A stretch of DNA of 64,000 nucleotides. Source: Candidatus Sulfidibacterium hydrothermale. GTDB lineage: Bacteria; Bacteroidota; Bacteroidia; Bacteroidales; F082. Positions 1 through 64,000 of this stretch are shown here, piece after piece; the first letter of the stretch is position 1; each line of letters begins with the position of its first letter. Both the position numbers and the translations under genes were made by a program. The stretch is from NCBI RefSeq assembly GCF_020149915.1, contig NZ_CP083760.1, forward strand, positions 2,666,001 through 2,730,000. The letters are read 5' to 3'. The notes below the pieces were generated by a model. It had not been told where the DNA came from, did not search any database, and was given only the letters and a program-made list of their open reading frames with translations.

Positions 1-77
1 TCAAGAATGGCTTTTTCACCTTCGACATTCTGAAACTGATTTAACTTCGCTCCTTTTTCCAATTCTTCCGGAATTAA

Positions 78-359
78 TTATTTATAGAAGCAAATATACG
101 AACTTGTTTCGTTTACTTTGTATTTAAAATTTTTGTGATCGGGGATAGTAAATGTTTCGAAAGGTTTGTAATCTTTCCATTGCTCTTCCCCTTCAATCCA
201 CACGCTGATAATGCCCGAAGTTACCGTAGTCACTTCTTTTTTTATGGCACCAAATTCGTATTCTCCCGGAGAGATAATCCCTACGGAAAAAGGATTTTTT
301 CCGTCGTCGTAAGTCAATGACTGGACGCGCTCGCCATGATATTTTCTCAAATGAAACAT
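78..359 (-). CDS. ppnP: Pyrimidine/purine nucleoside phosphorylase PpnP (cupin-like, UPF0345)
   Basis: A 93-residue single-domain protein. The segment GIISPGEYEFG followed by KKE, the central VTSGIISVWIEGEEQW strand pair and the ending YICFYK match the conserved core of the small beta-barrel PpnP family (formerly YaiE, DUF1255), which splits nucleosides by phosphorolysis to a base and ribose 1-phosphate in the cytosol. The length equals that of characterised members, so the gene is complete. It lies downstream of the NifX-like gene on the same strand with a gap of about 70 bases, so co-transcription is possible but not shown. The family assignment is firm; substrate preference cannot be read from the sequence. 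Confidence 0.88.
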   Translation of the reverse strand: MFHLRKYHGERVQSLTYDDGKNPFSVGIISPGEYEFGAIKKEVTTVTSGIISVWIEGEEQWKDYKPFETFTIPDHKNFKYKVNETSSYICFYK

Positions 360-432
360 AAGGCTTGATTTTTATGATTAGCAGTGGTAAATATAGCGGA
401 AAAATCCATACGAATCAAGTCATCCGGACATT

Positions 433-756
433 TTAACGCTTTTTATATTTCTCCACGGCTTGCTTCACGGTAATATCACCGGCATAATCTACCAGTTTGG
501 CTCCCGTTTTCTGAAGTACTTCACCAGCCTTGGGGCCGAAATTCCCTCCGGTAATTACCATATCAGCGCCCAGCGTAGCGGCAAGCTGTGCTGCCTGGAT
601 ACCTACACCATGTTCGGCTTGTTTGTTTTCTTCGTTGGAATGCCACGTAAGTTCACCGGTGGCATCATCATAAAGGCTAAATCCCGGAGCCCGTCCAAAA
701 CGGTCGCTCACAGGAGCATCCCATCCTTCTCTTTTGGCTGCAATTAATATTTTCAT
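433..756 (-). CDS. NifX/NifB-type dinitrogenase iron-molybdenum cofactor family protein
   Basis: A 107-residue protein starting MKILIA and containing the family landmarks DRFGRAPGFSLYD, the GVGIQAAQLAA helix and the GADMVITGGNFGPKA turn. Members bind iron-sulfur or FeMo-cofactor-like clusters. In organisms without nitrogenase they commonly occur beside ferredoxin-containing MinD-like ATPases, exactly as here. No nitrogenase structural genes lie in the window, so a role in moving or assembling an iron-sulfur or metal cofactor is an inference. It is the fourth gene of the minus-strand cluster but also has its own promoter-like box TATATTTG just upstream (780-787). Confidence 0.85.
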   Translation of the reverse strand: MKILIAAKREGWDAPVSDRFGRAPGFSLYDDATGELTWHSNEENKQAEHGVGIQAAQLAATLGADMVITGGNFGPKAGEVLQKTGAKLVDYAGDITVKQAVEKYKKR

Positions 757-779
757 CGTTTTTATTTTTTATTGATTAA

Positions 780-787
780 CAAATATA
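780..787 (-). promoter_or_regulatory. Bacteroidota -7 promoter box for the NifX-like gene
   Basis: Read on the minus strand the sequence is TATATTTG, an exact match to the Bacteroidota -7 consensus TAnnTTTG, 24 bases before the start codon in the short gap after the MinD-type gene. No clear -33 box is seen. Confidence 0.4.
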
Positions 788-821
788 TTTTATTATTTAT
801 TTCACTAACAATATCTTACGC

Positions 822-1700
822 TTATTTATCCGTTAATTCCCGCACTTCTTCCCAGGCTTTTACCAGTTTTTCGCGCAATGCTCCCTGGTCATATTCCACA
901 ATGGTTTTAGCCTGAGATATCGCCTCGGTAAAACGAACATCGTAAGGAAGCTCTGCCAGTAACGGCACGTCATTTTCTTCCAGGAACTGTTTTATCTGTC
1001 CTGCCATCTCCGGATTGATATCGGCTTTGTTGATAATACAGCCGCTTTTCAGTTTCAGCTTGCGAATGAGTTCGTACACCCGCGAAAGATCATGCAAACC
1101 GGAAACAGTAGGTTCGGTAACCATCACCACAAAATGCGCACCGGTAAGCGAGGCCACCACCGGACAACCAATTCCGGGAGAAGCATCAACGAGTACATAT
1201 TTTTTCTGCTGTTCCAAAGCCATTTTTTTGGCTTCTTCACGCACTTTGGTTACCAGTTTTCCGGAATTGTCGGCAGCAATTCCCAAACGGGCATGCACCA
1301 GCGTATTTCCAAAACGGGTGTTAGAGACATAAAACTTCCCGGCCAGACGCGGATGCATCTCAATGGTTCGTGTAGGACAAACCTGATAACAATAACCACA
1401 TCCTTCGCACTCCATCGGGTCAATCACAAACTCACCGTCGATATGAGAAACCGCATCAAAATGACAAACTTTCATACATTTAAAACAGTGTACACAACCG
1501 TCGGTTTTCACTTCGTACACCTTTCCGCTGTAAAAGTCTTCTTCAACCTGTATTTCAGGTGCTGTCAGCAAATGCATATCTGCCGCATCCACATCACAAT
1601 CGGCCAAAACAAGGTCTTTAGCACCCAACGCAGCAAAAGCGGCGGTAATGGATGTTTTTCCGGCACCTCCTTTTCCTGAGAGTACAACAATCTCTTTCAT
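822..1700 (-). CDS. MinD/ParA-family P-loop ATPase with two [4Fe-4S] ferredoxin motifs (second copy)
   Basis: A 292-residue protein. Residues 8-17 form a deviant Walker A motif SGKGGAGKTS with the signature lysine of MinD/Mrp/NifH-like ATPases. A bacterial ferredoxin insert follows, with cysteines 69, 72, 75, 79 and 98, 101, 104, 108, each set spaced CxxCxxCxxxC. A DASPGIGCP segment provides the Walker B-like region. The start overlaps the stop of the preceding MinD gene by four bases (ATGA), so the two are translationally coupled and probably act as a pair. The family (COG1149) is associated with iron-sulfur or NifX-like cofactor handling; the exact client is unknown. Confidence 0.88.
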   Translation of the reverse strand: MKEIVVLSGKGGAGKTSITAAFAALGAKDLVLADCDVDAADMHLLTAPEIQVEEDFYSGKVYEVKTDGCVHCFKCMKVCHFDAVSHIDGEFVIDPMECEGCGYCYQVCPTRTIEMHPRLAGKFYVSNTRFGNTLVHARLGIAADNSGKLVTKVREEAKKMALEQQKKYVLVDASPGIGCPVVASLTGAHFVVMVTEPTVSGLHDLSRVYELIRKLKLKSGCIINKADINPEMAGQIKQFLEENDVPLLAELPYDVRFTEAISQAKTIVEYDQGALREKLVKAWEEVRELTDK

Positions 1701-2578
1701 GCCCTGTCCTCCGTCAGTTTTAAGATCCCTGAATAAATTTTCTCTATTTCATTCCGGATGGCCGGCAGTGTATCTACCATATTTTTCCCTTTTGAATAAA
1801 GCACGGCTGCCTCCGTCAGATGCGGCAATTTGCCAATAACCGGAATTTGTTTTTGCTCGCAATAATGCAATACCTCATCGTTACCAATACCGTACTTATT
1901 GATAACGACAGCATATTTTTTACCTAATTCGCCCATGGTATCCATTGCCAATTTCAGATCATGAAAACCAAACGGCGTAGGTTCGGTAATTAACAACACC
2001 AGATCAGCATCTTTTACAGCTTCCATCACCGGACAGGAAGTTCCCGGAGGAGAATCCAGCAAAACCATCCACTGGTCATCGTAATTTTCTTTGATATATT
2101 TTCGTGTTTGCTCAATTAGCGGCGTTGCCTGTTCCACCCCAATGTCAATCCGGCTTTCCATAAACTCCAGCGATTCGTTCAGCCGGTACCGGCGGGTAAC
2201 TCCCATGCGTCTTTTTTCCATCGGAAGGGCATCTTCCGGACATAAATCAGAACAGGCATAGCAAGAATGGCAAAGTTCGGGGAAAATCATCACACTAATT
2301 CCCAGAAAAGCCAAGGCATTGAATTCGCACACATTGGCACAACGCTTACACAGCGTACATTTATCTTCTTTCCAGTCGGGAACCATCCGGTAATTGACCT
2401 GTTCTTCTATCAAATCACCTTTCAGGAACAATCCGGAATTGGGTTCTTCCACATCCAGATCGGCCAACAATACTTTTTGACCGGTTCCTGAAAATTTTTC
2501 AGACAACAAAACCGCCAGATTGACAGCGAGTGTCGTTTTACCGGTCCCTCCTTTTCCGCTTGCTATAGCTATTTGCAT
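1697..2578 (-). CDS. MinD/ParA-family P-loop ATPase with two [4Fe-4S] ferredoxin motifs (first copy)
   Basis: A 293-residue protein, using the ATG at 2578 (MQIAIASGKGG); a four-residue-longer version would need a non-ATG start. Walker A is SGKGGTGKTT at residues 7-16. Ferredoxin cysteines lie at 74, 77, 80, 84 and 103, 106, 109, 113. It is clearly a diverged duplicate of the next gene and overlaps it by four bases. Paired ferredoxin-MinD genes next to NifX-like and DUF5320 genes are a recurrent arrangement in anaerobes; a heterodimeric metallocluster-handling ATPase is a reasonable but untested reading. Confidence 0.88.
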   Translation of the reverse strand: MQIAIASGKGGTGKTTLAVNLAVLLSEKFSGTGQKVLLADLDVEEPNSGLFLKGDLIEEQVNYRMVPDWKEDKCTLCKRCANVCEFNALAFLGISVMIFPELCHSCYACSDLCPEDALPMEKRRMGVTRRYRLNESLEFMESRIDIGVEQATPLIEQTRKYIKENYDDQWMVLLDSPPGTSCPVMEAVKDADLVLLITEPTPFGFHDLKLAMDTMGELGKKYAVVINKYGIGNDEVLHYCEQKQIPVIGKLPHLTEAAVLYSKGKNMVDTLPAIRNEIEKIYSGILKLTEDRA

Positions 2579-2682
2579 GGTTAAGATCAATTATTTAACA
2601 ATAGTCGAGAACAAAAAAAGCAAAGGTGCAAACTTTGCCACGCAAAATTACACCTTTGCTTTTCATAAAGGCCGTGTATGGA

Positions 2683-2973
2683 TTATTTGTCCAGATCATC
2701 ACGACGTTTTTCCAGGTTTTGCAGCTGATTTTTCAAGGCATTAATCACATTTTCGAGCCAGCTTTTTTCAGAAGCTTCGTTATAGGGAACCTGGTTATTA
2801 CCGGCAAAGCCAAAACCCCTGCCGAAACCCAGTCCACGTCCGAAACCTCTGCCTAAGCCACGTCCGAAAAATCCGTTGCCATAACCCGGTGCGTCGTTTC
2901 CGGCACAACGGCCTAAACCTCTGCCTGTCATCGGGCCTTGCCCTACAGGACCTGTTCCATCACCTCTTGGCAT
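2683..2973 (-). CDS. DUF5320 family glycine/arginine-rich small protein
   Basis: A 96-residue protein with the family start MPRGDGTGP, then GQGPMTGRGLGRCAG, a run of FGRG/LGRG-type repeats between about residues 34 and 56, and a charged helical tail (NALKNQLQNLEKRRDDLDK) predicted to be a short coiled coil. The family has no established function but is regularly encoded with NifX-like and ferredoxin-MinD proteins, as here. It is the first gene of the cluster, directly behind a well-formed promoter and a palindrome (3024-3037). Confidence 0.85.
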   Translation of the reverse strand: MPRGDGTGPVGQGPMTGRGLGRCAGNDAPGYGNGFFGRGLGRGFGRGLGFGRGFGFAGNNQVPYNEASEKSWLENVINALKNQLQNLEKRRDDLDK

Positions 2974-3023
2974 TTTTACCTCCTTTTTTTATGGTTAAAC
3001 ATTCGTACTTTCTTACTTAGTTT

Positions 3024-3037
3024 TGAACTTATGTTCA
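3024..3037 (-). promoter_or_regulatory. Palindromic operator candidate upstream of the DUF5320/MinD cluster
   Basis: TGAAC-N4-GTTCA, a perfect 5+5 inverted repeat just downstream of the -10 box, between promoter and start codon of the DUF5320 gene. Position and symmetry suit a repressor site. The cognate regulator is not in the window. Confidence 0.4.
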
Positions 3038-3042
3038 TTTTG

Positions 3043-3073
3043 CAAATGTATTCCAATATCTGTGCCATGTCAA
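3043..3073 (-). promoter_or_regulatory. Promoter of the DUF5320-MinD-MinD cluster
   Basis: On the minus strand, TTGACA (3073-3068), a 17-base spacer, and TACATT (3050-3045); the latter also belongs to TACATTTG, an exact Bacteroidota -7 box TAnnTTTG. It lies 70 bases before the DUF5320 start codon. Confidence 0.6.
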
Positions 3074-3177
3074 GTTTTTTTTCAAAAATTTTTTTAAGCG
3101 TGGCAGAAACCATACGTAAAACCCTTAAATTAACATTTTTGAAGAGCAAAAGCCCACACCAATTGAGTCAAAATGTG

Positions 3178-3185
3178 TAAATTCG
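3178..3185 (+). promoter_or_regulatory. Probable -7 box of ilvE
   Basis: TAAATTCG differs from the TAnnTTTG consensus at one base and lies 22 bases before the ilvE ATG. No convincing -33 box at proper spacing. Confidence 0.35.
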
Positions 3186-3207
3186 CAGCAAACAAAACAA
3201 GGGAATC

Positions 3208-4236
3208 ATGAACACTACAGAAAATTTGGATTGGGGCAATTTGCCTTTCGGATATGTAAGAACAGATTATAATATCCGCTGCTATTACCGCAACGGAAAA
3301 TGGGGAGAATTAGAAATCACCTCATCGGAATACGTACCGGTACATATGGCAGCCACAGCACTCCATTACGGACAGGAAGCTTTTGAAGGATTAAAGGCTT
3401 ACCGCGGCAAAGACGGGAAGGTCAGATTATTTCGGTGGGAAGAGAACGCAAAACGCATGCGTAATTCAGCTTATGGAATCATGATGGCAGAGGTTCCTGA
3501 TGAATTGTTTTATCAGGCTGTAGAAAAAGCGGTAAAACTCAATGCCCGTTTTATTCCGCCTTACGGAACCGGTGCTACGCTCTACATTCGTCCGTTATTG
3601 ATCGGAAGCGGTCCACAGGTCGGGGTTAAACCAGCCGAAGAATACCTGTTCATGGTATTTGTTACTCCGGTAGGTCCTTATTTTAAAGAAGGCTTCAAAC
3701 CCGTAGCCATAGAAGTGGTACGCGATATGGACCGTGCTGCTCCGCTGGGAACCGGAAAATATAAAGTTGGGGGCAATTATGCTGCCGGAATGCGCGCCAG
3801 CGAAAGAGCCCACCAAGGCGGATTTGCTTCGGTGCTTTTTCTGGATGCGCTGGAAAAGAAATATATCGACGAAGCGGGTCCGGCCAACTTCTTTGCCATT
3901 AAAGACAACACTTACGTTACGCCAAAATCAGACAGTATCCTGCCTTCTATCACGAATATGAGTCTGATACAGATTGCCGAAGACATCGGATTAAAAACCG
4001 AGCGCCGCAAAATTCCGTTTGACGAACTGGACAGCTTTGAAGAAGCCGGTGCCTGCGGAACAGCAGCGATTATTTCTCCCATCAAAAAAATTACCGACCA
4101 CTCCACCGGGAAAACGGTGGAATACGGCGATGAACCGGGACCAATTTCCACAAAACTATATCACCACCTGCGTGGTATTCAGGAAGGTACTGTGGAAGAT
4201 GTCCATGGATGGACTACCGTTATTGAAGGGATTTAA
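3208..4236 (+). CDS. ilvE: Branched-chain amino acid aminotransferase
   Basis: A 342-residue fold-type IV, PLP-dependent aminotransferase that interconverts leucine, isoleucine and valine with their 2-oxo acids. The PLP lysine is K186 in GTGKYKVGGNYAAG. Other family marks are the HYGQEAFEGLKAYR segment near residues 53-66, DEAGPANFFAI and EAGACGTAAIISPI near the C-terminus. Length and motifs fit the long BCAT (IlvE type II/BCAT) group common in Bacteroidota and eukaryotes. It stands alone between a promoter-like box and a strong bidirectional terminator, with no other branched-chain genes nearby. Confidence 0.95.
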   Translation: MNTTENLDWGNLPFGYVRTDYNIRCYYRNGKWGELEITSSEYVPVHMAATALHYGQEAFEGLKAYRGKDGKVRLFRWEENAKRMRNSAYGIMMAEVPDELFYQAVEKAVKLNARFIPPYGTGATLYIRPLLIGSGPQVGVKPAEEYLFMVFVTPVGPYFKEGFKPVAIEVVRDMDRAAPLGTGKYKVGGNYAAGMRASERAHQGGFASVLFLDALEKKYIDEAGPANFFAIKDNTYVTPKSDSILPSITNMSLIQIAEDIGLKTERRKIPFDELDSFEEAGACGTAAIISPIKKITDHSTGKTVEYGDEPGPISTKLYHHLRGIQEGTVEDVHGWTTVIEGI

Positions 4237-4251
4237 AAACCAAACATCATA

Positions 4252-4285
4252 AAAAAAACGCAGGCCGGATGACCTGCGTTTTTTT
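4252..4285. terminator. Bidirectional intrinsic terminator between ilvE and the rubrerythrin-like gene
   Basis: An A-run plus CGCAGG, an eight-base loop, then CCTGCG plus a T-run form a perfect hairpin, with U tracts on either strand. It serves the convergent genes ilvE (plus) and the ferritin-like gene (minus). Confidence 0.85.
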
Positions 4286-4301
4286 ATTTCCGGATACCAG
4301 A

Positions 4302-4805
4302 TCAAAACGGCCAAAAATTATTGTCGTTCCACACCTGTTCTTTCAGCTCTTCATTAAGCTGATAAAGCAAATGATGGTGTCCTTTTTCCCATTCGGCCAG
4401 CATTTGGTATACTTCTTTTTCTACCGGATCAGTAGCCTGTTCGGCTCTCTCGGAGTAAATTTTAATCGCGCGGTTTTCAAAATCAATGGCTGCCGAAATA
4501 GCTGCTGCTTCAAATCCCGCAGCACTAATTTCTTTTTTTATTTGTTCCGTTAATATTTCAAGATTGGCATCCTCTTCTTCCGGATGCGGTTCCGGATGAA
4601 CAAACGTGTGATCTTTCAGATAGTGTTGTGCCTGGCGGGTTAGAAAATCAATGTGCTCATCTTCCTCTTCCGCCATCATTTCAAAAATCTTACGGGCCGA
4701 CGGGCTTTCGCTGTTACGGGCAGCCTGTGTATAAAAAGCTTTTCCTCTGCGTTCAAGTAAAATCGCTGTTTTCAGAATTTCCAGGGCAGTATCTTTTGTT
4801 TCCAT
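4302..4805 (-). CDS. Rubrerythrin/ferritin-like domain protein
   Basis: A 167-residue, all-helical protein of the ferritin-like diiron superfamily (COG1633). The two half-repeats carry the expected carboxylate ligands: LLERRGKAFY with EEEDEHIDFL in the first, and IDFENRAIKIY with LAEWEKGHHHLL in the second. It lacks the C-terminal rubredoxin cysteines of true rubrerythrin, so it is a stand-alone diiron module, likely for peroxide detoxification or iron handling in a low-oxygen cell (inference). A TATCTTTG promoter box lies 23 bases upstream and it is divergent from hemG. Confidence 0.85.
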   Translation of the reverse strand: METKDTALEILKTAILLERRGKAFYTQAARNSESPSARKIFEMMAEEEDEHIDFLTRQAQHYLKDHTFVHPEPHPEEEDANLEILTEQIKKEISAAGFEAAAISAAIDFENRAIKIYSERAEQATDPVEKEVYQMLAEWEKGHHHLLYQLNEELKEQVWNDNNFWPF

Positions 4806-4827
4806 AGTTTAAGATTTTAAGTTTTCT

Positions 4828-4835
4828 CAAAGATA
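4828..4835 (-). promoter_or_regulatory. -7 box of the rubrerythrin-like gene
   Basis: TATCTTTG on the minus strand, an exact TAnnTTTG match, 23 bases upstream of the start codon. Confidence 0.55.
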
Positions 4836-4844
4836 CGGATTTTG

Positions 4845-4852
4845 TACTTTTG
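4845..4852 (+). promoter_or_regulatory. -7 box of hemG
   Basis: TACTTTTG, an exact TAnnTTTG match. Transcription from here would begin near 4859, which rules out the in-frame TTG at 4850 as start and supports the ATG at 4895. Confidence 0.55.
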
Positions 4853-4894
4853 CCTGATGTCCTCAATAAAATAAAGGACAGTAATTTTCGAAAC

Positions 4895-6259
4895 ATGGCA
4901 AAAAAAAAGGTAGCAATTATAGGAGCAGGAATTACGGGACTTACCACAGCCTTTTATTTAAAAAAAGCGGGAATTCCTTTTCATATTTTTGAAAAAACAG
5001 CCCGGGCAGGCGGAGTAATCGAAACCGTACAAAAAAATGGATTTACCTACGAAAAGGGGCCCAACAGCGGCGTACTCGCCAACATCGAAACCGTTGAATT
5101 TTTTGAAGAGCTTGGTGACCGCTGTCCGCCGGAGCTTGCCGGAAACGATGCCAACAAAAGACTGATCTGGAAAAATGGGAAATGGCATCCTTTGCCATCG
5201 GGAATTATCGGAGGAATAACAACGCCCCTGTTTACCTGGAAAGACAAACTGCGGCTGTTAGGAGAGCCTTTTCGCAAAAAAGGGATGAACCCTAACGAAA
5301 CGCTGTCTGAAATGGTCATTCGCCGTATGGGACAAAGTTTTCTGGATTATGCCATCGATCCGTTCATTTTAGGAATTTATGCCGGCGATCCGGCTTACAT
5401 CGTTCCTAAATATGCCCTGCCCAAACTCTACCAGCTGGAACAGGATTACGGCAGTTTTATCGGCGGGGCCATCAAGAAAAAACGTCAAAAACAAACTCCG
5501 GAAGAAAAAAAAGTTACCCGCAAGATCTTTTCCACAGAAGGCGGCCTGCAACAATTAATTGAAACCCTGGTCGAAATCATTGATGCAGAAAACATCACGT
5601 ACAACTGCTCGCCACTTTCTGTTCAAAAGGTCGCACAGCATCATTATGTCGTTACAAACGAAAACAATAAAGAATCTTTCACCCATGTGGTCAGTACTGC
5701 GGGCAGTGAAGGGCTCCCCGTTTTATTTCCGTTTATCGAACCCCGGAAATGGGAACCCATAACCCGCCTGAAATATGCTGCAGTAACCGAAGTTGCCATC
5801 GGATTTAAAAAATGGAACGGAATTTCTTTAAAAGCTTTTGGCGGACTTATTCCTTTTAAAGAAAAGCGAAATATTCTCGGTATTTTGTTCATGTCTACTC
5901 TTTTCAAAAACCGGGCACCGGAAGGCGGAGCGCTCCTGACTACTTTTGTAGGTGGCATGCGGCGCCCGGATCTGGCTCTTCTGAAAGATGACGCACTGTA
6001 CGACCTGATCATGAAAGAGTTGGCCATTACCATGAAAATAAAAAACACAGCGCCTGATCTTTTTGAATACACCACGCATCGCCGGGCCATTGCGCAATAC
6101 GGAGCCGACTCGGAAGAACGTTTTAAAACCATTGCATCACTTGAATTACAACATCAGGGGCTTTATCTTGGCGGGAACATCCGCGACGGTATTGGACTGG
6201 CCGACCGAATTAAACAGGCCCATTTCATGGCTGAAGACATCATTTTAAATGAGCTGTAA
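4895..6259 (+). CDS. hemG: Protoporphyrinogen oxidase, oxygen-type flavoenzyme (HemY-like)
   Basis: A 454-residue FAD enzyme of the haem pathway. The N-terminal Rossmann motif is IIGAGITGL, followed by EKTARAGGVIETV; the C-terminal FAD-closing segment is GGNIRDGIGLADRI. These match the protoporphyrinogen/coproporphyrinogen oxidase family (TIGR00562). The ATG at 4895 was chosen because the -7 promoter box lies upstream of it and the GxGxxG motif then starts within the first 15 residues. Whether the substrate is protoporphyrinogen or coproporphyrinogen cannot be decided by eye; Bacteroidota normally use the protoporphyrin route. Confidence 0.88.
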   Translation: MAKKKVAIIGAGITGLTTAFYLKKAGIPFHIFEKTARAGGVIETVQKNGFTYEKGPNSGVLANIETVEFFEELGDRCPPELAGNDANKRLIWKNGKWHPLPSGIIGGITTPLFTWKDKLRLLGEPFRKKGMNPNETLSEMVIRRMGQSFLDYAIDPFILGIYAGDPAYIVPKYALPKLYQLEQDYGSFIGGAIKKKRQKQTPEEKKVTRKIFSTEGGLQQLIETLVEIIDAENITYNCSPLSVQKVAQHHYVVTNENNKESFTHVVSTAGSEGLPVLFPFIEPRKWEPITRLKYAAVTEVAIGFKKWNGISLKAFGGLIPFKEKRNILGILFMSTLFKNRAPEGGALLTTFVGGMRRPDLALLKDDALYDLIMKELAITMKIKNTAPDLFEYTTHRRAIAQYGADSEERFKTIASLELQHQGLYLGGNIRDGIGLADRIKQAHFMAEDIILNEL

Positions 6260-6382
6260 TACCGATTGAAAATCAAAATGGTATAATTCGCTTATTTAAA
6301 CATCTTTTATATTACGCCATACGCTTTACAAAACGGCTTCAAGTGTTTAATTTAGCATCAACCTAAAAACCAGAAAATAGCC

Positions 6383-6760
6383 ATGTCTGAAAATACACAA
6401 AACCCGTTGATTCTTCACGTTGTTTGCCCCTCGTGCCGGCATTCGCTGATGGATAGTAATGTAAAGATTAAAGGACTGGACAGTGTTCATCTAAAAGTCC
6501 GTTCCGAAAAAGGAGAAAGAGGGGACGTATATCTTTGTGCCGCATATGAATGTTTTGAGCATCAAAAAGATATTGATATCCGTGAAAAAGAGATCGTAAA
6601 TTTCTGCTGTCCGCATTGCCATACAGAACTGCTCACCGCCGAAACTTGCCAGGTATGCGGTGCTCCCATGGCGGAACTGGGTCTCGAAGAAGGAGGTTTT
6701 ATCCGAATCTGTTCTCGACGCGGCTGTTTCAATCATTTTTTATCCCGTACCGACTCCTGA
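6383..6760 (+). CDS. Small protein with several zinc-ribbon-like cysteine pairs
   Basis: A 125-residue protein I do not recognise as a named family. Cysteine pairs CPSC near residue 15, CAAYEC near 52, CPHC near 76, CQVC near 89 and CSRRGC near 109 suggest two or more zinc ribbons. There is no signal peptide or membrane segment, so it is cytosolic. A -7-like TAATTTAG lies about 30 bases upstream. It sits alone between hemG and the convergent giant sensor kinase. Confidence 0.65.
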   Translation: MSENTQNPLILHVVCPSCRHSLMDSNVKIKGLDSVHLKVRSEKGERGDVYLCAAYECFEHQKDIDIREKEIVNFCCPHCHTELLTAETCQVCGAPMAELGLEEGGFIRICSRRGCFNHFLSRTDS

Positions 6761-6769
6761 CCAAAAAGA

Positions 6770-9700
6770 CTATCGTTTTCTGGTTGTCAGGTATTTATTC
6801 AACACCTTGAACAGGTTAGCTTTACGGGTTGGTTTTCGTAAAAAAGAATCGCAGCCCGCTTTTTTTGCTTCTTGCTGATTTTCTGGTGCAGTATAAGCCG
6901 TTTGGGCAACAATGATGATATTCGGATTCTGGGCTTTGATTTTCCGTGTCGCTTCCAACCCGTTCATTCCCGGCATTTTCAAATCCATTAATACCAAACT
7001 GATATCCGGATTGTCACGGCACGCTTTTACAGCATCCTCACCGGTAACGGCATGTTGCACAACAATATCCGGATTAAATTTTCTGAGCAAAATCTCGAGA
7101 TACTGGTAATTTACTTCTTCATCTTCTGCCACCAGCACGGTAACGGCTGCCGTATCGGAAGAAGGTTCCGGTAACAAATTCAATTTTTCAGGATGTACAG
7201 GAACATACGGGATCTCCACATAAAACACCGAACCTTTTCCTTTTTCCGACTCAATGCGAATCGTTCCTCCCAGCAGATCAACGTACCCCTTTACAATAGA
7301 AAGCCCCAGGCCAAGTCCGCCAGACAAACGCGAAAGCCGTTTGTCTTCCTGCGAAAATTCATCAAAGATCATCTCACGGGCGTTGCTTCCAATACCGATT
7401 CCGGTATCTTTCACAAAAAATTCAAGCCGGTCTTTTCCTTTCAACCGATAGCCCAGTTCTATATAACCTTCCTGGGTAAACTTCAGTGCATTTTCCACCA
7501 GATGATGAATGACCTTATGTAACTTTCCGCCATCTATATAAACCAATGCCACTTCGTCAGGCAATCCTTTTTTCAGATAAATCGATAATGATTTTTCTTT
7601 GGCTACCCGGTCAAACTCAGAGAAACAACTCATGAGCAATTCATTGATATTGACTTCGGCACTGGATTTCTCCACCTGACGGGTCTGCAATCGTGACACT
7701 TCCAAAATCTCATCAATAATATGAAGCAACTGCCGGGTACTGTTTTGAATAATCTGCACGTAGTTTTTGCGTGATTCTGCAGTCAGGTCTTCATCTTCCA
7801 GCAAAGAAGCAAACCCGATAATTCCGTTCATGGGTGTACGGATCTCATGGCTCATATTGGCCAAAAATTCACTTTTCAGCCGGTTGCTCTCCTCTGCTTT
7901 CTGTTTGGCTTTCCGCAGTTCAGCTTCCATCTCTTTACGCGAGGTGATATCTTCTTTCACCGCAATAAAATGCGTAATTTCTCCATCATTATTTTTCACC
8001 GGAGAAATACTGACCAGCTCCCAAAACAGACTTTGGTCTTTCTTTCGGTTGATCATCTCGCCACGCCACTCTTCACCTGCGGTAATGGTATTCCACAATT
8101 CCGTATAAATCCGGTCGGGCATTTTACCGGATTTTAAAATCCGCAGGTTTTTCCCCAGTACCTCATCCAAAGAATAACCGCTTACTTCAGTAAATTTCTT
8201 ATTCACATACTGAATATTCCCTTCCTTGTCAGTAATTACAATGGAAGCCGGGCTCTGTTCCACCCCCAGCGAGAGCAACTGGATTCTTTCTTCCGTTCTT
8301 TTACGTTCGCTGATATCGCGGGCAATGGCCAGCACCAAGTCCTTATCGCCAATATGTACCACCCCGGCACTAATTTCCACCGGAAACTCAGAATGGTCTT
8401 TCCGGCGAAAGATCGTTTCAAATTTTATGATTTTCCCCGGAGAAAAATAATCCCAGTACTTTTTCTTTTGTATTTCAGCTAAAGATGGCGGCAATAGATC
8501 AAAAGCATTCATGGACAGGATTTCCTGCGAAGCATATCCCAAACTTTTTTCTATTTTTTCGTTTACCTCCACTATTTTTCCTTCCATATCGCACAACAAG
8601 ATGGAATCGCTGGCTTGTTGCATCAGGGTTTTATACCGTTTATTGCTTACCCTCAAAGCTTTTAAGGCTTCTTTTCGTTCGATAAACAATGCCAGTTGAT
8701 TGGAAATGAACCGCATCAACTCTTCATCTTTTTCAGAAAAAGCCTGAAGATTAGTCTGATGAATAAGCACCAACACCCCAATAAACCGGTTTTTATGGGT
8801 AAGCGGAACCCCCATCCAGGAGGTAGATAAAGGACCGATGATCTCCACTTCTCCTTTTTTGACCAACTCCCTGATTTGATCGTTGTTAACACGGATCAAT
8901 TTTTGTTTTTTACGGACATAATAAATTAATCCTTTCCGGGAATCAGGCAAAGCATCCATATGAAATCCCGAGAGAATACCCTTTTTAAAAGGAAAAGTGT
9001 ATTGATGATGTTCTTCATCATAAAGGGCAATATATGCATGATCGAAATCGACAACCTGCTTGATAATATCATAAACCTTAACAAGAAAACTGGTCAAATC
9101 GCCTTCCAGCACGGCAGCATGGGCAATCTGATACAAAACCTGCTGCCGGAGAGCATTTTCACGGTTTTCTTTCTCCACTTCCAAATTAAACAAGGCATAA
9201 GCCAAATCACTGGCCACCTGCCGGAAAAGCTCTTTTTCTTCGTGATTCACCTCCACATCATCCGGAATACTTACGGTGATAAATCCCAGCTTTTTGTTAT
9301 TGTACTCCAGCATCTCACAAAAAGCAGAAGAAGACAACTTCAGGCGGGCAAAAGGGCAGTCTTTTTTTGATGTATCCGAAAGGAGAATATGTACCATTCC
9401 TTTCTCTTCCGATGCCATTTTCAAACACGCAGGCCATTCACCCCGGAGCATTCCTTTGGCAAGCGGAGAAAAAGCTTTTGCTGAAAAACCGGAATAAGCA
9501 TTTACCTTTCCCAGATTTCCTTTTTCGTCAAACAGAGCGATCCAGGCTGCGCGGTAACTCTGTTCCTGTGTAAACATTTCACATGCTTGCTGAATCAGCT
9601 TTTGCACATCATGCTCACGGGTTATCAGCTGATTAATGTTTCGAATTGCTTTTAAAGTCCGGTTAAGATGTTGCACCGTTTCAAAAGCTTTTTGCCGGTC

Positions 9701-10081
9701 ATATTCCGCTTTTTTAAGGGCGATAGCCCGTTTTACGGCTTCCCCAATACGGGTAATATGCTCTTTGATAATATAATCGTCGGCCCCTTCTTTCATACAT
9801 TGCACAGCCGTATCTTCGTTAGTGGAACCGGTAGTAATAATAAAAGGCATAAAGGGCCTTTCCTTATTTTTAATTTTCAGGGCTTCCATCCCATCAAAAG
9901 CAGGAAGAGCAAAGTCGGAAATCACAATATCATAATCCTGAAGCAATTCAGCCAGATACTCTTCTTTCCGCTCAATAACTTTCAGGGTAAAGGCATCAAA
10001 ACTTCTCGATAATGCTCTTTTCAATAATTTTACATCCGAGGCATTATCTTCAAGTAACAATATTTTTAGTTTCCGGTTCAT
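6770..10081 (-). CDS. Hybrid sensor histidine kinase (REC-GAF-GAF-PAS-PAS-HisKA-HATPase-REC)
   Basis: A 1103-residue soluble multidomain signalling protein. An N-terminal receiver domain (about 1-125) has the phospho-acceptor D56 in DIVISDFALP. Two GAF-type regions (about 150-310 and 330-470) and two PAS domains (about 475-725, including ITDKEGNIQYVNKKF) follow. The dimerisation box is FLANMSHEIRTPMNG with the phospho-histidine near residue 750; the ATPase domain ends GLGLGLSIVKGYVDLLGG. A C-terminal receiver has its aspartate in LVLMDLKMPGMNG. No transmembrane segments are seen, so it senses cytosolic signals. It follows the neighbouring kinase by 59 bases, so the two probably form one phosphorelay unit. 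Confidence 0.9.
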   Translation of the reverse strand: MNRKLKILLLEDNASDVKLLKRALSRSFDAFTLKVIERKEEYLAELLQDYDIVISDFALPAFDGMEALKIKNKERPFMPFIITTGSTNEDTAVQCMKEGADDYIIKEHITRIGEAVKRAIALKKAEYDRQKAFETVQHLNRTLKAIRNINQLITREHDVQKLIQQACEMFTQEQSYRAAWIALFDEKGNLGKVNAYSGFSAKAFSPLAKGMLRGEWPACLKMASEEKGMVHILLSDTSKKDCPFARLKLSSSAFCEMLEYNNKKLGFITVSIPDDVEVNHEEKELFRQVASDLAYALFNLEVEKENRENALRQQVLYQIAHAAVLEGDLTSFLVKVYDIIKQVVDFDHAYIALYDEEHHQYTFPFKKGILSGFHMDALPDSRKGLIYYVRKKQKLIRVNNDQIRELVKKGEVEIIGPLSTSWMGVPLTHKNRFIGVLVLIHQTNLQAFSEKDEELMRFISNQLALFIERKEALKALRVSNKRYKTLMQQASDSILLCDMEGKIVEVNEKIEKSLGYASQEILSMNAFDLLPPSLAEIQKKKYWDYFSPGKIIKFETIFRRKDHSEFPVEISAGVVHIGDKDLVLAIARDISERKRTEERIQLLSLGVEQSPASIVITDKEGNIQYVNKKFTEVSGYSLDEVLGKNLRILKSGKMPDRIYTELWNTITAGEEWRGEMINRKKDQSLFWELVSISPVKNNDGEITHFIAVKEDITSRKEMEAELRKAKQKAEESNRLKSEFLANMSHEIRTPMNGIIGFASLLEDEDLTAESRKNYVQIIQNSTRQLLHIIDEILEVSRLQTRQVEKSSAEVNINELLMSCFSEFDRVAKEKSLSIYLKKGLPDEVALVYIDGGKLHKVIHHLVENALKFTQEGYIELGYRLKGKDRLEFFVKDTGIGIGSNAREMIFDEFSQEDKRLSRLSGGLGLGLSIVKGYVDLLGGTIRIESEKGKGSVFYVEIPYVPVHPEKLNLLPEPSSDTAAVTVLVAEDEEVNYQYLEILLRKFNPDIVVQHAVTGEDAVKACRDNPDISLVLMDLKMPGMNGLEATRKIKAQNPNIIIVAQTAYTAPENQQEAKKAGCDSFLRKPTRKANLFKVLNKYLTTRKR

Positions 10082-10140
10082 GTGTCATGTTTTTAACGTT
10101 TTTCCCTACAGGTAAAACCTGTACGAACATCAGCAGTTTT

Positions 10141-12903
10141 CTATTTTGAAGGAAGGGTAAAATAAAAAACAGCTCCCTGATCCGGTTCGCTTTCAGCCCA
10201 TATTTTTCCGCCATGCCGGGTAACAATCCGCTTGGCGATAGCCAGTCCGATACCGGTTCCTTCAAAAAGTGTTTTGGAGTGCAATCGGATAAAAGCGTCG
10301 AACATTTTGGCCGTATCATCCGGACTAAATCCGACACCATTATCTTTTATAAAAAGAGTAACCTCCCCGTTTTTTTCATTCTTTTCGTACCCCATTTCCA
10401 CAACGGGTTGTTTTCGTTTGGAAGAATATTTTAACGCATTAGAAAACAAGTTGCTTAAAAGTTGTTTTATCAGGCTATAATCGGCAAAAACAACCGGAAG
10501 TTCTGTAATTTCAAGCCGGGCATGTTTCAGTCCGAAATGTTTTTGTTGTTCCATAAATACCGAACGGGCCAGCGGTTCCATATTAAACTCCACATAATTC
10601 AGGTTCTTACGGCCGGTTCGCGAAAGCAACAGCAACGCATCAATAATTTGCGCCATCCGCTGCGTTTCATCCACGATATCGCCGATAAGCTCCTGCCCTT
10701 CAGCATCAAGCAAATCGTAATAATCTTCTTTCAAGATAGTAGTAAAACCCTGTATAGCCCGAACCGGTGCTTTTAAATCATGCGACACCGAATAGGAAAA
10801 AGCTTCCAGCTCATGATTCAGGTTTTGTAATTCGCGGTTCGACTGTTCCAGTTTTTTCTGTACCTGCTGCATATCATTCAACAAGTTCGACAAGTCCTGT
10901 TGTTTTTTCTTTAGCCTCTGGGTACGGTCTTTTACTTTTTGCTCCAGCAGCTCGTTGAGTTCTTTCAGCTGATCTTCGGTTTGTTTCAGCCGGGTAATGT
11001 CTTGTACCGTTCCGTGTATCCTGACCAGATTTCCTTTTTTATCATAAAAGCTCTTTCCCCTTTCAATAACCCATTTGATCCGGTTTTCATCAAGCAACAA
11101 ACGGTGAATATGTTTAAATGGCTTCCCCGTTTTGATGGATTCTTTCAAAACATAACGGGCTTCTTTCAGATCATCGGGATGGATACGAGCCTGAAACAGG
11201 TCGTAATTCGGTTTTTGTGACCGGGGCAGTTCCAAAATAGAATAAAGCCCTTCAGACCAATTTAATTCTTTGCTTTTCCGGACAAGTTCCCAACTCCCCA
11301 GACGCCCGATTTCCTGTGCTTCTTTTAAACGGGCCGTTTGCCGGGCTAACGTATCCCGGTATTCTTTTTCCCGGGTAAAATCGAGCGAAATAGAAAGGAT
11401 GATCCTTCCCCGGTTTTCCAGATCAACCACAGTTTCAAAAAGGCGAAGATACACCGGCTTTCCATGATGGTCATAATTCACCATTTCTTTTTGCCGCGGC
11501 TGTCCACTTTTTAAAATTTCCTGAATATCTTTCAGCACCTTTTCCTTGTGAATATCGGCCACCGGGAACAAAGCATCCCAAACCTTTTTCCCGATAATTT
11601 CCTGGGGCTGATAAGCCAACAGACGACAAAAAGAAGGATTGGCATCCAAAATAGAACCGGTTTCGTCAATTAGCAGAATACCAGCCGGAGAAAGATCAAA
11701 AAGAGTTTTATAACGTAATTCCACTTCCCGTAAAGCACTTAATGCCTGTCGGTAATCTTCAATGTTCCGCGTAATGGATATCAAATGAGGCTCTCCGTTA
11801 AGCTCAATAATGTTGGACGAAACCAGCGCATGCACTTCGCTGCCGTTTTTCATCCGTAAATTAATGGGAAAATCTTTTACATACCCCTCCTTCATCATCT
11901 TCTGCAGATACCCCTCGCGCTGGCTGTAATCTACCCAGATTCCCAGTTCTTCGGCCGTTTTTCCCACTACTTCTTCTCTTTTGTAGCCGGTTTCCAACAA
12001 AAAAACTTCATTCACCTCGGCATACCGGCCGGTAGTAAGACTGGTAATGGCAATGGCAAATGGTGAAATATTAAACGATTTCCTAAATTTCAGTTCACTC
12101 TGCTCAAGCGCTTCCCGTGTACGAAGGGTTTCTTCCACATCGGTAGTAAACGAAAAAAGAAACAATTCGCCATTCGTTTCCATAAGGTTGGCCGAAACTT
12201 CCGCTCTGAAAATTTCGCCGTTTTTTCGTCTAAAAAGAACCGGATAATGATAAATAGCACGCGCTTTCAACACTTTTTCCACAAAAGGCTGGCGGTCTTC
12301 AGGATGAACCCATAGCCCCAAAGAAAAAGCCGTTTGTCCGATAACTTCTTTACGAGAATAACCCGATACTTCTTCAAACCGATCGTTTACTTCGATATAT
12401 CTACCATCACTTAGCCGGCTGATAGCCACCACATCCGGCGAGACATCAAAAACTTTGCGGTAACGTTCCAGATTTCTTTTCAGTTCTTTTTGGGCTTTCA
12501 CCTTCTCCGTTACATCAAAAACGGTTACAAAAAGCAACCTTTTATCTTCGCGGTCTAAAACCCCGCTGTAAAGTTCCACATCCCGCACCTGTCCGTTCGA
12601 AAGCTGATGACGGGTATAAAAATGATGTTCCTGTTGTTTTACCGCTTGCTGCAAAGCCTCTGTCACCTTTTCTGAAGAAAAAACATCGATATCCTGTAAT
12701 CGCTTGGTTTTTAAAATATCGCGCCGAAAACCGTAAAATTTTTCTGCCGACCGGTTAGCATCCACAATGTCCCCGTCCGGTGTCAGCAACAACATCGTCG
12801 TTCTGTTCTCATAGAACAACTGATTTAACAGACGCTCATTGGCTGCTTTTTCTTTTTCATACAAATTACGGTAATCAGCTTGCGTATTTTTTCCATTGCT
12901 CAT
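10141..12903 (-). CDS. Multi-PAS sensor histidine kinase, phytochrome-type kinase core
   Basis: A 920-residue soluble kinase. About five PAS domains run from residue 20 to 645, several with the PAC-like GRYIEVNDRFEEVSGY / GRYAEVNEVFLLETGY pattern, indicating internal duplication; the fifth resembles the PAS_3 fold (HPDDLKEARYVL). A coiled coil (about 645-700) leads to the HisKA box YSVSHDLKAPVRAI and a HATPase ending GTGIGLAIAKRIVTRHGG. No receiver and no membrane span. The absence of its own output domain and the adjacent REC-bearing hybrid kinase downstream suggest phosphotransfer between the two (inference). Ligands are unknown. Confidence 0.9.
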   Translation of the reverse strand: MSNGKNTQADYRNLYEKEKAANERLLNQLFYENRTTMLLLTPDGDIVDANRSAEKFYGFRRDILKTKRLQDIDVFSSEKVTEALQQAVKQQEHHFYTRHQLSNGQVRDVELYSGVLDREDKRLLFVTVFDVTEKVKAQKELKRNLERYRKVFDVSPDVVAISRLSDGRYIEVNDRFEEVSGYSRKEVIGQTAFSLGLWVHPEDRQPFVEKVLKARAIYHYPVLFRRKNGEIFRAEVSANLMETNGELFLFSFTTDVEETLRTREALEQSELKFRKSFNISPFAIAITSLTTGRYAEVNEVFLLETGYKREEVVGKTAEELGIWVDYSQREGYLQKMMKEGYVKDFPINLRMKNGSEVHALVSSNIIELNGEPHLISITRNIEDYRQALSALREVELRYKTLFDLSPAGILLIDETGSILDANPSFCRLLAYQPQEIIGKKVWDALFPVADIHKEKVLKDIQEILKSGQPRQKEMVNYDHHGKPVYLRLFETVVDLENRGRIILSISLDFTREKEYRDTLARQTARLKEAQEIGRLGSWELVRKSKELNWSEGLYSILELPRSQKPNYDLFQARIHPDDLKEARYVLKESIKTGKPFKHIHRLLLDENRIKWVIERGKSFYDKKGNLVRIHGTVQDITRLKQTEDQLKELNELLEQKVKDRTQRLKKKQQDLSNLLNDMQQVQKKLEQSNRELQNLNHELEAFSYSVSHDLKAPVRAIQGFTTILKEDYYDLLDAEGQELIGDIVDETQRMAQIIDALLLLSRTGRKNLNYVEFNMEPLARSVFMEQQKHFGLKHARLEITELPVVFADYSLIKQLLSNLFSNALKYSSKRKQPVVEMGYEKNEKNGEVTLFIKDNGVGFSPDDTAKMFDAFIRLHSKTLFEGTGIGLAIAKRIVTRHGGKIWAESEPDQGAVFYFTLPSK

Positions 12904-13012
12904 ACTATCTGCCCCTTCTTTTCGATGCCAAAGACATCCTTCTCCGGTTTCATTAAAAAAACAAAACCGTTGAAAAACCTCCCCGATAACGATCTTTTTT
13001 TAATGACTTTCA

Positions 13013-13020
13013 CAAAGGTA
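13013..13020 (-). promoter_or_regulatory. -7 box upstream of the sensor kinase operon
   Basis: TACCTTTG on the minus strand, an exact TAnnTTTG match about 110 bases before the kinase start. Confidence 0.45.
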
Positions 13021-13097
13021 ATAAAATTCGCCCTGTTCATCATAAGATTTTTGATTCACAGCCATTCTCGAAAAAATTCTTTTTCTTTTTAATAGGT

Positions 13098-13115
13098 CAT
13101 TCTAAAAACAGAATG
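13098..13115 (+). promoter_or_regulatory. Inverted repeat CATTCT-N6-AGAATG at the citDE promoter
   Basis: A perfect 6+6 inverted repeat immediately upstream of the -7 box, in the spacer between -33 and -7 positions, where a bound regulator would control RNA polymerase. The matching regulator is not identifiable here. Confidence 0.45.
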
Positions 13116-13123
13116 TATCTTTG
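13116..13123 (+). promoter_or_regulatory. -7 box of the cit/hydroxyproline operon
   Basis: TATCTTTG, an exact TAnnTTTG match, 20 bases before the start codon of the CitD-CitE fusion. Confidence 0.6.
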
Positions 13124-13143
13124 AAGCCAAAAAAACATATTCC

Positions 13144-14355
13144 ATGAATAAAACGGGAACATCCGGAAATAAAGGCCCGGGAGTCCGTTCGGACGTATGG
13201 GTGGCCGTAACGCCGAAATCAAAAGGCGGAATTAAAATTCACTTAAAAAGCAAAGTAAAAACTTTGTTCGGGAGACAAATCCAGGCTTTGACCGAAAAAG
13301 TCCTTCAATTTTTTGAACTGGAAAATGCGGTGGTGGATATCGAAGACAGCGGAGCGGTCGATTTTGTTTTGGCAGCACGGCTGGAAGCAGCCATAAAAGA
13401 GGTGACAGATACCGATAAGGAGTTTCTTTTCCCCCTTTTGGAAGAAAATAAAACGGAAACAGCCAAAGATGCTTTTCGTTTTTCCCGTCTTTATCTGCCG
13501 GGGAATTCGCCCAAACTCATGCTGAATGCCGGCATCCACAAACCCAATGGTTTAATTCTGGATTTGGAAGATGCGGTAGCTCCGGCCAAAAAGACGGAAG
13601 CCCGGTATCTGGTTCGCAACGCCCTGCGCAGCCTTCATTTTTACGGCGCCGAACGCATGGTGCGCATCAACCAGGGAGAACGGGGACTTGAAGATCTCTC
13701 TTTTGTTGTTCCGCATTTCGTCAATTTAGTGTTAATTCCCAAATGTGAAGATGCCACCGATGTTTTACGGGTAGCCGCCCGTACACGGGAGCTGTTGCTG
13801 TTGCACAACATGGAACATCCGGTATGGTTCATGCCGATCATCGAAAGTGCCAAAGGGGTCATGAATGCCTATTCGATTGCTTCGGCGGATAAACAAGTTG
13901 CCGCTTTAGCCATTGGACTTGAAGATTATACCGCCGATATCGGAACCCGGCGCACCCAGGAAGGGACCGAATCGTTTTTTGCCCGTTCCATGGTGGTGAA
14001 TGCGGCCCGTGCAGCCGGTATCCAACCTATTGATTCCGTTTTCTCTGATGTATCGGATATGGAAGCACTAGCCGAAAATGTTAAACGTTCCAAAGCTTTG
14101 GGATTCGACGGGATGGGATGTATCCACCCCAGACAAATAAAAGTTATCCACGAAAACTTCGCTCCCGACGAAGCAGAAATTGAAAAAGCAAAAAAAATCT
14201 ATCTCGCTTTTCGCGAAGCAGAAAAAAAAGGATTGGGAGTTGTTTCTCTCGGCTCGAAAATGATTGACCCACCAGTGGTGAAGAGAGCTTTAACGACGAT
14301 TACACTGGCCGTCAATACCGGAAAACTGGAGAAAGATTGGGAGAAAAATAATTAA
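13144..14355 (+). CDS. citE: Citrate lyase acyl carrier protein (CitD) fused to beta subunit (CitE)
   Basis: A 403-residue fusion. Residues 1-95 match CitD: GVRSDVWVAV holds the serine that normally carries the prosthetic group, and FGRQIQALTEKVLQFFELENAVVDIEDSGAVDFVLAARLEAAI is the usual gamma-subunit core. Residues from about 110 onward match CitE: RLYLPGNSPKLM, GLILDLEDAVAP, RINQGERG, PIIESAKGV and GMGCIHPRQI, a TIM-barrel that cleaves the citryl thioester. In textbook systems CitD and CitE are separate proteins. No citC, citX or citG lies nearby, so maturation must come from elsewhere or the substrate may be a related 3-hydroxyacid. The family is firm, the substrate is not. Confidence 0.88.
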   Translation: MNKTGTSGNKGPGVRSDVWVAVTPKSKGGIKIHLKSKVKTLFGRQIQALTEKVLQFFELENAVVDIEDSGAVDFVLAARLEAAIKEVTDTDKEFLFPLLEENKTETAKDAFRFSRLYLPGNSPKLMLNAGIHKPNGLILDLEDAVAPAKKTEARYLVRNALRSLHFYGAERMVRINQGERGLEDLSFVVPHFVNLVLIPKCEDATDVLRVAARTRELLLLHNMEHPVWFMPIIESAKGVMNAYSIASADKQVAALAIGLEDYTADIGTRRTQEGTESFFARSMVVNAARAAGIQPIDSVFSDVSDMEALAENVKRSKALGFDGMGCIHPRQIKVIHENFAPDEAEIEKAKKIYLAFREAEKKGLGVVSLGSKMIDPPVVKRALTTITLAVNTGKLEKDWEKNN

Positions 14356-14411
14356 ATGAACGTTAGAAATTGAAATTTGTTAATGGGAAACGGGTATTAA
14401 TATTTGAAATT

Positions 14412-14960
14412 AGTCATTGGTCATTTAGTTAGTCATTTTAGCTGCATTTGGACATTGACATTGGTTGCAAGCACTGAATAATAAAAACAAAATACGTATT
14501 GTTTACCAAAAAAATTACAATGATGAAACTCGAAGAACTTAATGTTTACAATTTGGCCATGGAAATGGGAGATGAAATTTGGAATATTGTTAATCAATGG
14601 ACTATATTTCAGAAGGATACAGTAGGAAAACAGTTAGTACGGGCTATTGATTCGGTTGCTGCAAATTTAAGCGAAGGTTTCGGGAGATATCATTACAGAG
14701 AAACTGTTCATTTTGGATATTATTCCCGTGGTTCTTTGTATGAAAGCAAAACATGGATACAAAAAGGATTTCAACGGAAATTAATTGATGAAACCGACTA
14801 TCGCCATTTTATGGAGGAGATCGATCACATGGGTAAAATGTTAAACAATTACATCAAATCCATTGGAAAAAGTCCTTCCGGAAACTAATTCACATCGTTA
14901 TATCTAAAGTTGCTCATCTTATAACCAAACCAGTAACCAATAAACGAATGACCAATGACC
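14412..14960. repeat. Inverted repeats flanking the S23-type gene
   Basis: AGTCATTGGTCATT at 14412-14425 and its near-perfect reverse complement AATGACCAATGACC at 14947-14960 bracket the four-helix-bundle gene. Similar TCATTGGTTATT-type words recur in the repeat tracts at 41 and 61 kb. Confidence 0.5.
14520..14888 (+). CDS. Four-helix bundle protein, S23/rRNA intervening-sequence family
   Basis: A 122-residue protein of the TIGR02436 family: KLEELNVYNLAMEMGDEIW, then KDTVGKQLVRAIDSVAANLSEGFGR and GSLYESKTWI, four amphipathic helices. Related proteins are encoded within 23S rRNA intervening sequences and, in Bacteroidota, in many scattered mobile-looking loci. The start is one of two adjacent ATGs at 14520/14523. 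It interrupts the cit genes, is more AT-rich than its neighbours, and is bracketed by inverted repeats, all consistent with a later insertion. Function in the cell is unknown. Confidence 0.88.
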   Translation: MMKLEELNVYNLAMEMGDEIWNIVNQWTIFQKDTVGKQLVRAIDSVAANLSEGFGRYHYRETVHFGYYSRGSLYESKTWIQKGFQRKLIDETDYRHFMEEIDHMGKMLNNYIKSIGKSPSGN

Positions 14961-14998
14961 AGTAAACCAATAACCAATTTACCGAATAACCAAAAACC

Positions 14999-16564
14999 AT
15001 GAAAAAATACGATAAAATAGTTAAAAATGCCGCAGGACGCGAAGTTCCTACCCTCATCAACGGCGAAAAACACATCCCCTTTCAGGGGGTGGGAAAATAC
15101 AAACCCAAAGGGCGAAAATATGCTCCTCGCATAGCCAGTTGTGCCGATTATCCGGAAGACGGCAATAAATTGGTTGCCAACCTGAAAGAAGCTTTAATCA
15201 AAGCCGGTTTACGCGACGGCATGACCATTTCTACGCATCATCATTTTCGCAATGGCGATTTAATTGCCAACCAGATCTTTGATATTGCCCACGAACTGGG
15301 AATAAAAAATCTGCGCTGGTTTCCTTCGGCCAGTTTTCCCTGTCACGAGCATTTGATCCCGTATCTCGAAGATGGCACCATCCATCATATTGAGGGCAGC
15401 ATGAACGGGGCGCTGGGAAAATTCTGTTCGGAAGGCAAAATGGCCGGATTAGGGATTCTGCGCTCACACGGCGGTCGTTATCAGGCTGTTCAGGATGGAG
15501 AAGTACAAATTGACATTGCTGTAATTGCTGCACCTACCGCCGATCCGTTTGGGAATGCAAACGGAGTAAATGGTCCGGCAGCCTGCGGATTACTGGGTTT
15601 TGCCCTGGCCGATTCGCAATATGCCGATAAAGTGATTGTCGTCACCGATAATCTGGTTCCTTTCCCGGCTATTCCGTGGCAAATACACGGAAATTATGTG
15701 GATTATGTGGTAGAAGTTGATCAGGTAGGTATTCCTGAGAAAATCATTTCCGGTACTACCAAAATCACAAAAAGTCCTGACCGGTTGCTTATTGCCGAGA
15801 TGACCGCCCGGTTTTGTGAAGCCACCGGATTGATTTATGACGGTTTTTCCTATCAGGCCGGTGCTGGCGGAACCGCTCTTTCTATCGGGAACTATTTTGG
15901 CGAAATCCTGCGTAAAAATAACTGGAAAGCACGCTTTATCCGCGCCGGCAGTAATAAATACCCGGTAGAAATGCTGGAAGAAGGATTGGTAGAATATATT
16001 CTGGACGGACAAACTTTCGATCTGGAAGGCGTTCGTTCCATGCGCGAAAATCCGAACCATGTCTGGACCTCTCCTTTCACTTCTTATAATTATCATGGCA
16101 AAGGAAATTTTGCATCTATGGTAGATGTAGTGGTTCTCGGTGCCACGGAGGTGGATATAAACTTTAATGCCAATGTGGTTACACATTCTGATGGTTATCT
16201 CTTACACGGCATCGGCGGCTGGCAAAACGCCCTTTTCGGGAAAACCACCATTTTGCCCATTCCGTTGTTCCGCGACCGCATTCCGGTGATTCGCGATGAG
16301 GTAACTACCCTGTGTGCACCGGGCGAAATGATTGATGTAATTGTTACCGAACGCGGGATTGCCATTAATCCGCTCCGTGAAGATCTCATTGAAAAAGCCA
16401 AAAACAGCGGTTTGCCGATAAAAACCATCGAACAATTGAAAGAAGAAGCCGAAGCCATTTGCGGCGTACCGGACAAACCGAAACTTAGCGATGAAATTGT
16501 AGCCGTGATCAAATGGGTGGATGGTACGGTTCTCGACGCCGTACGAAAAGTCATTACAGAATAA
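14999..16564 (+). CDS. citF: Citrate lyase alpha subunit (citrate:acetyl-ACP transferase)
   Basis: A 521-residue CitF protein. It exchanges the acetyl group on the CitD carrier for citrate before CitE cleaves off oxaloacetate. The N-terminal AAGREVPTLINGEKHIPFQG, the THHHFRNGDLIANQ stretch and the SYQAGAGGTALSIGNYF segment are characteristic; length is as in the family. It is separated from the CitD-CitE fusion only by the S23-type gene and is followed six bases later by an APH-fold kinase, so the operon continues downstream. Confidence 0.92.
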   Translation: MKKYDKIVKNAAGREVPTLINGEKHIPFQGVGKYKPKGRKYAPRIASCADYPEDGNKLVANLKEALIKAGLRDGMTISTHHHFRNGDLIANQIFDIAHELGIKNLRWFPSASFPCHEHLIPYLEDGTIHHIEGSMNGALGKFCSEGKMAGLGILRSHGGRYQAVQDGEVQIDIAVIAAPTADPFGNANGVNGPAACGLLGFALADSQYADKVIVVTDNLVPFPAIPWQIHGNYVDYVVEVDQVGIPEKIISGTTKITKSPDRLLIAEMTARFCEATGLIYDGFSYQAGAGGTALSIGNYFGEILRKNNWKARFIRAGSNKYPVEMLEEGLVEYILDGQTFDLEGVRSMRENPNHVWTSPFTSYNYHGKGNFASMVDVVVLGATEVDINFNANVVTHSDGYLLHGIGGWQNALFGKTTILPIPLFRDRIPVIRDEVTTLCAPGEMIDVIVTERGIAINPLREDLIEKAKNSGLPIKTIEQLKEEAEAICGVPDKPKLSDEIVAVIKWVDGTVLDAVRKVITE

Positions 16565-16570
16565 CGAAGC

Positions 16571-17488
16571 ATGACGGCAGAAACGCTGATGGCAGAAACC
16601 TGGCCCCGCTACTCGCTGGGGAAGATTCGCCATACCCAGCGGCTTCAACAGGGTTTTGCCAACGAAAACTATCGTGTAACTTCTGAAAAGGGCATTTTTC
16701 TCTTCCGGATTTACCGCCAGCAACCGGTGGAACACGTAACGAAAGAACACCGGATGCTTGCCGTACTCCAAGCGCATCATTTCCCGTCGGCTTTTCCTGT
16801 TCCGGACAAAAACGGAAATACCTTACAGGTATTCGGGACGTTGCCGGTAGCTGTCTTTCCTTTTATCGCAGGAACCATTCCGCAGCTGAATGAACAAACC
16901 ACAGCAGAGATTGCCCGGACACTGGCCCGGCTTCATACGATTCCGCCCGGCACTGTTCCGTTCAAAGAAAATGTACTCGCCGCAAAAGAAGTTGAAAAGC
17001 TAACCACTCGCTTCCCGCACCGGCATCCTTTTTTACAATCTGTCATCAACAATTTTCTCCGGCAATGGAAAGAAACGAAACCTTTTTTGCAGGAGAAATT
17101 ACCCACCGGTCTGATTCATGGCGATCTGTTTCCTGACAACACCCTTTTTTCAGATAATCAACTTTTGGCCATTATTGATTTCGAAGAATACGGCATCGAT
17201 TCGCTGTTGTTTGATGTGGCCATGACCATGAACGGATTTTGTTTTATGGACAACCAACCCCAATTACGGCTTCTAAAACATTTTTTAAAAGCTTACGAAT
17301 CCCTGCGTCCCTTCACCGTGACAGAAAAAAAATTACTCTTTCCTTATTTGCGATACACAGCCCTGGCCATGGCTTCGTGGCACTTACGTTATCATTTGCT
17401 CCAAAGGCCTGATACAAAACAGGAAAAAAGAGTGTGGGAATTGTTGGAAAGAGCTGATCAGATTGAAAAATACGCCGACTATTTGTAA
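16571..17488 (+). CDS. Aminoglycoside phosphotransferase-fold kinase (homoserine kinase II-like)
   Basis: A 305-residue APH-fold small-molecule kinase. The catalytic loop is GLIHGDLFPDNTLF and the metal-binding aspartate is in AIIDFEEYGIDSLLFDVA. The whole-length pattern is closest to the ThrB type II/choline kinase group; the substrate cannot be assigned. It starts six bases after citF and precedes the ornithine-cyclodeaminase-like gene by 27 bases, so it is part of the cit/hydroxyproline transcription unit. A role in phosphorylating an amino or hydroxy acid of that pathway is speculation. Confidence 0.75.
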   Translation: MTAETLMAETWPRYSLGKIRHTQRLQQGFANENYRVTSEKGIFLFRIYRQQPVEHVTKEHRMLAVLQAHHFPSAFPVPDKNGNTLQVFGTLPVAVFPFIAGTIPQLNEQTTAEIARTLARLHTIPPGTVPFKENVLAAKEVEKLTTRFPHRHPFLQSVINNFLRQWKETKPFLQEKLPTGLIHGDLFPDNTLFSDNQLLAIIDFEEYGIDSLLFDVAMTMNGFCFMDNQPQLRLLKHFLKAYESLRPFTVTEKKLLFPYLRYTALAMASWHLRYHLLQRPDTKQEKRVWELLERADQIEKYADYL

Positions 17489-17515
17489 ATTTGTATCTTA
17501 TCAATCTTGCATACT

Positions 17516-18475
17516 ATGCGCATCATTACCCAAAACGATTTACTCAAAGCGGCAGGGCCGTTGGATTTTTTGTCTGCCATAGAAAAAGCTTTCCTGTTGC
17601 AGGAAGAAGGTGACTTTTTCATGCCTGACCGCATGCATGTGACTTACAACGAAAATGTTTTGCTACTGATGCCGGCATTCCGGAAACAATATTTCGGAAC
17701 CAAACTGGTTTCTGTTTTTCCGGGAAACCGGCAAAAAGGAAAAGCTGTAATACAAGGGAGCATGTTGCTGAATGACGGAGAAACCGGAGAGCTGCTGGCC
17801 ATGATGGATGCTGCAACGCTCACCGCTTTCCGGACAGCGGCTGTCGGGGCTTTGGGCATTCTGTACACCACACCGAAAGAAGCCGATAAACTGGGATTAA
17901 TCGGTGCCGGCACCCAGGGTTTTCATCAGGCACTTTTTGCCGCCGTTGTACGAAACCTGAAAGAAATTCATTTTTTTGATCCCTATCTTCCCCATCCGGA
18001 GCTTTTCATCCGGAAGCTGGAAAAGCATTTACCGGAAATAAATATCATCGCAGAAAAAAATGCGGAAAACGTGGTTAAAAAAACGCAGGTGATTATCACC
18101 GCTACCACATCCGAAGAACCCGTTATTCCCGAAACAGCCGAGATTACCGGAAAACACTTCATTGGTATCGGCTCTTACAAACCCACGATGCGCGAAATGC
18201 CCGAAAAGTTATTCCATCATCTTCAACACCTTGTCATTGACACCCCGCACACCCGGAACGAAAGCGGAGACGTGTATATCCCAATAAAAAACGACTGGAT
18301 AAAAGAGTCGCAAATTTTACGGCTTGGACAGCTGATCAACGGCACAAAACAAATCAATGTATCGGAAACCACCTTTTTTAAAACGGCAGGCATGGCGCTT
18401 TTTGATTTGCTGGCAGCACAAATGGTGTACGAAAAAGCCGTGGAAAAAAATATCGGAACCCCTATCGAACTTTGA
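17516..18475 (+). CDS. Ornithine cyclodeaminase/mu-crystallin family, probable delta1-pyrroline-2-carboxylate reductase
   Basis: A 319-residue protein, start at the ATG MRIITQNDLL (a TTG nine bases earlier is less likely). The nucleotide-binding region reads LGLIGAGTQGFHQ and the family segment GKAVIQGSMLLND with TAFRTAAVGALG is present. Members include ornithine cyclodeaminase, alanine dehydrogenase and pyrroline-2-carboxylate reductase. The next gene encodes a probable trans-3-hydroxy-L-proline dehydratase, whose product is pyrroline-2-carboxylate, so reduction of that compound to L-proline is the best functional guess. Confidence 0.78.
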   Translation: MRIITQNDLLKAAGPLDFLSAIEKAFLLQEEGDFFMPDRMHVTYNENVLLLMPAFRKQYFGTKLVSVFPGNRQKGKAVIQGSMLLNDGETGELLAMMDAATLTAFRTAAVGALGILYTTPKEADKLGLIGAGTQGFHQALFAAVVRNLKEIHFFDPYLPHPELFIRKLEKHLPEINIIAEKNAENVVKKTQVIITATTSEEPVIPETAEITGKHFIGIGSYKPTMREMPEKLFHHLQHLVIDTPHTRNESGDVYIPIKNDWIKESQILRLGQLINGTKQINVSETTFFKTAGMALFDLLAAQMVYEKAVEKNIGTPIEL

Positions 18476-18487
18476 AAAAGCATAGCC

Positions 18488-19513
18488 ATGAAATACGAAC
18501 CCCCGAAAAATTTCCTGCGTATCGGAACCATTGATATGCACACCGGCGGAGAACCTTTGCGGATTCTTCTGGAAGGACTGCCGGAAATAAAAGGCCATAC
18601 CATACTGGAAAAACGCCGCTACTTTCGTGATCATCTTGACCATATCCGTACCGGATGCATGTTTGAACCCCGCGGACATGCCGATATGTACGGTGCAGTT
18701 ATCACCAAACCCGAACGACCCGATAGTGCTTTCGGTACTTTTTTCATGCACAACGAAGGCTATAGCACCATGTGCGGACACGCTACCCTGGCACTCACCA
18801 AGTTTGCGGTGGAAACCGGCATGGTCAAGCCAGAGAACGGCGTGGCCAAAATGAAGATCGACGCGCCTCCGGGACAACTGACTGCCGAAGCCCGGGTAGA
18901 CCACGACGGAATTGTCCGGAAAAGCAGTTTTTGGAATGTTCCTTCCTTCGTACTTTACCGCGACCAAACCGTTGACGTTCCGGGAATAGGAAAAGTTTCG
19001 TTCGATGTGGCTTACGGCGGTGCTTTTTATGCTTTTGTAGAAGCCCAGCCACTGGGATTACAGCTGACCGCCGATGAATATGGCCCGCTCATCGATGCCG
19101 GAAGAAAAATTAAAAAAGCGGTGATGGAGAATTTTGCCATCCGCCATCCTTATGAAGAAGATTTGAGTTTTCTGTACGGAACCATTTTTACCGGAGAAGC
19201 CAAAAAGCCGGAACACCACAGCCGGAATGTCTGCATCTTTGCCGATGGTGAGGTGGACCGTTCTGCCACCGGCTCCGGTGTCAGCGCCCGGGCAGCATTG
19301 CATTACGCCAAAGGAGAAATGAAACCGGGCGATCGATTTATTATTGAAAGTATTCTGGATACGACCATGGAAGTGGAAATTGCAGAGGTCACCACTTTCG
19401 GGCCCCATCAGGCGGTCATTCCCAAAGTAAGCGGTTCAGCCTGGTTTACCGGAAAAAGCGAGTTTTGGTTCGATCCGGAAGACCCGTTAAAAAAAGGATT
19501 TATTTTCCGCTAA
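18488..19513 (+). CDS. Proline racemase family, probable trans-3-hydroxy-L-proline dehydratase
   Basis: A 341-residue protein of the proline racemase fold. The first catalytic site is MCGHAT with the usual cysteine, but the second site is DRSATGSG, with threonine where racemases and 4-hydroxyproline epimerases have a second cysteine. The Cys/Thr pair is the established mark of trans-3-hydroxy-L-proline dehydratases. IGTIDMHTGGEPLR is the conserved N-terminus. It follows the pyrroline-2-carboxylate-reductase-like gene by 12 bases; together they would convert trans-3-hydroxyproline to proline. This ends the operon begun at the CitD-CitE gene. Confidence 0.85.
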   Translation: MKYEPPKNFLRIGTIDMHTGGEPLRILLEGLPEIKGHTILEKRRYFRDHLDHIRTGCMFEPRGHADMYGAVITKPERPDSAFGTFFMHNEGYSTMCGHATLALTKFAVETGMVKPENGVAKMKIDAPPGQLTAEARVDHDGIVRKSSFWNVPSFVLYRDQTVDVPGIGKVSFDVAYGGAFYAFVEAQPLGLQLTADEYGPLIDAGRKIKKAVMENFAIRHPYEEDLSFLYGTIFTGEAKKPEHHSRNVCIFADGEVDRSATGSGVSARAALHYAKGEMKPGDRFIIESILDTTMEVEIAEVTTFGPHQAVIPKVSGSAWFTGKSEFWFDPEDPLKKGFIFR

Positions 19514-19596
19514 GCCCAAAAAGCCATAGCACTCCGGCAATCCAATAAATCACTGAACAACGAACAAAAGAAAAACTTCTAACTTCCCACTTCCAG

Positions 19597-20766
19597 TTAT
19601 TTCCGCTCCATTTTCAGGACAGCACCGGTTTGCGGATTAAACAACACCTGAGAGGTTTCCCGAACCGGCACGGTAGAAATTACGCCAAGCTGTGGAACCA
19701 CAAAAGTATCGGAATAAAACGGGGCTGCACCGGCAGTTCCCACCGAAAGTTCAGCCTGGGCCGGAATGCGGTAAAACAGCGCATCAGGACCGGTTGTTTT
19801 CTCTTCGGCAACCGTTTTCAACGGATTGACCACCTTGGCACGTACCGAAAGGGTTTGTTGATTTCCGTTTTTACCGGCAAACTGAAAAAGTTTTTCTGAA
19901 AGGGTTTGTTTTTCCGGGTCGAAAACAAAAGTACGAACAACCATTTGCTTGTACTCGCGGCCAAGGAATAAAGCCAGGTACTCCTTTTCCAGTTTTTGCA
20001 ACTCAGCATCCATATAACGGATACCTTCGCCATAATTCACTTCCTGATAGCCGGTTAACAGATTAAAACGGCTTTGCCGGATATTTTTTATCTGTTTGGC
20101 AGCCGCATTGGCCCGGTCTTTTTCTGACAAATTCACCCAATTGGTTTTATACAAAAAACGCTTGATCGTTACCGTATCAATCGTAATTTTATGCACAATG
20201 GTATCAATTTTCTGGGCACGGCTGTATCCGGCCTGCATCTCAAAGCCTTGCCGAAGATCGGAAAACAGATAGGTTTGGCTCGAAGCGGGTGCCGGTGCTG
20301 CCGGTGCCGGCTTTTCTATCGAAGCAATCTGAAATCCAAAGCCCGTAATAATTCCCTGCCGGTTGAGTTGAACCCCAAAAGAACGTTTTTCTTTGGAAGA
20401 ACGATCCTGGGGAAAACGGATATAATATACCTCATGAGGATCCGCCACGGTAACCGGAGTTACTTTGACCGACAAAAGCCGGTAATACACTTTACGGGTT
20501 TTTATATAATGGGTACTTCCCAGATACTGCGGCGTATATTGGGCAAACGGACCGGGAATTTCCGTCATTTTCTCCAACACCACATGAATTTTAAAAATGG
20601 TTTTTGGCAATGCATAATACATTCCGCCAGCCGGAGAAGCTACTTCCGGTTTTCCGTTGGCTTTGATTACCTGAAAACGGTATTGGGCCTGAATCTTTAC
20701 CGGGAGAAGAAATCCCAAAAGAAAAACGCCGGCAATAAAAAAAGTTACGCGATGATTTGCTGTCAT
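19597..20766 (-). CDS. DUF4831 family exported protein
   Basis: A 389-residue protein with a signal peptide (hydrophobic FFIAGVFLLGFLLPV, cleavage after IQAQ). The body begins with YYALPKTIFKIHVVLEK and contains HEVYYIRFP, the pattern of DUF4831, a Bacteroidota-specific family of unknown function. A proline/alanine linker lies near residue 155. It is probably periplasmic. Its promoter box TAAATTTG (20791-20798 on the minus strand) lies right after a strong terminator, so it is a separate unit. Confidence 0.82.
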   Translation of the reverse strand: MTANHRVTFFIAGVFLLGFLLPVKIQAQYRFQVIKANGKPEVASPAGGMYYALPKTIFKIHVVLEKMTEIPGPFAQYTPQYLGSTHYIKTRKVYYRLLSVKVTPVTVADPHEVYYIRFPQDRSSKEKRSFGVQLNRQGIITGFGFQIASIEKPAPAAPAPASSQTYLFSDLRQGFEMQAGYSRAQKIDTIVHKITIDTVTIKRFLYKTNWVNLSEKDRANAAAKQIKNIRQSRFNLLTGYQEVNYGEGIRYMDAELQKLEKEYLALFLGREYKQMVVRTFVFDPEKQTLSEKLFQFAGKNGNQQTLSVRAKVVNPLKTVAEEKTTGPDALFYRIPAQAELSVGTAGAAPFYSDTFVVPQLGVISTVPVRETSQVLFNPQTGAVLKMERK

Positions 20767-20790
20767 AAGATTTGTGCTTTAGCAATCGTA

Positions 20791-20798
20791 CAAATTTA
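20791..20798 (-). promoter_or_regulatory. -7 box of the DUF4831 gene
   Basis: TAAATTTG on the minus strand, exact TAnnTTTG, 25 bases before the start codon. Confidence 0.5.
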
Positions 20799-20800
20799 CA

Positions 20801-20833
20801 AAAAAATTCCCGGCATAAAATCCGGGAATTTTT
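20801..20833 (-). terminator. Intrinsic terminator upstream of DUF4831
   Basis: AATTCCCGG, an eight-base loop and CCGGGAATT form a perfect 9-bp stem, followed on the minus strand by a run of seven Ts. It would stop transcription coming from the glnN side. Confidence 0.75.
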
Positions 20834-21445
20834 GTAGAAGGTGCGGCTGGAAAAACCAGCCCGGCTAATTCCTATTTTGATGTACTGATAATATCTTCGT
20901 TTTATTGTCCAGTTTCCGTTGAGTTCATAGCAAAAAAACATCCATTGTGGGAGGGCTCCCGAAACGGGCGGGCCAGCGCAGGCGTGAATGCTGGAAATCT
21001 TACAACACCGAGTAAAAGCGCTTGCGTTTCGGTTGATAAACCGACTCTTTTGCCGGTGATGTTGATTTTCAGCAGAGCGGGCAGAAGCATCCGTTTCGGG
21101 CCGCCTTCTTTGGTTCCTTTCTTGGCGGGACAAGAAAGGAACAAGAAAACAAAGAACAAAACGGCACGCACCCAACAGCAAAAACCTGAAAATAAGTTTT
21201 TTAAACGAAAGCTTTTCCCGGTTCAAATAATTGAACCCCTTCGGGGTTCTGCTTCCCGTTATTTTTATCCCACGGGTTTCACCCGCGGTGAATCACATTC
21301 AACCCTTTTGGGATTTCCGCAAAACCATTTTGGAAAAAGGGAAAAACCATAATGGATATTATGACACAAGCCTTTTCTTCATCAAAACCTGATGGTGCGC
21401 ATCAAAAGAGGAATTAACCGCCAACCCTGAAAAATAACCTGCCAA
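20834..21445. other. Gene-free stretch of palindromic and GC-rich repeats
   Basis: No convincing gene. It holds a hairpin GGCTGG-A5-CCAGCC near 20845-20861, a GC-rich segment (20945-21140) that includes a 20-base word at 21118-21137 whose reverse complement recurs exactly at 48604-48623, and the perfect UUCG hairpin GAACCCCTTCGGGGTTC at 21233-21249. Similar hairpins occur at 61.4 kb. These are dispersed repeats of the genome, not coding sequence. Confidence 0.6.
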
Positions 21446-23632
21446 TTATTTAATAAACAATAATTCGCGGTATTTCGGCAAAGGCCACAGGTTATCATCC
21501 ACCAACAGCTCCAGTTTATCTACATGACGCCGGATATCTTCAAAACGCGACAATACCGTATCGCGATAAGCGACTGCCTTTTCCAGTGTATTTTCAATGG
21601 CATTGGCTTTTTTACGGGCTTCCACCATTTCGGAAACGCCCTCTTTAATACCGGCTACATGGTCCGAAATCTCTTTAATCGTACTCACTTCATTCTTCGA
21701 AAGCTGCTGGAATGATTTTGCATCCAGTATTTCTTTTAACCCTTTTGCATTTTCGATCAAACGGTTTTGATACTGAATGGCGGTGGGCAGAATATGATTA
21801 ACGGCCAAATCACCCAACACCCTGGCTTCTATCTGGATTTTCTTGATATATTTTTCCAGTTTGATTTCGTTCCGCGCCAACAACTCTTTCCGGCTCAGTA
21901 CATTATGTTTTTCAAACAAAGCCACGCTTTTTTCCGAAATAAATTCCGGCAAAGCATCGGGGGTATTCCGGTTGTTAGACAATCCGCGTTTGGCTGCTTC
22001 TTCGACCCACTCGGAGCTATATGAGTTTCCTTCAAAGCGAATGGCTTTAGAAGCCTGAATGTACGATTTCACCACATTAAAAATAGCGGCATCTTTCAAC
22101 ATTCCTTTTTCCATCAGCGCATCCACTTCGGCTTTAAATTTAGTCATCTGCTCAGCCACAATGGTATTTAAAACAAACATGGGCTTGGCAGTATTGGCCG
22201 AAGAGCCGACTGCCCGGAACTCAAATTTATTGCCGGTAAAAGCAAAAGGCGAAGTACGGTTTCTATCCGTATTATCCAGTAAGATCTCCGGGATCTTCGG
22301 AATATTTTTAATCACATGCCGCCCGTTATGACCGTTCAGTTCTTTATACTCAGGAAGTTGTTCTATCTCATCCAGTGTTTTGGTAATCTGTCTTCCCAGG
22401 AAAACGGAAATGATGGCGGGCGGTGCCTCATTGGCTCCCAGCCGAAGATCATTGCCCTCAGAAGCCACGCTGGCACGTAAAAGCTCCTCGTAATCACGAA
22501 CCGCCATTAAAATATTTGCCAGAATGGTAATAAACCGAAAATTATCTTTGGAAGTCTTTCCGGGGGCCAACAGGTTCACTCCGGTATTGGTAGCCATCGA
22601 CCAGTTGTTGTGTTTTCCGGAACCGTTAATTCCGGCATACGGTTTCTCGTGCAGCAAAACCCTGAAGTGATGTTTCCGGGCCACCTTTTCCAGCATGTGC
22701 ATCAACAGCTGGTTATGATCCACCGCCACGTTCACTTCTTCAAACATGGGAGCACATTCAAACTGACTCGGAGCCACCTCGTTATGTCTTGTCTTCAAAG
22801 GAATTCCCAGCTTATGCGACTCGATTTCAAGATCCTGCATAAAAGCCAGCGCCCGGTCGTTAATGGTACCAAAATAATGGTCGGAAAGCTGCTGGTCTTT
22901 GGCAGAAGCATGGCCAAACACGGTTTTCCCGGTCAGTACCAGATCCGGACGGGCAGCATACAGCGCTTCATCCACCAAAAAGTACTCTTGTTCCCATCCC
23001 AGCGTAGGATAAACTTTGGTAATGCTTTTATCAAAATAGCGGCACACTTCGGTAGCTGCGGTATCCAAAGCAGCCATCGATTTCAACAACGGGGTTTTAT
23101 AATCCAGCGACTCGCCGGTGTACGAAACAAAGATCGTTGGGATACACAGGGTATGGTCTAAAATAAAAGCCGGGGAAGTCGGGTCCCACGCCGTATAGCC
23201 ACGGGCTTCAAAAGTAGAACGGATCCCGCCACTCGGGAAACTGGAAGCGTCCGGTTCCTGCTGAATCAGCTGGCTTCCCTGAAAATGTTCCAGCGCTTTT
23301 CCATTAGAAAGCGGATTAATAAAAGCATCGTGTTTTTCGGCGGTAGAGCCGGTTAGCGGATGAAACCAGTGCGTGTAGTGGGTAGCGCCTTTTTCCATTG
23401 CCCAGGCTTTCATAGCCGAAGCCACCTGATCGGTAATTTTCCGGTCGATACTTTCTCCGGTTTCGATTGCATTCATTACGGCACGGTAAGCTTCCTCGGT
23501 AAGGTACTCGTGCATAACCGACTGATTAAAGGTCATAGAACCATAATAATCAGACACTTTGGAAGGATAGTGAACTGCTTCCACTTTGCGCCCCAGTGTT
23601 TTTTCCAGCGCAATAAATCTAAATGTTGCCAT
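21446..23632 (-). CDS. glnN: Glutamine synthetase type III
   Basis: A 728-residue GSIII, the large glutamine synthetase typical of Bacteroidota, making glutamine from glutamate, ammonia and ATP. Typical segments are the N-terminal GRKVEAVHYPSKVSDYYG, EVNVAVDHNQLLM, LHEKPYAGINGSGKHNNWS (active-site glutamate and nucleotide loop) and the long helical C-terminal part ending WPLPKYRELL. Its start codon lies 14 bases inside the end of the upstream symporter gene, so the two are translationally coupled, an unusual pairing. Confidence 0.96.
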   Translation of the reverse strand: MATFRFIALEKTLGRKVEAVHYPSKVSDYYGSMTFNQSVMHEYLTEEAYRAVMNAIETGESIDRKITDQVASAMKAWAMEKGATHYTHWFHPLTGSTAEKHDAFINPLSNGKALEHFQGSQLIQQEPDASSFPSGGIRSTFEARGYTAWDPTSPAFILDHTLCIPTIFVSYTGESLDYKTPLLKSMAALDTAATEVCRYFDKSITKVYPTLGWEQEYFLVDEALYAARPDLVLTGKTVFGHASAKDQQLSDHYFGTINDRALAFMQDLEIESHKLGIPLKTRHNEVAPSQFECAPMFEEVNVAVDHNQLLMHMLEKVARKHHFRVLLHEKPYAGINGSGKHNNWSMATNTGVNLLAPGKTSKDNFRFITILANILMAVRDYEELLRASVASEGNDLRLGANEAPPAIISVFLGRQITKTLDEIEQLPEYKELNGHNGRHVIKNIPKIPEILLDNTDRNRTSPFAFTGNKFEFRAVGSSANTAKPMFVLNTIVAEQMTKFKAEVDALMEKGMLKDAAIFNVVKSYIQASKAIRFEGNSYSSEWVEEAAKRGLSNNRNTPDALPEFISEKSVALFEKHNVLSRKELLARNEIKLEKYIKKIQIEARVLGDLAVNHILPTAIQYQNRLIENAKGLKEILDAKSFQQLSKNEVSTIKEISDHVAGIKEGVSEMVEARKKANAIENTLEKAVAYRDTVLSRFEDIRRHVDKLELLVDDNLWPLPKYRELLFIK

Positions 23633-25091
23633 GCGTTTTTGTTTTTGATGGATTTTTAATGATTAACAGCCCTATAAATGTAATCAGTCCATTGATCAAC
23701 AAAATTTCAAACCCCGTCTGGTATCCTGAGAAAATCAGTTGTAATAATTTTGTCAGACCGTAACCAATAAACGGAGAAAGAACGGCAACGAACGGAACCC
23801 ACTTGTCTTTTACCGGAATGCGGGTAAAAAGCCCGAAACTAAATAATCCCAACAGCGGTCCGTAAGTATATCCTGCAAAAGTGAACAACTGGGCGATAAT
23901 GGCTTCGTTGTTAATCAGCTTAAACAAGATGATGACAAAGATAATGATTAACATCATTAAAAAATGCAATTGCTCTCTTTTTTTCCTTAAAATTTCCTGC
24001 CGGTCGGCATAGCGCTTGTCCAATTCCAGTATATCAATCGTTAGCGTAGTGGTTAATGCCGTCAGTGCACTGTCGGCACTGGAGTACGCTGCGGCAATCA
24101 AACCGATGGTAAAAACCAGTCCGCCGGCCACTCCGAGATAGTTTAACGCGATCTTCGGAAAGAGATGATCGGTCAAACCGGATGTATCCAGATGCAAATG
24201 GGCAGCATAAAAATAAAGCACCGCTCCGAGGAACAAGAAAATAAAATTGACCGGAACCAAAATCAGGCTCAGGGTGGTCATATTTTTTTTGGCATCTTTT
24301 AAATTTCGGCAACTCAGGTTTTTTTGCATCATATCCTGGTCAAGCCCCGTCATGGCAATGGTAATAAACATCCCGCTGATAAACAGCTTGACAAAATATT
24401 GCGAGCTTTTCACGTCGGTAACAAAAATCTGGGAATAATCGCTATGCCATACTCTTGTCCACATTTCGCCCAAACTGGTATGCATGGCATGAATAATAAT
24501 TCCCACCGTCAGCACCACGGCAAGCAGCATAAAAGTGGTTTGCAGCGTATCGGTCCAGACAATGGTCTTGATTCCGCCTTTCAGCGTGTACAGCTGGATC
24601 AAAAACATGAATAAGATAACCGTTACCCAAAACGGAACCCCGTAATGATCAAAGACAAAAAGCTGCAGCACACTCACCACCAGAAACATCCGGAACGACG
24701 CCCCGATAATACGCGAAAGCAGGAAAAACGACGAACCGGTTTTGTACGAAGCCCTTCCAAACCGGGTTCCCAGGTAAGTGTAAATAGAGGTCAGGTTCAG
24801 TTTGTAATAAACCGGAAGCAAAATGGTACTCACCACCGCATAACCCGCCACATAACCCAGCACAATCACAAAATAGGTAAAATGGGTTGTTCCCACCCAT
24901 CCCGGCACGGAAATAAAGGTCACCCCCGACAAAGAAGCGCCGATCATACCGTAAGCCACAACAAACCAGGGCGATTTCCGGTTTCCGATAAAATAGCTCT
25001 CGTTATCGGCTTTACGCGATGTCCACCACGAAATAATAAAGATAAACAACGTGTACAGCGAAAAAGTAATCAGTATGGCCAACGGACTCAT
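23619..25091 (-). CDS. Sodium:solute symporter family protein (SSS)
   Basis: A 490-residue inner-membrane protein with about 13 hydrophobic spans. Family marks are the GNRKSPWFVVAYGMIGASLSGVTFISVPGWVG stretch near residues 36-67, the YTYLGTRFG helix start and GLIAAAYSSADSALTALTTTLTIDI near residue 330. Members co-transport sodium with proline, sugars, pantothenate and other small solutes; the substrate is not evident. It follows gmhB by 10 bases and overlaps glnN by 14 bases, so it belongs to the gmhA-gmhB-symporter-glnN unit. Confidence 0.9.
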   Translation of the reverse strand: MSPLAILITFSLYTLFIFIISWWTSRKADNESYFIGNRKSPWFVVAYGMIGASLSGVTFISVPGWVGTTHFTYFVIVLGYVAGYAVVSTILLPVYYKLNLTSIYTYLGTRFGRASYKTGSSFFLLSRIIGASFRMFLVVSVLQLFVFDHYGVPFWVTVILFMFLIQLYTLKGGIKTIVWTDTLQTTFMLLAVVLTVGIIIHAMHTSLGEMWTRVWHSDYSQIFVTDVKSSQYFVKLFISGMFITIAMTGLDQDMMQKNLSCRNLKDAKKNMTTLSLILVPVNFIFLFLGAVLYFYAAHLHLDTSGLTDHLFPKIALNYLGVAGGLVFTIGLIAAAYSSADSALTALTTTLTIDILELDKRYADRQEILRKKREQLHFLMMLIIIFVIILFKLINNEAIIAQLFTFAGYTYGPLLGLFSFGLFTRIPVKDKWVPFVAVLSPFIGYGLTKLLQLIFSGYQTGFEILLINGLITFIGLLIIKNPSKTKTHGNI

Positions 25092-25101
25092 AACTATAAT
25101 T

Positions 25102-25662
25102 TTAAGAAGATTGTATTATTTTTTGAATATGTTTTGCAAAGGCCGGCAAATCCGCAAAATGCCCATCGACCCATTGAGGAGGCACCGGCTCATCGCCTAT
25201 CAAAGCCGTAAACATTCCGGCATTTCGGCCAAAACGCATATCACTTTCAGTGTCGCCCACCATTATGCTCTTGGCAAAATCAATTTCCGGGAACCGTTTT
25301 TGGGCTTCCAGGGCAAGAAAAGGAGAAGGTTTCCGGCAATTATCCGGCTTTGACGACAGATCCGGACAGAAAAAAACGGCATCAATCCGGCCGCCGGCCT
25401 GACGAATACCGTCCATCATCTTATCATGAACCGCCTGCAGTTGTTCCTCGGTCATCAAACCTTTTCCGATGCCCTGCTGGTTGGTTACCACTACCACTTT
25501 CCCAAACAGACTACCCAAAAGGGCAATACTCTCCGGCACACCGGGCAAAAACACAAAATCATCCGGACGAAGCGCATAGCCCCCCGGAATTCTTTGGTTG
25601 ATCACCCCGTCACGGTCCAGAAAAAGGCTCCAGCTTTGGTCAATATTTTCAGGAAAAGCCAT
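25102..25662 (-). CDS. gmhB: D-glycero-beta-D-manno-heptose-1,7-bisphosphate 7-phosphatase
   Basis: A 186-residue HAD phosphatase. Motif I is LFLDRDGVIN, motif II is VVTNQQGIGKG, the zinc-loop cysteine/substrate lysine segment is FFCPDLSSKPDNCRKPSP and motif IV is VGDTESDM. It removes the C7 phosphate in ADP-heptose synthesis for lipopolysaccharide. It follows gmhA by only 3 bases, as expected for the pathway. Histidinol-phosphate phosphatases share the fold, but the gmhA neighbour and the separate fused hisB at 35 kb favour GmhB. Confidence 0.9.
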   Translation of the reverse strand: MAFPENIDQSWSLFLDRDGVINQRIPGGYALRPDDFVFLPGVPESIALLGSLFGKVVVVTNQQGIGKGLMTEEQLQAVHDKMMDGIRQAGGRIDAVFFCPDLSSKPDNCRKPSPFLALEAQKRFPEIDFAKSIMVGDTESDMRFGRNAGMFTALIGDEPVPPQWVDGHFADLPAFAKHIQKIIQSS

Positions 25663-25665
25663 GCG

Positions 25666-26241
25666 TTATTGCGGAAACAGGGTACGTTCAATCTTTTCAC
25701 AAATGGCATGACCGATCAGGATGTGCATTTCCTGAATACGTGCCGTATTTTCCGAAGGAACACGAATACACAGTTCACACAGCTCGGCCAGTTTCCCCCC
25801 GTTTTCTCCGGTAAAACCGATGGTGATCATGTGCTGTTCCTTTGCCTGCCGCACGGCATTTACCACATTCGGAGAGTTTCCGGAAGTACTTAGTGCAATC
25901 AGCACATCGATACGGCGACCGGCCGCTTCCACCATACGGCGATAAACCTCTTCATAACCATAATCATTGGCTACGGCGGTCAGAAAGGAGGTATTTACAT
26001 GCAGGGCTTCCGCATACAACGGTTTGCGGTCGTATTGAAAACGCCCCGACAGCTCGGCCGCAAGATGCTGGGCATCCGAAGCACTGCCGCCGTTACCGCA
26101 AAAAAGGATTTTTCCGCCTTGCTCCAGCGATTCAATACAATACTCGGCCGCTGTCTTGATCAGCTCCATCCGCTCCGGATCATCAAAAAAAGCTTTTTTT
26201 ACCCGGATACTTTCCTGAAATGCTTTGATAATAAAATCCAT
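25666..26241 (-). CDS. gmhA: Sedoheptulose-7-phosphate isomerase
   Basis: A 191-residue SIS-domain isomerase that makes D-glycero-D-manno-heptose 7-phosphate, the first step of heptose synthesis for lipopolysaccharide. Diagnostic segments: FCGNGGSASDAQHLAAELSGRF near residues 48-69, ALSTSGNSPNV, and the C-terminal ARIQEMHILIGHAICEKIE. The start is the ATG at 26241; the open frame further upstream runs antisense through tRNA-Gly and is not coding. A near-consensus -7 box TATACTTG lies at 26264-26271. Confidence 0.94.
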   Translation of the reverse strand: MDFIIKAFQESIRVKKAFFDDPERMELIKTAAEYCIESLEQGGKILFCGNGGSASDAQHLAAELSGRFQYDRKPLYAEALHVNTSFLTAVANDYGYEEVYRRMVEAAGRRIDVLIALSTSGNSPNVVNAVRQAKEQHMITIGFTGENGGKLAELCELCIRVPSENTARIQEMHILIGHAICEKIERTLFPQ

Positions 26242-26404
26242 AGCTGTGGGTTTTTTCAATATGCAAGTATAGGAAAAAGATGCCTGTGCCAGACTCCGGA
26301 AGGCGGCTTTTTCATAAAAATGAACAAAAAATAACAGAGAAGAAGAAAATTTAACGCAGCAGACAGAAAAGAAAAAGGCAGCTACCCGGAAAGATAACTG
26401 CCAG

Positions 26405-26477
26405 AGCGGCAAATGGGACTCGAACCCACGACCCTCAGCTTGGGAAGCTGATGCTCTACCAACTGAGCTACTGCCGC
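26405..26477 (-). tRNA. tRNA-Gly(CCC)
   Basis: Read on the minus strand: acceptor arm GCGGCAG pairs with TTGCCGC, D-arm contains AGCTCAGTTGGTAGAGC, the anticodon loop TTCCCAA lies in a TCAGC/GCTGA stem, and the T-arm has the GGTTCGAGTCC signature. Anticodon CCC reads glycine GGG codons. CCA is not encoded. Confidence 0.95.
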
Positions 26478-26864
26478 ATTGCAGGCGCAAATTTACAAAG
26501 TTTTACCAAAAAGCAAGAGAAAAAACAACTTTGCTAACCGCAGAAGACCGGAAGCCTGTCAACCCGTTAAACAACACACCCTAAATTGCATGCCCACATG
26601 CATAAAAACATCCGAAAAGCACAGCGGCATTTGATTTGTGGCCTTTTGAGAGAATTTATTCTCTGGGGTTTCCTCTTTTACTATTTTTTCTAATTTTACT
26701 GCAACCTAAAAATTAAAAGCCCTTGGGCACAAACCACCCACTATATTGTTTGATTTCCCGCCGAAACTTCTTTACAGTTTCCCTGGCAGATACTCATGCC
26801 GGGAAAATGCTGTTATCCGGAAATGTTTTGGGAGATAAGTATATTCTTTATGGGGATATATGGA
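26478..26864. other. Intergenic stretch between tRNA-Gly and the cassette-like island
   Basis: No gene is supported. A small inverted repeat TGCATG-N4-CATGCA-like word lies near 26588-26603. There is no attC-like palindrome or integrase gene here, so the left edge of the cassette-like island appears to be at 26865. Confidence 0.5.
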
Positions 26865-26895
26865 GTTGTGTGCAAGCTCAAAGAAAGAGAATAAA

Positions 26896-27219
26896 ATGAA
26901 GCATATAGAAAAATTAGCGATAAAATATTTATTGATTGGATTTGGAATAGGAATTTTACGAATCCTTGTTATACATTCAGGATTTTACTTTGTTGATTTC
27001 TTTAATATTACAGACCCATTAAAATTTAATAAAATTACATTTGAAATTCTGAGTTACTCAACAAATATAATTGTTGGGACTTTTATTCTTTTCGACTCAA
27101 TAAAATATGTAAAAAACAAACTGATAATTTCTTTGACGGGATTTCTTATGCCGGTATTTGGAGTTTGTTTCTTGATAATTGAAAAATATTTAATATTGAA
27201 AACCACGGATAATGAATAA
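26896..27219 (+). CDS. Small multi-pass membrane protein, unknown family (cassette A, gene 1)
   Basis: A 107-residue hydrophobic protein starting MKHIEKLAIKYL; an in-frame ATG at 26860 lies before the cassette boundary and is less likely. Three to four membrane spans are visible: LLIGFGIGILRILVI, FEILSYSTNIIVGTFILF and LTGFLMPVFGVCFLII. No family recognised. It overlaps the next gene by eight bases, so the two are translationally coupled and probably form a pair. Codon use is strongly AT-biased compared with the chromosome around it, fitting horizontal acquisition. Confidence 0.7.
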   Translation: MKHIEKLAIKYLLIGFGIGILRILVIHSGFYFVDFFNITDPLKFNKITFEILSYSTNIIVGTFILFDSIKYVKNKLIISLTGFLMPVFGVCFLIIEKYLILKTTDNE

Positions 27220-27574
27220 CACAGCAATTAGAACAATAGGGAAATATGCGTTATTGTTGAGTATTTTTTATGTTCTGGAGTATATTGTAGAATACCTTGT
27301 TGGACAAAAATTGGGAAATTCCATAGCTATTGAAACAAAAAGTTACTTGTTTACCGGCAAATTATTTTTTCCGTATTTATTGAATATCATTACTGCATTC
27401 ATTATTAATTCGGATAAAAACAGATTAGGAATTGAAGGGAAATATTCCGTTTTATTAACAATATTTTATAGGCCAATTGGAATAGTACTTTTTCTAGTAT
27501 ATGTAATTGAGAAAGAAATAAAAAGCCAGCACACAACATCACCTATGCTTCATACCGCAAATAATTGTAAATAA
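27212..27574 (+). CDS. Small membrane protein with internal repeat, unknown family (cassette A, gene 2)
   Basis: A 120-residue hydrophobic protein with about three to four spans. The segments GKYALLLSIFY (near residue 11) and GKYSVLLTIFY (near residue 81) are an internal repeat, so the protein may consist of two related halves. The last 15 or so residues (from SQHTTS onward) are encoded inside the left arm of the attC-like palindrome, a common outcome when a cassette gene runs into its recombination site. No function can be named; an immunity or membrane-stress role is only a guess. Confidence 0.68.
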   Translation: MNNTAIRTIGKYALLLSIFYVLEYIVEYLVGQKLGNSIAIETKSYLFTGKLFFPYLLNIITAFIINSDKNRLGIEGKYSVLLTIFYRPIGIVLFLVYVIEKEIKSQHTTSPMLHTANNCK

Positions 27575-27660
27575 ACGGATTATGTGTTAATAAAACATAT
27601 TGGTAAATAGAAAAATTAAACAATAAAATGCGGCACGCAGCATAGCCCTGCACGTTGTGG
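27529..27660 (+). repeat. attC-like palindrome 1
   Basis: Outer arms GCACACAAC (27529-27537) and GTTGTGG (27654-27660). Inner arms TATGCTTCATACCGCA (27544-27559) and its imperfect complement TGCGGCACGCAGCATA (27629-27644), then TAATTGT/ACAATAA. The single-stranded fold would be a long hairpin with bulges, as in attC. The centre shares long words with palindrome 2 (ATTGTAAATAAA, AGAAAAAT, AAACAATAAA), as seen among attC sites of one array. Confidence 0.65.
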
Positions 27661-27683
27661 TGCATTAAAGAAAAGAAGATAGT

Positions 27684-29795
27684 ATGGATAATCAATTTGA
27701 AAAATTTTTGACTTATGAAAATTTTGAACTTGCTTTTTTTAGGCTTAAAACAGCTCAAAGAAATTTATATAAGTCATTGTATTATCCTGAATTAAAAATA
27801 TTTGAAAATTTTCTATCTCAAAACATTAAAACTTTAATAGAACAGATAAAAAATAAAACATACACCCCTGAAAAAGCACACAAAATATTTATTCCCAAAA
27901 AAAATAATCTTGTTCGTCCGTTATCAATTTTAACATTTAAAGACTTATTAGTTTTTCAAGCATTAACTAATATTATTGCGGATATTGCTTATGATAAAAT
28001 TTCTACCAAATATGGCATTACAATTTTTGGCAATATTATAAATACTTCAACAACCGATAAAAAAAGTAGAAAGTTCTTCTTTAAATCTTGGAAAAAAACT
28101 GGAAAAACTTTGCAGAAAAATCCAAAAAATATTATTCAGAAGGTTATAAATTTTTATCCGAATTTGATATTGCATCGTTTTTTGATACAATCGACCATAA
28201 TATTTTATCACAAATATTAGAGAATAAATACAATATTGAAAAAGATGTGTTAAACATTTTAACTGAATGTTTAGAAAAATGGACAATTGATTTTAATCAT
28301 CATACTTTTAAAGCTAAACACGGTATTCCACAAGGCCCTCTTGCTTCCCCTTTTTTAGCCGATTTGTATTTATCATACTTAGATGATGAAATAACAAATA
28401 AGAAAAGCCTTGATATTAAATATTTAAGATATGTTGATGATATTAGAATTTTCAGCAAAGATGCTAAGACTTCTCAAAAAGCAGTTGCAGCATTGGATTT
28501 ATTGTCAAGAGATCTTGGATTAATTCCACAAGGAGCAAAAATATTTTTTAAAGAAATCACCAATATAGACAAAGAACTTAAAATTCAGAATAATAAATTT
28601 TCTAAAATTACAAAAGAATATAAAAAAGGAGAAAAGAAATTAAAGGCAAAAACTCATAGACAATTAAAAAAACGATTTGTAGATTGCTTTGAAAAAGATG
28701 ATAGTAAACGAAAAGAAGAATATTTAGATAAAACAATTATTAGTTTCTCATTATTCAAGCTAAATAAAGATGATGAAATAAAAGAACTAATAATAAATAA
28801 TTATGACAAAATATTAACTCACTTTGAAGGGATATTATTTTATTTATCTAAGTTTTATGTAGAAAACAACGGAGAAATAGAAGTTTCTGTTAAAGAGTTT
28901 TTAAATAAGGTTTTTGAATGACGATGACATTTTATTTCATCATTTGAATGCTTTAATTTTAAAATATTTTCCTGAATTACCATTTAATGAGAAAGTTTTT
29001 GAAAAATATATTACAAATAAAAATAGAGATTGGTTAGTTCGTTATTATATGGTTGATTGGCTCTATAAGAATGAAAAAACAGAACTTTTTGAACTACTTT
29101 TTATTAGAAATAACGAAAATCCGTTTATTTTAAGAAAAATTAATGATTACAAGTTTATTCTATCAAAAGATGATACTTTTAAAACGCTTTTTACGGAAAA
29201 ACTTCTTAGAGCAGATTATGATTTAACAGCATTACAAGGACTTTATCTTTCGTTTAGAAATTTAAATTTATTTTTTAGATTAAAAGATAATTCAAATTAC
29301 AATTCATATGTAAGAGCAATTTTAGGTGGAAAAATCGATGATTTTATCCTTAAAACTCTAAAAAAAGAGTATGGAATTTCAAATCCTGATACTTTTTTTA
29401 ATAGAAACATATGGGATAAAGATGATGAATATTCTGAACTTGTTGAAGCATTTTATGCTTATGAAAGTTTTAGAAAAACTCAACCTTCAATCGCCGTTTT
29501 GAACCTGAACAACTTCAACAATCTTTGTTTTAATAAAATATGCAGTAGATTAAACATTAAACAGAATTCCAAAGAATATGGTGTTAATTTAGATGCAAAT
29601 ATAATTCAAGATATATTTCCAAAAGCTAATCGTTATTGGGCAGAAATAAATACTAAAAGAAACCAAAAATCAGAAGCTCATCCATATGATAAATATGGTA
29701 AGATTAGAATTAAAATAACTCAAAATGAATTGAATGAATTACATAAAAAAGAAATTGAAACATTGGATGAAATATGTAAATATAGGAATTATTAA
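27684..29795 (+). pseudogene. AbiA-like reverse transcriptase with C-terminal HEPN motif, split by two apparent frameshifts
   Basis: Three consecutive frames (27684-28091, about 28092-28915, about 28914-29795) make one protein of about 703 residues if one A is added to the A7 run at 28092-28098 and one T is removed from the T5 run at 28911-28915. Reverse transcriptase motifs: RPLSILTFKDLLVFQAL, EFDIASFFDTIDH (first catalytic Asp), GIPQGPLASPFLADLYL, and YLRYVDDIRIF (the YxDD box). The C-terminal part has no ATG start of its own and carries RNQKSEAH near its residue 249, an R-N-x5-H pattern of HEPN ribonucleases. RT-HEPN fusions are known from abortive-infection proteins such as AbiA. Whether the indels are real, assembly errors, or phase variation is open. 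The middle and last frames begin at TTG only. Confidence 0.7.
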
Positions 29796-29801
29796 TAACG
29801 A

Positions 29802-29922
29802 CACCACAACACCGGTTATACCTCATGGCGCAAATTATTGTAAATAAATTGATTAAACTTCGGTTAAACATGTTGATAAACAGAAAAATCAAACAATAAA
29901 TTGCGCCACGTAGCATATCACG
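29802..29922 (+). repeat. attC-like palindrome 2
   Basis: Outer arm CACCACAAC (29802-29810); inner arms CATGGCGCAAATTATTGT (29824-29841) and ACAATAAATTGCGCCACG (29893-29910). The sequence is related to palindrome 1 through most of its length. The right boundary is CACG at 29919-29922, followed by TCAGC instead of TTGTG, so this is the right end of the array and the downstream core half-site is not conserved. Confidence 0.6.
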
Positions 29923-30198
29923 TCAGCAAGCTTAACAACAAAAATAAATTTGCTACAAGAAAATATTAAATAAAAACTAACACACAATAGACACATTCAC
30001 CATTTGCACAAGCCAATAAAAATGAAAAAAAGGCAGCTTTTACTGCCGCCACCATAATCGTCATACTATTTTCACTTCTTAACTTATCATCAAACAAAAA
30101 GCCGCGCCGGTTTCATAGTTATCATACATTTTTTCCTAACTTTACGGCAATAAAAACAGAAAACCCGTGACCCATCACCACAATTAACACTTATTCCA
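29923..30198. other. Intergenic stretch after the cassette-like island
   Basis: No gene seen. AT-rich sequence returns to normal composition near 30,040. A weak promoter-like TAACTTTA lies near 30137, upstream of the NfeD gene. Confidence 0.45.
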
Positions 30199-30630
30199 AT
30201 GGAAACATGGCAAATTTTAGTAGCGGCAGGCATTGTCGCTTTTATCGTTGAAATTTTTACGGCCGGTTTTATTGCCGGTTCGGCAGGTATTGGTTTTTTC
30301 TTTGCGGCTATTGGCAGTTATCTGGGACTTTCCACACCGTGGCAAATCCTTTTTTTTGCAGCAGGCATGGCATTAACCTATTTTCTTATCCGGCCGCTCA
30401 TCAACAAATTCGGATATAAAGAACCGGTAAAAACCAACCGTGATGCCCTTATCGGGAAAACCGGAAAGGTAACCGAAGAAATCAATCCGGAAACCCACAC
30501 CGGCCGGGTAGCCATTGACGGAGACGACTGGAAAGCCATGACTGCCGGAAACGAATCCATCGCCAAAGGAGCTACCGTGGAAGTAATTGAAATTGACAGT
30601 ATTATTTTAATTGTAAAACCCTTAAATTAA
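30199..30630 (+). CDS. NfeD family membrane protein
   Basis: A 143-residue short-form NfeD. Two to three N-terminal membrane spans (WQILVAAGIVAFIVEIFTAGF, GIGFFFAAIGSYLGL, ILFFAAGMALTYFLI) precede a soluble OB-fold domain with DALIGKTGKVTEEI, GRVAIDGDDWKA and the ending VEVIEIDSIILIVKP. NfeD proteins pair with SPFH proteins in membrane microdomains; the SPFH gene follows eight bases later. Confidence 0.92.
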   Translation: METWQILVAAGIVAFIVEIFTAGFIAGSAGIGFFFAAIGSYLGLSTPWQILFFAAGMALTYFLIRPLINKFGYKEPVKTNRDALIGKTGKVTEEINPETHTGRVAIDGDDWKAMTAGNESIAKGATVEVIEIDSIILIVKPLN

Positions 30631-30637
30631 TTCTATT

Positions 30638-31615
30638 ATGGGAACACTTATTGTTTTGGGGGCGCTGGCCCTTTTCGTATTTATTTTTGCCCTTTCCGGA
30701 TTTAAAATTGTTCAACAGGCAGAAGTAATGGTTATTGAACGGTTGGGAAAATACAGCCGCACCCTGCATTCGGGAATCAACATTATCTGGCCGATCATCG
30801 ACAAACCGCGAAACATCACCTGGCGTTATGTTGTAGAGGGAATGGACGACCGGAAACACATCCGGTTCAAACAAAAATCAAAAATTGATCTGCGCGAAAC
30901 CGTGTACGATTTCCCGCGACAGAATGTGATCACCAAAGACAATGTCAGCGTACAGATCAATGCCATTCTCTATTTTCAGATTATGGATCCTGTAAAAGCC
31001 ATTTACGAGATCGAAAACCTGCCCGATGCCATTGAAAAACTGACACAGACCACCCTGAGAAATGTAATTGGCGAACTGGAACTGGATGAATCGCTCAGCT
31101 CACGCGATACCATCAACACCAAACTGCGTACTATTTTAGACGAAGCCACCAACAAATGGGGCGTCAAGATCAACCGGGTGGAATTACAAGACATCAATCC
31201 GCCGGAAGACATTAAAGAGGCCATGGAAAAACAGATGCGGGCCGAACGCGACCGCCGCGCCGCCGTATTGGAAGCCGAAGGACAAAAACGGGCCAAAATT
31301 CTGGAAGCTGAAGGTTTCAGAGAAAGTGAGATCAAAAAAGCCGAGGGAGAAAAACAGTCGGAAATCCTGAAAGCCGAAGGACAGGCTCAGGCCAGGATAA
31401 AAACTGCTGAGGCGGAAGCCAAAGCCATTAAACTGGTAAGTGAGGCCATTGAAGAAAAAAGCGGAAATCCCATCAACTACCTGATTGCCACCAAATACAT
31501 TGAAACTTTACAGGAAATGGTCACCGGCAAAGACAACAAAACGGTGTACATTCCTTTTGAAGCCACCGGCGTACTCGGATCGCTCGGCGGAATCAAAGAG
31601 ATGTTTAAACAGTAA
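30638..31615 (+). CDS. SPFH/Band 7 membrane-anchored protein (stomatin/QmcA-like)
   Basis: A 325-residue stomatin-like protein. One N-terminal membrane anchor (LIVLGALALFVFIFALSGF), then the SPFH domain (VVIERLGKYSRTLHSGINI-like start, SRDTINTKLRTILDEATNKWGVKINRVELQDINPPEDI) and a charged coiled coil about residues 190-265 made of repeated A-E-A-E/K-A-E-G units. Together with the preceding NfeD it should build oligomeric scaffolds in the inner membrane that guide proteases or transporters (family knowledge). Confidence 0.93.
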   Translation: MGTLIVLGALALFVFIFALSGFKIVQQAEVMVIERLGKYSRTLHSGINIIWPIIDKPRNITWRYVVEGMDDRKHIRFKQKSKIDLRETVYDFPRQNVITKDNVSVQINAILYFQIMDPVKAIYEIENLPDAIEKLTQTTLRNVIGELELDESLSSRDTINTKLRTILDEATNKWGVKINRVELQDINPPEDIKEAMEKQMRAERDRRAAVLEAEGQKRAKILEAEGFRESEIKKAEGEKQSEILKAEGQAQARIKTAEAEAKAIKLVSEAIEEKSGNPINYLIATKYIETLQEMVTGKDNKTVYIPFEATGVLGSLGGIKEMFKQ

Positions 31616-31818
31616 AAACGGAAACACACTTTTTCCTGACCGGAAAACAACAACTTCCCCGGCTTTTCCGGATAAACGCCCAATCACGATATTCGCAAAC
31701 AGGAAACCGAACAATGAAAGCGGTTTTGCTGTATGGGAACAGCTATAAGAATAAAATTTTGCATATTTGAAAATTAGAAGGCAAAACACTGCCCGCCACT
31801 TTATTTTAGTTTAGAAAA

Positions 31819-32334
31819 ATGGACCGGATAGAAATATATTCGAGCAAGAAAAAAACAATATTCGGGGTCATCGGCTCCATCCTGCTTGTTGCACTGGGAC
31901 TTTGGATAAGTTTAGACAGAACGGCCCCGGTTTCAATTCGTTGGATGGGAATTGTTACCGTATTATTTTTCGGATGGGGTATTTTTATCGGGACCAAGAA
32001 AGTGATAAAATCGAACGCTGCATTAATAATTGACGACAAAGGAATTTACATAAACCCTCAGCAATCGTTCAGCGGATTTATCGAATGGGACAACATTATC
32101 GAATTCAAAGAAATAAAAATGATTGGTCAAAAAATCATGGTAATTGTTGTAAAAGATCCGGAAAAATGGGTTGAAAACGAAACCAATTTCCTCCAAAAAG
32201 AATTGATGAGATATAACCTTAACCATTACGGATCGCCTTTTAGTATCACACCGGCAGGTCTCACAATGACTTACAAAGAACTGAACGACAAATTAAATCA
32301 ATACCATCAGAAATATAAAAACGAAGCACAGTAG
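31819..32334 (+). CDS. STM3941 family membrane protein
   Basis: A 171-residue protein with two adjacent N-terminal spans (IFGVIGSILLVALGLWISL and IRWMGIVTVLFFGWGIFI) followed by a PH-like soluble domain: GTKKVIKSNAALIIDDKGIYINP and FIEWDNIIEFKEIK. This fits the STM3941 family, small membrane proteins of unknown role. It stands alone, about 200 bases after the SPFH gene and before the his terminator. Confidence 0.75.
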   Translation: MDRIEIYSSKKKTIFGVIGSILLVALGLWISLDRTAPVSIRWMGIVTVLFFGWGIFIGTKKVIKSNAALIIDDKGIYINPQQSFSGFIEWDNIIEFKEIKMIGQKIMVIVVKDPEKWVENETNFLQKELMRYNLNHYGSPFSITPAGLTMTYKELNDKLNQYHQKYKNEAQ

Positions 32335-32464
32335 CGCATTTCACAATGGCGGATCAAACCAATTTGGCAGGACAAAACAAGAGAGAAAAAGATCTCCAAT
32401 CCATCCGGCAAAAAAACAGCATAAACTTCCCGGCTCCAATTTACAATGGTAAATGCCGATGTTA

Positions 32465-32510
32465 AATCAAAGTGCTTTTGGTTCATTTCAATCCCAAAAG
32501 CACTTTGATT
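32465..32510. terminator. Intrinsic terminator at the end of the his operon
   Basis: A perfect 17-bp stem (32465-32481 with 32494-32510; outer part AATCAAAGTGC/GCACTTTGATT) with a 12-base loop and a short U tract on the minus strand (and on the plus strand). It lies about 45 bases past the hisIE stop. Confidence 0.8.
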
Positions 32511-32553
32511 TTCAATTGGTATTACAAGCCCCCGGAACCGGGAAATTTACCGT

Positions 32554-33180
32554 TTACGCGTGTCTTTTACGCAACACTTCCAGCACGTCTTCAAACCGGA
32601 AATTCTTGGCTTGTAACAGCACCAGGAAATGATAAATCAAATCCGCGGATTCGTTGAGAAACAAATCGTCGTTTTGGTCTTTGGCTTCAATAATCACCTC
32701 CACGGCTTCTTCTCCCACTTTCTGTGCTATTTTGTTGATCCCTTTCCGGAATAAAGAAGCGGTATATGATTTCTCCGTCGGATTTTGACGACGGTCGTCG
32801 ATCACCTTTTCCAATTCGGTTAAAAATCCACACTGCAACGTATTTTCGTCGCCCCAGCAGGTATCCGTTCCCAAATGACAAACCGGTCCGTCCGGATTGA
32901 CCTGCACCAGCAGGGTATCGTTATCGCAATCTGACTGAATATCCACCAGGTGGAGAAAATTTCCGCTGGTTTCGCCTTTGGTCCATAACGTTTTGCGGCT
33001 ACGGCTGTAAAAAGTCACCAGCCGGGTATCTATGGTTTTTTGAAGCGACTCACGGTTCATATAGCCCAGCATCAACACTTTTTTGGTTTGGGCATCTTGT
33101 ATTACCGCCGGCACCAGTCCGCTGTTTTCGTCAAATTTCACCGGCAACGGTTTGTTATTAAATTCGAATGACAATTCCAT
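32554..33180 (-). CDS. hisIE: Bifunctional phosphoribosyl-AMP cyclohydrolase/phosphoribosyl-ATP pyrophosphatase
   Basis: A 208-residue fusion. The HisI part (about 1-110) has [33 protein letters not shown] and zinc-binding cysteines in the region [10 protein letters not shown] and [10 protein letters not shown]. The HisE part (about 115-205) has [24 protein letters not shown] and [13 protein letters not shown]. It does steps two and three of histidine synthesis. It overlaps the end of hisF by 23 bases and is the last gene of the operon. Confidence 0.96.
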
Positions 33181-33913
33181 CTTTTTTCAATTTATTTTTT
33201 AATTCTTTTATTTTTATTTCGCCATAATGAAACACGCTGGCGGCGAGGGCTGCTTCGACACCGGCCTGTAAAAAGACTTCCGAAAAATGCTGCATTTTTC
33301 CGGCGCCTCCGGAGGCAATTACCGGAATCGTCAGCATACCGGTAAGTTTTTTATTGGCTTCAATCTCAAAGCCGTCTTTGGTTCCGTCGCGTGTCATCGC
33401 CGTAAACAATATTTCGCCGGCGCCCCGTTTCTGTCCTTCTTCGGCCCAGGCAAAAAGTTCTTTTTCTGTTTCTTTGCGTCCGCCATGCGTAAACACTTTC
33501 CAGCGATCACCCACAAGGTTTGCATCAATCGCCAGCACGATACACTGGTTTCCAAACTTAGCGGACAATTCATTAATCAATTCCGGCCGGTACACAGCGG
33601 CTGAGTTTACCGACACTTTGTCGGCACCGGCACGCAACAGGGCTTTTACATCTTCCACGCTGCCGATTCCGCCTCCCACCGTAAAAGGGATATTGATTTC
33701 GCGGGCAATCTTTTCGACCAGCGAAACCAATGTTTTACGTTTATCGGAGGTTGCTGTAATATCCAAAAAGACAAGCTCATCAGCGCCCTGATCCGAATAA
33801 ATCCGCGCCAGCTCCACCGGGTCGCCGGCATCGCGTAACCGGATAAAATTCGTTCCTTTTACGGTTCTTCCGTTTTTAATGTCCAGACACGGAATAATTC
33901 TTTTAGCCAACAT
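33158..33913 (-). CDS. hisF: Imidazole glycerol phosphate synthase cyclase subunit
   Basis: A 251-residue TIM barrel. N-terminal [16 protein letters not shown] with the catalytic aspartate, [26 protein letters not shown] and [13 protein letters not shown] phosphate loops, and the second catalytic aspartate in [14 protein letters not shown]. It works with HisH to close the imidazole ring and release AICAR. It overlaps hisA by 11 bases. Confidence 0.97.
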
Positions 33914-34622
33914 ATTTCTTCATTTGATCGGTTGTTATTTTATTTTCAAGCCAGGCTTTTCCAATAATGGCCCCTTCCAGTCCCGCTTTTTGGAGCACCG
34001 ACAAATCCGCTTCTCCTTTTACACCGCCACTGGCAATCAATTTCAGTTCCGGGAATTCCTTTAAAACCGACCGGTAAAGCTCCACCGCGCTACCCTGCAA
34101 CAAGCCATCGCGGGCAATATCGGTACACACGACATATTGAATGCCTTTTTCGATGTAAAACGCAAGAAAAGAAAACAGATCCCAGCGGGTTTCGGTTTTC
34201 CATCCGTCAATGTACACCTTGTTGTCTTTTACATCAGCGCCCAGGATAATTTTCTCCGGTCCGAATTTTTCTATCCAGCCGGTTACCGTTTCCGGCATCT
34301 TCACCGCAATACTTCCGGCAGTAGCCTGCCGGGCTCCATGATCAAAAACCTGTAGCAACGCTTCCGTATCTTTAATGCCACCGCCATAATCAACCTGCAG
34401 CCGGGTTTGCGAACAGATTGCATCCAAAATCTTCAGGTTTACCGGCTTACCGGCTTTGGCGCCATCCAGATCCACCAGATGCAAATACCGGAATCCTTCC
34501 TCATCGAGCTTTTTCGCCAGGTCGACGGGATGCCTATCGTAATTCTTTTTCCGGGAATAATCGCCCTGTTCAAGGCGCACACAACGTCCTCCAATAATAT
34601 CAATAGCAGGAATAATTCTCAT
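33903..34622 (-). CDS. hisA: ProFAR isomerase (phosphoribosylformimino-AICAR-phosphate isomerase)
   Basis: A 239-residue TIM barrel related to His[23 protein letters not shown] holds the first catalytic aspartate, [28 protein letters not shown] is the first phosphate loop and [14 protein letters not shown] the second catalytic aspartate. It overlaps hisH by four bases and hisF by 11. Confidence 0.97.
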
Positions 34623-35200
34623 TGTTTTAAAAAGTTTTTTAAGATTTGTTCTCCGGTCGTACTGCTCTTCTCCGGGTGAAACTGGCAGGCATAAAAATTA
34701 TCTTTGGCCATCGCCGCCGAAAACGGGATACCATACTCGCTTTGCGCAATGGTAAACGAATTGACCGGCACATAATAACTATGCACAAAATAGGCATACG
34801 ACGCTTCACGTACTCCCTGAAACAGGGAAGAACGCAAGGCTGAAAGCGTATTCCATCCCACCTGGGGAACTTTCAGGTTGTCAGGAAATGAGCGGACTTT
34901 GGCAGGAAAAACACCAAGGCAATCGGTATTTCCTTCTTCGGACCATTCACACAAAAGCTGAAGCCCGAGGCAAATTCCCAGTACCGGTTGAGTCAACTTC
35001 GGGATCACCTGATCCAAGCCATATCTCCGTAAAGCATCCATGGCACTTGACGCTTCGCCCACCCCCGGAAAAATCACCTTGTCGGCCCGGATAATTTCCT
35101 CCGCCTCGGCCGTCAGTTTTCCGGAAACACCCAACCGTTCCAGGGCAAATTGTACCGACCGCACATTTCCGGCTCCGTAATCAATGATTGCTATCTTCAT
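34619..35200 (-). CDS. hisH: Imidazole glycerol phosphate synthase glutaminase subunit
   Basis: A 193-residue class I glutamine amidotransferase that feeds ammonia to HisF. Nucleophile cysteine in LGICLGLQLL; the histidine/glutamate pair in CQFHPEKSS. The ATG at 35200 (MKIAIIDYGAGNVRS) is preferred because it puts the family-conserved start at residue 1; a start six residues earlier would lie closer to hisB. Ten bases separate it from hisB. Confidence 0.96.
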   Translation of the reverse strand: MKIAIIDYGAGNVRSVQFALERLGVSGKLTAEAEEIIRADKVIFPGVGEASSAMDALRRYGLDQVIPKLTQPVLGICLGLQLLCEWSEEGNTDCLGVFPAKVRSFPDNLKVPQVGWNTLSALRSSLFQGVREASYAYFVHSYYVPVNSFTIAQSEYGIPFSAAMAKDNFYACQFHPEKSSTTGEQILKNFLKQ

Positions 35201-35210
35201 CGTAAAAAAT

Positions 35211-36320
35211 TTATTCAATTAAACCTTTGGTACTGGGCACCCGGTCATCTCCCGCCTGGCGTTGTACCGCCATTTTCAGTGCCCGGGCAAACGCTTTAAA
35301 TATGGCTTCAATTTTATGATGCTCGTTGGTTCCGGAAGCCTGCACATGAAGATTACAAGCTGCCGCATCGGAAAATGATTTAAAAAAGTGGAAAAACATT
35401 TCTGTTGGCATCTCACCAATTTTTTCTCTTTGGAAATCGGCTTCCCACACGATCCAGTTACGACCGCCAAAGTCGAGCACCACCTGTGCCAGGCTGTCGT
35501 CCATAGGAACATAAAAGCCATAACGGCTGATTCCTTTTTTATCGCCAAGCGCCTGGCGTACCGCCTGGCCAAGTACCAGTGCCGTATCTTCAATGGTGTG
35601 ATGTTCATCCACTTCCAGATCGCCTTTGACCCGAAGATTGATATCCATTCCTCCGTGGCGGCTGATCTGCTCCAGCATATGATCAAAAAAACCGATTCCG
35701 GTTTGAATATCCGCTTTCCCTTCTCCGTCCAGATTCAGGAACAATTCGATGCTCGTTTCGGCTGTTTCCCGTTTCACCTGCACGGTTCGCTGCTTCAATT
35801 TCAAAAACCGGTAGATTTCTTTCCAGGAATCGGTTTGCAATACCTGCACCTCTTTTTCAAAACCCGGTTTATCTGCGGGCTGTAACAAAATTCCCCGGCA
35901 TCCCAAATTGGCTGCCAGTTCCATATCGGTAAGCCGGTCGCCGATCACATACGAATTTTCCAGATCATATTCTCCCGAAAGGTATTTCTTCAGCATGCCC
36001 GTGCGCGGTTTCCGGGTTGGGGCATTTTCTTCAGGGAAACTACGGTCAATCAGCACTTCAGAAAAAACAATGCCTTCATTTTCCAGTGCCCGGAGCACCT
36101 TTTCCTGTACCGGAAGAAAATCATTTTCAGGAAAGGATTCGGTTCCCAACCCGTCCTGATTACTCACCATCACCAGTTCAAAATCCAGTTCGGCAATCTG
36201 CGAAAGATAGCGAAACACCCCGGGATAAAACTCCAGCTTTTCAAGGCTGTCCACCTGATAATCTTCCGGCGGTTCTATAATCAGGGTGCCATCACGATCG
36301 ATAAAAAGTACTTTTTGCAT
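35211..36320 (-). CDS. hisB: Bifunctional histidinol-phosphatase/imidazoleglycerol-phosphate dehydratase
   Basis: A 369-residue fusion. The N-terminal HAD phosphatase (about 1-165) starts [16 protein letters not shown] and has [13 protein letters not shown] and [13 protein letters not shown]. The C-terminal dehydratase (about 175-369) has [19 protein letters not shown] and [16 protein letters not shown] with the paired metal-binding histidines. This fused form occurs in Bacteroidota and gammaproteobacteria. It does steps six and eight of the pathway. Four bases separate it from hisC. Confidence 0.97.
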
Positions 36321-36324
36321 AGGT

Positions 36325-37389
36325 TTAAAGATTTAACGTTGAAAAAGATGCCGTAATATTGTTCAGTTCCCACAACAACTGTTCATTTTCTTCGGGTGTT
36401 CCCACCGTAATACGCAGGCACGAAACGCAATGCAACATTCCGGAACGGTTACGCACCACAATGCCCCGCTCGGTCAGCTGGCGATAAACGGAAGTGGCAT
36501 TTTTTATCTCCACCAGCAGGAAATTCGCATCGGATGGGAAAACGCGGGTAACCCCCGGTAATTTTTCCAGCTTACGACGCATTTTTTCTTTTTCATCCAG
36601 AATAATCCTTACCTGTTCCTGCATTTTTTCCACTTGCTGCAACCGTTTTATCGCTTCTTTCTGACTATACAGATTCACATTATAAGGCGGTTTTATACGA
36701 TTCAACACCCGGATAATTGCCTCATCGGCAAACCCAAGTCCCAACCGGAGCGCTGCCATTCCCCAGGCTTTTGAAAGTGTCTGTACCACCACCAGATTCG
36801 GGAAAAAAGAAAGTCTTTCCAGAAAACCGGGCTTTTCAGAAAAATCGGCATACGCTTCATCCACCACAACTAAAGCATGGGTATTAAGCAACACCGTTTC
36901 GATAGCTTCTGCATCAAAAGCATTTCCGGTAGGATTGTTGGGCGAGCACAAAAAGATCAGCTTTGTCCGGGCATCGGCAAGTGCCAAAACCGCATCGGCA
37001 TCCAAGCTGAAATCTGAACGCAAATCAGCCGTACGGCACTGTACATCATTAATTTGCGCCAGTACTTCATACATTCCGTATCCCGGCTGAACGGTAACCA
37101 CATTGTCCAAACGGGGCTCACAGAAAGCCCGGAACAACAAATCGAGCACTTCATCGCTGCCATTTCCGACAAAGATCTTTTCCGGAGCTACTTTTTTCAC
37201 TTCAGAAATGACAGATTTCAATGTACGCTGCCAGGGATCCGGGTAACGGTTGTAGCCTGTCGGATAAGGATTCTCATTAGCGTCAAGCCAAACCTGCGCT
37301 TCATCGGAAAAATCGTCACGTGCCGAGGAATAGGGCTTCAATTGCGCCACATTTCTCCGTATCAGCCGTTGTAAATTAAAAATTTCCAT
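36325..37389 (-). CDS. hisC: Histidinol-phosphate aminotransferase
   Basis: A 354-residue fold-type I PLP aminotransferase. [18 protein letters not shown] is the HisC start signature, [18 protein letters not shown] follows, [11 protein letters not shown] holds the PLP aspartate and tyrosine, and the PLP lysine is in [14 protein letters not shown]. It lies four bases after hisD. Confidence 0.97.
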
Positions 37390-37393
37390 CGCC

Positions 37394-38713
37394 TTACTCC
37401 TTTTCCTGATTACTTTGTGTTAAACCGGTTTTACGCTCCGCATCCAGCCGGATTGTTGCTGCACGGGCATGTGCCTGCAAACCTTCCGTTTTGGCCATGA
37501 TGTCAATATCAGCCGCCAGTTTACCAAAAGCTTCGCGGGAAATCCGCTGAAAACTGATCTTTTTCATGAAATCATCTAATCCGAGGCTCCCGTAGCTCCG
37601 GGCAAATCCGCCGGTAGGCAGGGTATGATTGGTTCCGGAGATATAATCGCCGGCACTCTCCGGAGAATAATTACCCAGAAAAACCGACCCGGCATTTTTC
37701 AGATTCTGCAAATAAAAATCTTCCTCACGCGAAACAATAATCAAGTGTTCGGGTGCATATTCATTAACAAAGTTGATGGTTTCCGTTTTGTCGGCCGAGA
37801 AGAGAAAACGGGCATTTTTCAGGGCCGCGCGGGCAATCGCTTCACGCGGAAGCTGTGGAAGTTGTTTTTCCAGTTCGTCGTTGATCTTTTCAAGAAGCTC
37901 CAACGAGTCCGATACGCACACCACCTGACTGTCTGTACCATGTTCGGCCTGGGAAAGCAAGTCAGAAGCCACGAATGCCGGCTGGGCCGAATCATCCGCT
38001 ACCACCATCAACTCCGAAGGACCGGCCGGCAAATCAATGGCCACCCCTTCGGTTTGTGCTTTTTGTTTGGCTGCTGTCACATACTGATTACCCGGGCCAA
38101 AAATCTTATCCACTTTCGGAATATTTTCCGTTCCGAAAGTCAATGCGGCGATGGCCTGAATGCCTCCGGCTTTCACAATCCGGTTTACGCCCGTAATTTT
38201 TGCCGCAAAAAGAATCGCTGGCGCTACCTTTCCCTGTTTATCCGGAGGTGTGCAAAGCACCACCTGTTCGCAACCGGCAATTTGAGCCGGAACAGCCAGC
38301 ATCAAAACAGTGGAAAACAACGGCGCGGTTCCGCCGGGGATATAAATCCCTACCTTTTCCACCGGAACGCTCTTTTGCCAACAGCGGATTCCCGGTTCTG
38401 TTTCCAGCGAGAATCCTTCCGGACGCTGGGCTTCGTGAAATTGCTCCACATTTTTTTTGGCCCTTAGAATGGCTTTTTTTAACGCCGGCGGAACTTTTGC
38501 CGCTCCCGTTTCCCATTCTTCAGCAGACACTACCAAAGAGGACAATTCAATTTTGTCAAATTGTTGGGTATAAAATTTTACGGCCTCTTCCCCCTCCTTT
38601 TTTACCTTTTCAAAAACCGTCTGCACCAGCTCATCCAGTGCACCGGTTTGTAATTTTGGACGGGCACACAACTCAGGCCATAATGTCCGGGCTATATTTT
38701 TATACTTTCTCAT
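37394..38713 (-). CDS. hisD: Histidinol dehydrogenase
   Basis: A 439-residue zinc-dependent NAD enzyme doing the last two oxidations to histidine. Landmarks: VGIYIPGGTAPLFSTVLM, FGPGNQYVTAAKQ, DLPAGPSELMVVADD, SQAEHGTDSQVV (zinc ligands) and SGTNHTLPTGGFARSYGSL. Eleven bases downstream of hisG, in operon order hisG-hisD-hisC. Confidence 0.97.
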   Translation of the reverse strand: MRKYKNIARTLWPELCARPKLQTGALDELVQTVFEKVKKEGEEAVKFYTQQFDKIELSSLVVSAEEWETGAAKVPPALKKAILRAKKNVEQFHEAQRPEGFSLETEPGIRCWQKSVPVEKVGIYIPGGTAPLFSTVLMLAVPAQIAGCEQVVLCTPPDKQGKVAPAILFAAKITGVNRIVKAGGIQAIAALTFGTENIPKVDKIFGPGNQYVTAAKQKAQTEGVAIDLPAGPSELMVVADDSAQPAFVASDLLSQAEHGTDSQVVCVSDSLELLEKINDELEKQLPQLPREAIARAALKNARFLFSADKTETINFVNEYAPEHLIIVSREEDFYLQNLKNAGSVFLGNYSPESAGDYISGTNHTLPTGGFARSYGSLGLDDFMKKISFQRISREAFGKLAADIDIMAKTEGLQAHARAATIRLDAERKTGLTQSNQEKE

Positions 38714-38724
38714 CGTTCAGTATT

Positions 38725-39582
38725 TTATAAAACCACCTTGCCAATGGGAATGGTCAGAATTCCTTCGGCACCGGCGGCTTTCAGTTTATCAATCACTTCC
38801 CAAAAAGTATCTTCTTTGATGACCGTGTGTAACGAACTCCATCCTTTTTGTTTTAACGGCATGATGGTCGGGCTTTTTAATACCGGTAACAGCGCCGAAA
38901 CCTCTTCGATTTTGTCATTAGGAACATTCATTAAAATGTACTTGGTGTTCTGGGCTTCCAGCACAGCCCGGATACGAAACAGCAGCTTTTGCAATATTTC
39001 ATCAGCTTCCGCACTAATTTTCTGCGATTTGGCCAATACGGCTTCTGATTTCAAAAGGGTTTCCACTTCTTTTAAGCCGTTTTTAAATAACGTACTTCCC
39101 GAGCTGACAATGTCGCAAATCCCATCGGCAAGGCCGATGTTCGGAGCAATTTCCACCGAACCCGATATCACGTGAATTTCGGCCTTTATTCCTTTTTTAT
39201 CCAAAAAAGTCTGGAGCGTATAAGGATAAGAAGTGGCAATTTTTTTCCCTTCGAAATATTCAGCTCCGGCATAATCTACATTTTTAGGAACCGCCAGAGA
39301 AAGCCGGCAACGCGAGAAACCCAGTTTTTGGACCACTTCGGCCTTATTGGGCTTTTCAATCAACACGTTCTCGCCAATAATCGCGGCATCAGCTACACCG
39401 TCTTCCAAATACTGGGGAATATCCGCATTGCGTAAAAACAAAATTTCCAGCGGGAAATTCCGTGCCGGCGCTTTCAACTGGTCTTTTCCGTTGTCAATAA
39501 CAATTCCACAATCTTTTAACAACTGGATGGAACCCTGGTTCAGACGTCCCGACTTCTGTACTGCAATTTTCAATCTACTCAT
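38725..39582 (-). CDS. hisG: ATP phosphoribosyltransferase, long form
   Basis: A 285-residue long-form HisG with the C-terminal ACT-like regulatory domain (from about residue 210: YILMNVPNDKIEEVSALLPVLKSPTIMPL), so allosteric feedback by histidine is expected. The catalytic part begins LKIAVQKSGRLNQGS and has the DGICDIVSSGSTLFKNGL phosphoribosyl-binding loop. It is the first enzyme gene of the operon and lies behind the attenuator hairpin and hisL. Confidence 0.97.
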   Translation of the reverse strand: MSRLKIAVQKSGRLNQGSIQLLKDCGIVIDNGKDQLKAPARNFPLEILFLRNADIPQYLEDGVADAAIIGENVLIEKPNKAEVVQKLGFSRCRLSLAVPKNVDYAGAEYFEGKKIATSYPYTLQTFLDKKGIKAEIHVISGSVEIAPNIGLADGICDIVSSGSTLFKNGLKEVETLLKSEAVLAKSQKISAEADEILQKLLFRIRAVLEAQNTKYILMNVPNDKIEEVSALLPVLKSPTIMPLKQKGWSSLHTVIKEDTFWEVIDKLKAAGAEGILTIPIGKVVL

Positions 39583-39624
39583 TTTTTTCTTTTTTTTATC
39601 TGAGTAAACCGGCGGGACCCAAAG

Positions 39625-39656
39625 AAAAAACCCATCCGATTCACTCAGATGGGTTT
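39625..39656 (-). terminator. His operon attenuator terminator
   Basis: On the minus strand AACCCATC, an 11-base loop, GATGGGTT, then a T-run (39630-39625), located between hisL and hisG. Segment 39642-39651 (CATCTGAGTG on the minus strand) overlaps the 5' arm of this stem and can instead pair over ten positions, one of them G-U, with CACTCAGGTG at 39705-39696 in the hisL end, giving a mutually exclusive antiterminator. Confidence 0.85.
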
Positions 39657-39694
39657 GATATTTTATTTTTCAAATAGAGACAAATATCATCTGC

Positions 39695-39748
39695 TCACCT
39701 GAGTGGGTGAAAATGCAAATGATGATGATGTCTCCTGGTTGTTCTCAT
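39695..39748 (-). CDS. hisL: Histidine operon leader peptide
   Basis: A 17-codon frame, MRTTRRHHHHLHFHPLR, with six histidines including four in a row (39730-39719), directly upstream of an intrinsic terminator and hisG. It starts about 20 bases after the -7 box. Ribosome stalling at the His codons would leave the downstream segment 39705-39696 free to form the antiterminator; completion of the peptide would cover it and let the terminator form. The gene is a regulatory reading frame; the peptide itself likely has no other job. Confidence 0.88.
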   Translation of the reverse strand: MRTTRRHHHHLHFHPLR

Positions 39749-39767
39749 TCTTCTCGAATTAACGCGA

Positions 39768-39797
39768 CAAAAGTAAACTAATTTTTTAATATGCAAA
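39768..39797 (-). promoter_or_regulatory. Promoter of the his operon
   Basis: On the minus strand TTTG (39797-39794 region), an 18-base spacer and TACTTTTG (39775-39768), an exact Bacteroidota -33/-7 pair. The predicted transcript starts near 39760, about a dozen bases before hisL. Confidence 0.7.
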
Positions 39798-39812
39798 TAA
39801 AAATCACATTTT

Positions 39813-39845
39813 TTTGAACATATTGAACTGCCTTTTATACTTTTG
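39813..39845 (+). promoter_or_regulatory. Promoter of the MIP18-like gene
   Basis: TTTG at 39813-39816, a 21-base spacer and TACTTTTG at 39838-39845, divergent from the his promoter; ATG 32 bases further. Confidence 0.65.
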
Positions 39846-39876
39846 TTTTCTGAAACATTAAAAAGAACGGGAGAAT

Positions 39877-40170
39877 ATGAACATTTCGAAAGAAAATCTG
39901 CTGGATGCCATTGCACAGGTAGGACATCCTTCTATAAATTTTTCATTGGTTGAGCTGGGAATCTTGCAAGACCTTGACGTTGTGGACAATACCGTAACAG
40001 TCACCTTTGTTTTTCCTTTTCCGGATATCCCTATTGCCGATACGTTAATTCATTCGGTACAAGCCCCACTGGAAGCGATGGGATACAATTTAAAGTATGA
40101 TACCCGCGTTATGACTGATGAAGAACGTGAAAAATTCCTGGCTTTGGAAGCCAAAGGATGGAAAGGATAA
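39877..40170 (+). CDS. MIP18/DUF59 family iron-sulfur cluster assembly protein
   Basis: A 97-residue single-domain DUF59 protein (LLDAIAQVGHPSINFSLVELGILQDLDVVDNTVTVTFVFPFP...). Related domains occur at the N-terminus of Mrp/ApbC and in SufT, which help load iron-sulfur clusters. This copy lacks the usual conserved cysteine, so direct cluster transfer is uncertain. It is separated from the MbnP gene by 28 bases and may share its transcript. Confidence 0.8.
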   Translation: MNISKENLLDAIAQVGHPSINFSLVELGILQDLDVVDNTVTVTFVFPFPDIPIADTLIHSVQAPLEAMGYNLKYDTRVMTDEEREKFLALEAKGWKG

Positions 40171-40207
40171 AATCAAATAAACCAAAATACACTTTCATAT
40201 GAATGTC

Positions 40208-41011
40208 ATGAAAAAGAAATTTACCGTCGCCATGCTGGTTTTAATCAGCGGAATTTTTGTTTTATCATCATGCCGGCAACAGCCCCAATATGGCCACCTG
40301 AAAATAACGTTTAAACACAGCGTGGGAAAACAACCTCTGGAATACGACACGCTGAAATATGTGAACGCTGCCGGAAATCATTACATGGTAACCAACATTC
40401 AATATTTTATTTCTGACATTTGCCTGCACAAACCCAATGGCGACAGTGTTTTACTGAACACAAAAAACCACATTCATTATGTAGATACCGATCTGCCCAA
40501 AACCTGGCAGTGGACCCTGAAGGATAGCATTCCGGCCGGAAAATACAGTTCCATCTCTTTTACTTTCGGGATGAACAAAAAAGAAAACCGGTCGTTGCGT
40601 TTTCCCAACCCGCCTGAATCGGCCATGTTCTGGCCCCAGTATCTTGGCGGAGGATACCACTACATGAAACTGAACGGAAAATGGATTGACACCACGGGCA
40701 GCCTTCATCCTTTTAATTTTCATCTCGGAATTGGCCAGATTTACGATTCTACCGGAAAAATCACACGTTTTGTACAAAACTACTTTAAAGTAACGCTGCC
40801 GGCTTCTTCTTTCACGGTTAAAAACGGACAAACCGTTGATCTTACCCTGAATATGGATGTCAACAAATGGTTTGAAAATCCAAACATTTACGATTTGAAT
40901 GTCTGGGGCGGAAAAATCATGCAAAACCAAAAAGCCATGCACCTGGCTTGCGAAAACGGACATGATGTATTCTCTATCAAAAAAATAGAGGTGCTGAATC
41001 CTAAAAAATAA
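40208..41011 (+). CDS. MbnP-family lipoprotein
   Basis: A 267-residue lipoprotein; start taken at MKKKFTVAMLVLI, with the lipobox LSSC near residue 22. The body has VTNIQYFISDICL, IPAGKYSSISFTFGMN, GGGYHYMKLNG and FNFHLG near the middle, and HLACENGHDVF near the end, matching the MbnP family (periplasmic or outer-membrane proteins first noted beside copper-binding methanobactin genes and widespread in Bacteroidota). A copper or other metal role is plausible from the family but there is no metal gene next to it here. Confidence 0.82.
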   Translation: MKKKFTVAMLVLISGIFVLSSCRQQPQYGHLKITFKHSVGKQPLEYDTLKYVNAAGNHYMVTNIQYFISDICLHKPNGDSVLLNTKNHIHYVDTDLPKTWQWTLKDSIPAGKYSSISFTFGMNKKENRSLRFPNPPESAMFWPQYLGGGYHYMKLNGKWIDTTGSLHPFNFHLGIGQIYDSTGKITRFVQNYFKVTLPASSFTVKNGQTVDLTLNMDVNKWFENPNIYDLNVWGGKIMQNQKAMHLACENGHDVFSIKKIEVLNPKK

Positions 41012-41130
41012 GGAATGTAAACAAGGAAGTTTGGATGGGAAGATTTTTGATGTGGAACGATGAATGGTGAGTGGTGAATGGTGAATTGTTGATTTTCAGC
41101 AGTTTGACGTTTCGCGTTCTGCGTTTGGGC

Positions 41131-41800
41131 CTTTTTTGTGATTTGATTTTTTGTTTTTTGGGATTTCTAACTTGGTTATTAGCCATTGGTGATTAGTTGA
41201 TTTTTAGCGATTTAACAGCGTTTTAATGTCATCCTGAACGGAGTGAAGCGAAGTGAAGGATCTAAAAATAATCACAGCTGTTAAAATAGATTCTTCGCTA
41301 CGCTCAGAAGGACAAAAGAAGTTGATTTCTGGAATTTGAGATTTTTTTGTGATTTGATTTTTTGCTTTTTGGGGTTTCTAATTTTGGTCATTAGCCATTG
41401 GTGATTGGTTGATTTTCATCGATTTAACAGCGTTTTAATGTCATCCTGAACGGAGCGAAGCGCAGTGAAGGATCTAAAAATAATCATAGCTGTTAAAATA
41501 GATTCTTCGCTACGCTCAGAAGGACAAACCAGTTGGTTTTTGGAATTTGAGATTTTTTTGTGATTTGATTTTTTGTTTTTTGGGATTTCTAACTTGGTCA
41601 TTAGTCATTGGTTATTGGTTGTTTTTAGCGATTTAACAGCGTTTTAATGTCATCCTGAACGGAGCGCAGCGCAGTGAAGGATCTAAAAATAATCACAGCT
41701 GTTAAAATAGATTCTTCGCTACGCTCAGAAGGACAAAACAGTTGGTTTTTGGAATTTGAGATTTTTTTGTGATTTGTTTTTTGTTTTTTGGAACTTCGTT
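41131..41800. repeat. Tandem repeat tract, three units of about 210 bp
   Basis: Three near-identical units; their palindromic cores lie at 41228-41313, 41440-41525 and 41649-41734. Each core runs from CATCCTGAACGGAG to CTACGCTCAGAAGGAC and is a long imperfect inverted repeat. The antisense frame gives the well-known spurious peptide PSERSEES. A further copy lies at 61685-61810 and a degenerate one near 61165-61275. Confidence 0.85.
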
Positions 41801-42081
41801 TGCCATTTGCTTTTTTGTTATTTGTGATTTCCCACTTTAGGCACTTGAAGTACTTAAAATGTGAAGGACATCTCTTTTCAGGTCGGACAGGACTTGAAAA
41901 GTGGAGACATCGATACAAACGAAACCGGGAAATTCATTGACCGCCCATTCCCCCGGTCGTACGGTTACCGAATTTCTCCTTTGTAATTTCGCTCCATCCT
42001 TTCGATGCACACCGTCAAACATGGATATCATCAAATTTTTGCTTTTTCTCCTGACGAAATGGCAGTACTCCGTTTTTTTGT
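41801..42081. other. Gene-free stretch with a duplicated coding-like fragment
   Basis: Contains a block (41830-41935) duplicated at 60868-60985. In one frame both copies encode SFQVGQDLKSGDI followed by an ETGK box, with mainly third-position differences. No complete gene is present; it may be a relic of a coding element. Confidence 0.5.
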
Positions 42082-42089
42082 TACTTTTG
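42082..42089 (+). promoter_or_regulatory. -7 box of pheT
   Basis: TACTTTTG, exact TAnnTTTG, 136 bases before the pheT ATG, leaving a long untranslated leader. Confidence 0.5.
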
Positions 42090-42152
42090 TAAACGGTTTT
42101 TGAGCCGCTGTAACAAGCGACTCATTTTGTTGATTGGCAGTTCTTTAGGCAG

Positions 42153-42188
42153 TACAACACCTTTCAAAAGAATAAAATTGGTGTTGTA
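42153..42188 (+). promoter_or_regulatory. Inverted repeat in the pheT leader
   Basis: TACAACACC (42153-42161) and GGTGTTGTA (42180-42188) form a perfect 9-bp stem with an 18-base loop in the untranslated leader. No T-run follows, so it is not an ordinary terminator; it could be an operator or an RNA switch element. Confidence 0.45.
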
Positions 42189-42224
42189 AAGATCCATAAG
42201 AACGGTATTTAAAATTATAAACAC

Positions 42225-44681
42225 ATGAAGTTATCCTATAACTGGTTAAAAGAATACATTGACTTAGATGTTGATCCGCAGGAATTATCGGCCATCCTTA
42301 CCGATATTGGCCTGGAAGTAGAAGGTTTTGAAGAAGTTCAGTCGGTAAAAGGCGGATTGCAAGGGGTTGTGATTGGCGAAGTGCTTACCTGCGAAAAACA
42401 TCCTAATGCAGATAAATTGAGCATTACCACCGTAGATGTGGGCGGGAAAATTTTACCCATTGTTTGTGGCGCTCCCAATGTGGCTAAAGGACAAAAAGTT
42501 CCGGTGGCTACAGTGGGAACCGTTTTGTACGATGGAGATAAACCGGTACAAATAAAAAAATCGAAAATACGCGGTGAAGTTTCCGAAGGAATGATCTGCG
42601 CCGAAGACGAATTGGGATTGGGAAGCTCGCACGAAGGAATTATGGTACTTGATCCGGAAGCCCGCCCCGGAACACCGGCTGCAGATTATTTTGACATTCA
42701 AACCGATTATGTGTACGAAATCGGGCTTACCCCCAACCGGGGCGATGCGGCTTCGCATATTGGCTCAGCCCGCGACCTGGTAGCCGGATTAAACCGCTAT
42801 TTCAACACCCGGAAATATCATTTAAACCTTCCGGACGTATCTGGTTTTAAAGTAGACAACCACGATCTGGATATCGAAGTGGAAGTTAAAGATACAGATG
42901 CTTGTCCGCGGTATTCCGGCATCACGGTAAAAGATATCACGGTAAAAGAATCACCCGAATGGCTGAAACAACGGCTGGAAAGCATTGGCGTGCGTCCCAT
43001 CAACAATGTGGTGGACATTACGAACTTTGTCTTACATGAAACCGGCCATCCGCTTCATGCTTTTGATGCAGCCAAAATCAAAGGGAACAAAGTGGTAGTC
43101 CAAAAAATGCCGGATCAAACGCCTTTTGTTACACTCGATGAGGTAGAGCGGAAATTGCATGTGGAAGATCTGATGATCTGTAACGAAGAAGAAGGCATGT
43201 GTATTGCCGGTGTTTTTGGCGGAGCAGAATCGGGCGTTACGGAAAAAACCACGGCCGTTTTTCTTGAAAGTGCTTATTTCGATCCCAAACACATTCGTAA
43301 AACTTCCAAACGACATATCCTGCAAACCGATGCCAGTTTCCGGTTTGAACGGGGAGCCGATCCCAACATCACGCTGTTTGCCTTAAAACGGGCAGCCTTA
43401 CTGGTAAAAGCACTGGCCGGCGGAACCATCTCATCCGAAATAAAGGATGTTTATCCGCATCCGGTGGAAAAATGGACCATTGATATTTCATATGCCCACG
43501 TTGACCGGCTTATCGGAAACCCCATCGACAGAGATATCATCAAAGAAATCGTACAGGATCTGGAGATGGAAATCATCGAAGAAACAAACGAAGGCTTAAA
43601 ACTGCGTATTCCTACTTTTAAAGTGGATGTATTACGCGAAGTAGATGTTATTGAAGAGATCCTTCGAATTTACGGCTACAATAATGTGAAGTTTGAAGAC
43701 AAAATACACTCTTCCGTGAGCCTGCGACCCAAACCCGATCTGGAAAAATTACAAAACGAGATTTCTGATTATCTGGTAGGACAGGGTTTCCATGAGATGA
43801 TGAACAACTCGTTAACCCGGTCGGATTACATTACCCAGAGCGGGACATTCAACGAAAAAAATAATGTTACCCTGCTGAATCCGTTGAGCAAAGAACTGGA
43901 TATTTTACGTCAGACCCTGCTGTTCGGCGGACTGGAAGTAACGGCTTATAACCAAAACCGCAAAAAAAATGATCTAAAGCTTTTTGAGTTTGGAAAAATC
44001 TATCTCAAAAAAGACAATTACGATAAAAAACGCGGGGTAAAAAATTATTACGAAGAAAAACACCTGATCCTTTTGGCTACCGGACGCCTGCAGGAAGAAA
44101 ACTGGAATGCAGGCCACGAAAAAGCTGATTTTTTCTACGTAAAAGGAATAGCGGACAGCCTGTTAAAAAAACTGGGTATCGACGAGAAGAAAACAGAAAT
44201 CAACGATACAACCAATTCCAATTTTCAATACGGTCTTGATTTCACCTACGGGGGCAAATTACTGGCCACAGTTGGTGCTGTTCATCCAAAAATTCTCCGG
44301 ATGACAGGAGTGAAAAATGAAGTTTTTGCTGCCGACCTGAATTGGGATCTGATTACCCAGCTGGTACCGCGCGAGGACATTCAGTATGTTCCTGTTCCAA
44401 AATTCCCGGCGGTACGCCGCGATCTGGCGTTGGTGATCGATAAAAACATCCGCTTTGCGGAAATGAAAAAACTGGCTTTCCGCACCGAAAGAAAGCTGTT
44501 GAAATCGGTAGGAATATTTGACATCTATGAAGGCGATAAAATTCCGGAAGGGAAAAAATCATATGCGCTTTCGTTTATCTTACAAGATGAAAACAAAACT
44601 CTTACCGACAAAGTCATTGACAAAACCATGCGCCGGATTCAACAGGCTTTTGAAAGAGAACTCCATGCTACATTACGATAA
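42225..44681 (+). CDS. pheT: Phenylalanyl-tRNA synthetase beta subunit
   Basis: An 818-residue PheT. N-terminal MKLSYNWLKEYID, an EMAP-type tRNA-binding domain (about 40-150, with CEKHPNADKLSI), the B3/B4 editing region (LTPNRGDAASHIGSARDL), B5 domain, the catalytic-like core, and a C-terminal ferredoxin-fold anticodon-binding domain (FPAVRRDLALVIDKNIRF ... LTDKVIDKTMRRI). The alpha subunit gene pheS is not adjacent, which is normal in Bacteroidota. It is followed 26 bases later by a sigma-54 activator. Confidence 0.97.
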   Translation: MKLSYNWLKEYIDLDVDPQELSAILTDIGLEVEGFEEVQSVKGGLQGVVIGEVLTCEKHPNADKLSITTVDVGGKILPIVCGAPNVAKGQKVPVATVGTVLYDGDKPVQIKKSKIRGEVSEGMICAEDELGLGSSHEGIMVLDPEARPGTPAADYFDIQTDYVYEIGLTPNRGDAASHIGSARDLVAGLNRYFNTRKYHLNLPDVSGFKVDNHDLDIEVEVKDTDACPRYSGITVKDITVKESPEWLKQRLESIGVRPINNVVDITNFVLHETGHPLHAFDAAKIKGNKVVVQKMPDQTPFVTLDEVERKLHVEDLMICNEEEGMCIAGVFGGAESGVTEKTTAVFLESAYFDPKHIRKTSKRHILQTDASFRFERGADPNITLFALKRAALLVKALAGGTISSEIKDVYPHPVEKWTIDISYAHVDRLIGNPIDRDIIKEIVQDLEMEIIEETNEGLKLRIPTFKVDVLREVDVIEEILRIYGYNNVKFEDKIHSSVSLRPKPDLEKLQNEISDYLVGQGFHEMMNNSLTRSDYITQSGTFNEKNNVTLLNPLSKELDILRQTLLFGGLEVTAYNQNRKKNDLKLFEFGKIYLKKDNYDKKRGVKNYYEEKHLILLATGRLQEENWNAGHEKADFFYVKGIADSLLKKLGIDEKKTEINDTTNSNFQYGLDFTYGGKLLATVGAVHPKILRMTGVKNEVFAADLNWDLITQLVPREDIQYVPVPKFPAVRRDLALVIDKNIRFAEMKKLAFRTERKLLKSVGIFDIYEGDKIPEGKKSYALSFILQDENKTLTDKVIDKTMRRIQQAFERELHATLR

Positions 44682-44707
44682 TTGAACACACGATAAAAAA
44701 ACCGGAT

Positions 44708-45943
44708 ATGGACATCCAAAGTATTAAACAACGATTTGGCATTATTGGAAACTCTCCCTTGCTCAACCGTGCCATCGACATTGCCATGCAGGTGGCATCA
44801 ACCGATCTTACCGTACTCATCACCGGTGAGAGCGGAACAGGAAAGGAAGTTTTTCCTCAGATTATTCATCATTTGAGTCCCCGCAAACACGGGAACTACA
44901 TTGCCGTAAACTGCGGTGCCATTCCGGAAGGAACCATTGATTCGGAACTTTTTGGCCACGAAAAAGGATCATTTACCGGGGCCCACGAAGCCCGGAAAGG
45001 CTACTTTGAAGTTGCCAACGGGGGAACCATTTTTCTGGATGAAGTAGCCGAACTGCCGCTTTCCACACAGGTGCGCTTACTGCGTGTGCTGGAAGTTGGT
45101 GAATTTATGAAAGTAGGCTCTTCTAAAGTGATTAAAACCGATGTTCGTGTGGTGGCTGCCACCAATGTGAATATTCCGGAAGCCATCGAGAAAGGAAAAT
45201 TCAGACAGGATCTGTTTTACCGGTTAAATACGGTTCCTATTTACATTCCGCCGTTACGCGAGCGCAAAGAAGACATCCATTTGCTTTTCCGGAAATTTGC
45301 TGCCGACTTTGCTGAGAAATACCACATGCCCCCGCTGCGTCTGACCAGTGATGCTGTTGAAGTTTTAAAAAACTATTATTGGCCCGGAAATGTCCGCCAG
45401 TTGAAAAATATCACCGAACAAATATCGATCATCGAAAAAGACAAAGAAGTAACCGCTGATGTGTTACGGCTTTATCTTCCTGACACTACCAAACCGGCTC
45501 TTCCTGTACTTTACCGGCAACAGGAGGAAGATCATTTTTCGGAAAGGGATTTGCTGTACAAAGTACTTTTCGACATGAAAAAGGACATCACAGAACTGAA
45601 AAAGATTGTGATTGACATCCTTGAAAAAAACCCGGACGACAGCACGCTGGAGAAGACCAAAGCGCTGCTGGTAAAACACGTATCGGATGCCGACGCCCTG
45701 GACCTTATGCATACAAAAGAGGATGAGATAAAAATCGTTCATCCGAAAGAAACCGTTCCGGAAGAAGAGAAATTCCATTCTCCTGAAATTATTGAAGAGT
45801 CTTTGTCGTTGCAGGATAAAGAAAAAGAAATGATCCGGAAAGCCCTGGAAAAACATAATGGTAAACGGAAAGATGCAGCCCGCGAACTGGGAATTTCCGA
45901 ACGCACACTCTACCGGAAGATCAAGGAATATCAGATTCGCTGA
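44708..45943 (+). CDS. Sigma-54-dependent transcriptional activator without receiver domain
   Basis: A 411-residue AAA+ enhancer-binding protein. Walker A GESGTGKE near residue 40; the sigma-54 contact loop reads GSFTGA rather than the usual GAFTGA; Walker B GGTIFLDEVAELP; sensor region RVVAATNVNIP and RLNTVPIYIPPLRER. A linker with helical charged sequence (about 270-360) leads to a Fis-type helix-turn-helix (GKRKDAARELGISERTLYRKIKEY). There is no receiver or GAF domain at the N-terminus, so control must come through expression or a partner. It is likely co-transcribed with pheT; target genes are unknown. Confidence 0.92.
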   Translation: MDIQSIKQRFGIIGNSPLLNRAIDIAMQVASTDLTVLITGESGTGKEVFPQIIHHLSPRKHGNYIAVNCGAIPEGTIDSELFGHEKGSFTGAHEARKGYFEVANGGTIFLDEVAELPLSTQVRLLRVLEVGEFMKVGSSKVIKTDVRVVAATNVNIPEAIEKGKFRQDLFYRLNTVPIYIPPLRERKEDIHLLFRKFAADFAEKYHMPPLRLTSDAVEVLKNYYWPGNVRQLKNITEQISIIEKDKEVTADVLRLYLPDTTKPALPVLYRQQEEDHFSERDLLYKVLFDMKKDITELKKIVIDILEKNPDDSTLEKTKALLVKHVSDADALDLMHTKEDEIKIVHPKETVPEEEKFHSPEIIEESLSLQDKEKEMIRKALEKHNGKRKDAARELGISERTLYRKIKEYQIR

Positions 45944-46058
45944 TGGAAGTGAGGATGGGGGATGTTTGATGTGAGGATGTTTGTGTAGATGCCTGAATAT
46001 GGTTGACCGTTTTTACTTACTTATTTTCATTATTTACGTTGTTCATTCATGAGTGATC

Positions 46059-46889
46059 TTAGAGACTGAAGGATTGTTGTCCATTACAAAGATAACTTTT
46101 TTCAAATTCATTGGGGCTTTTTCGTTGTAACTCTATATGAGGCTTTTCCTGGTTGTAAAGTAACACGGTTCGGTCAACCTCTTTTTGAAGTTCTTCAAAA
46201 CTGTTTATCTGACGATGGTTCAGGTAATTGTTTTTTATAACCCCGTTTAGTCTTTCTACTTTCCCGTTCTCCCACGGGTATTCGCACATGCTGTTTTTAA
46301 AGCCTTCTTTTTGAGTCAGCTTTAAAAAAGCCTTGTCGTAATATTGACCCCCTCCGTCTGAGTGAAATACAATACCGGTTGTCATTGTGTTTTCCTTCAT
46401 CCGAAGTTTAATAGCCTTCTGTAAAGCCGGTAATGTAGTCTGTTCTGTAGTCAGCCTTTTTGAAACAGAATGACCTAAAATCCGTCTGGAATAGGAATCT
46501 TCAATAAAAGTGATGTAATAGAATCTGCTGTTTATTTCATAGTAGGTAATATCACTTTGCCATGCCTGATTAATTCCGGTTAAAGTCATGCTTTTTAATA
46601 AATTATCAAACCGGACAACGCCTGTGCTATCGGTGGTTCTTCGCCAGTTTTTTACCTTTGCTACCGTTAACCCTTCTGATTTGCAAAAGGCTTCAAACCG
46701 GTCTCTGCCCATGGTCTGGGGACGTAACTTATAATACATATCCCGTATTCCCATTGTAGGATGATCCTCTCGTATTTGATAAATCATAACCAGTAATTGC
46801 TTTTGCTCTGAGCGTATTCTCAGCTTTTTATCCAGCATCTTATGAAAAGCCTGTTTACTAATCCCTATGCTCTTATACAGACGGTTCAT
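46059..46889 (-). CDS. IS3-family transposase OrfB (DDE integrase domain)
   Basis: A 276-residue transposase. An HTH_21-like start (LVMIYQIREDHPTMGIRDMYYKL) precedes the catalytic core: first Asp in QAWQSDITYYEI, second in VFHSDGGGQYYD, and the glutamate in WENGKVERLNGVIKNNYL, so the DDE triad is intact. The ATG overlaps the OrfA stop as ATGA. The OrfB frame is also open upstream of its ATG back to an A9G slippery site in orfA, allowing an OrfAB fusion by -1 frameshifting. Confidence 0.92.
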   Translation of the reverse strand: MNRLYKSIGISKQAFHKMLDKKLRIRSEQKQLLVMIYQIREDHPTMGIRDMYYKLRPQTMGRDRFEAFCKSEGLTVAKVKNWRRTTDSTGVVRFDNLLKSMTLTGINQAWQSDITYYEINSRFYYITFIEDSYSRRILGHSVSKRLTTEQTTLPALQKAIKLRMKENTMTTGIVFHSDGGGQYYDKAFLKLTQKEGFKNSMCEYPWENGKVERLNGVIKNNYLNHRQINSFEELQKEVDRTVLLYNQEKPHIELQRKSPNEFEKSYLCNGQQSFSL

Positions 46890-47311
46890 GCTGTATCGGT
46901 ATTGTTCTCTGTGGTGCCAGAAATATTCGAGGGTCGGGTAGAAAACTTTTTTTTTATATCTACGCCATAGGTCTCTTCTGCCAGTTCTATCATCTTATCT
47001 TTGAAATCAATCAGGATTTGCTTTTGGCCGATTATCCGTTCAAGTTCTGCTACTTTCTTTTTGAGTTCCAATAGCTGCCTTGTGTCACTATCTGTTTCAA
47101 TAATAAGTTTCTCTTTCTTGTCTTTCATAGTTCCGAATTTGTTTAACCACCGATAAACGTTAGTAGTGGTTACTTCATATTGTTTGCTAATTTCGGAAAC
47201 TTTTGTTTTGCCTGTTTCTATTTCCCTGACTTTTTGAATCTTGAAACTGTCGCTGAAATGACGACGCCTTCGCTCGGCGGTGGTCATTTTAAATTGTCTT
47301 CTTGTTGCCAT
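46886..47311 (-). CDS. IS3-family transposase OrfA (HTH protein)
   Basis: A 141-residue DNA-binding protein from the ATG at 47311 (MATRRQFKMTTAERRRRHFS); a longer TTG start would lie inside the terminal repeat. It has the helix-turn-helix VSEISKQYEVTTTNVYRWLNKFG and a leucine-zipper-like coiled coil (LLELKKKVAELERIIGQKQILIDF). The slippery run A9G (46955-46946 region, minus strand) lies in the codons ATA AAA AAA AAG near the 3' end, in the phase for -1 slippage into OrfB. Confidence 0.9.
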   Translation of the reverse strand: MATRRQFKMTTAERRRRHFSDSFKIQKVREIETGKTKVSEISKQYEVTTTNVYRWLNKFGTMKDKKEKLIIETDSDTRQLLELKKKVAELERIIGQKQILIDFKDKMIELAEETYGVDIKKKFSTRPSNISGTTENNTDTA

Positions 47312-47466
47312 TTTTAACTGTTTTTTAAAGTGAATTCTTATGTTAAAAGTGGTCAACCTATTTCAGGCATTGACATTGATGTGAGGATGTTAGATGTAGA
47401 ATGTGCGATTTTTAATTTTTAACAATTAGCATCCTGATTATTAGTTAATTCGGAAAGAAAACACAC

Positions 47467-48492
47467 TTACGGGTTCCTGTAAAAAAGCTTTCCGGTAACA
47501 ATAAAAGAAGCAAAAACAAAAATTCCGAACACCAGGCTGCTCAAAGCCAGCTGCATTCCTCCGGAAATAATATGTCCGCTGGTACAACCGCCTGCCATAC
47601 GGGCACCAAACACCAAAATAAAACCACCAACAAAAGCCCAGAAGATACGTTTTCCGGCCGAAGGCCCCTGGGTGTCAATCCATCGTTGATGAACCCAACG
47701 GAATTTAAAATCTTTTCGCAACAAAGCAAAAACCAGTCCGGCCAACAGCGCTCCCGAAAGGAAAATCAATTCCCAATGTCCGGGGGTAGAAATCTTTGAG
47801 AAATATCCATTCTGCGTGGCTCCTGCCAGCCGATCGGCCACATACGGATAAGAAGTTGAAGCTCCTATGGGTCGGTTGGTAGTCGCTTTTAAGAAAACAA
47901 TACTGTTTAAAACAGCCAACCCGATTCCGCTGTACAACCAGCGATAATTCAAACCGGAAAAGCCTTTTTTCTTTTCATATCCGTGCAAAGCAAAAGCGGC
48001 AACAACAAAAACAATTGCCAAAACAAGGAGCAACACAAAAAAGAGTACGCTGTGTTGTCCGGTTAAAGAAAAAAGAGAGAGCTTTCCCCAATTGGGTCCC
48101 AACACCGGATTTAGTTCCGGTTTCAAAACCGTAAACACAAGTCCGCCAAGCAAGCCGCCGACTATCCCGGTCAGTGCATCCAGCGAACCTTCGCCGGTTG
48201 ACACCGCCAAAGTGCCCGGACAATAACCCAAAACGGCCATACCTATACCAAAAACAATTCCGCCAAGCAGCACGCCGCCGGCAATAAAAGGTTTAACGTG
48301 ATACGAGGCCAACCCTAACCAAATTTCCACATTCAGCAGCAATGCCCCTACGCCAATCGTCATCAAAATGGCTTTGGCAATGGTCATATCTTTTAGCATC
48401 GCATTTCCACTGATCACATCAAAACGGTTCAACCGTGCATAAACCAGCAATCCGCCAAACAAAAATCCAAAAAATAAAATAAGTATATTCAT
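47467..48492 (-). CDS. YeeE/YedE-family sulfur transporter-like membrane protein
   Basis: A 341-residue, roughly nine-span inner-membrane protein. Two repeated halves each carry the family's conserved cysteine loop: MAVLGYCPGTLAVSTGEGS in the first and RMAGGCTSGHIISGGMQLA in the second. YeeE/TsuA-type proteins import thiosulfate or related sulfur compounds through such cysteines. No sulfurtransferase or TusA gene is adjacent. An exact -7 box TACCTTTG lies at 48514-48521. Confidence 0.88.
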   Translation of the reverse strand: MNILILFFGFLFGGLLVYARLNRFDVISGNAMLKDMTIAKAILMTIGVGALLLNVEIWLGLASYHVKPFIAGGVLLGGIVFGIGMAVLGYCPGTLAVSTGEGSLDALTGIVGGLLGGLVFTVLKPELNPVLGPNWGKLSLFSLTGQHSVLFFVLLLVLAIVFVVAAFALHGYEKKKGFSGLNYRWLYSGIGLAVLNSIVFLKATTNRPIGASTSYPYVADRLAGATQNGYFSKISTPGHWELIFLSGALLAGLVFALLRKDFKFRWVHQRWIDTQGPSAGKRIFWAFVGGFILVFGARMAGGCTSGHIISGGMQLALSSLVFGIFVFASFIVTGKLFYRNP

Positions 48493-48793
48493 AAGACGAT
48501 ACGTTTAAAAAAACAAAGGTAAATGATTTCACAGCAAACTGTCAAGGCAACCGAAAATTCATCCAAACAGGTTAACTCTCGCTAATTCCTGTTTTCTTGT
48601 TCATTTCTTGTCCCGCCAAGAAAGCCCGCCTGCCCGCGCGTTTCGGGAGGTCCGCCTGAACGGCACAGTCGGGCAGGCCCGCCTGCAGCTGGTATCTATA
48701 TAAAAACGGAATAACACAACAAAGATGTTCTCAGCACATTAAATAAAAATGGCGCCAAAAACACCTCCCGTTAAATTTCCAACGAAAGACGGA
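48493..48793. other. Gene-free stretch with promoter and GC-rich repeat
   Basis: Holds the -7 box for the YeeE gene (48514-48521, minus strand), the reverse-complement copy (48604-48623) of the repeat at 21118-21137, and a CAGTCGGGCAGGC word (48666-48678) that recurs at 57515-57527. No gene supported. Confidence 0.55.
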
Positions 48794-50023
48794 TTACAAA
48801 ACGAATTTTCCGGTTTTCAGGTAACCTTCTCCGGAGAGCCGGTAAATATAAACTCCTTTTTCCGGGATGTTCAGCGAAAGGCGTTCGCCACGTTTTACCT
48901 CCGGAAAACTTAATATTTTTTTCCCGGAAAGATCAAAAATGGAAAGGGCAGCTTTTGTCCCTTCAGGAAGTGCTGCAATCCGGAGAACAGTTCCCCGGGC
49001 TGTTTTCATAAAGACGACAGATCCGTCTTCAGTTTTTTTTTGAGGGTTTATTGCCGTCACCTGCTCTGCCAGCCACAAGGTAGCATTCATAATCAACCGT
49101 TCATGATTTCCGTTGGCATCTTCTATCCAGCCATCGTACAACCGGTCATTAGGATCTCCGGTTCCGTCATCAGCAGGAGAGCTGTCGCCCATTGCGGCCA
49201 CTTTTCCTTTACCGAAAGTTGCAATGGCAAACATCACATCACGGTTTCCAAAATCGGCTCCTGTCCGGTAAATCAACCCCTGTACGCTGCTGTTATCATC
49301 CGGATGCAGAGTCATGGAAGTTCCGGCAAAAAACTGCAATTCGGTTACTTTTCCCATCGGTCCGTTTAAAATCGGACTATCCGGAAGGTCACGCACATTG
49401 GTGGATTTATCATCAAATTTGAGCAAGTCGAAAGAAATACCAAAAGGATCGGCCTGCATGGAATTGTTTTTCATCAGATCATTCCAAATGGAGGGGGAAT
49501 CGATCCCGTCTCCGTTACGGTCAGAAAGATCATGATCAGAAATCATAAAAAGCCCGCCGCCATGATATACAAACTGAAGTATGGCTGTTTTTTCGGCATC
49601 GGTAAAGCGGATATTAGGCTCATCCACCACAAACACAGCGTAATGTGATAAATCCTGCGGATTGGTTCCGTCACCATAAGTAATTTTGCCATTGTAAGGC
49701 AGGGTTTCCACTTCAAAACCTTTTTTCACCAGATCAATCCCCCACGAAGAAAGGGCTCCTGTCCAGTAAGACTCTTTGGTATCTGCTGTCACATCGCTTT
49801 GCGACGGAGTGGGATAACGCTGCGCATTGGCTTCGTAACCCGGACCAGCCACGACTGTTCCATCCTGGTTATACTGTAAATTAAACTGGTCGGCATCAAT
49901 AACCCAATCAGCATTACTGGCTGTTTCAGCTTTGGTAGCATCAAACAAAACTTTCAGCTGGGCATAAGAAGGTGCTGAAAGAAGAACAGACAGAAAAACC
50001 AACAATATAATCTTTACACGCAT
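48794..50023 (-). CDS. Secreted protein with type IX secretion C-terminal sorting domain
   Basis: A 409-residue exported protein, start at the ATG giving the signal peptide MRVKIILLVFLSVLLSAPSYAQ; the -7 box TACCTTTG at 50047-50054 rules out the longer reading. The body resembles a class I glutamine-amidotransferase-like or ABC-type DUF4350 fold (LSHYAVFVVDEPNIRFTDAEKTAILQFVYHGGGLFMISDHD). The last 80 residues (SIFDLSGKKILSF ... KGVYIYRLSG ... GKFVL) form a Por secretion tail (TIGR04183). It is therefore exported across the outer membrane by the type IX system. Its activity is unknown. Confidence 0.82.
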   Translation of the reverse strand: MRVKIILLVFLSVLLSAPSYAQLKVLFDATKAETASNADWVIDADQFNLQYNQDGTVVAGPGYEANAQRYPTPSQSDVTADTKESYWTGALSSWGIDLVKKGFEVETLPYNGKITYGDGTNPQDLSHYAVFVVDEPNIRFTDAEKTAILQFVYHGGGLFMISDHDLSDRNGDGIDSPSIWNDLMKNNSMQADPFGISFDLLKFDDKSTNVRDLPDSPILNGPMGKVTELQFFAGTSMTLHPDDNSSVQGLIYRTGADFGNRDVMFAIATFGKGKVAAMGDSSPADDGTGDPNDRLYDGWIEDANGNHERLIMNATLWLAEQVTAINPQKKTEDGSVVFMKTARGTVLRIAALPEGTKAALSIFDLSGKKILSFPEVKRGERLSLNIPEKGVYIYRLSGEGYLKTGKFVL

Positions 50024-50046
50024 CGTATTATTTTTAAAAAGGGGAG

Positions 50047-50054
50047 CAAAGGTA
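50047..50054 (-). promoter_or_regulatory. -7 box of the T9SS cargo gene
   Basis: TACCTTTG on the minus strand, exact TAnnTTTG, 24 bases before the start codon. Confidence 0.55.
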
Positions 50055-50161
50055 GCGAAAAAGCAATAGGAGCAAAAAATTTTAACATTTCCGTTTTTGT
50101 TTTGAAACCCGGGTACAGCACGGAATAGCACGAAATTTCTCCACGGCTTCCTTTTCTTTTC

Positions 50162-50169
50162 TATTTTTG
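50162..50169 (+). promoter_or_regulatory. -7 box of the aminotransferase-ggt-thioesterase-aat operon
   Basis: TATTTTTG, exact TAnnTTTG, 15 bases before the aminotransferase ATG. Confidence 0.5.
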
Positions 50170-50183
50170 AAAAAAAGTTTACC

Positions 50184-51377
50184 ATGTATTTAACCGATAG
50201 AGAATTATTTTACCGGCACCTTGCCATTCCGGCAGAAGTACCACAGGCTCTGGAGATTGTAAAAGCCGAAGGAATCTACCTTTATGATGAAACAGGAAAA
50301 CAATATGTTGATTTGGTATCAGGAGTTTCGGTCAGCAACGTTGGCCACCAGCATCCGGCTGTAGTGGAAGCGGTAAAAGAGCAAGCCGAAAAATACATGC
50401 ATCTGATGGTTTACGGCAAATATATCCAGTCGCCTCAGGTAAGGCTGGCCGGGAAAATGGCCGAACACCTTGCCCCGTCGTTAGACTCCGTGTATTTTGT
50501 CAATTCGGGAAGTGAAGCCATCGAAGGCGCGTTAAAGCTGGCCAAACGCATCACGGGAAGAACCGAAATGGTGGCTTTTAAAAATGCTTACCATGGACAC
50601 ACCCACGGGGCCATGAGCATGTTGGGAAACGAAAAAATGAAATATGCTTTTTATCCCCTGCTACCGGATATTCGTTTTCTGCGTTTCAATGTCATGGATG
50701 ACCTGGCACAAATCACCACGCGTACGGCTTGTGTACTCATCGAACCTGTCCAGGCCGAAGCCGGCATTCTGATTCCGGATAAAACGTACATAAAAGCTTT
50801 GCGCGACCGTTGTAACGAAACCGGAACCATTTTGATTTTTGATGAAGTACAAATGGGATTTGGCCGTACGGGAAAACTCTTTGCTTACGAACACTTCGAC
50901 GTCGTACCGGATATTCTCTGTCTGGCCAAAGCCATGGGCGGAGGCATGCCCATCGGGGCTTTTGTTTCCTCTAAAGAAAATATGTTGTTACTCACCCATC
51001 ATCCTGAATTAGGACATATTACCACCTTTGGCGGACATCCGGTAAGCTGCGCTGCTGCACTTGCCAGTTTTGAAGTTATCCTTCGCGAAAAACTGCATGA
51101 AAAAGCACAGGCTAAAGGCCGGCTGTTTGTAAAATGGCTCGAAGGACATCCGTTGGTCAAAACGATCCGGCAAATCGGACTTATGCTGGCTGTTGAGCTA
51201 AAAGACGAAGAAACCACCAATAAGGTTGTTCACGAGATGTACAAGCAAGGACTTATTATCGACCGGTTTTTATTTCACGACAAAGCTTTCCGTATTGCAC
51301 CTCCGCTAACCATTACCGAAGAAGAAGTAAAAATGATCGCTTCCAAAATCCTTGACAGTTTTAACCACGCCAAATAA
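50184..51377 (+). CDS. Class III PLP-dependent aminotransferase
   Basis: A 397-residue aminotransferase of the acetylornithine/ornithine/4-aminobutyrate group. VNSGSEAIEGALKLAKRITGR binds the phosphate, LIFDEVQMGFGRTGKLFAYEHF has the PLP aspartate, and the PLP lysine is in LCLAKAMGGGMPIGAF. No arginine-pathway genes are nearby, so the true substrate is open. It is the first gene of a plus-strand operon with ggt, a thioesterase and aat. Confidence 0.88.
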   Translation: MYLTDRELFYRHLAIPAEVPQALEIVKAEGIYLYDETGKQYVDLVSGVSVSNVGHQHPAVVEAVKEQAEKYMHLMVYGKYIQSPQVRLAGKMAEHLAPSLDSVYFVNSGSEAIEGALKLAKRITGRTEMVAFKNAYHGHTHGAMSMLGNEKMKYAFYPLLPDIRFLRFNVMDDLAQITTRTACVLIEPVQAEAGILIPDKTYIKALRDRCNETGTILIFDEVQMGFGRTGKLFAYEHFDVVPDILCLAKAMGGGMPIGAFVSSKENMLLLTHHPELGHITTFGGHPVSCAAALASFEVILREKLHEKAQAKGRLFVKWLEGHPLVKTIRQIGLMLAVELKDEETTNKVVHEMYKQGLIIDRFLFHDKAFRIAPPLTITEEEVKMIASKILDSFNHAK

Positions 51378-51385
51378 CTTGCTTT

Positions 51386-53080
51386 ATGAAAAAACTTTAC
51401 CTTTTACTTTTAACCGCCTTTTTTCTGACGGGTAGTCTTGCCATTGCCCAGGACCGGGTGAGCAGTCTGAACTTCGAAACACGTTCTGAAGTTATTGCAA
51501 CGCATGGCATGGTTTGCACCAGTCAGCCACTGGTTACTCAGATTGCGCTGGATATTCTGAAAAAAGGCGGTACAGCAGTGGATGCTGCTATTGCTGCCGA
51601 TGCCGCTCTCGGATTAATGGAACCCACCGGCAGTGGTATGGGCGGTGATCTATTTGCCATTGTGTGGGATGCCAAAACACAAAAACTTTACGGGCTGAAT
51701 TCCAGTGGCCCTTCTCCCCGATCGCTCACGCTGAAATATTTTCAGGATCACGGATACCAATTTATTCCGGCACACGGTCCGCTACCGGTTTCTGTTCCGG
51801 GCTGTGTGGATGGCTGGAATGAATTACATAAACGTTTTGGCAAGCTGCCCATAAAAGAAATTCTGCAACCGGCCATTGATTATGCCCGCGAAGGATATCC
51901 GGTTACCGAACTTATTGCTTACTACTGGAAACTGAATGCCCGGATTCTGAAAAAATATCCGGGTTTTGCCGAAGAATTCATGCCCGGCGGCAAAACGCCG
52001 GTAAAAGGACAAATCTTTAAAAACCCGAATCTTGCTAACACCCTGGAACTGCTGGCAAAAAAAGGATTTCGTGAGTTTTATGAAGGCAAACCGGCCCGTG
52101 TGATTGACAAGTACATGCACGAAAACGGCGGCTTTCTCTCGTATGACGATCTCGCTTCGTATCATGCGGTTTGGGTAAAACCCGAAAGCACCAATTACCG
52201 TGGTTACGATGTGTGGGAACTTCCTCCCAACGGTCAGGGAATTGCCGTTTTACAGATGCTGAACATGCTCGAGAATTTTGACATCAAATCAATGGGATTT
52301 GGCAGCGTTGCTTACCTTCATCTGCTCACCGAAGTGAAAAAAATCGTTTATGAAGACCGGGCCAAATTCTATTCTGATCCGGCATTTAACAAAATTCCTG
52401 TAGAGCAGTTGATTTCTAAGAAATATGCCAAAGAACGACTGAAATTATACGATCCGCATCATGCGGCCAAATACTATCCGGCCGGGCAGCCGGAACAGGG
52501 CAACACGGTTTACCTGACCGTGGCTGACCAGTACGGAAACATGGTATCATTAATACAAAGTAATTACCGCGGAATGGGCTCGGGTATGACACCGCCGGGA
52601 CTGGGATTTGTTTTACAGGACCGTGGCGAACTTTTCTCGTTAAAACCCGGCCAGTTTAACACGTATGCTCCCGGCAAACGGCCTTTCCATACGATCATTC
52701 CGGCTTTTGTTACCAAAGACGGCAAACCGTGGCTCAGCTTTGGGGTGATGGGTGGCGCCATGCAACCCCAGGGACAAGTGCAAATTTTGGTTAACCTGAT
52801 TGATTTCGGCATGAACTTACAGGAAGCCGGCGATGCGCCGCGTATCCGTCATGACGGTTCTTCACAGCCTACCGGAACAAAAATGAAAGACGGCGGCTGG
52901 CTGAATATGGAAAGTGGATTCCGGTACGATGTCATCCGTCAGCTGATGCAAATGGGACACCGGGTACGATTCAGTCTGGGAGGTTACGGCGGCTACCAGG
53001 CAATTATGCGGGATACCACAAACCAAGTGTATTACGGAGCTTCTGAGTCGCGAAAAGATGGCCAGGCTGCAGGATATTAA
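51386..53080 (+). CDS. ggt: Gamma-glutamyltranspeptidase
   Basis: A 564-residue exported Ntn hydrolase. Signal peptide MKKLYLLLLTAFFLTGSLA, then ATHGMVCTSQPLVTQIALDIL and GSGMGGDLFAIVWD. The autocatalytic threonine that becomes the small-subunit N-terminus is the T of GNTVYLTVADQYGNMVSL near residue 374, followed by the substrate-binding YRGMGSGMTPPGLGFVLQDRG. It cleaves or transfers gamma-glutamyl groups (glutathione and related peptides) in the periplasm. It starts nine bases after the aminotransferase. Confidence 0.92.
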   Translation: MKKLYLLLLTAFFLTGSLAIAQDRVSSLNFETRSEVIATHGMVCTSQPLVTQIALDILKKGGTAVDAAIAADAALGLMEPTGSGMGGDLFAIVWDAKTQKLYGLNSSGPSPRSLTLKYFQDHGYQFIPAHGPLPVSVPGCVDGWNELHKRFGKLPIKEILQPAIDYAREGYPVTELIAYYWKLNARILKKYPGFAEEFMPGGKTPVKGQIFKNPNLANTLELLAKKGFREFYEGKPARVIDKYMHENGGFLSYDDLASYHAVWVKPESTNYRGYDVWELPPNGQGIAVLQMLNMLENFDIKSMGFGSVAYLHLLTEVKKIVYEDRAKFYSDPAFNKIPVEQLISKKYAKERLKLYDPHHAAKYYPAGQPEQGNTVYLTVADQYGNMVSLIQSNYRGMGSGMTPPGLGFVLQDRGELFSLKPGQFNTYAPGKRPFHTIIPAFVTKDGKPWLSFGVMGGAMQPQGQVQILVNLIDFGMNLQEAGDAPRIRHDGSSQPTGTKMKDGGWLNMESGFRYDVIRQLMQMGHRVRFSLGGYGGYQAIMRDTTNQVYYGASESRKDGQAAGY

Positions 53081-53100
53081 TTTCTCAAAAACCTAAAACC

Positions 53101-53538
53101 ATGCAGGAAAAAACCAACCGGATCATTGAAGAGCTAAAGTCCTTTATCGGACAAAAAGGGAAACTTTCGCCTTCGCCGTTCATGAACTGGCTCAAACCGG
53201 TAGCCGTTGCTGCCGAATACGGATCGCTGACCTTTGAATATGTTATCCGGAAAGAGATGACCAATCCGATGGGAAACCTGCATGGCGGCGTCATTGCCGG
53301 AATTATTGATGATATTATGGGAGCCACTGTGTACAGTCTGGAAAAAAGCGATCCTTTTGTAACAGTAAACCTTTCGGTAGATTATTTTGCTCCGGCCCGT
53401 CTTGGTGATGTGATACAGGCAACCACCCGCGTGGTCAAAGAAGGGAAAAACGTCATCAATGTGGAATGTGAAATCTGGTTTCCGGCCAAAAAACGGCTGT
53501 TGGCCAAAGCCAGTTCTAACCTTATGCGTATTAAATAG
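53101..53538 (+). CDS. PaaI-type hotdog-fold thioesterase
   Basis: A 145-residue hotdog protein. The core HGGVIAGIIDDIMGATVYSL carries the conserved HGG and the helix aspartate of PaaI-like acyl-CoA thioesterases, and VNLSVDYFAPARLGDVIQA the central strand. Substrate unknown; a housekeeping acyl-CoA hydrolase is likely. It lies 20 bases after ggt and two bases before aat. Confidence 0.88.
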   Translation: MQEKTNRIIEELKSFIGQKGKLSPSPFMNWLKPVAVAAEYGSLTFEYVIRKEMTNPMGNLHGGVIAGIIDDIMGATVYSLEKSDPFVTVNLSVDYFAPARLGDVIQATTRVVKEGKNVINVECEIWFPAKKRLLAKASSNLMRIK

Positions 53539-53540
53539 CC

Positions 53541-54191
53541 ATGCCTGTTTATCAGCTTCCGGAAGAACCGGTTTTTCCACGGCCAGAGCTGGCCGAACCG
53601 GATGGGCTGCTGGCTGTTGGCGGCGATTTGTCTCCCCAACGGCTGCTCAATGCTTATGCTTCGGGGATTTTTCCCTGGTATAACGAAGACAGTCCCATCC
53701 TGTGGTGGTCGCCCGATCCGCGTCTGGTACTTTTTCCTGAAGAATTTAAACGGCACAAAAATTTACGGCGACTGGTACAGCGTGGAAAATTCAATGTAAC
53801 CATTAACCACGATTTTCAAAGTGTCATCAAAGCCTGTAGCCGGGTAAAACGCAAAAACCAAACCGACACATGGATCACCCCGGAAATGCAACAGGCTTAT
53901 ATTCGTTTGCATGAACTGGGGTTTGCCCTTTCTGTGGAATGCTATCTTGATGAAAAACTGGCTGGAGGATTATATGGTGTTGTTTTAGGAAAAGTGTTTT
54001 TTGGCGAATCGATGTTTCATACGGTAACCGATGCTTCCAAAGTAGCTCTTTGGCATCTGGTGGATTTTTTACTCAAAAACCATTTTAAAGTCATTGATGT
54101 TCAACAGGATACCCCACACCTGCGTAGTCTGGGAGCCCGGTTAATCCCGAGAAAAGAATTTCTGAATCTGCTCAAAGAAAATATTCGATAA
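53541..54191 (+). CDS. aat: Leucyl/phenylalanyl-tRNA--protein transferase
   Basis: A 216-residue transferase that adds Leu or Phe to N-terminal Lys/Arg, marking proteins for ClpAP degradation. FPRPELAEPDGLLAVGGDLSPQRLLNAYASGIFPWY near the start and SVECYLDEKLAGGLYGVVLGKVFFGESMFH in the middle are the family signatures; DVQQDTPHLRSLGA near the C-terminus. It ends the operon, seven bases from the convergent esterase gene. Confidence 0.96.
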   Translation: MPVYQLPEEPVFPRPELAEPDGLLAVGGDLSPQRLLNAYASGIFPWYNEDSPILWWSPDPRLVLFPEEFKRHKNLRRLVQRGKFNVTINHDFQSVIKACSRVKRKNQTDTWITPEMQQAYIRLHELGFALSVECYLDEKLAGGLYGVVLGKVFFGESMFHTVTDASKVALWHLVDFLLKNHFKVIDVQQDTPHLRSLGARLIPRKEFLNLLKENIR

Positions 54192-54197
54192 CCGGAA

Positions 54198-55286
54198 CTA
54201 ACGAAATGCATTGATTCTTTTTATTTTCCCAATCAAGCTGTCAGCCAACACCTGCTGTTCGTGGCGTCCGGGATGTCCGGGTGTATTTTTGTACGGAACA
54301 AACAGCGTGTACACCTTTTTGTCGTGCATTTGTTGTACGGCTTTTTTCACATAACCCGGCCACGGCGATCCTTTTCGTGTAATATCCATATTACCCAGCA
54401 TACAGATGATTTTAGCCCGGGGATAAGCCTTCCGTATTTTCAGCACAAAATTTTTATATGCCTGAATGATGGTTTCCGGCGAAGGCGGACGGGTACCAAA
54501 CTTCTTTTTAAATTCAGGAAAAGAGGGACGGTTTACCAGCCACGAATCGTTTTGGAGCAGGTTAATAACAACCACATCGGGCGTGTACTTTTTAAAATCC
54601 CAACGGCTTAAAGAATCAACCGGGTTAAGCCGGTTGTATAATTGTGGCATGGTAAGCGGAAACCAGCTGATTAAAATCCCGATACCACTTTTACAAATAC
54701 AACGATAATCGGCATGAAAATAACGGGCCGTAATCGCCGCATAACTGTCGTAATTGTTGGTAAAAATGCTGTCAGGATGGCTGTGTGACGGATCATCGTC
54801 CACCGCATAACCGGCAGTAATGGAATTGCCGTAAAATTCCAGTTTCAAATGCTTTTTTTGTAGCAGGTTGATGACCTGCAAGTTGCCCTGCAGCACAAAA
54901 CCATAAAACAAAGTGTATCCTTTGTCCCATTCCGTCCGTTTAAAAAGCTGAACGGAATGGGTTCCTCCGTCAAAACTTGCCAGCAGATAACGCTGTTTCA
55001 GCGTATCAGGGTGAAGCACCCGGATAGAGTCACGATCGAGAATAACGTCATAGTAATTTTTTCCGTTTTCATCTTTTAAAACAGCAAAAACCTTTCCCCT
55101 GCCTTTTACAACAATTTTTGCAGACGATCCCGGCCAAAAAAACACAACATTTCGGGCTGTTGTTTTTATCCGTCCTTCGTATTGGATATGCTGGTCGGCC
55201 GACGAGACAAAAGTCTCCCGCACACATCCGGTGATAAAGAAACTAACGGTTGCAACAAACAGAAAAACAGCAGAAAAAGATTTCAT
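54198..55286 (-). CDS. Lipoprotein SGNH hydrolase, CE2-like esterase
   Basis: A 362-residue lipoprotein (lipobox ITGC near residue 21). An N-terminal jelly-roll region (about 30-140: GRIKTTARNVVFFWPGSSAKI) precedes the SGNH hydrolase domain, the layout of CE2 acetyl-xylan esterases. Block I reads LEFYGNSITAGYAV with asparagine in place of the usual aspartate before the nucleophile serine; the catalytic histidine lies in TPGHPGRHEQQVLADSL. Likely deacetylates polysaccharides at the cell surface (inference). It is convergent with aat. Confidence 0.82.
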   Translation of the reverse strand: MKSFSAVFLFVATVSFFITGCVRETFVSSADQHIQYEGRIKTTARNVVFFWPGSSAKIVVKGRGKVFAVLKDENGKNYYDVILDRDSIRVLHPDTLKQRYLLASFDGGTHSVQLFKRTEWDKGYTLFYGFVLQGNLQVINLLQKKHLKLEFYGNSITAGYAVDDDPSHSHPDSIFTNNYDSYAAITARYFHADYRCICKSGIGILISWFPLTMPQLYNRLNPVDSLSRWDFKKYTPDVVVINLLQNDSWLVNRPSFPEFKKKFGTRPPSPETIIQAYKNFVLKIRKAYPRAKIICMLGNMDITRKGSPWPGYVKKAVQQMHDKKVYTLFVPYKNTPGHPGRHEQQVLADSLIGKIKRINAFR

Positions 55287-55308
55287 TGCTTTAAAAAAGC
55301 TTTTCCAA

Positions 55309-56562
55309 TTAAAAATTTACCACAATCCGGTGTACCTCATCTTTAAAATGGTATTGGATTGACCAATGATAATGCTCAATGATTTTTTTCACGATCGCCA
55401 GTCCGATGCCCATAAATCCCTGGTCAGAAGCACGCGAAAACTGTTCAAACAACTCTTCGGTAGGCATTCCCGGATCCTGTCCTGAATTTTCAATGACAAA
55501 TTTCTTTTCGGTAAGCCAAATACGGACAAAGCCATTTTCGACATTGTGTTTCACGGCATTTTTCACCAGGTTACGCACCAAAATATCGGCCAAATCTTTA
55601 TCCATGACTACTTTCGGGCTGCCATCAAAATGGACTTCCGGTTTTACCCGGCGCGAATCCATCAAGGGCTGAAAGTCATCTACCTGTTTTTGGATCAATG
55701 CCTTGAAATCAATGGCTGTTTTATCGACAAACTGGTTCTTTTCAATTCGGGCAATCAGGCCCAGACTGCGAACAATGCCGGAAAGACGAATCACAGCCGA
55801 ATAAATGGACCCGGCCAGTTCATATTGCTTTTCATTTAACGACTCCTGAAAAAGCAGCTCTGTTTTATTTTTTATCACCGAGAGCGGGGTTTGCACTTCG
55901 TGCGATAAGTTTCCCGTAAATTCTTTTACGGCCTCATAATCGCGAATAATCTTCTCCGTCATTCGTTCCAGCTCGCGGTTCAGCTGATTAAACTCAATAA
56001 TCTCAGACGTCTGGAACGTTTCACTATGTGGATTATCCAGCCGGAAACTCTGCATAATATGCAACGTATCAAAGAAATCGGCCCACACCTTCCCAAAAAT
56101 ATACCGGTTTAAAAAATACGCCAATATCAAAAAGAGAATCAGCATCAGCGTAATGATCAAGGCGATTTTCTCGATAAGATAATTGGAAGTGATCAACGAT
56201 TTATAAATCCGGATGCGGTAGTAATTTTTCCCGCTTTTCACTACTGTGCTCAGCTGACGATAAGGCATATAAGCCTTGATATTTTTGTTATACAACACGG
56301 TGTCCTGCAACCGGTAAGTGGTGGGAGCCGGTTTTTTCACTTTTTCGATATCAATGGGTTCTGTAGCAATAAAAGCTACGTTTTGCAAAGAATCAAGCTG
56401 ACGGATGTTATCGAAAAGATAATGGATCCGGCTGTATAAATCCGCATCCACTTCGCGCTCTACCAGGTTTTGCATAATTTTATAGAGCCCTACCCCGCCG
56501 GCAAAAAACACCACCAGCGACACGGTGACAAAATAGAGCGTTGTTTTGGTGAGCAGTTTCAT
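55309..56562 (-). CDS. Membrane sensor histidine kinase of a two-component system
   Basis: A 417-residue kinase with two membrane spans (TTLYFVTVSLVVFFAGGVGLY and IALIITLMLILFLILAYFL) flanking a periplasmic sensor of about 110 residues. HisKA box FTGNLSHEVQTPLSVIKNK; HATPase with LVRNLVKNAVKHNV and QGFMGIGLAIVKKII. The ATG overlaps the stop of the response-regulator gene (ATGA), so the two form a coupled pair. The signal is unknown. Confidence 0.92.
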   Translation of the reverse strand: MKLLTKTTLYFVTVSLVVFFAGGVGLYKIMQNLVEREVDADLYSRIHYLFDNIRQLDSLQNVAFIATEPIDIEKVKKPAPTTYRLQDTVLYNKNIKAYMPYRQLSTVVKSGKNYYRIRIYKSLITSNYLIEKIALIITLMLILFLILAYFLNRYIFGKVWADFFDTLHIMQSFRLDNPHSETFQTSEIIEFNQLNRELERMTEKIIRDYEAVKEFTGNLSHEVQTPLSVIKNKTELLFQESLNEKQYELAGSIYSAVIRLSGIVRSLGLIARIEKNQFVDKTAIDFKALIQKQVDDFQPLMDSRRVKPEVHFDGSPKVVMDKDLADILVRNLVKNAVKHNVENGFVRIWLTEKKFVIENSGQDPGMPTEELFEQFSRASDQGFMGIGLAIVKKIIEHYHWSIQYHFKDEVHRIVVNF

Positions 56563-57236
56563 TCTTTTTCAAATTTGTATCCCACGCCGTAGATGGTTTT
56601 AATATAATCGGCTGCTCCTTTTTCTCTTAACTTCTTTCGCAGGTTTTTTATCTGGGCATAAACAAAATCAAACGAATACGAAAAATCTGAATCGTCTCCC
56701 CAAAGCTGGCCTGCCAGACTTTCTTTGGCAATTACCCGGCCGGCATTGGAAACAAAAAACAACAACAATTCAAATTCTTTTTTTGTAAGCTCCAAAGGCT
56801 GTCCCTTAACCAATACCTGAAAGCTGTCCGGAAAAATTTCCAGTTCTTCGTAAGTAATGGAATTATTTCCCTGAAACCGGATTCGGCGTAAAAGCGACTT
56901 GATCCGGGCATTCAGCTCAGCCAGATTGAACGGCTTGACCAAATAATCATCGGCACCAAATTCCAGCGCTTTCACCCGGTCGTTGATGGCATCACGCGCC
57001 GTAATCACAATGATCCCGCTCCGCAATTTCAGCTGTTTGGCTCGCCGTATCAGGTCCAGACCACTGCCATCAGGCAAATTAATATCAATCAGAAGGCAAT
57101 CATAATCAAACGATTCCATCCGGTCAGCCGCTTCCGTAAAGTCAAAAGCCTGCTCACAAATATAACCTTCAGGCGAAAGATAAGCCAAGATAGAATCCTG
57201 AATCTCCGGATCGTCTTCAATGATTAACAGTTTCAT
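56559..57236 (-). CDS. OmpR-family response regulator
   Basis: A 225-residue regulator. Start taken at MKLLIIEDDPEIQDSI; the promoter box (57243-57250) excludes the longer reading. Receiver domain with phospho-acceptor aspartate in DCLLIDINLPDGSGL and the lysine in DDYLVKPFNLAEL; C-terminal winged helix with LTKKEFELLLFFVSNAGRVIAKE and RKKLREKGAADYIKTIYGVGYKFE. It controls unknown targets together with the next gene's kinase. Confidence 0.94.
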   Translation of the reverse strand: MKLLIIEDDPEIQDSILAYLSPEGYICEQAFDFTEAADRMESFDYDCLLIDINLPDGSGLDLIRRAKQLKLRSGIIVITARDAINDRVKALEFGADDYLVKPFNLAELNARIKSLLRRIRFQGNNSITYEELEIFPDSFQVLVKGQPLELTKKEFELLLFFVSNAGRVIAKESLAGQLWGDDSDFSYSFDFVYAQIKNLRKKLREKGAADYIKTIYGVGYKFEKE

Positions 57237-57242
57237 AGAAGG

Positions 57243-57250
57243 CAAAGGTA
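57243..57250 (-). promoter_or_regulatory. -7 box directly in front of the response regulator
   Basis: TACCTTTG on the minus strand, exact TAnnTTTG, ending only six bases before the ATG, so the transcript may be leaderless. Confidence 0.5.
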
Positions 57251-57706
57251 AGATTTTATAAAAATATGTGGGAATAAAAATGGCTTGCCTTATTCCTATA
57301 GCAACTTCGTGATGTCCTTGGTATACTTTGGTGATGGAAAGAGTTATTCGCCACTGGTTTTTGGGAAATTTGGTAGACGCAGAATGAAAAATGCAGAAGA
57401 TGAATGGGATAGTTGTCAATTGTTTAGTGTTTGAAATTTACTCTGTGGCCGCGGCAGGAGGCGCAGCAGCAGCCTTGCGAAGGCAAAGCCGATGTGTAGC
57501 CCGCCTGACCGCAACAGTCGGGCAGGCAGGCCGGCTGACAGCGACCAGAGGAAGCTCGTGAGCCGGCGTAGCGCAACACGGCTTTTGCTGAGGAAGCTAT
57601 CGCGTAGCATCCGGCAGTCCGCCCAAACCTTTATTTCACTTAATAATCTGGTTAAAAAGCGTGGATTTTCTTAATTTAGCAGTCAAAATCGTTAAAAACA
57701 TTTACC
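57251..57706. other. Gene-free stretch with GC-rich repeat
   Basis: The part 57440-57615 is clearly richer in G and C than its surroundings and contains CAGTCGGGCAGGC (57515-57527), shared with 48666-48678. No gene supported. A weak -7-like TAATTTAG lies about 35 bases before elbB. Confidence 0.5.
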
Positions 57707-58366
57707 ATGGAAAAGAAAAAATTTGCCGTAGTGCTGTCGGGATGTGGCGTGTACGATGGCGCCGAAATACACGAAGCCACCATGACCATGTTATCCATTA
57801 TTGAAGAAGGTGGTGTTTATCAGTGCTTTGCTCCCGATATTCCCCAGTATCATGTCATCAATCACCTGACCGGTGAAGAAATGGATGAAAGCCGCAATGT
57901 TTTAATTGAATCGGCACGTATTGCCCGTGGCGACATTAAGCCGTTAAGTGAATTTAAAGCCGAAGATTATGATGCTTTGATCTTTCCGGGTGGTTTCGGA
58001 GCAGCCAAAAACCTGAGTACCGTCGCTTTTGACGGCCCCAATGCCAAAGTAAATCCGGAAGTGGAAGATGCCATCAAACAAATGCTGGCGGTTCATAAAC
58101 CCATTGGCGCTTTGTGTATTTCTCCGGCTGTTGTGGCCCGCGTGATACAAGGCGTGGAAGTAACCATCGGAAATGATCCGGGAACTGCCGAAGCCATTGA
58201 AAAAATGGGCAGTAAGCATGTGGTGACCACCCACGGACAAGTGGTTCACGACCACAAATACAATGTTTTTACCACACCGTGTTATATGCTCGATGCCACC
58301 ATCATGGACATTAAAGAAGATGCGTCGGTGGTTGTAAAAGAGATGATGAAAGAACTGGGAAGTTAG
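57707..58366 (+). CDS. elbB: Isoprenoid biosynthesis glyoxalase ElbB
   Basis: A 219-residue DJ-1/PfpI-superfamily protein. Start KKFAVVLSGCGVYDGAEIHEA, LIFPGGFGAAKNLSTVAFDG, and the nucleophile cysteine in IGALCISPAVVARV; VVTTHGQVVHDHKYNVFTTPCYML near the end. Members have weak glyoxalase activity and are linked genetically to isoprenoid synthesis in E. coli. The gene is complete; its neighbour downstream is a nitronate-monooxygenase-like protein. Confidence 0.92.
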   Translation: MEKKKFAVVLSGCGVYDGAEIHEATMTMLSIIEEGGVYQCFAPDIPQYHVINHLTGEEMDESRNVLIESARIARGDIKPLSEFKAEDYDALIFPGGFGAAKNLSTVAFDGPNAKVNPEVEDAIKQMLAVHKPIGALCISPAVVARVIQGVEVTIGNDPGTAEAIEKMGSKHVVTTHGQVVHDHKYNVFTTPCYMLDATIMDIKEDASVVVKEMMKELGS

Positions 58367-58448
58367 GAGATGGAAGTTGGAAGTGGGAAGTCAGAAGTTG
58401 GAAGCAGGAAGTCGGAAGTCGGAAGTGAGAAGTTAGACGGAAAATAAA

Positions 58449-59396
58449 ATGATGGCAAATATCACACAATTATTGGGGATTAAATATCCCATTGTTCAGG
58501 GAGGAATGATTTGGTGCAGTGGCTGGGAACTGGCGGCTGCCGTTAGCAATGCCGGAGGGCTCGGGCTCATCGGCGCCGGTTCCATGCACCCCGAAACGCT
58601 GGAAGAGCACATCCGGAAATGCAAACAAGCCACGGATAAACCCTTTGGGGTAAATGTTCCGCTGCTCTACCCCCAAACTGACGAAATCATGGAACTCATT
58701 ATCCGGGAGGGCGTGAAAATTGTCTTCACTTCTGCAGGAAATCCCAAAAAATACACCGCTTTTCTGAAAGAAAACGGGATTACTGTGGTACACGTGGTCG
58801 CCAATCTGAAATTTGCACAAAAGGCGCAGGATGCCGGTGTGGATGCCATTGTGGCCGAAGGTTTCGAAGCCGGCGGCCACAACGGATTTGAAGAAACCAC
58901 CACACTGGTTTTATTGCAAACGTTACTTCCTGTGATGCACATTCCGGTGATTGCTGCAGGAGGAATCGGCAGTGGTGCTGCCCTATATGCGGTAATGGCC
59001 CTGGGGGCTGCCGGAGTACAAATCGGGAGTCTTTTTGCCGCTTCGGCAGAATCATCGGCCCACCCGTCTTTCAAACAAAAGATTATTGAAGCCGGCGATG
59101 GCGAAACTTATCTGACCCTTAAACAGCTGGTTCCGGTACGCCTTTTACGCAATCCTTTTTTTGAAAAAATCAGACAGGCCGAATTATCCGGGGCTTCCAA
59201 AGAAGAATTGGCGGCATTGCTCGGAAAAGGCCGCGCTAAAAAAGGAATGTTTGAAGGCGATACCGACGAAGGAGAACTGGAAATCGGCCAGGTTGCCGGT
59301 ATCATTTCTTCGGTTAAACCGGTAAAAGACATCATGCAGGAATTGGTTTCCGGTTTTAACGAAACCGCCCGAAAAGCCAACAAGCTGCATCTATAA
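58449..59396 (+). CDS. Nitronate monooxygenase/FabK-like FMN enzyme
   Basis: A 315-residue FMN-binding TIM barrel. Start LLGIKYPIVQGGMIWCSGWELAAAVSNAGGLGLIGAG, then KPFGVNVPLLYP, AEGFEAGGHNG and IPVIAAGGIGSGAALYAVMALGAAGVQIGS, matching the nitronate monooxygenase and FabK enoyl-reductase group. These cannot be separated by eye; FabK is possible because LVPVRLLRNPF occurs in it too. An in-frame second ATG three bases later is an alternative start. Confidence 0.82.
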   Translation: MMANITQLLGIKYPIVQGGMIWCSGWELAAAVSNAGGLGLIGAGSMHPETLEEHIRKCKQATDKPFGVNVPLLYPQTDEIMELIIREGVKIVFTSAGNPKKYTAFLKENGITVVHVVANLKFAQKAQDAGVDAIVAEGFEAGGHNGFEETTTLVLLQTLLPVMHIPVIAAGGIGSGAALYAVMALGAAGVQIGSLFAASAESSAHPSFKQKIIEAGDGETYLTLKQLVPVRLLRNPFFEKIRQAELSGASKEELAALLGKGRAKKGMFEGDTDEGELEIGQVAGIISSVKPVKDIMQELVSGFNETARKANKLHL

Positions 59397-59448
59397 TTGC
59401 GCTGCAACCCCGTTACAAATTTAGAATCAGTTCAAAACAATAATTCCT

Positions 59449-59456
59449 TAAATTTG
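59449..59456 (+). promoter_or_regulatory. -7 box of the acyl-CoA dehydrogenase gene
   Basis: TAAATTTG, exact TAnnTTTG, 37 bases before the ATG. Confidence 0.5.
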
Positions 59457-59493
59457 TTAGCAGACAATTATAGTTTTTATAAAAAATACAATC

Positions 59494-60636
59494 ATGAATT
59501 TTGAATTTACCGAAGAGCAGTTGATGATCCGTCAGGCTGCCAGAGATTTCGCCCAACGCGAACTTCTCCCCGATGTTTTGGAAAGAGATGAAAATGCAAG
59601 ATTTCCCGCTGACCATGTAAAGAAACTGGCCGAACTGGGATTTCTCGGAATGATGGTCCCGCCGGAATATGATGGCGGCGGAATGGACAGCATTTCGTAT
59701 GTACTGGCGATGGAAGAAATTGCCAAGGTAGATGCTTCTGTTGCCGTAATTATGTCGGTAAACAATTCGCTGGTTTGTTACGGACTGAATCGTTTTTGCA
59801 ACGAAGAACAAAAACAAAAATATTTGAAACCGCTGGCCCGCGGCGAAATTTTGGGTGCTTTCCTGTTGTCAGAACCCGAAGCCGGTTCTGATGCTACCCA
59901 TCAGTACACCTCCGCCGAGGACAAAGGGGATTATTATTTGCTGAACGGAACCAAAAACTGGATTACCAACGGCGGTTCAGCTTCTACTTACATCGTGATG
60001 GCCCAAACCCATCCCGAAAAAAGATCACACGGGATCAATGCTTTTATTGTCCCCAAAGATACACCCGGAATTACGGTAGGACCTCATGAAAATAAAATGG
60101 GAATGCGCAGTTCCGACACGCATTCGGTAATGTTTCAGGATGTAAAAGTTCCGAAAGAAAATCGTATCGGAGAAGATGGTTTTGGTTTTAAATTTGCCAT
60201 GATGGTGCTTGAAGCCGGCCGTATCGGTATTGCTTCCCAGGCATTAGGCATTGCTTCCGGAGCTTTTGAAAGAGCCGTGGCTTATGCCAAAGAGCGGAAA
60301 GCTTTCGGCACCGAAATTATCAATCACCAGTCGCTGGCTTTTAAATTGAGCGACATGGCTGTAAAAATCGAAAATGCCCGTAATCTCTGCCTGAAAGCTG
60401 CCTGGTTGAAAGATCAGCACAAACCCATCACGGTAGCCAGTGCCATGGCCAAACAATATGCTGCTGACATTGCCATGGAAGTAACCACCGAAGCGGTACA
60501 AATCCACGGCGGATACGGTTATGTAAAAGAATATCATGTAGAGCGGTTGATGCGTGAAGCCAAACTGACTCAAATTTATGAAGGGACTTCTGAGATTCAG
60601 AAAATTATTATTTCCAGAAGCCTGATGAAAGGATAA
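59494..60636 (+). CDS. Acyl-CoA dehydrogenase, short/branched-chain type
   Basis: A 380-residue FAD flavoenzyme. FLLSEPEAGSDATHQ and NGTKNWITNGG are FAD/substrate-binding signatures, IQIHGGYGYVKEYHVERLMREAKL is the C-terminal signature, and the catalytic base glutamate is in TQIYEGTSEIQ. Closest in pattern to butyryl-/short-chain dehydrogenases (Bcd). It passes electrons to ETF, encoded 1.4 kb away on the other strand; the intervening sequence is repeat-rich. Confidence 0.93.
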   Translation: MNFEFTEEQLMIRQAARDFAQRELLPDVLERDENARFPADHVKKLAELGFLGMMVPPEYDGGGMDSISYVLAMEEIAKVDASVAVIMSVNNSLVCYGLNRFCNEEQKQKYLKPLARGEILGAFLLSEPEAGSDATHQYTSAEDKGDYYLLNGTKNWITNGGSASTYIVMAQTHPEKRSHGINAFIVPKDTPGITVGPHENKMGMRSSDTHSVMFQDVKVPKENRIGEDGFGFKFAMMVLEAGRIGIASQALGIASGAFERAVAYAKERKAFGTEIINHQSLAFKLSDMAVKIENARNLCLKAAWLKDQHKPITVASAMAKQYAADIAMEVTTEAVQIHGGYGYVKEYHVERLMREAKLTQIYEGTSEIQKIIISRSLMKG

Positions 60637-60663
60637 TCTTTTTGCTTTTATAAAACACAAGAG

Positions 60664-60691
60664 CCGGGACAATCAACGTTCCGGTTTTTTT
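60664..60691 (+). terminator. Intrinsic terminator of the acyl-CoA dehydrogenase gene
   Basis: CCGGGAC, a seven-base loop, GTTCCGG (one G-T pair) and a run of seven Ts, 27 bases past the stop codon. Confidence 0.8.
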
Positions 60692-61990
60692 ATGTCCGGG
60701 AACTTTCCTTTGGATGGAAGGATGTGAGGATTTTTGATGTGGAACGATGAATGGGAATTGATCATTGGTCATTAGTTGATTAGTTGATTTTGAGTAGTTT
60801 ATGCGTTCCGCGTTTGGGGTTTAGGGCTTGAGATTTTTTGTAATTTGGTTTTTTGTTTTTTGGGATTTCTCACTTTAGGCACTTCAAACTTTAGGCACTT
60901 GAAATACTTAAAAGGCGTCTCTTTTCAAGTCGGACAGGACTTGAAAAGTGGAGATATAGGCGCAGACGAAACCGGAAAAATTATCGTCCGAACGGACATT
61001 CAAACGATGAAAGGCATTAACATTTTTCTTGTGATTTGTTTTTTTGCTTTTTGGAACTTTGTTTGTCATTTGTTTTTTTGTTATTTGTGATTTCCCACTT
61101 TAGGCACTTTAAACTTTAGCCATTAGTTATTGGTTGATTTTCAATATTTTATCCATATCTTCATTGTCATTCTGAACGGAGCAATAGCGAAGTGAAGAAT
61201 CTCAAAAATAATCACGGTAGTTAAAAGAGATGTTTCACTGCGTTCAACATGACAAAAGAAGTTGATTTTTTTGGAATTTGTCTTTTTGTCTTTTTGAAAT
61301 TTCCCACTTTAGGCACTTCAAACTTTAGGCATTTGAAGTATTTGAAGTACTTAAAGTTGTAGAATACACATCTCGTTTATAACTAATCCCGAAGGGATTA
61401 AACATCAATAACCCTGTACGAAGTGCAGGGAAATAAACCCATCAGAGAATCATAACCCCAAAGGGGTTGAACACCGGCCTCTGAATAAATTCAGCGTCAA
61501 TGGTAGTAAGTCGTCCCTCCGGGACTCCAATTCACCGCATCTCATCCGTGTTTGATGTTTTGTACTTGAGATATTTTGTCTTTTGCTTTTGGGATTTCTA
61601 ACCTGCTCATTGGGAAGGATGAACGATAAGTGAGAATTGGTCATTAGTTGACGGGTCATTAGCCACTGGTTATTGGTTGATTTTTAGCGATTTAACAGTG
61701 TTTTCTATCATCCTGAGCGAGCGGAGCGCAGTGAAGGATCTAAAAATAATCACAGCTGTTAAAAGAGATTCTTCGCTACGCTCAGAAGGACAAAAGAAGT
61801 TGATTTCTGGAATTTGTTTTTTTTTGTTTTTTGTGATCTTTTTGCGATTTGTCTTTTTGTTTTTTAGGATTTTGTTTGTCATTTGGTTTTTTGTCTTTTG
61901 TGATTTTGCACGCATATCCTTCAACCGGAAAACTGCGGGTAACCAATCCCGAAAGGGTTAAATAAAACAATCAAAACCCCCAAACCAATC
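60692..61990. repeat. Repeat field between acyl-CoA dehydrogenase and etfA
   Basis: No gene supported over 1.3 kb. It contains a second copy of the SFQVGQDLKSGDI-type block (60868-60985), a degenerate (61165-61275) and a good (61685-61810) copy of the 41-kb palindromic core, and short perfect hairpins AATCCC-GAA-GGGATT (61385-61399), CCCTG...CAGGG (61412-61430) and AACCCC-AAA-GGGGTT (61454-61468). Confidence 0.75.
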
Positions 61991-61997
61991 CATAAAA

Positions 61998-62028
61998 AAA
62001 ACCGGCAGAAAAAATCCCGCCGGTTTTT
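61998..62028 (-). terminator. Intrinsic terminator downstream of etfA
   Basis: AAAACCGGC and GCCGGTTTT pair around a 12-base loop, followed by a T-run on either strand; it ends the etfB-etfA transcript. Confidence 0.8.
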
Positions 62029-62049
62029 CAAAAGATTGATTAAAAAGAT

Positions 62050-63024
62050 TTATTTATTGGCCTTCAACTCTTTCACTGCTTCAATCAATTGCGGAATCAC
62101 TTTAAAAGCATCCCCAACGATACCGTAATCCGCGGCTTCGAAAATCGGAGCTTCCGGATCTTTATTAACGGCCACAATGTATTTCGATGAGCTGATACCG
62201 CCCAAATGCTGAATAGCACCGGAAATACCAAAAGCCATATACAGATTCGGAGCAATAATTTTACCCGTCTGACCCACATGTTCTTCATGTGAACGCCAGC
62301 CTTCATCAGAAACCGGACGCGAGCAAGCCATTCCGGCACCCAGCAGTTCGCCCAATTCTTCCAATCCGCCCCAGTTTTCCGGACCTTTCATTCCACGGCC
62401 ACCGGAAACCACAATTTCGGCATCGGTCAACAATACTTTACCCGTAATTTTATGGGTATCCAGCACCTTGGTACTGAACTCATCATCACCAATTTGCGGA
62501 TCAAATACTTCAATGGTTACTTCCGTCGGATTTTCCACCACTTCATAAGAATTCTGGGCAAAAGTAATCACTTTTACATCGGTATTGATTTGCACGTTGG
62601 CAAATGCTTTACCGGTAAATACTTTTTTGCGTACCACGAAAGGATCCACGCTCACCGGAAGACCGGTAACACCCGAAACCAGTCCGGCATTCAGTTTAAC
62701 CGCTACCCGCGGAGCAATGGCTTTACCTTCGTTATTATGTGCAAAGATGATTACTTTGGCACCTTCTTTTTCAGCTGCTTTAGCCACAGCATCGGCCAGT
62801 GCTTTATTGTCCAGCGACTCAAAACGGTCGTCCTGTACATTCAAAACCTTGTTGGCACCATATTGTCCTAAAGTTTTCAATTCGTCGTCGGCTACATGAC
62901 CAATCGACAGGGCCGTTACGCTGCTACCCATTTCTTTGGCAATGGCAGCGGCAAACGAAACAATTTCGTGGGTAAGTTTTTTAAATTTACCGGCCCAGTT
63001 TTCTGTATATACTAATACTGACAT
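62050..63024 (-). CDS. etfA: Electron transfer flavoprotein alpha subunit
   Basis: A 324-residue EtfA. N-terminal domain MSVLVYTENWAGKFKKLTHEIV; C-terminal FAD domain with VSGGRGMKGPENWGGLEELGELLGAGMACSRPV, HVGQTGKIIAPNLYMAFGISGAIQHLGG and KYIVAVNKDPEAPIFEAADYGIVGD. It accepts electrons from acyl-CoA dehydrogenases. It lies 33 bases after etfB. Confidence 0.97.
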   Translation of the reverse strand: MSVLVYTENWAGKFKKLTHEIVSFAAAIAKEMGSSVTALSIGHVADDELKTLGQYGANKVLNVQDDRFESLDNKALADAVAKAAEKEGAKVIIFAHNNEGKAIAPRVAVKLNAGLVSGVTGLPVSVDPFVVRKKVFTGKAFANVQINTDVKVITFAQNSYEVVENPTEVTIEVFDPQIGDDEFSTKVLDTHKITGKVLLTDAEIVVSGGRGMKGPENWGGLEELGELLGAGMACSRPVSDEGWRSHEEHVGQTGKIIAPNLYMAFGISGAIQHLGGISSSKYIVAVNKDPEAPIFEAADYGIVGDAFKVIPQLIEAVKELKANK

Positions 63025-63057
63025 TTTTCTGATTTTTAAAAGGTTAAAACTATGGAA

Positions 63058-63795
63058 TTACAATACTTTGGCTTCCTCGTGTAAGAGTCTGATAAGCTCT
63101 TTGGCATTGTCTTCATCCACCATTTTACAGGCCGCTTTCGGAGCCGGCAATTCGTACGACAGAAACTCAATTCTGGGTTCTGCTTCAACAGGTTCCACCA
63201 CTTTCAGTGGTTTTTTCCGGGCCATCATAATGCCACGCATAGCCGGAATTCTCGGGTCAATGGCAATTCCTTTCTGAACAATCACTACCAACGGTGTAGG
63301 AACACTCAACACCTGAGAGCCACCGTCAATATCCCGATGAATTTTCAATTCACCATTTTCAATATCCACACCCGAAACAGCAGATACTGAATTAATTCCC
63401 AGTATTTCAGCCAGCATACCGCCGACACTGGCACCGTTATAATCCGAAGCTTCAATACCGGCCATAATCAAATCATAATCTTTTGCCACTTCGGCCAGTT
63501 GTTTGGCCACAAAGTAAGCATCCAGGGGTTCAGCATCAATGCGAATAGCATCATCAGCCCCCACGGCTAACGCTTTACGCAAAGTCGGTTCAGTGATTTT
63601 AGTTCCCACGTTGGCCACCGAAATCTTTTCTACGCCACCCGCTTCTTTCAGCTCCATGGCACGGGTCAGGGCCAGTTCGTCCCAAGGATTGATAATCCAT
63701 TGTACACCGGTCGTGTCAAAGGCCTTATTATCCCCGGTAAACCTGATCTTCGTCGTCGTATCAGGCACATTACTAATCAATACCAGAATTTTCAT
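63058..63795 (-). CDS. etfB: Electron transfer flavoprotein beta subunit
   Basis: A 245-residue EtfB. Start KILVLISNVPDTTTKIRF, NPWDELALTRAMELKEAGG, LIMAGIEASDYNGASVGGMLAEILG (nucleotide-binding region) and AIDPRIPAMRGIMMARKKPL. Forms the heterodimer with EtfA. In strict anaerobes ETF next to a Bcd-like enzyme can bifurcate electrons; nothing here proves that. The gene is complete, starting 205 bases before the window end. Confidence 0.97.
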   Translation of the reverse strand: MKILVLISNVPDTTTKIRFTGDNKAFDTTGVQWIINPWDELALTRAMELKEAGGVEKISVANVGTKITEPTLRKALAVGADDAIRIDAEPLDAYFVAKQLAEVAKDYDLIMAGIEASDYNGASVGGMLAEILGINSVSAVSGVDIENGELKIHRDIDGGSQVLSVPTPLVVIVQKGIAIDPRIPAMRGIMMARKKPLKVVEPVEAEPRIEFLSYELPAPKAACKMVDEDNAKELIRLLHEEAKVL

Positions 63796-64000
63796 GATAT
63801 AAATTTTTTAGTTATCCGTATTATTTTGCACAAATATCAGAAAAATTTTTGAAAATATTACGCATGCAAACTATTTTTTAAGAAAAAATAAGAATTTTTA
63901 TTCATTATAGATTACACTAACAGTCCATTAGCGGCTTGCACGAATCTTTCAAAGACAAACTTGTCCGAATTTTTATAAGGGCGGGCAAACGCACAAGCTT

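Follow-up and report, generated by a model that had tools for sequence, protein, structure and literature searches.

Evidence for a sedentary integron-like cassette system in the Bacteroidota with an I2-less integrase

Integrons are defined and searched for by I2-bearing IntI, and the literature ties IntI to an additional domain (PMC9668308; PMC2426708). Surveys report almost no integrons in the Bacteroidota. The original prediction, made from the sequence of the present locus, had placed a cassette cluster in a phylum where integrons are rarely described, and this is borne out by IntegronFinder 2.0, which names Salinibacter ruber as the one member of the Bacteroidetes with a complete integron and describes the lack of them in large clades as intriguing (PMC9024848). 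Escudero et al. posed a paradox: how could selection have favored I2 ahead of attC, or attC ahead of I2 (PMC4792948)? In the open-access literature (subscription papers and preprints were mostly outside reach) we found no description of a Bacteroidota attC-like system such as the one presented here. It is very probably a sedentary integron-like system of the Bacteroidota, with a recombinase that lacks I2, an attI on the 3′ side of that gene and attC-type hairpins of ~124 nt, and the window would hold a second platform of it that has no integrase.

The window is the whole 64-kb stretch of DNA that was analyzed (C1:2666001-2730000 of the single-contig 3.27-Mb genome, G000). It contains two cassettes (26866-29922), with these features in window coordinates:

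26810..26865, + strand: orphan attI-like site, with CTGTTATCC at 26810-26818 and GGGGATATATGGA at 26852-26864, immediately before the GTT at 26865
26866..27654, + strand: cassette 1, exchange point taken as G/TT, own ends GTTGTGTGC/GCACACAAC
26896..27219, + strand: ORF in cassette 1, 107 aa, ATG at 26896, hydrophobic, no family match
27212..27574, + strand: second ORF in cassette 1, 120 aa, hydrophobic, no family match, extends into the attC-type site
27529..27662, + strand: attC-type site 1, outer arm 27529-27537, model match 27535-27656, right core GTTGTGGTG at 27654-27662
27655..29922, + strand: cassette 2, own ends GTTGTGGTG/CACCACAAC
27684..29795, + strand: UG19-type (DRT candidate) reverse transcriptase, three reading frames with two frameshifts, PADLOC RT_UG19, RVT_1
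29802..29924, + strand: attC-type site 2, outer arm 29802-29810, model match 29808-29924

The original prediction described two units, each with a left end complementary to the outer arm of its own palindrome, and its coordinates were all correct when we rechecked the sequence. GTTGTGTGC (26865-26873) is the exact reverse complement of GCACACAAC (27529-27537), and GTTGTGGTG (27654-27662) is that of CACCACAAC (29802-29810), over 9 nt in both units. The two palindromes (AAC..GTT at 27535-27656 and AAC..GT at 29808-29924) have 77% identity across 113 nt. The right flank of site 2 is chromosomal TCAGCAAGC from 29923, with no GTT core. The first ORF of cassette 1 is 119 aa if begun at 26860, a start that is outside the cassette.

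A covariance model, R1, was built from 27 sites of the main array (described below), with the window sites left out. A custom covariance model had been suggested as a check, and R1 recovered site 1 with 131.6 bits (E 7.8e-27) and site 2 with 96.1 bits (E 8.2e-19); the predicted delimitation by attC-type sites is upheld by a model made solely from the genome's other sites. At E <= 1, R1 found nothing else in the 64-kb window, save these two palindromes again on the opposite strand. A 3-unit chain at 41321-48909 equals the level of reversed-sequence controls and was taken as chance.

The prediction also included a probable defence gene in the cassettes, in agreement with the candidate defence reverse transcriptase (UG19 profile) that cassette 2 encodes. 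The cassette 2 ORFs cover RT_UG19 profile positions 2-147, 129-377 and 376-561 of 562 in PADLOC (E-values 1.2e-48, 1.7e-91 and 1.7e-30, in that order). The fragments together span the full profile (2-561 of 562), and the gene is frameshifted as assembled. Based on sequence similarity, it is a candidate member of the DRT defence family. The frameshifts are near 28095 (an A7 run; 28088-28102) and 28913 (a T5 run; 28907-28920), both at homopolymer runs, so long-read errors are possible; assembly error or decay could be the cause, and the two look alike in the present data. The first frameshift region contains AAAAAAC, a sequence of a kind known to be slippery. In 100 relatives searched at E 1e-60, no UG19 reverse transcriptase was found besides the window's own copy.

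The same genome encodes a far larger array. A DNA search with one palindrome gave more than 25 copies, mostly in one region, and with R1 the count at C1:1944379-2032183 is 77 sites, of which 74 are on the + strand. The further copies that were to be looked for are on the same chromosome, in an array of 88 kb that is nearly all co-oriented. Small attC-type clusters outside it were found with R1 near 975 kb and at C1:2206321-2211771 (L036, L037). Among 52 ordinary cassettes, 50 have forward ORFs only and 40 have exactly one ORF. Certain cassettes are repeated at different array positions with 94-99% identity, and an ORF-less cassette of ~519 nt is present in 20 array copies (C1:1949697-2024518; L031-L035). 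Encoded in the cassettes are, among others, two retron-type reverse transcriptases, proteins of the SIR2, AbiJ, OLD-like, caspase and PRTase-CE types, and a PemK-type toxin.

The first 9-10 nt of the array cassettes are usually the reverse complement of their own attC outer arm. A match of at least 9 contiguous nt (AAC arm against own start) is found in 51 of 74 consecutive cassettes, while random re-pairing gives a mean of 1.06 and a maximum of 6 of 74 in 2000 trials, so chance is excluded genome-wide. The two arms of one site match over at least 9 nt in none of the 74. The ~519-nt cassette accounts for 20 of the 23 misses (6-8 nt match). In this cassette, an A or G at position 4 is mirrored as T or C in the attC arm of the same copy in 20 of 20 copies, as if conversion or repair in the folded form kept the two ends complementary.

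Palindromes that fold and are located 3′ of genes might also be transcription terminators or intergenic RNA elements, unconnected with recombination. We give this reading practically no weight, and it is refuted by the own-end complementarity (51/74 against at most 6/74), which spans hundreds to thousands of bases. Gene-sized units separate successive sites, repeated cassettes occur at different places, and an Rfam scan for the palindromes gave no match, only a tRNA.

Regarding the core, the original prediction had singled out GTTGTG as a departure from GTTRRRY. The departure holds across the array, where GTTR alone is constant at the core (plus a constant A at position 11) and 10 of 74 cassette starts fit GTTRRRY. 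GTTGTG itself is present in both window units but is no signature, given that 9 of the 74 array cassettes have it. The attC-type sites are ~120-124 nt long. After AAC and a few unpaired bases they have an L-type box (CTATGC/GCATAG) and then a second stem (GCCGCA/TGCGGC), in which C-G pairs are swapped for G-C; a long middle part, conserved and rich in A+T, and a closing GTT complete the layout. In some sites the left L box has one additional, unpaired C, which resembles the extrahelical bases of integron attC. As in integrons, the cassettes are in tandem, with imperfect palindromic attC and paired R and L boxes.

Compensatory changes on both sides were found in 11 of 17 inner-stem pairs, using a stem that was drawn up manually from the sequence. 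Shuffles average 4.5 compensatory pairs over all 20 pairs and reached 11 in 0 of 500, and the signal is lost once the partner columns are slid by one to three. In an excised circle the outer stem would be perfect (9-10 bp), whereas the site arms in the array match over only ~4 nt. The inner-stem compensation, with an outer stem that is perfect only in the circle, argues for selection on the folded form. Such a structure should favor insertion over excision.

An intI-like tyrosine recombinase, which had been named as something to search for, adjoins the array, but it is without the domain that defines IntI:

C1:1942151-1943314, co-oriented with the array: tyrosine recombinase, 387 aa, first cassette starts at +44

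The first array cassette begins with GTTATGCCC, which is complementary to the attC arm of that cassette. By position and conserved motif, the site adjoining the integrase is predicted to be an attI that serves as insertion point. The integrase gene is not divergent from the cassettes; it is co-oriented, with the array on its 3′ side. An inverted intI is also known in Treponema.

We rejected the possibility that the array integrase is IntI. It has no I2 insert, and TIGR02249 matches it in two pieces of 109.5 and 100.9 bits, far below the cut-off of 265, with model positions 179-238 skipped. The IntI-specific insert has 21 residues in this enzyme versus 63 in IntI. In an alignment of 122 recombinases, the stretch is 63-64 residues long in true IntI and 25-30 in Xer; nearly all of the Bacteroidota enzymes have 21-22. 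No true IntI was found in the window genome at the TIGR02249 cut-off. By membership rules this is not a canonical integron, since the integrase has no I2 domain and the core departs from GTTRRRY.

A maximum-likelihood tree splits Xer from the rest (100/100) and groups the I2-bearing IntI in one clade (100/100). The 27 array-linked enzymes are on one side of a branch, with the other named groups on the other (75/92; 90% of bootstrap trees). A direct sister relationship of IntI and the new integrases is neither shown nor rejected (p-AU 0.21). A C-terminal SPLD motif is common to IntI and the new enzymes and missing in Xer. The core is nearest to archaeal Xer enzymes in sequence and model (best PDB match 5hxy; 4a8e Z 21.5). 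We place the integrase in the IntI/XerA superclade, without the I2 insert. Other I2-less superclade members occur outside the Bacteroidota, in sphingomonads and Mesorhizobium (L190, L192, L194, L196, L217), Patescibacteria (L195, L198, L199, L215) and archaea (L188, L212). Most of the non-Bacteroidota I2-less recombinases have a C-terminal SPL/SPF motif, and a possible proximal site was seen only in L212.

The system is not confined to one genome. R1 sites are present in 58 of 100 relatives, and integrase relatives in 105 of 296 genomes sampled over the Bacteroidota. Isolates with integrase relatives include Seonamhaeicola aphaedonensis, Algibacter onchidii, Flavobacterium aciduliphilum, Zunongwangia mangrovi, Algoriphagus ornithinivorans and Winogradskyella ursingii. 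A model-free search for own-end chains found runs of 4-8 cassettes 3′ of the integrase in several of these isolates, versus up to 3 units in reversed-sequence controls. Chains in Seonamhaeicola and Flavobacteriaceae S0862 start 63-64 nt past the integrase stop codon. A walk along 7-nt own ends is too noisy alone, so we relied on 9-nt chains and model hits. Rufibacter sp. (L161) appears to have an array with much shorter attC-type sites, ~59 nt.

An attachment-type site is found within 450 nt 3′ of the integrase in 24 of 41 Bacteroidota-type loci (controls: reversed sequence 9/41, 5′ side 2/72, Xer 0/16), and the other 17 of the 41 have no recognizable proximal site. Ten complete single-contig genomes were picked for the high rank of their integrase, without prior sight of the flanks. 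Every one of the 21 R1 hits was 3′ of the integrase and co-oriented, with none in the ten 5′ flanks; nine of the ten genomes had hits, and the tenth (G158) had a chain of six instead. Two true IntI loci have the opposite arrangement, with sites on the 5′ side (L197; L216, a chain of three).

It is very improbable that these arrays are remnants of canonical integrons that lost an I2-bearing IntI and now have an unrelated recombinase as neighbor. A broken true IntI with the I2 insert is in fact encoded in one genome of the same order (L043; G042, C50:52308-53159), its C-terminus truncated or frameshifted ahead of the catalytic tyrosine. Against such a history, the same non-IntI gene heads the array across the phylum, attI overlaps the 3′ end of this non-IntI gene, the ten complete genomes speak otherwise, and 59 of 60 genomes searched have no IntI at the TIGR02249 cut-off. 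The genome with the broken IntI also encodes an integrase without I2 that is accompanied by an attC-type site (L141).

Most array-type integrases have ~85 or more extra N-terminal residues, with several repeats in some, and some phylum members align only from ~residue 90, with the N-terminal part missing. Pfam HARP (PF07443) matches 4 of 23 N-terminal domains at E <= 1 (best 5.8e-7), and a PDB sequence profile search places SMARCAL1 HARP first (E 0.031). The L148 integrase is ~56% identical to that of the window genome; its N-terminal domain scores 18.6 bits against PF07443 (cut-off 25) and has an AlphaFold model with pLDDT 86. Foldseek with this model ranks SMARCAL1 HARP first (E 0.055, probability 0.85). 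VIA-align gives HARP a modest Z of 4.4 across 49 residues, with XPB damage-recognition domains (6.7) and eIF1-type folds (6.9) both above it. Apart from HARP, XPB damage-recognition and eIF1-like folds, no family was prominent in these comparisons of the domain, which is likely HARP-like. HARP is a structure-specific DNA-binding domain. The title of PDB entry 4o66 terms it a substrate recognition domain. The longer integrases L128, L117, L129 and L130 (459-683 aa) have several N-terminal repeats of HARP or DUF5710 type.

The array, the paired structure of its sites, the own ends, the attI position and the phylum-wide linkage to the integrase are direct observations, and for the reaction itself we infer a scheme from integrons. 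The neighboring integrase would catalyze cassette exchange. A cassette would leave as a circle by attC x attC and enter by attI x attC, with exchange presumably at G/TT on the folded strand. The integrase would insert circular cassettes at attI, just downstream of its own gene, and cassettes would be shuffled through the ~124-nt attC-type hairpins; the Bacteroidota system may work like an integron. The HARP-like domain might recognize folded attC in place of I2, which is the weakest part of the scheme.

We tentatively suggest, at slightly less than an even chance, that this is a distinct integron class in which an I2-less integrase reads folded attC via a fused HARP-like domain; it could represent a state before I2 or an independent invention of cassette capture. 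Ordinary Xer-like exchange at double-stranded sites, with the hairpin a by-product of inverted binding sites, is unlikely. It would suit an integrase that has no I2 and a core nearest archaeal Xer, and several attI sites of the system are plain dyads, but the compensatory changes in the inner stem and an outer stem that is perfect solely in the excised circle count against it.

In the clade of the window genome, attI overlaps the 3′ end of the integrase gene and contains CTGTTATCC or a near variant, a TAnnTTTG box in several members, GGATATAA.GA or similar, and GTT. TAnnTTTG is found 14-16 nt before the first GTT in five clade loci (L039, L108, L109, L148, L150), a spacing that would fit a Bacteroidota-type promoter driving the first cassette, as a possible counterpart of the integron cassette promoter Pc. 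A search with the attI motif gave the orphan site as the window's sole match. Ranked among 2390 window GTT on both strands by 60 nt of upstream sequence, the GTT at 26865 is the top match to the genome's attI (36/60, runner-up 27) and to that of L148 (36/60, runner-up 28); it is unremarkable against the attI of two more distant clade members. The left flank of the cassettes is an orphan attI-like site, which would make the locus a two-cassette satellite platform. The likeliest reading is an orphan attI followed by two cassettes received in trans, probably loaded by the integrase ~0.75 Mb away.

For the window, insertion at an attG-type secondary site of the chromosome, and not at a true attI copy, is somewhat unlikely. 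We looked upstream of the orphan site for an integrase gene or remnant and found none, and the right flank has TCAGCAAGC in place of a GTT core; both speak for such a site. The spacing from CTGTTATCC to GGGGATATATGGA argues for an attI copy, being that of the genome's own attI and of L148, as does the first rank of 26865 among the 2390 positions. For the empty site joining 26865 to 29923, which the original prediction had proposed to look for, the neighbors of the NfeD gene were compared in three species of the same genus, and they have no synteny with the window locus.

With large cassette arrays linked to an integrase without I2, the question of I2 and attC origin becomes directly testable. 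The arrays are a reservoir of cassettes, with many defence genes, in a widespread phylum, and they provide biochemistry with a new pair of recombinase and hairpin.

Compared with the HARP domain of SMARCAL1 and the XPB damage-recognition domains, the integrase N-terminal domain matches HARP by Pfam, PDB profile and Foldseek; it differs in its fusion to a recombinase, and the likeness, of modest structural score, is known from sequence and model. XerA and other Xer enzymes share the catalytic core in fold and sequence and also have no I2, whereas the new integrase is outside the housekeeping Xer clade (100/100) and has SPLD, the N-terminal extension and a linked array. The original prediction classed the locus as a CALIN, and locally this stands, with two attC-type sites and their cassettes in the window and no integrase nearby. 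It does not stand for the chromosome: the window has an attI-like site, and the probable integrase, with its own attI, and the main 77-site array are elsewhere. IntI integrons differ in that the Bacteroidota integrase is without I2, outside the IntI clade and with a HARP-like N-terminal extension, and in that the Bacteroidota array is 3′ of its integrase and co-oriented with it. The core is GTTR plus variable bases here versus GTTRRRY in IntI integrons, and the own ends match over 9-10 nt versus 7. With IntI integrons such as the Vibrio cholerae superintegron, the system shares a large array whose cassettes have one orientation and mostly a single ORF each, palindromic attC of ~120 nt, own-end complementarity, a G/TT-type core, an attI beside the integrase, repeated ORF-less cassettes and many defence genes.
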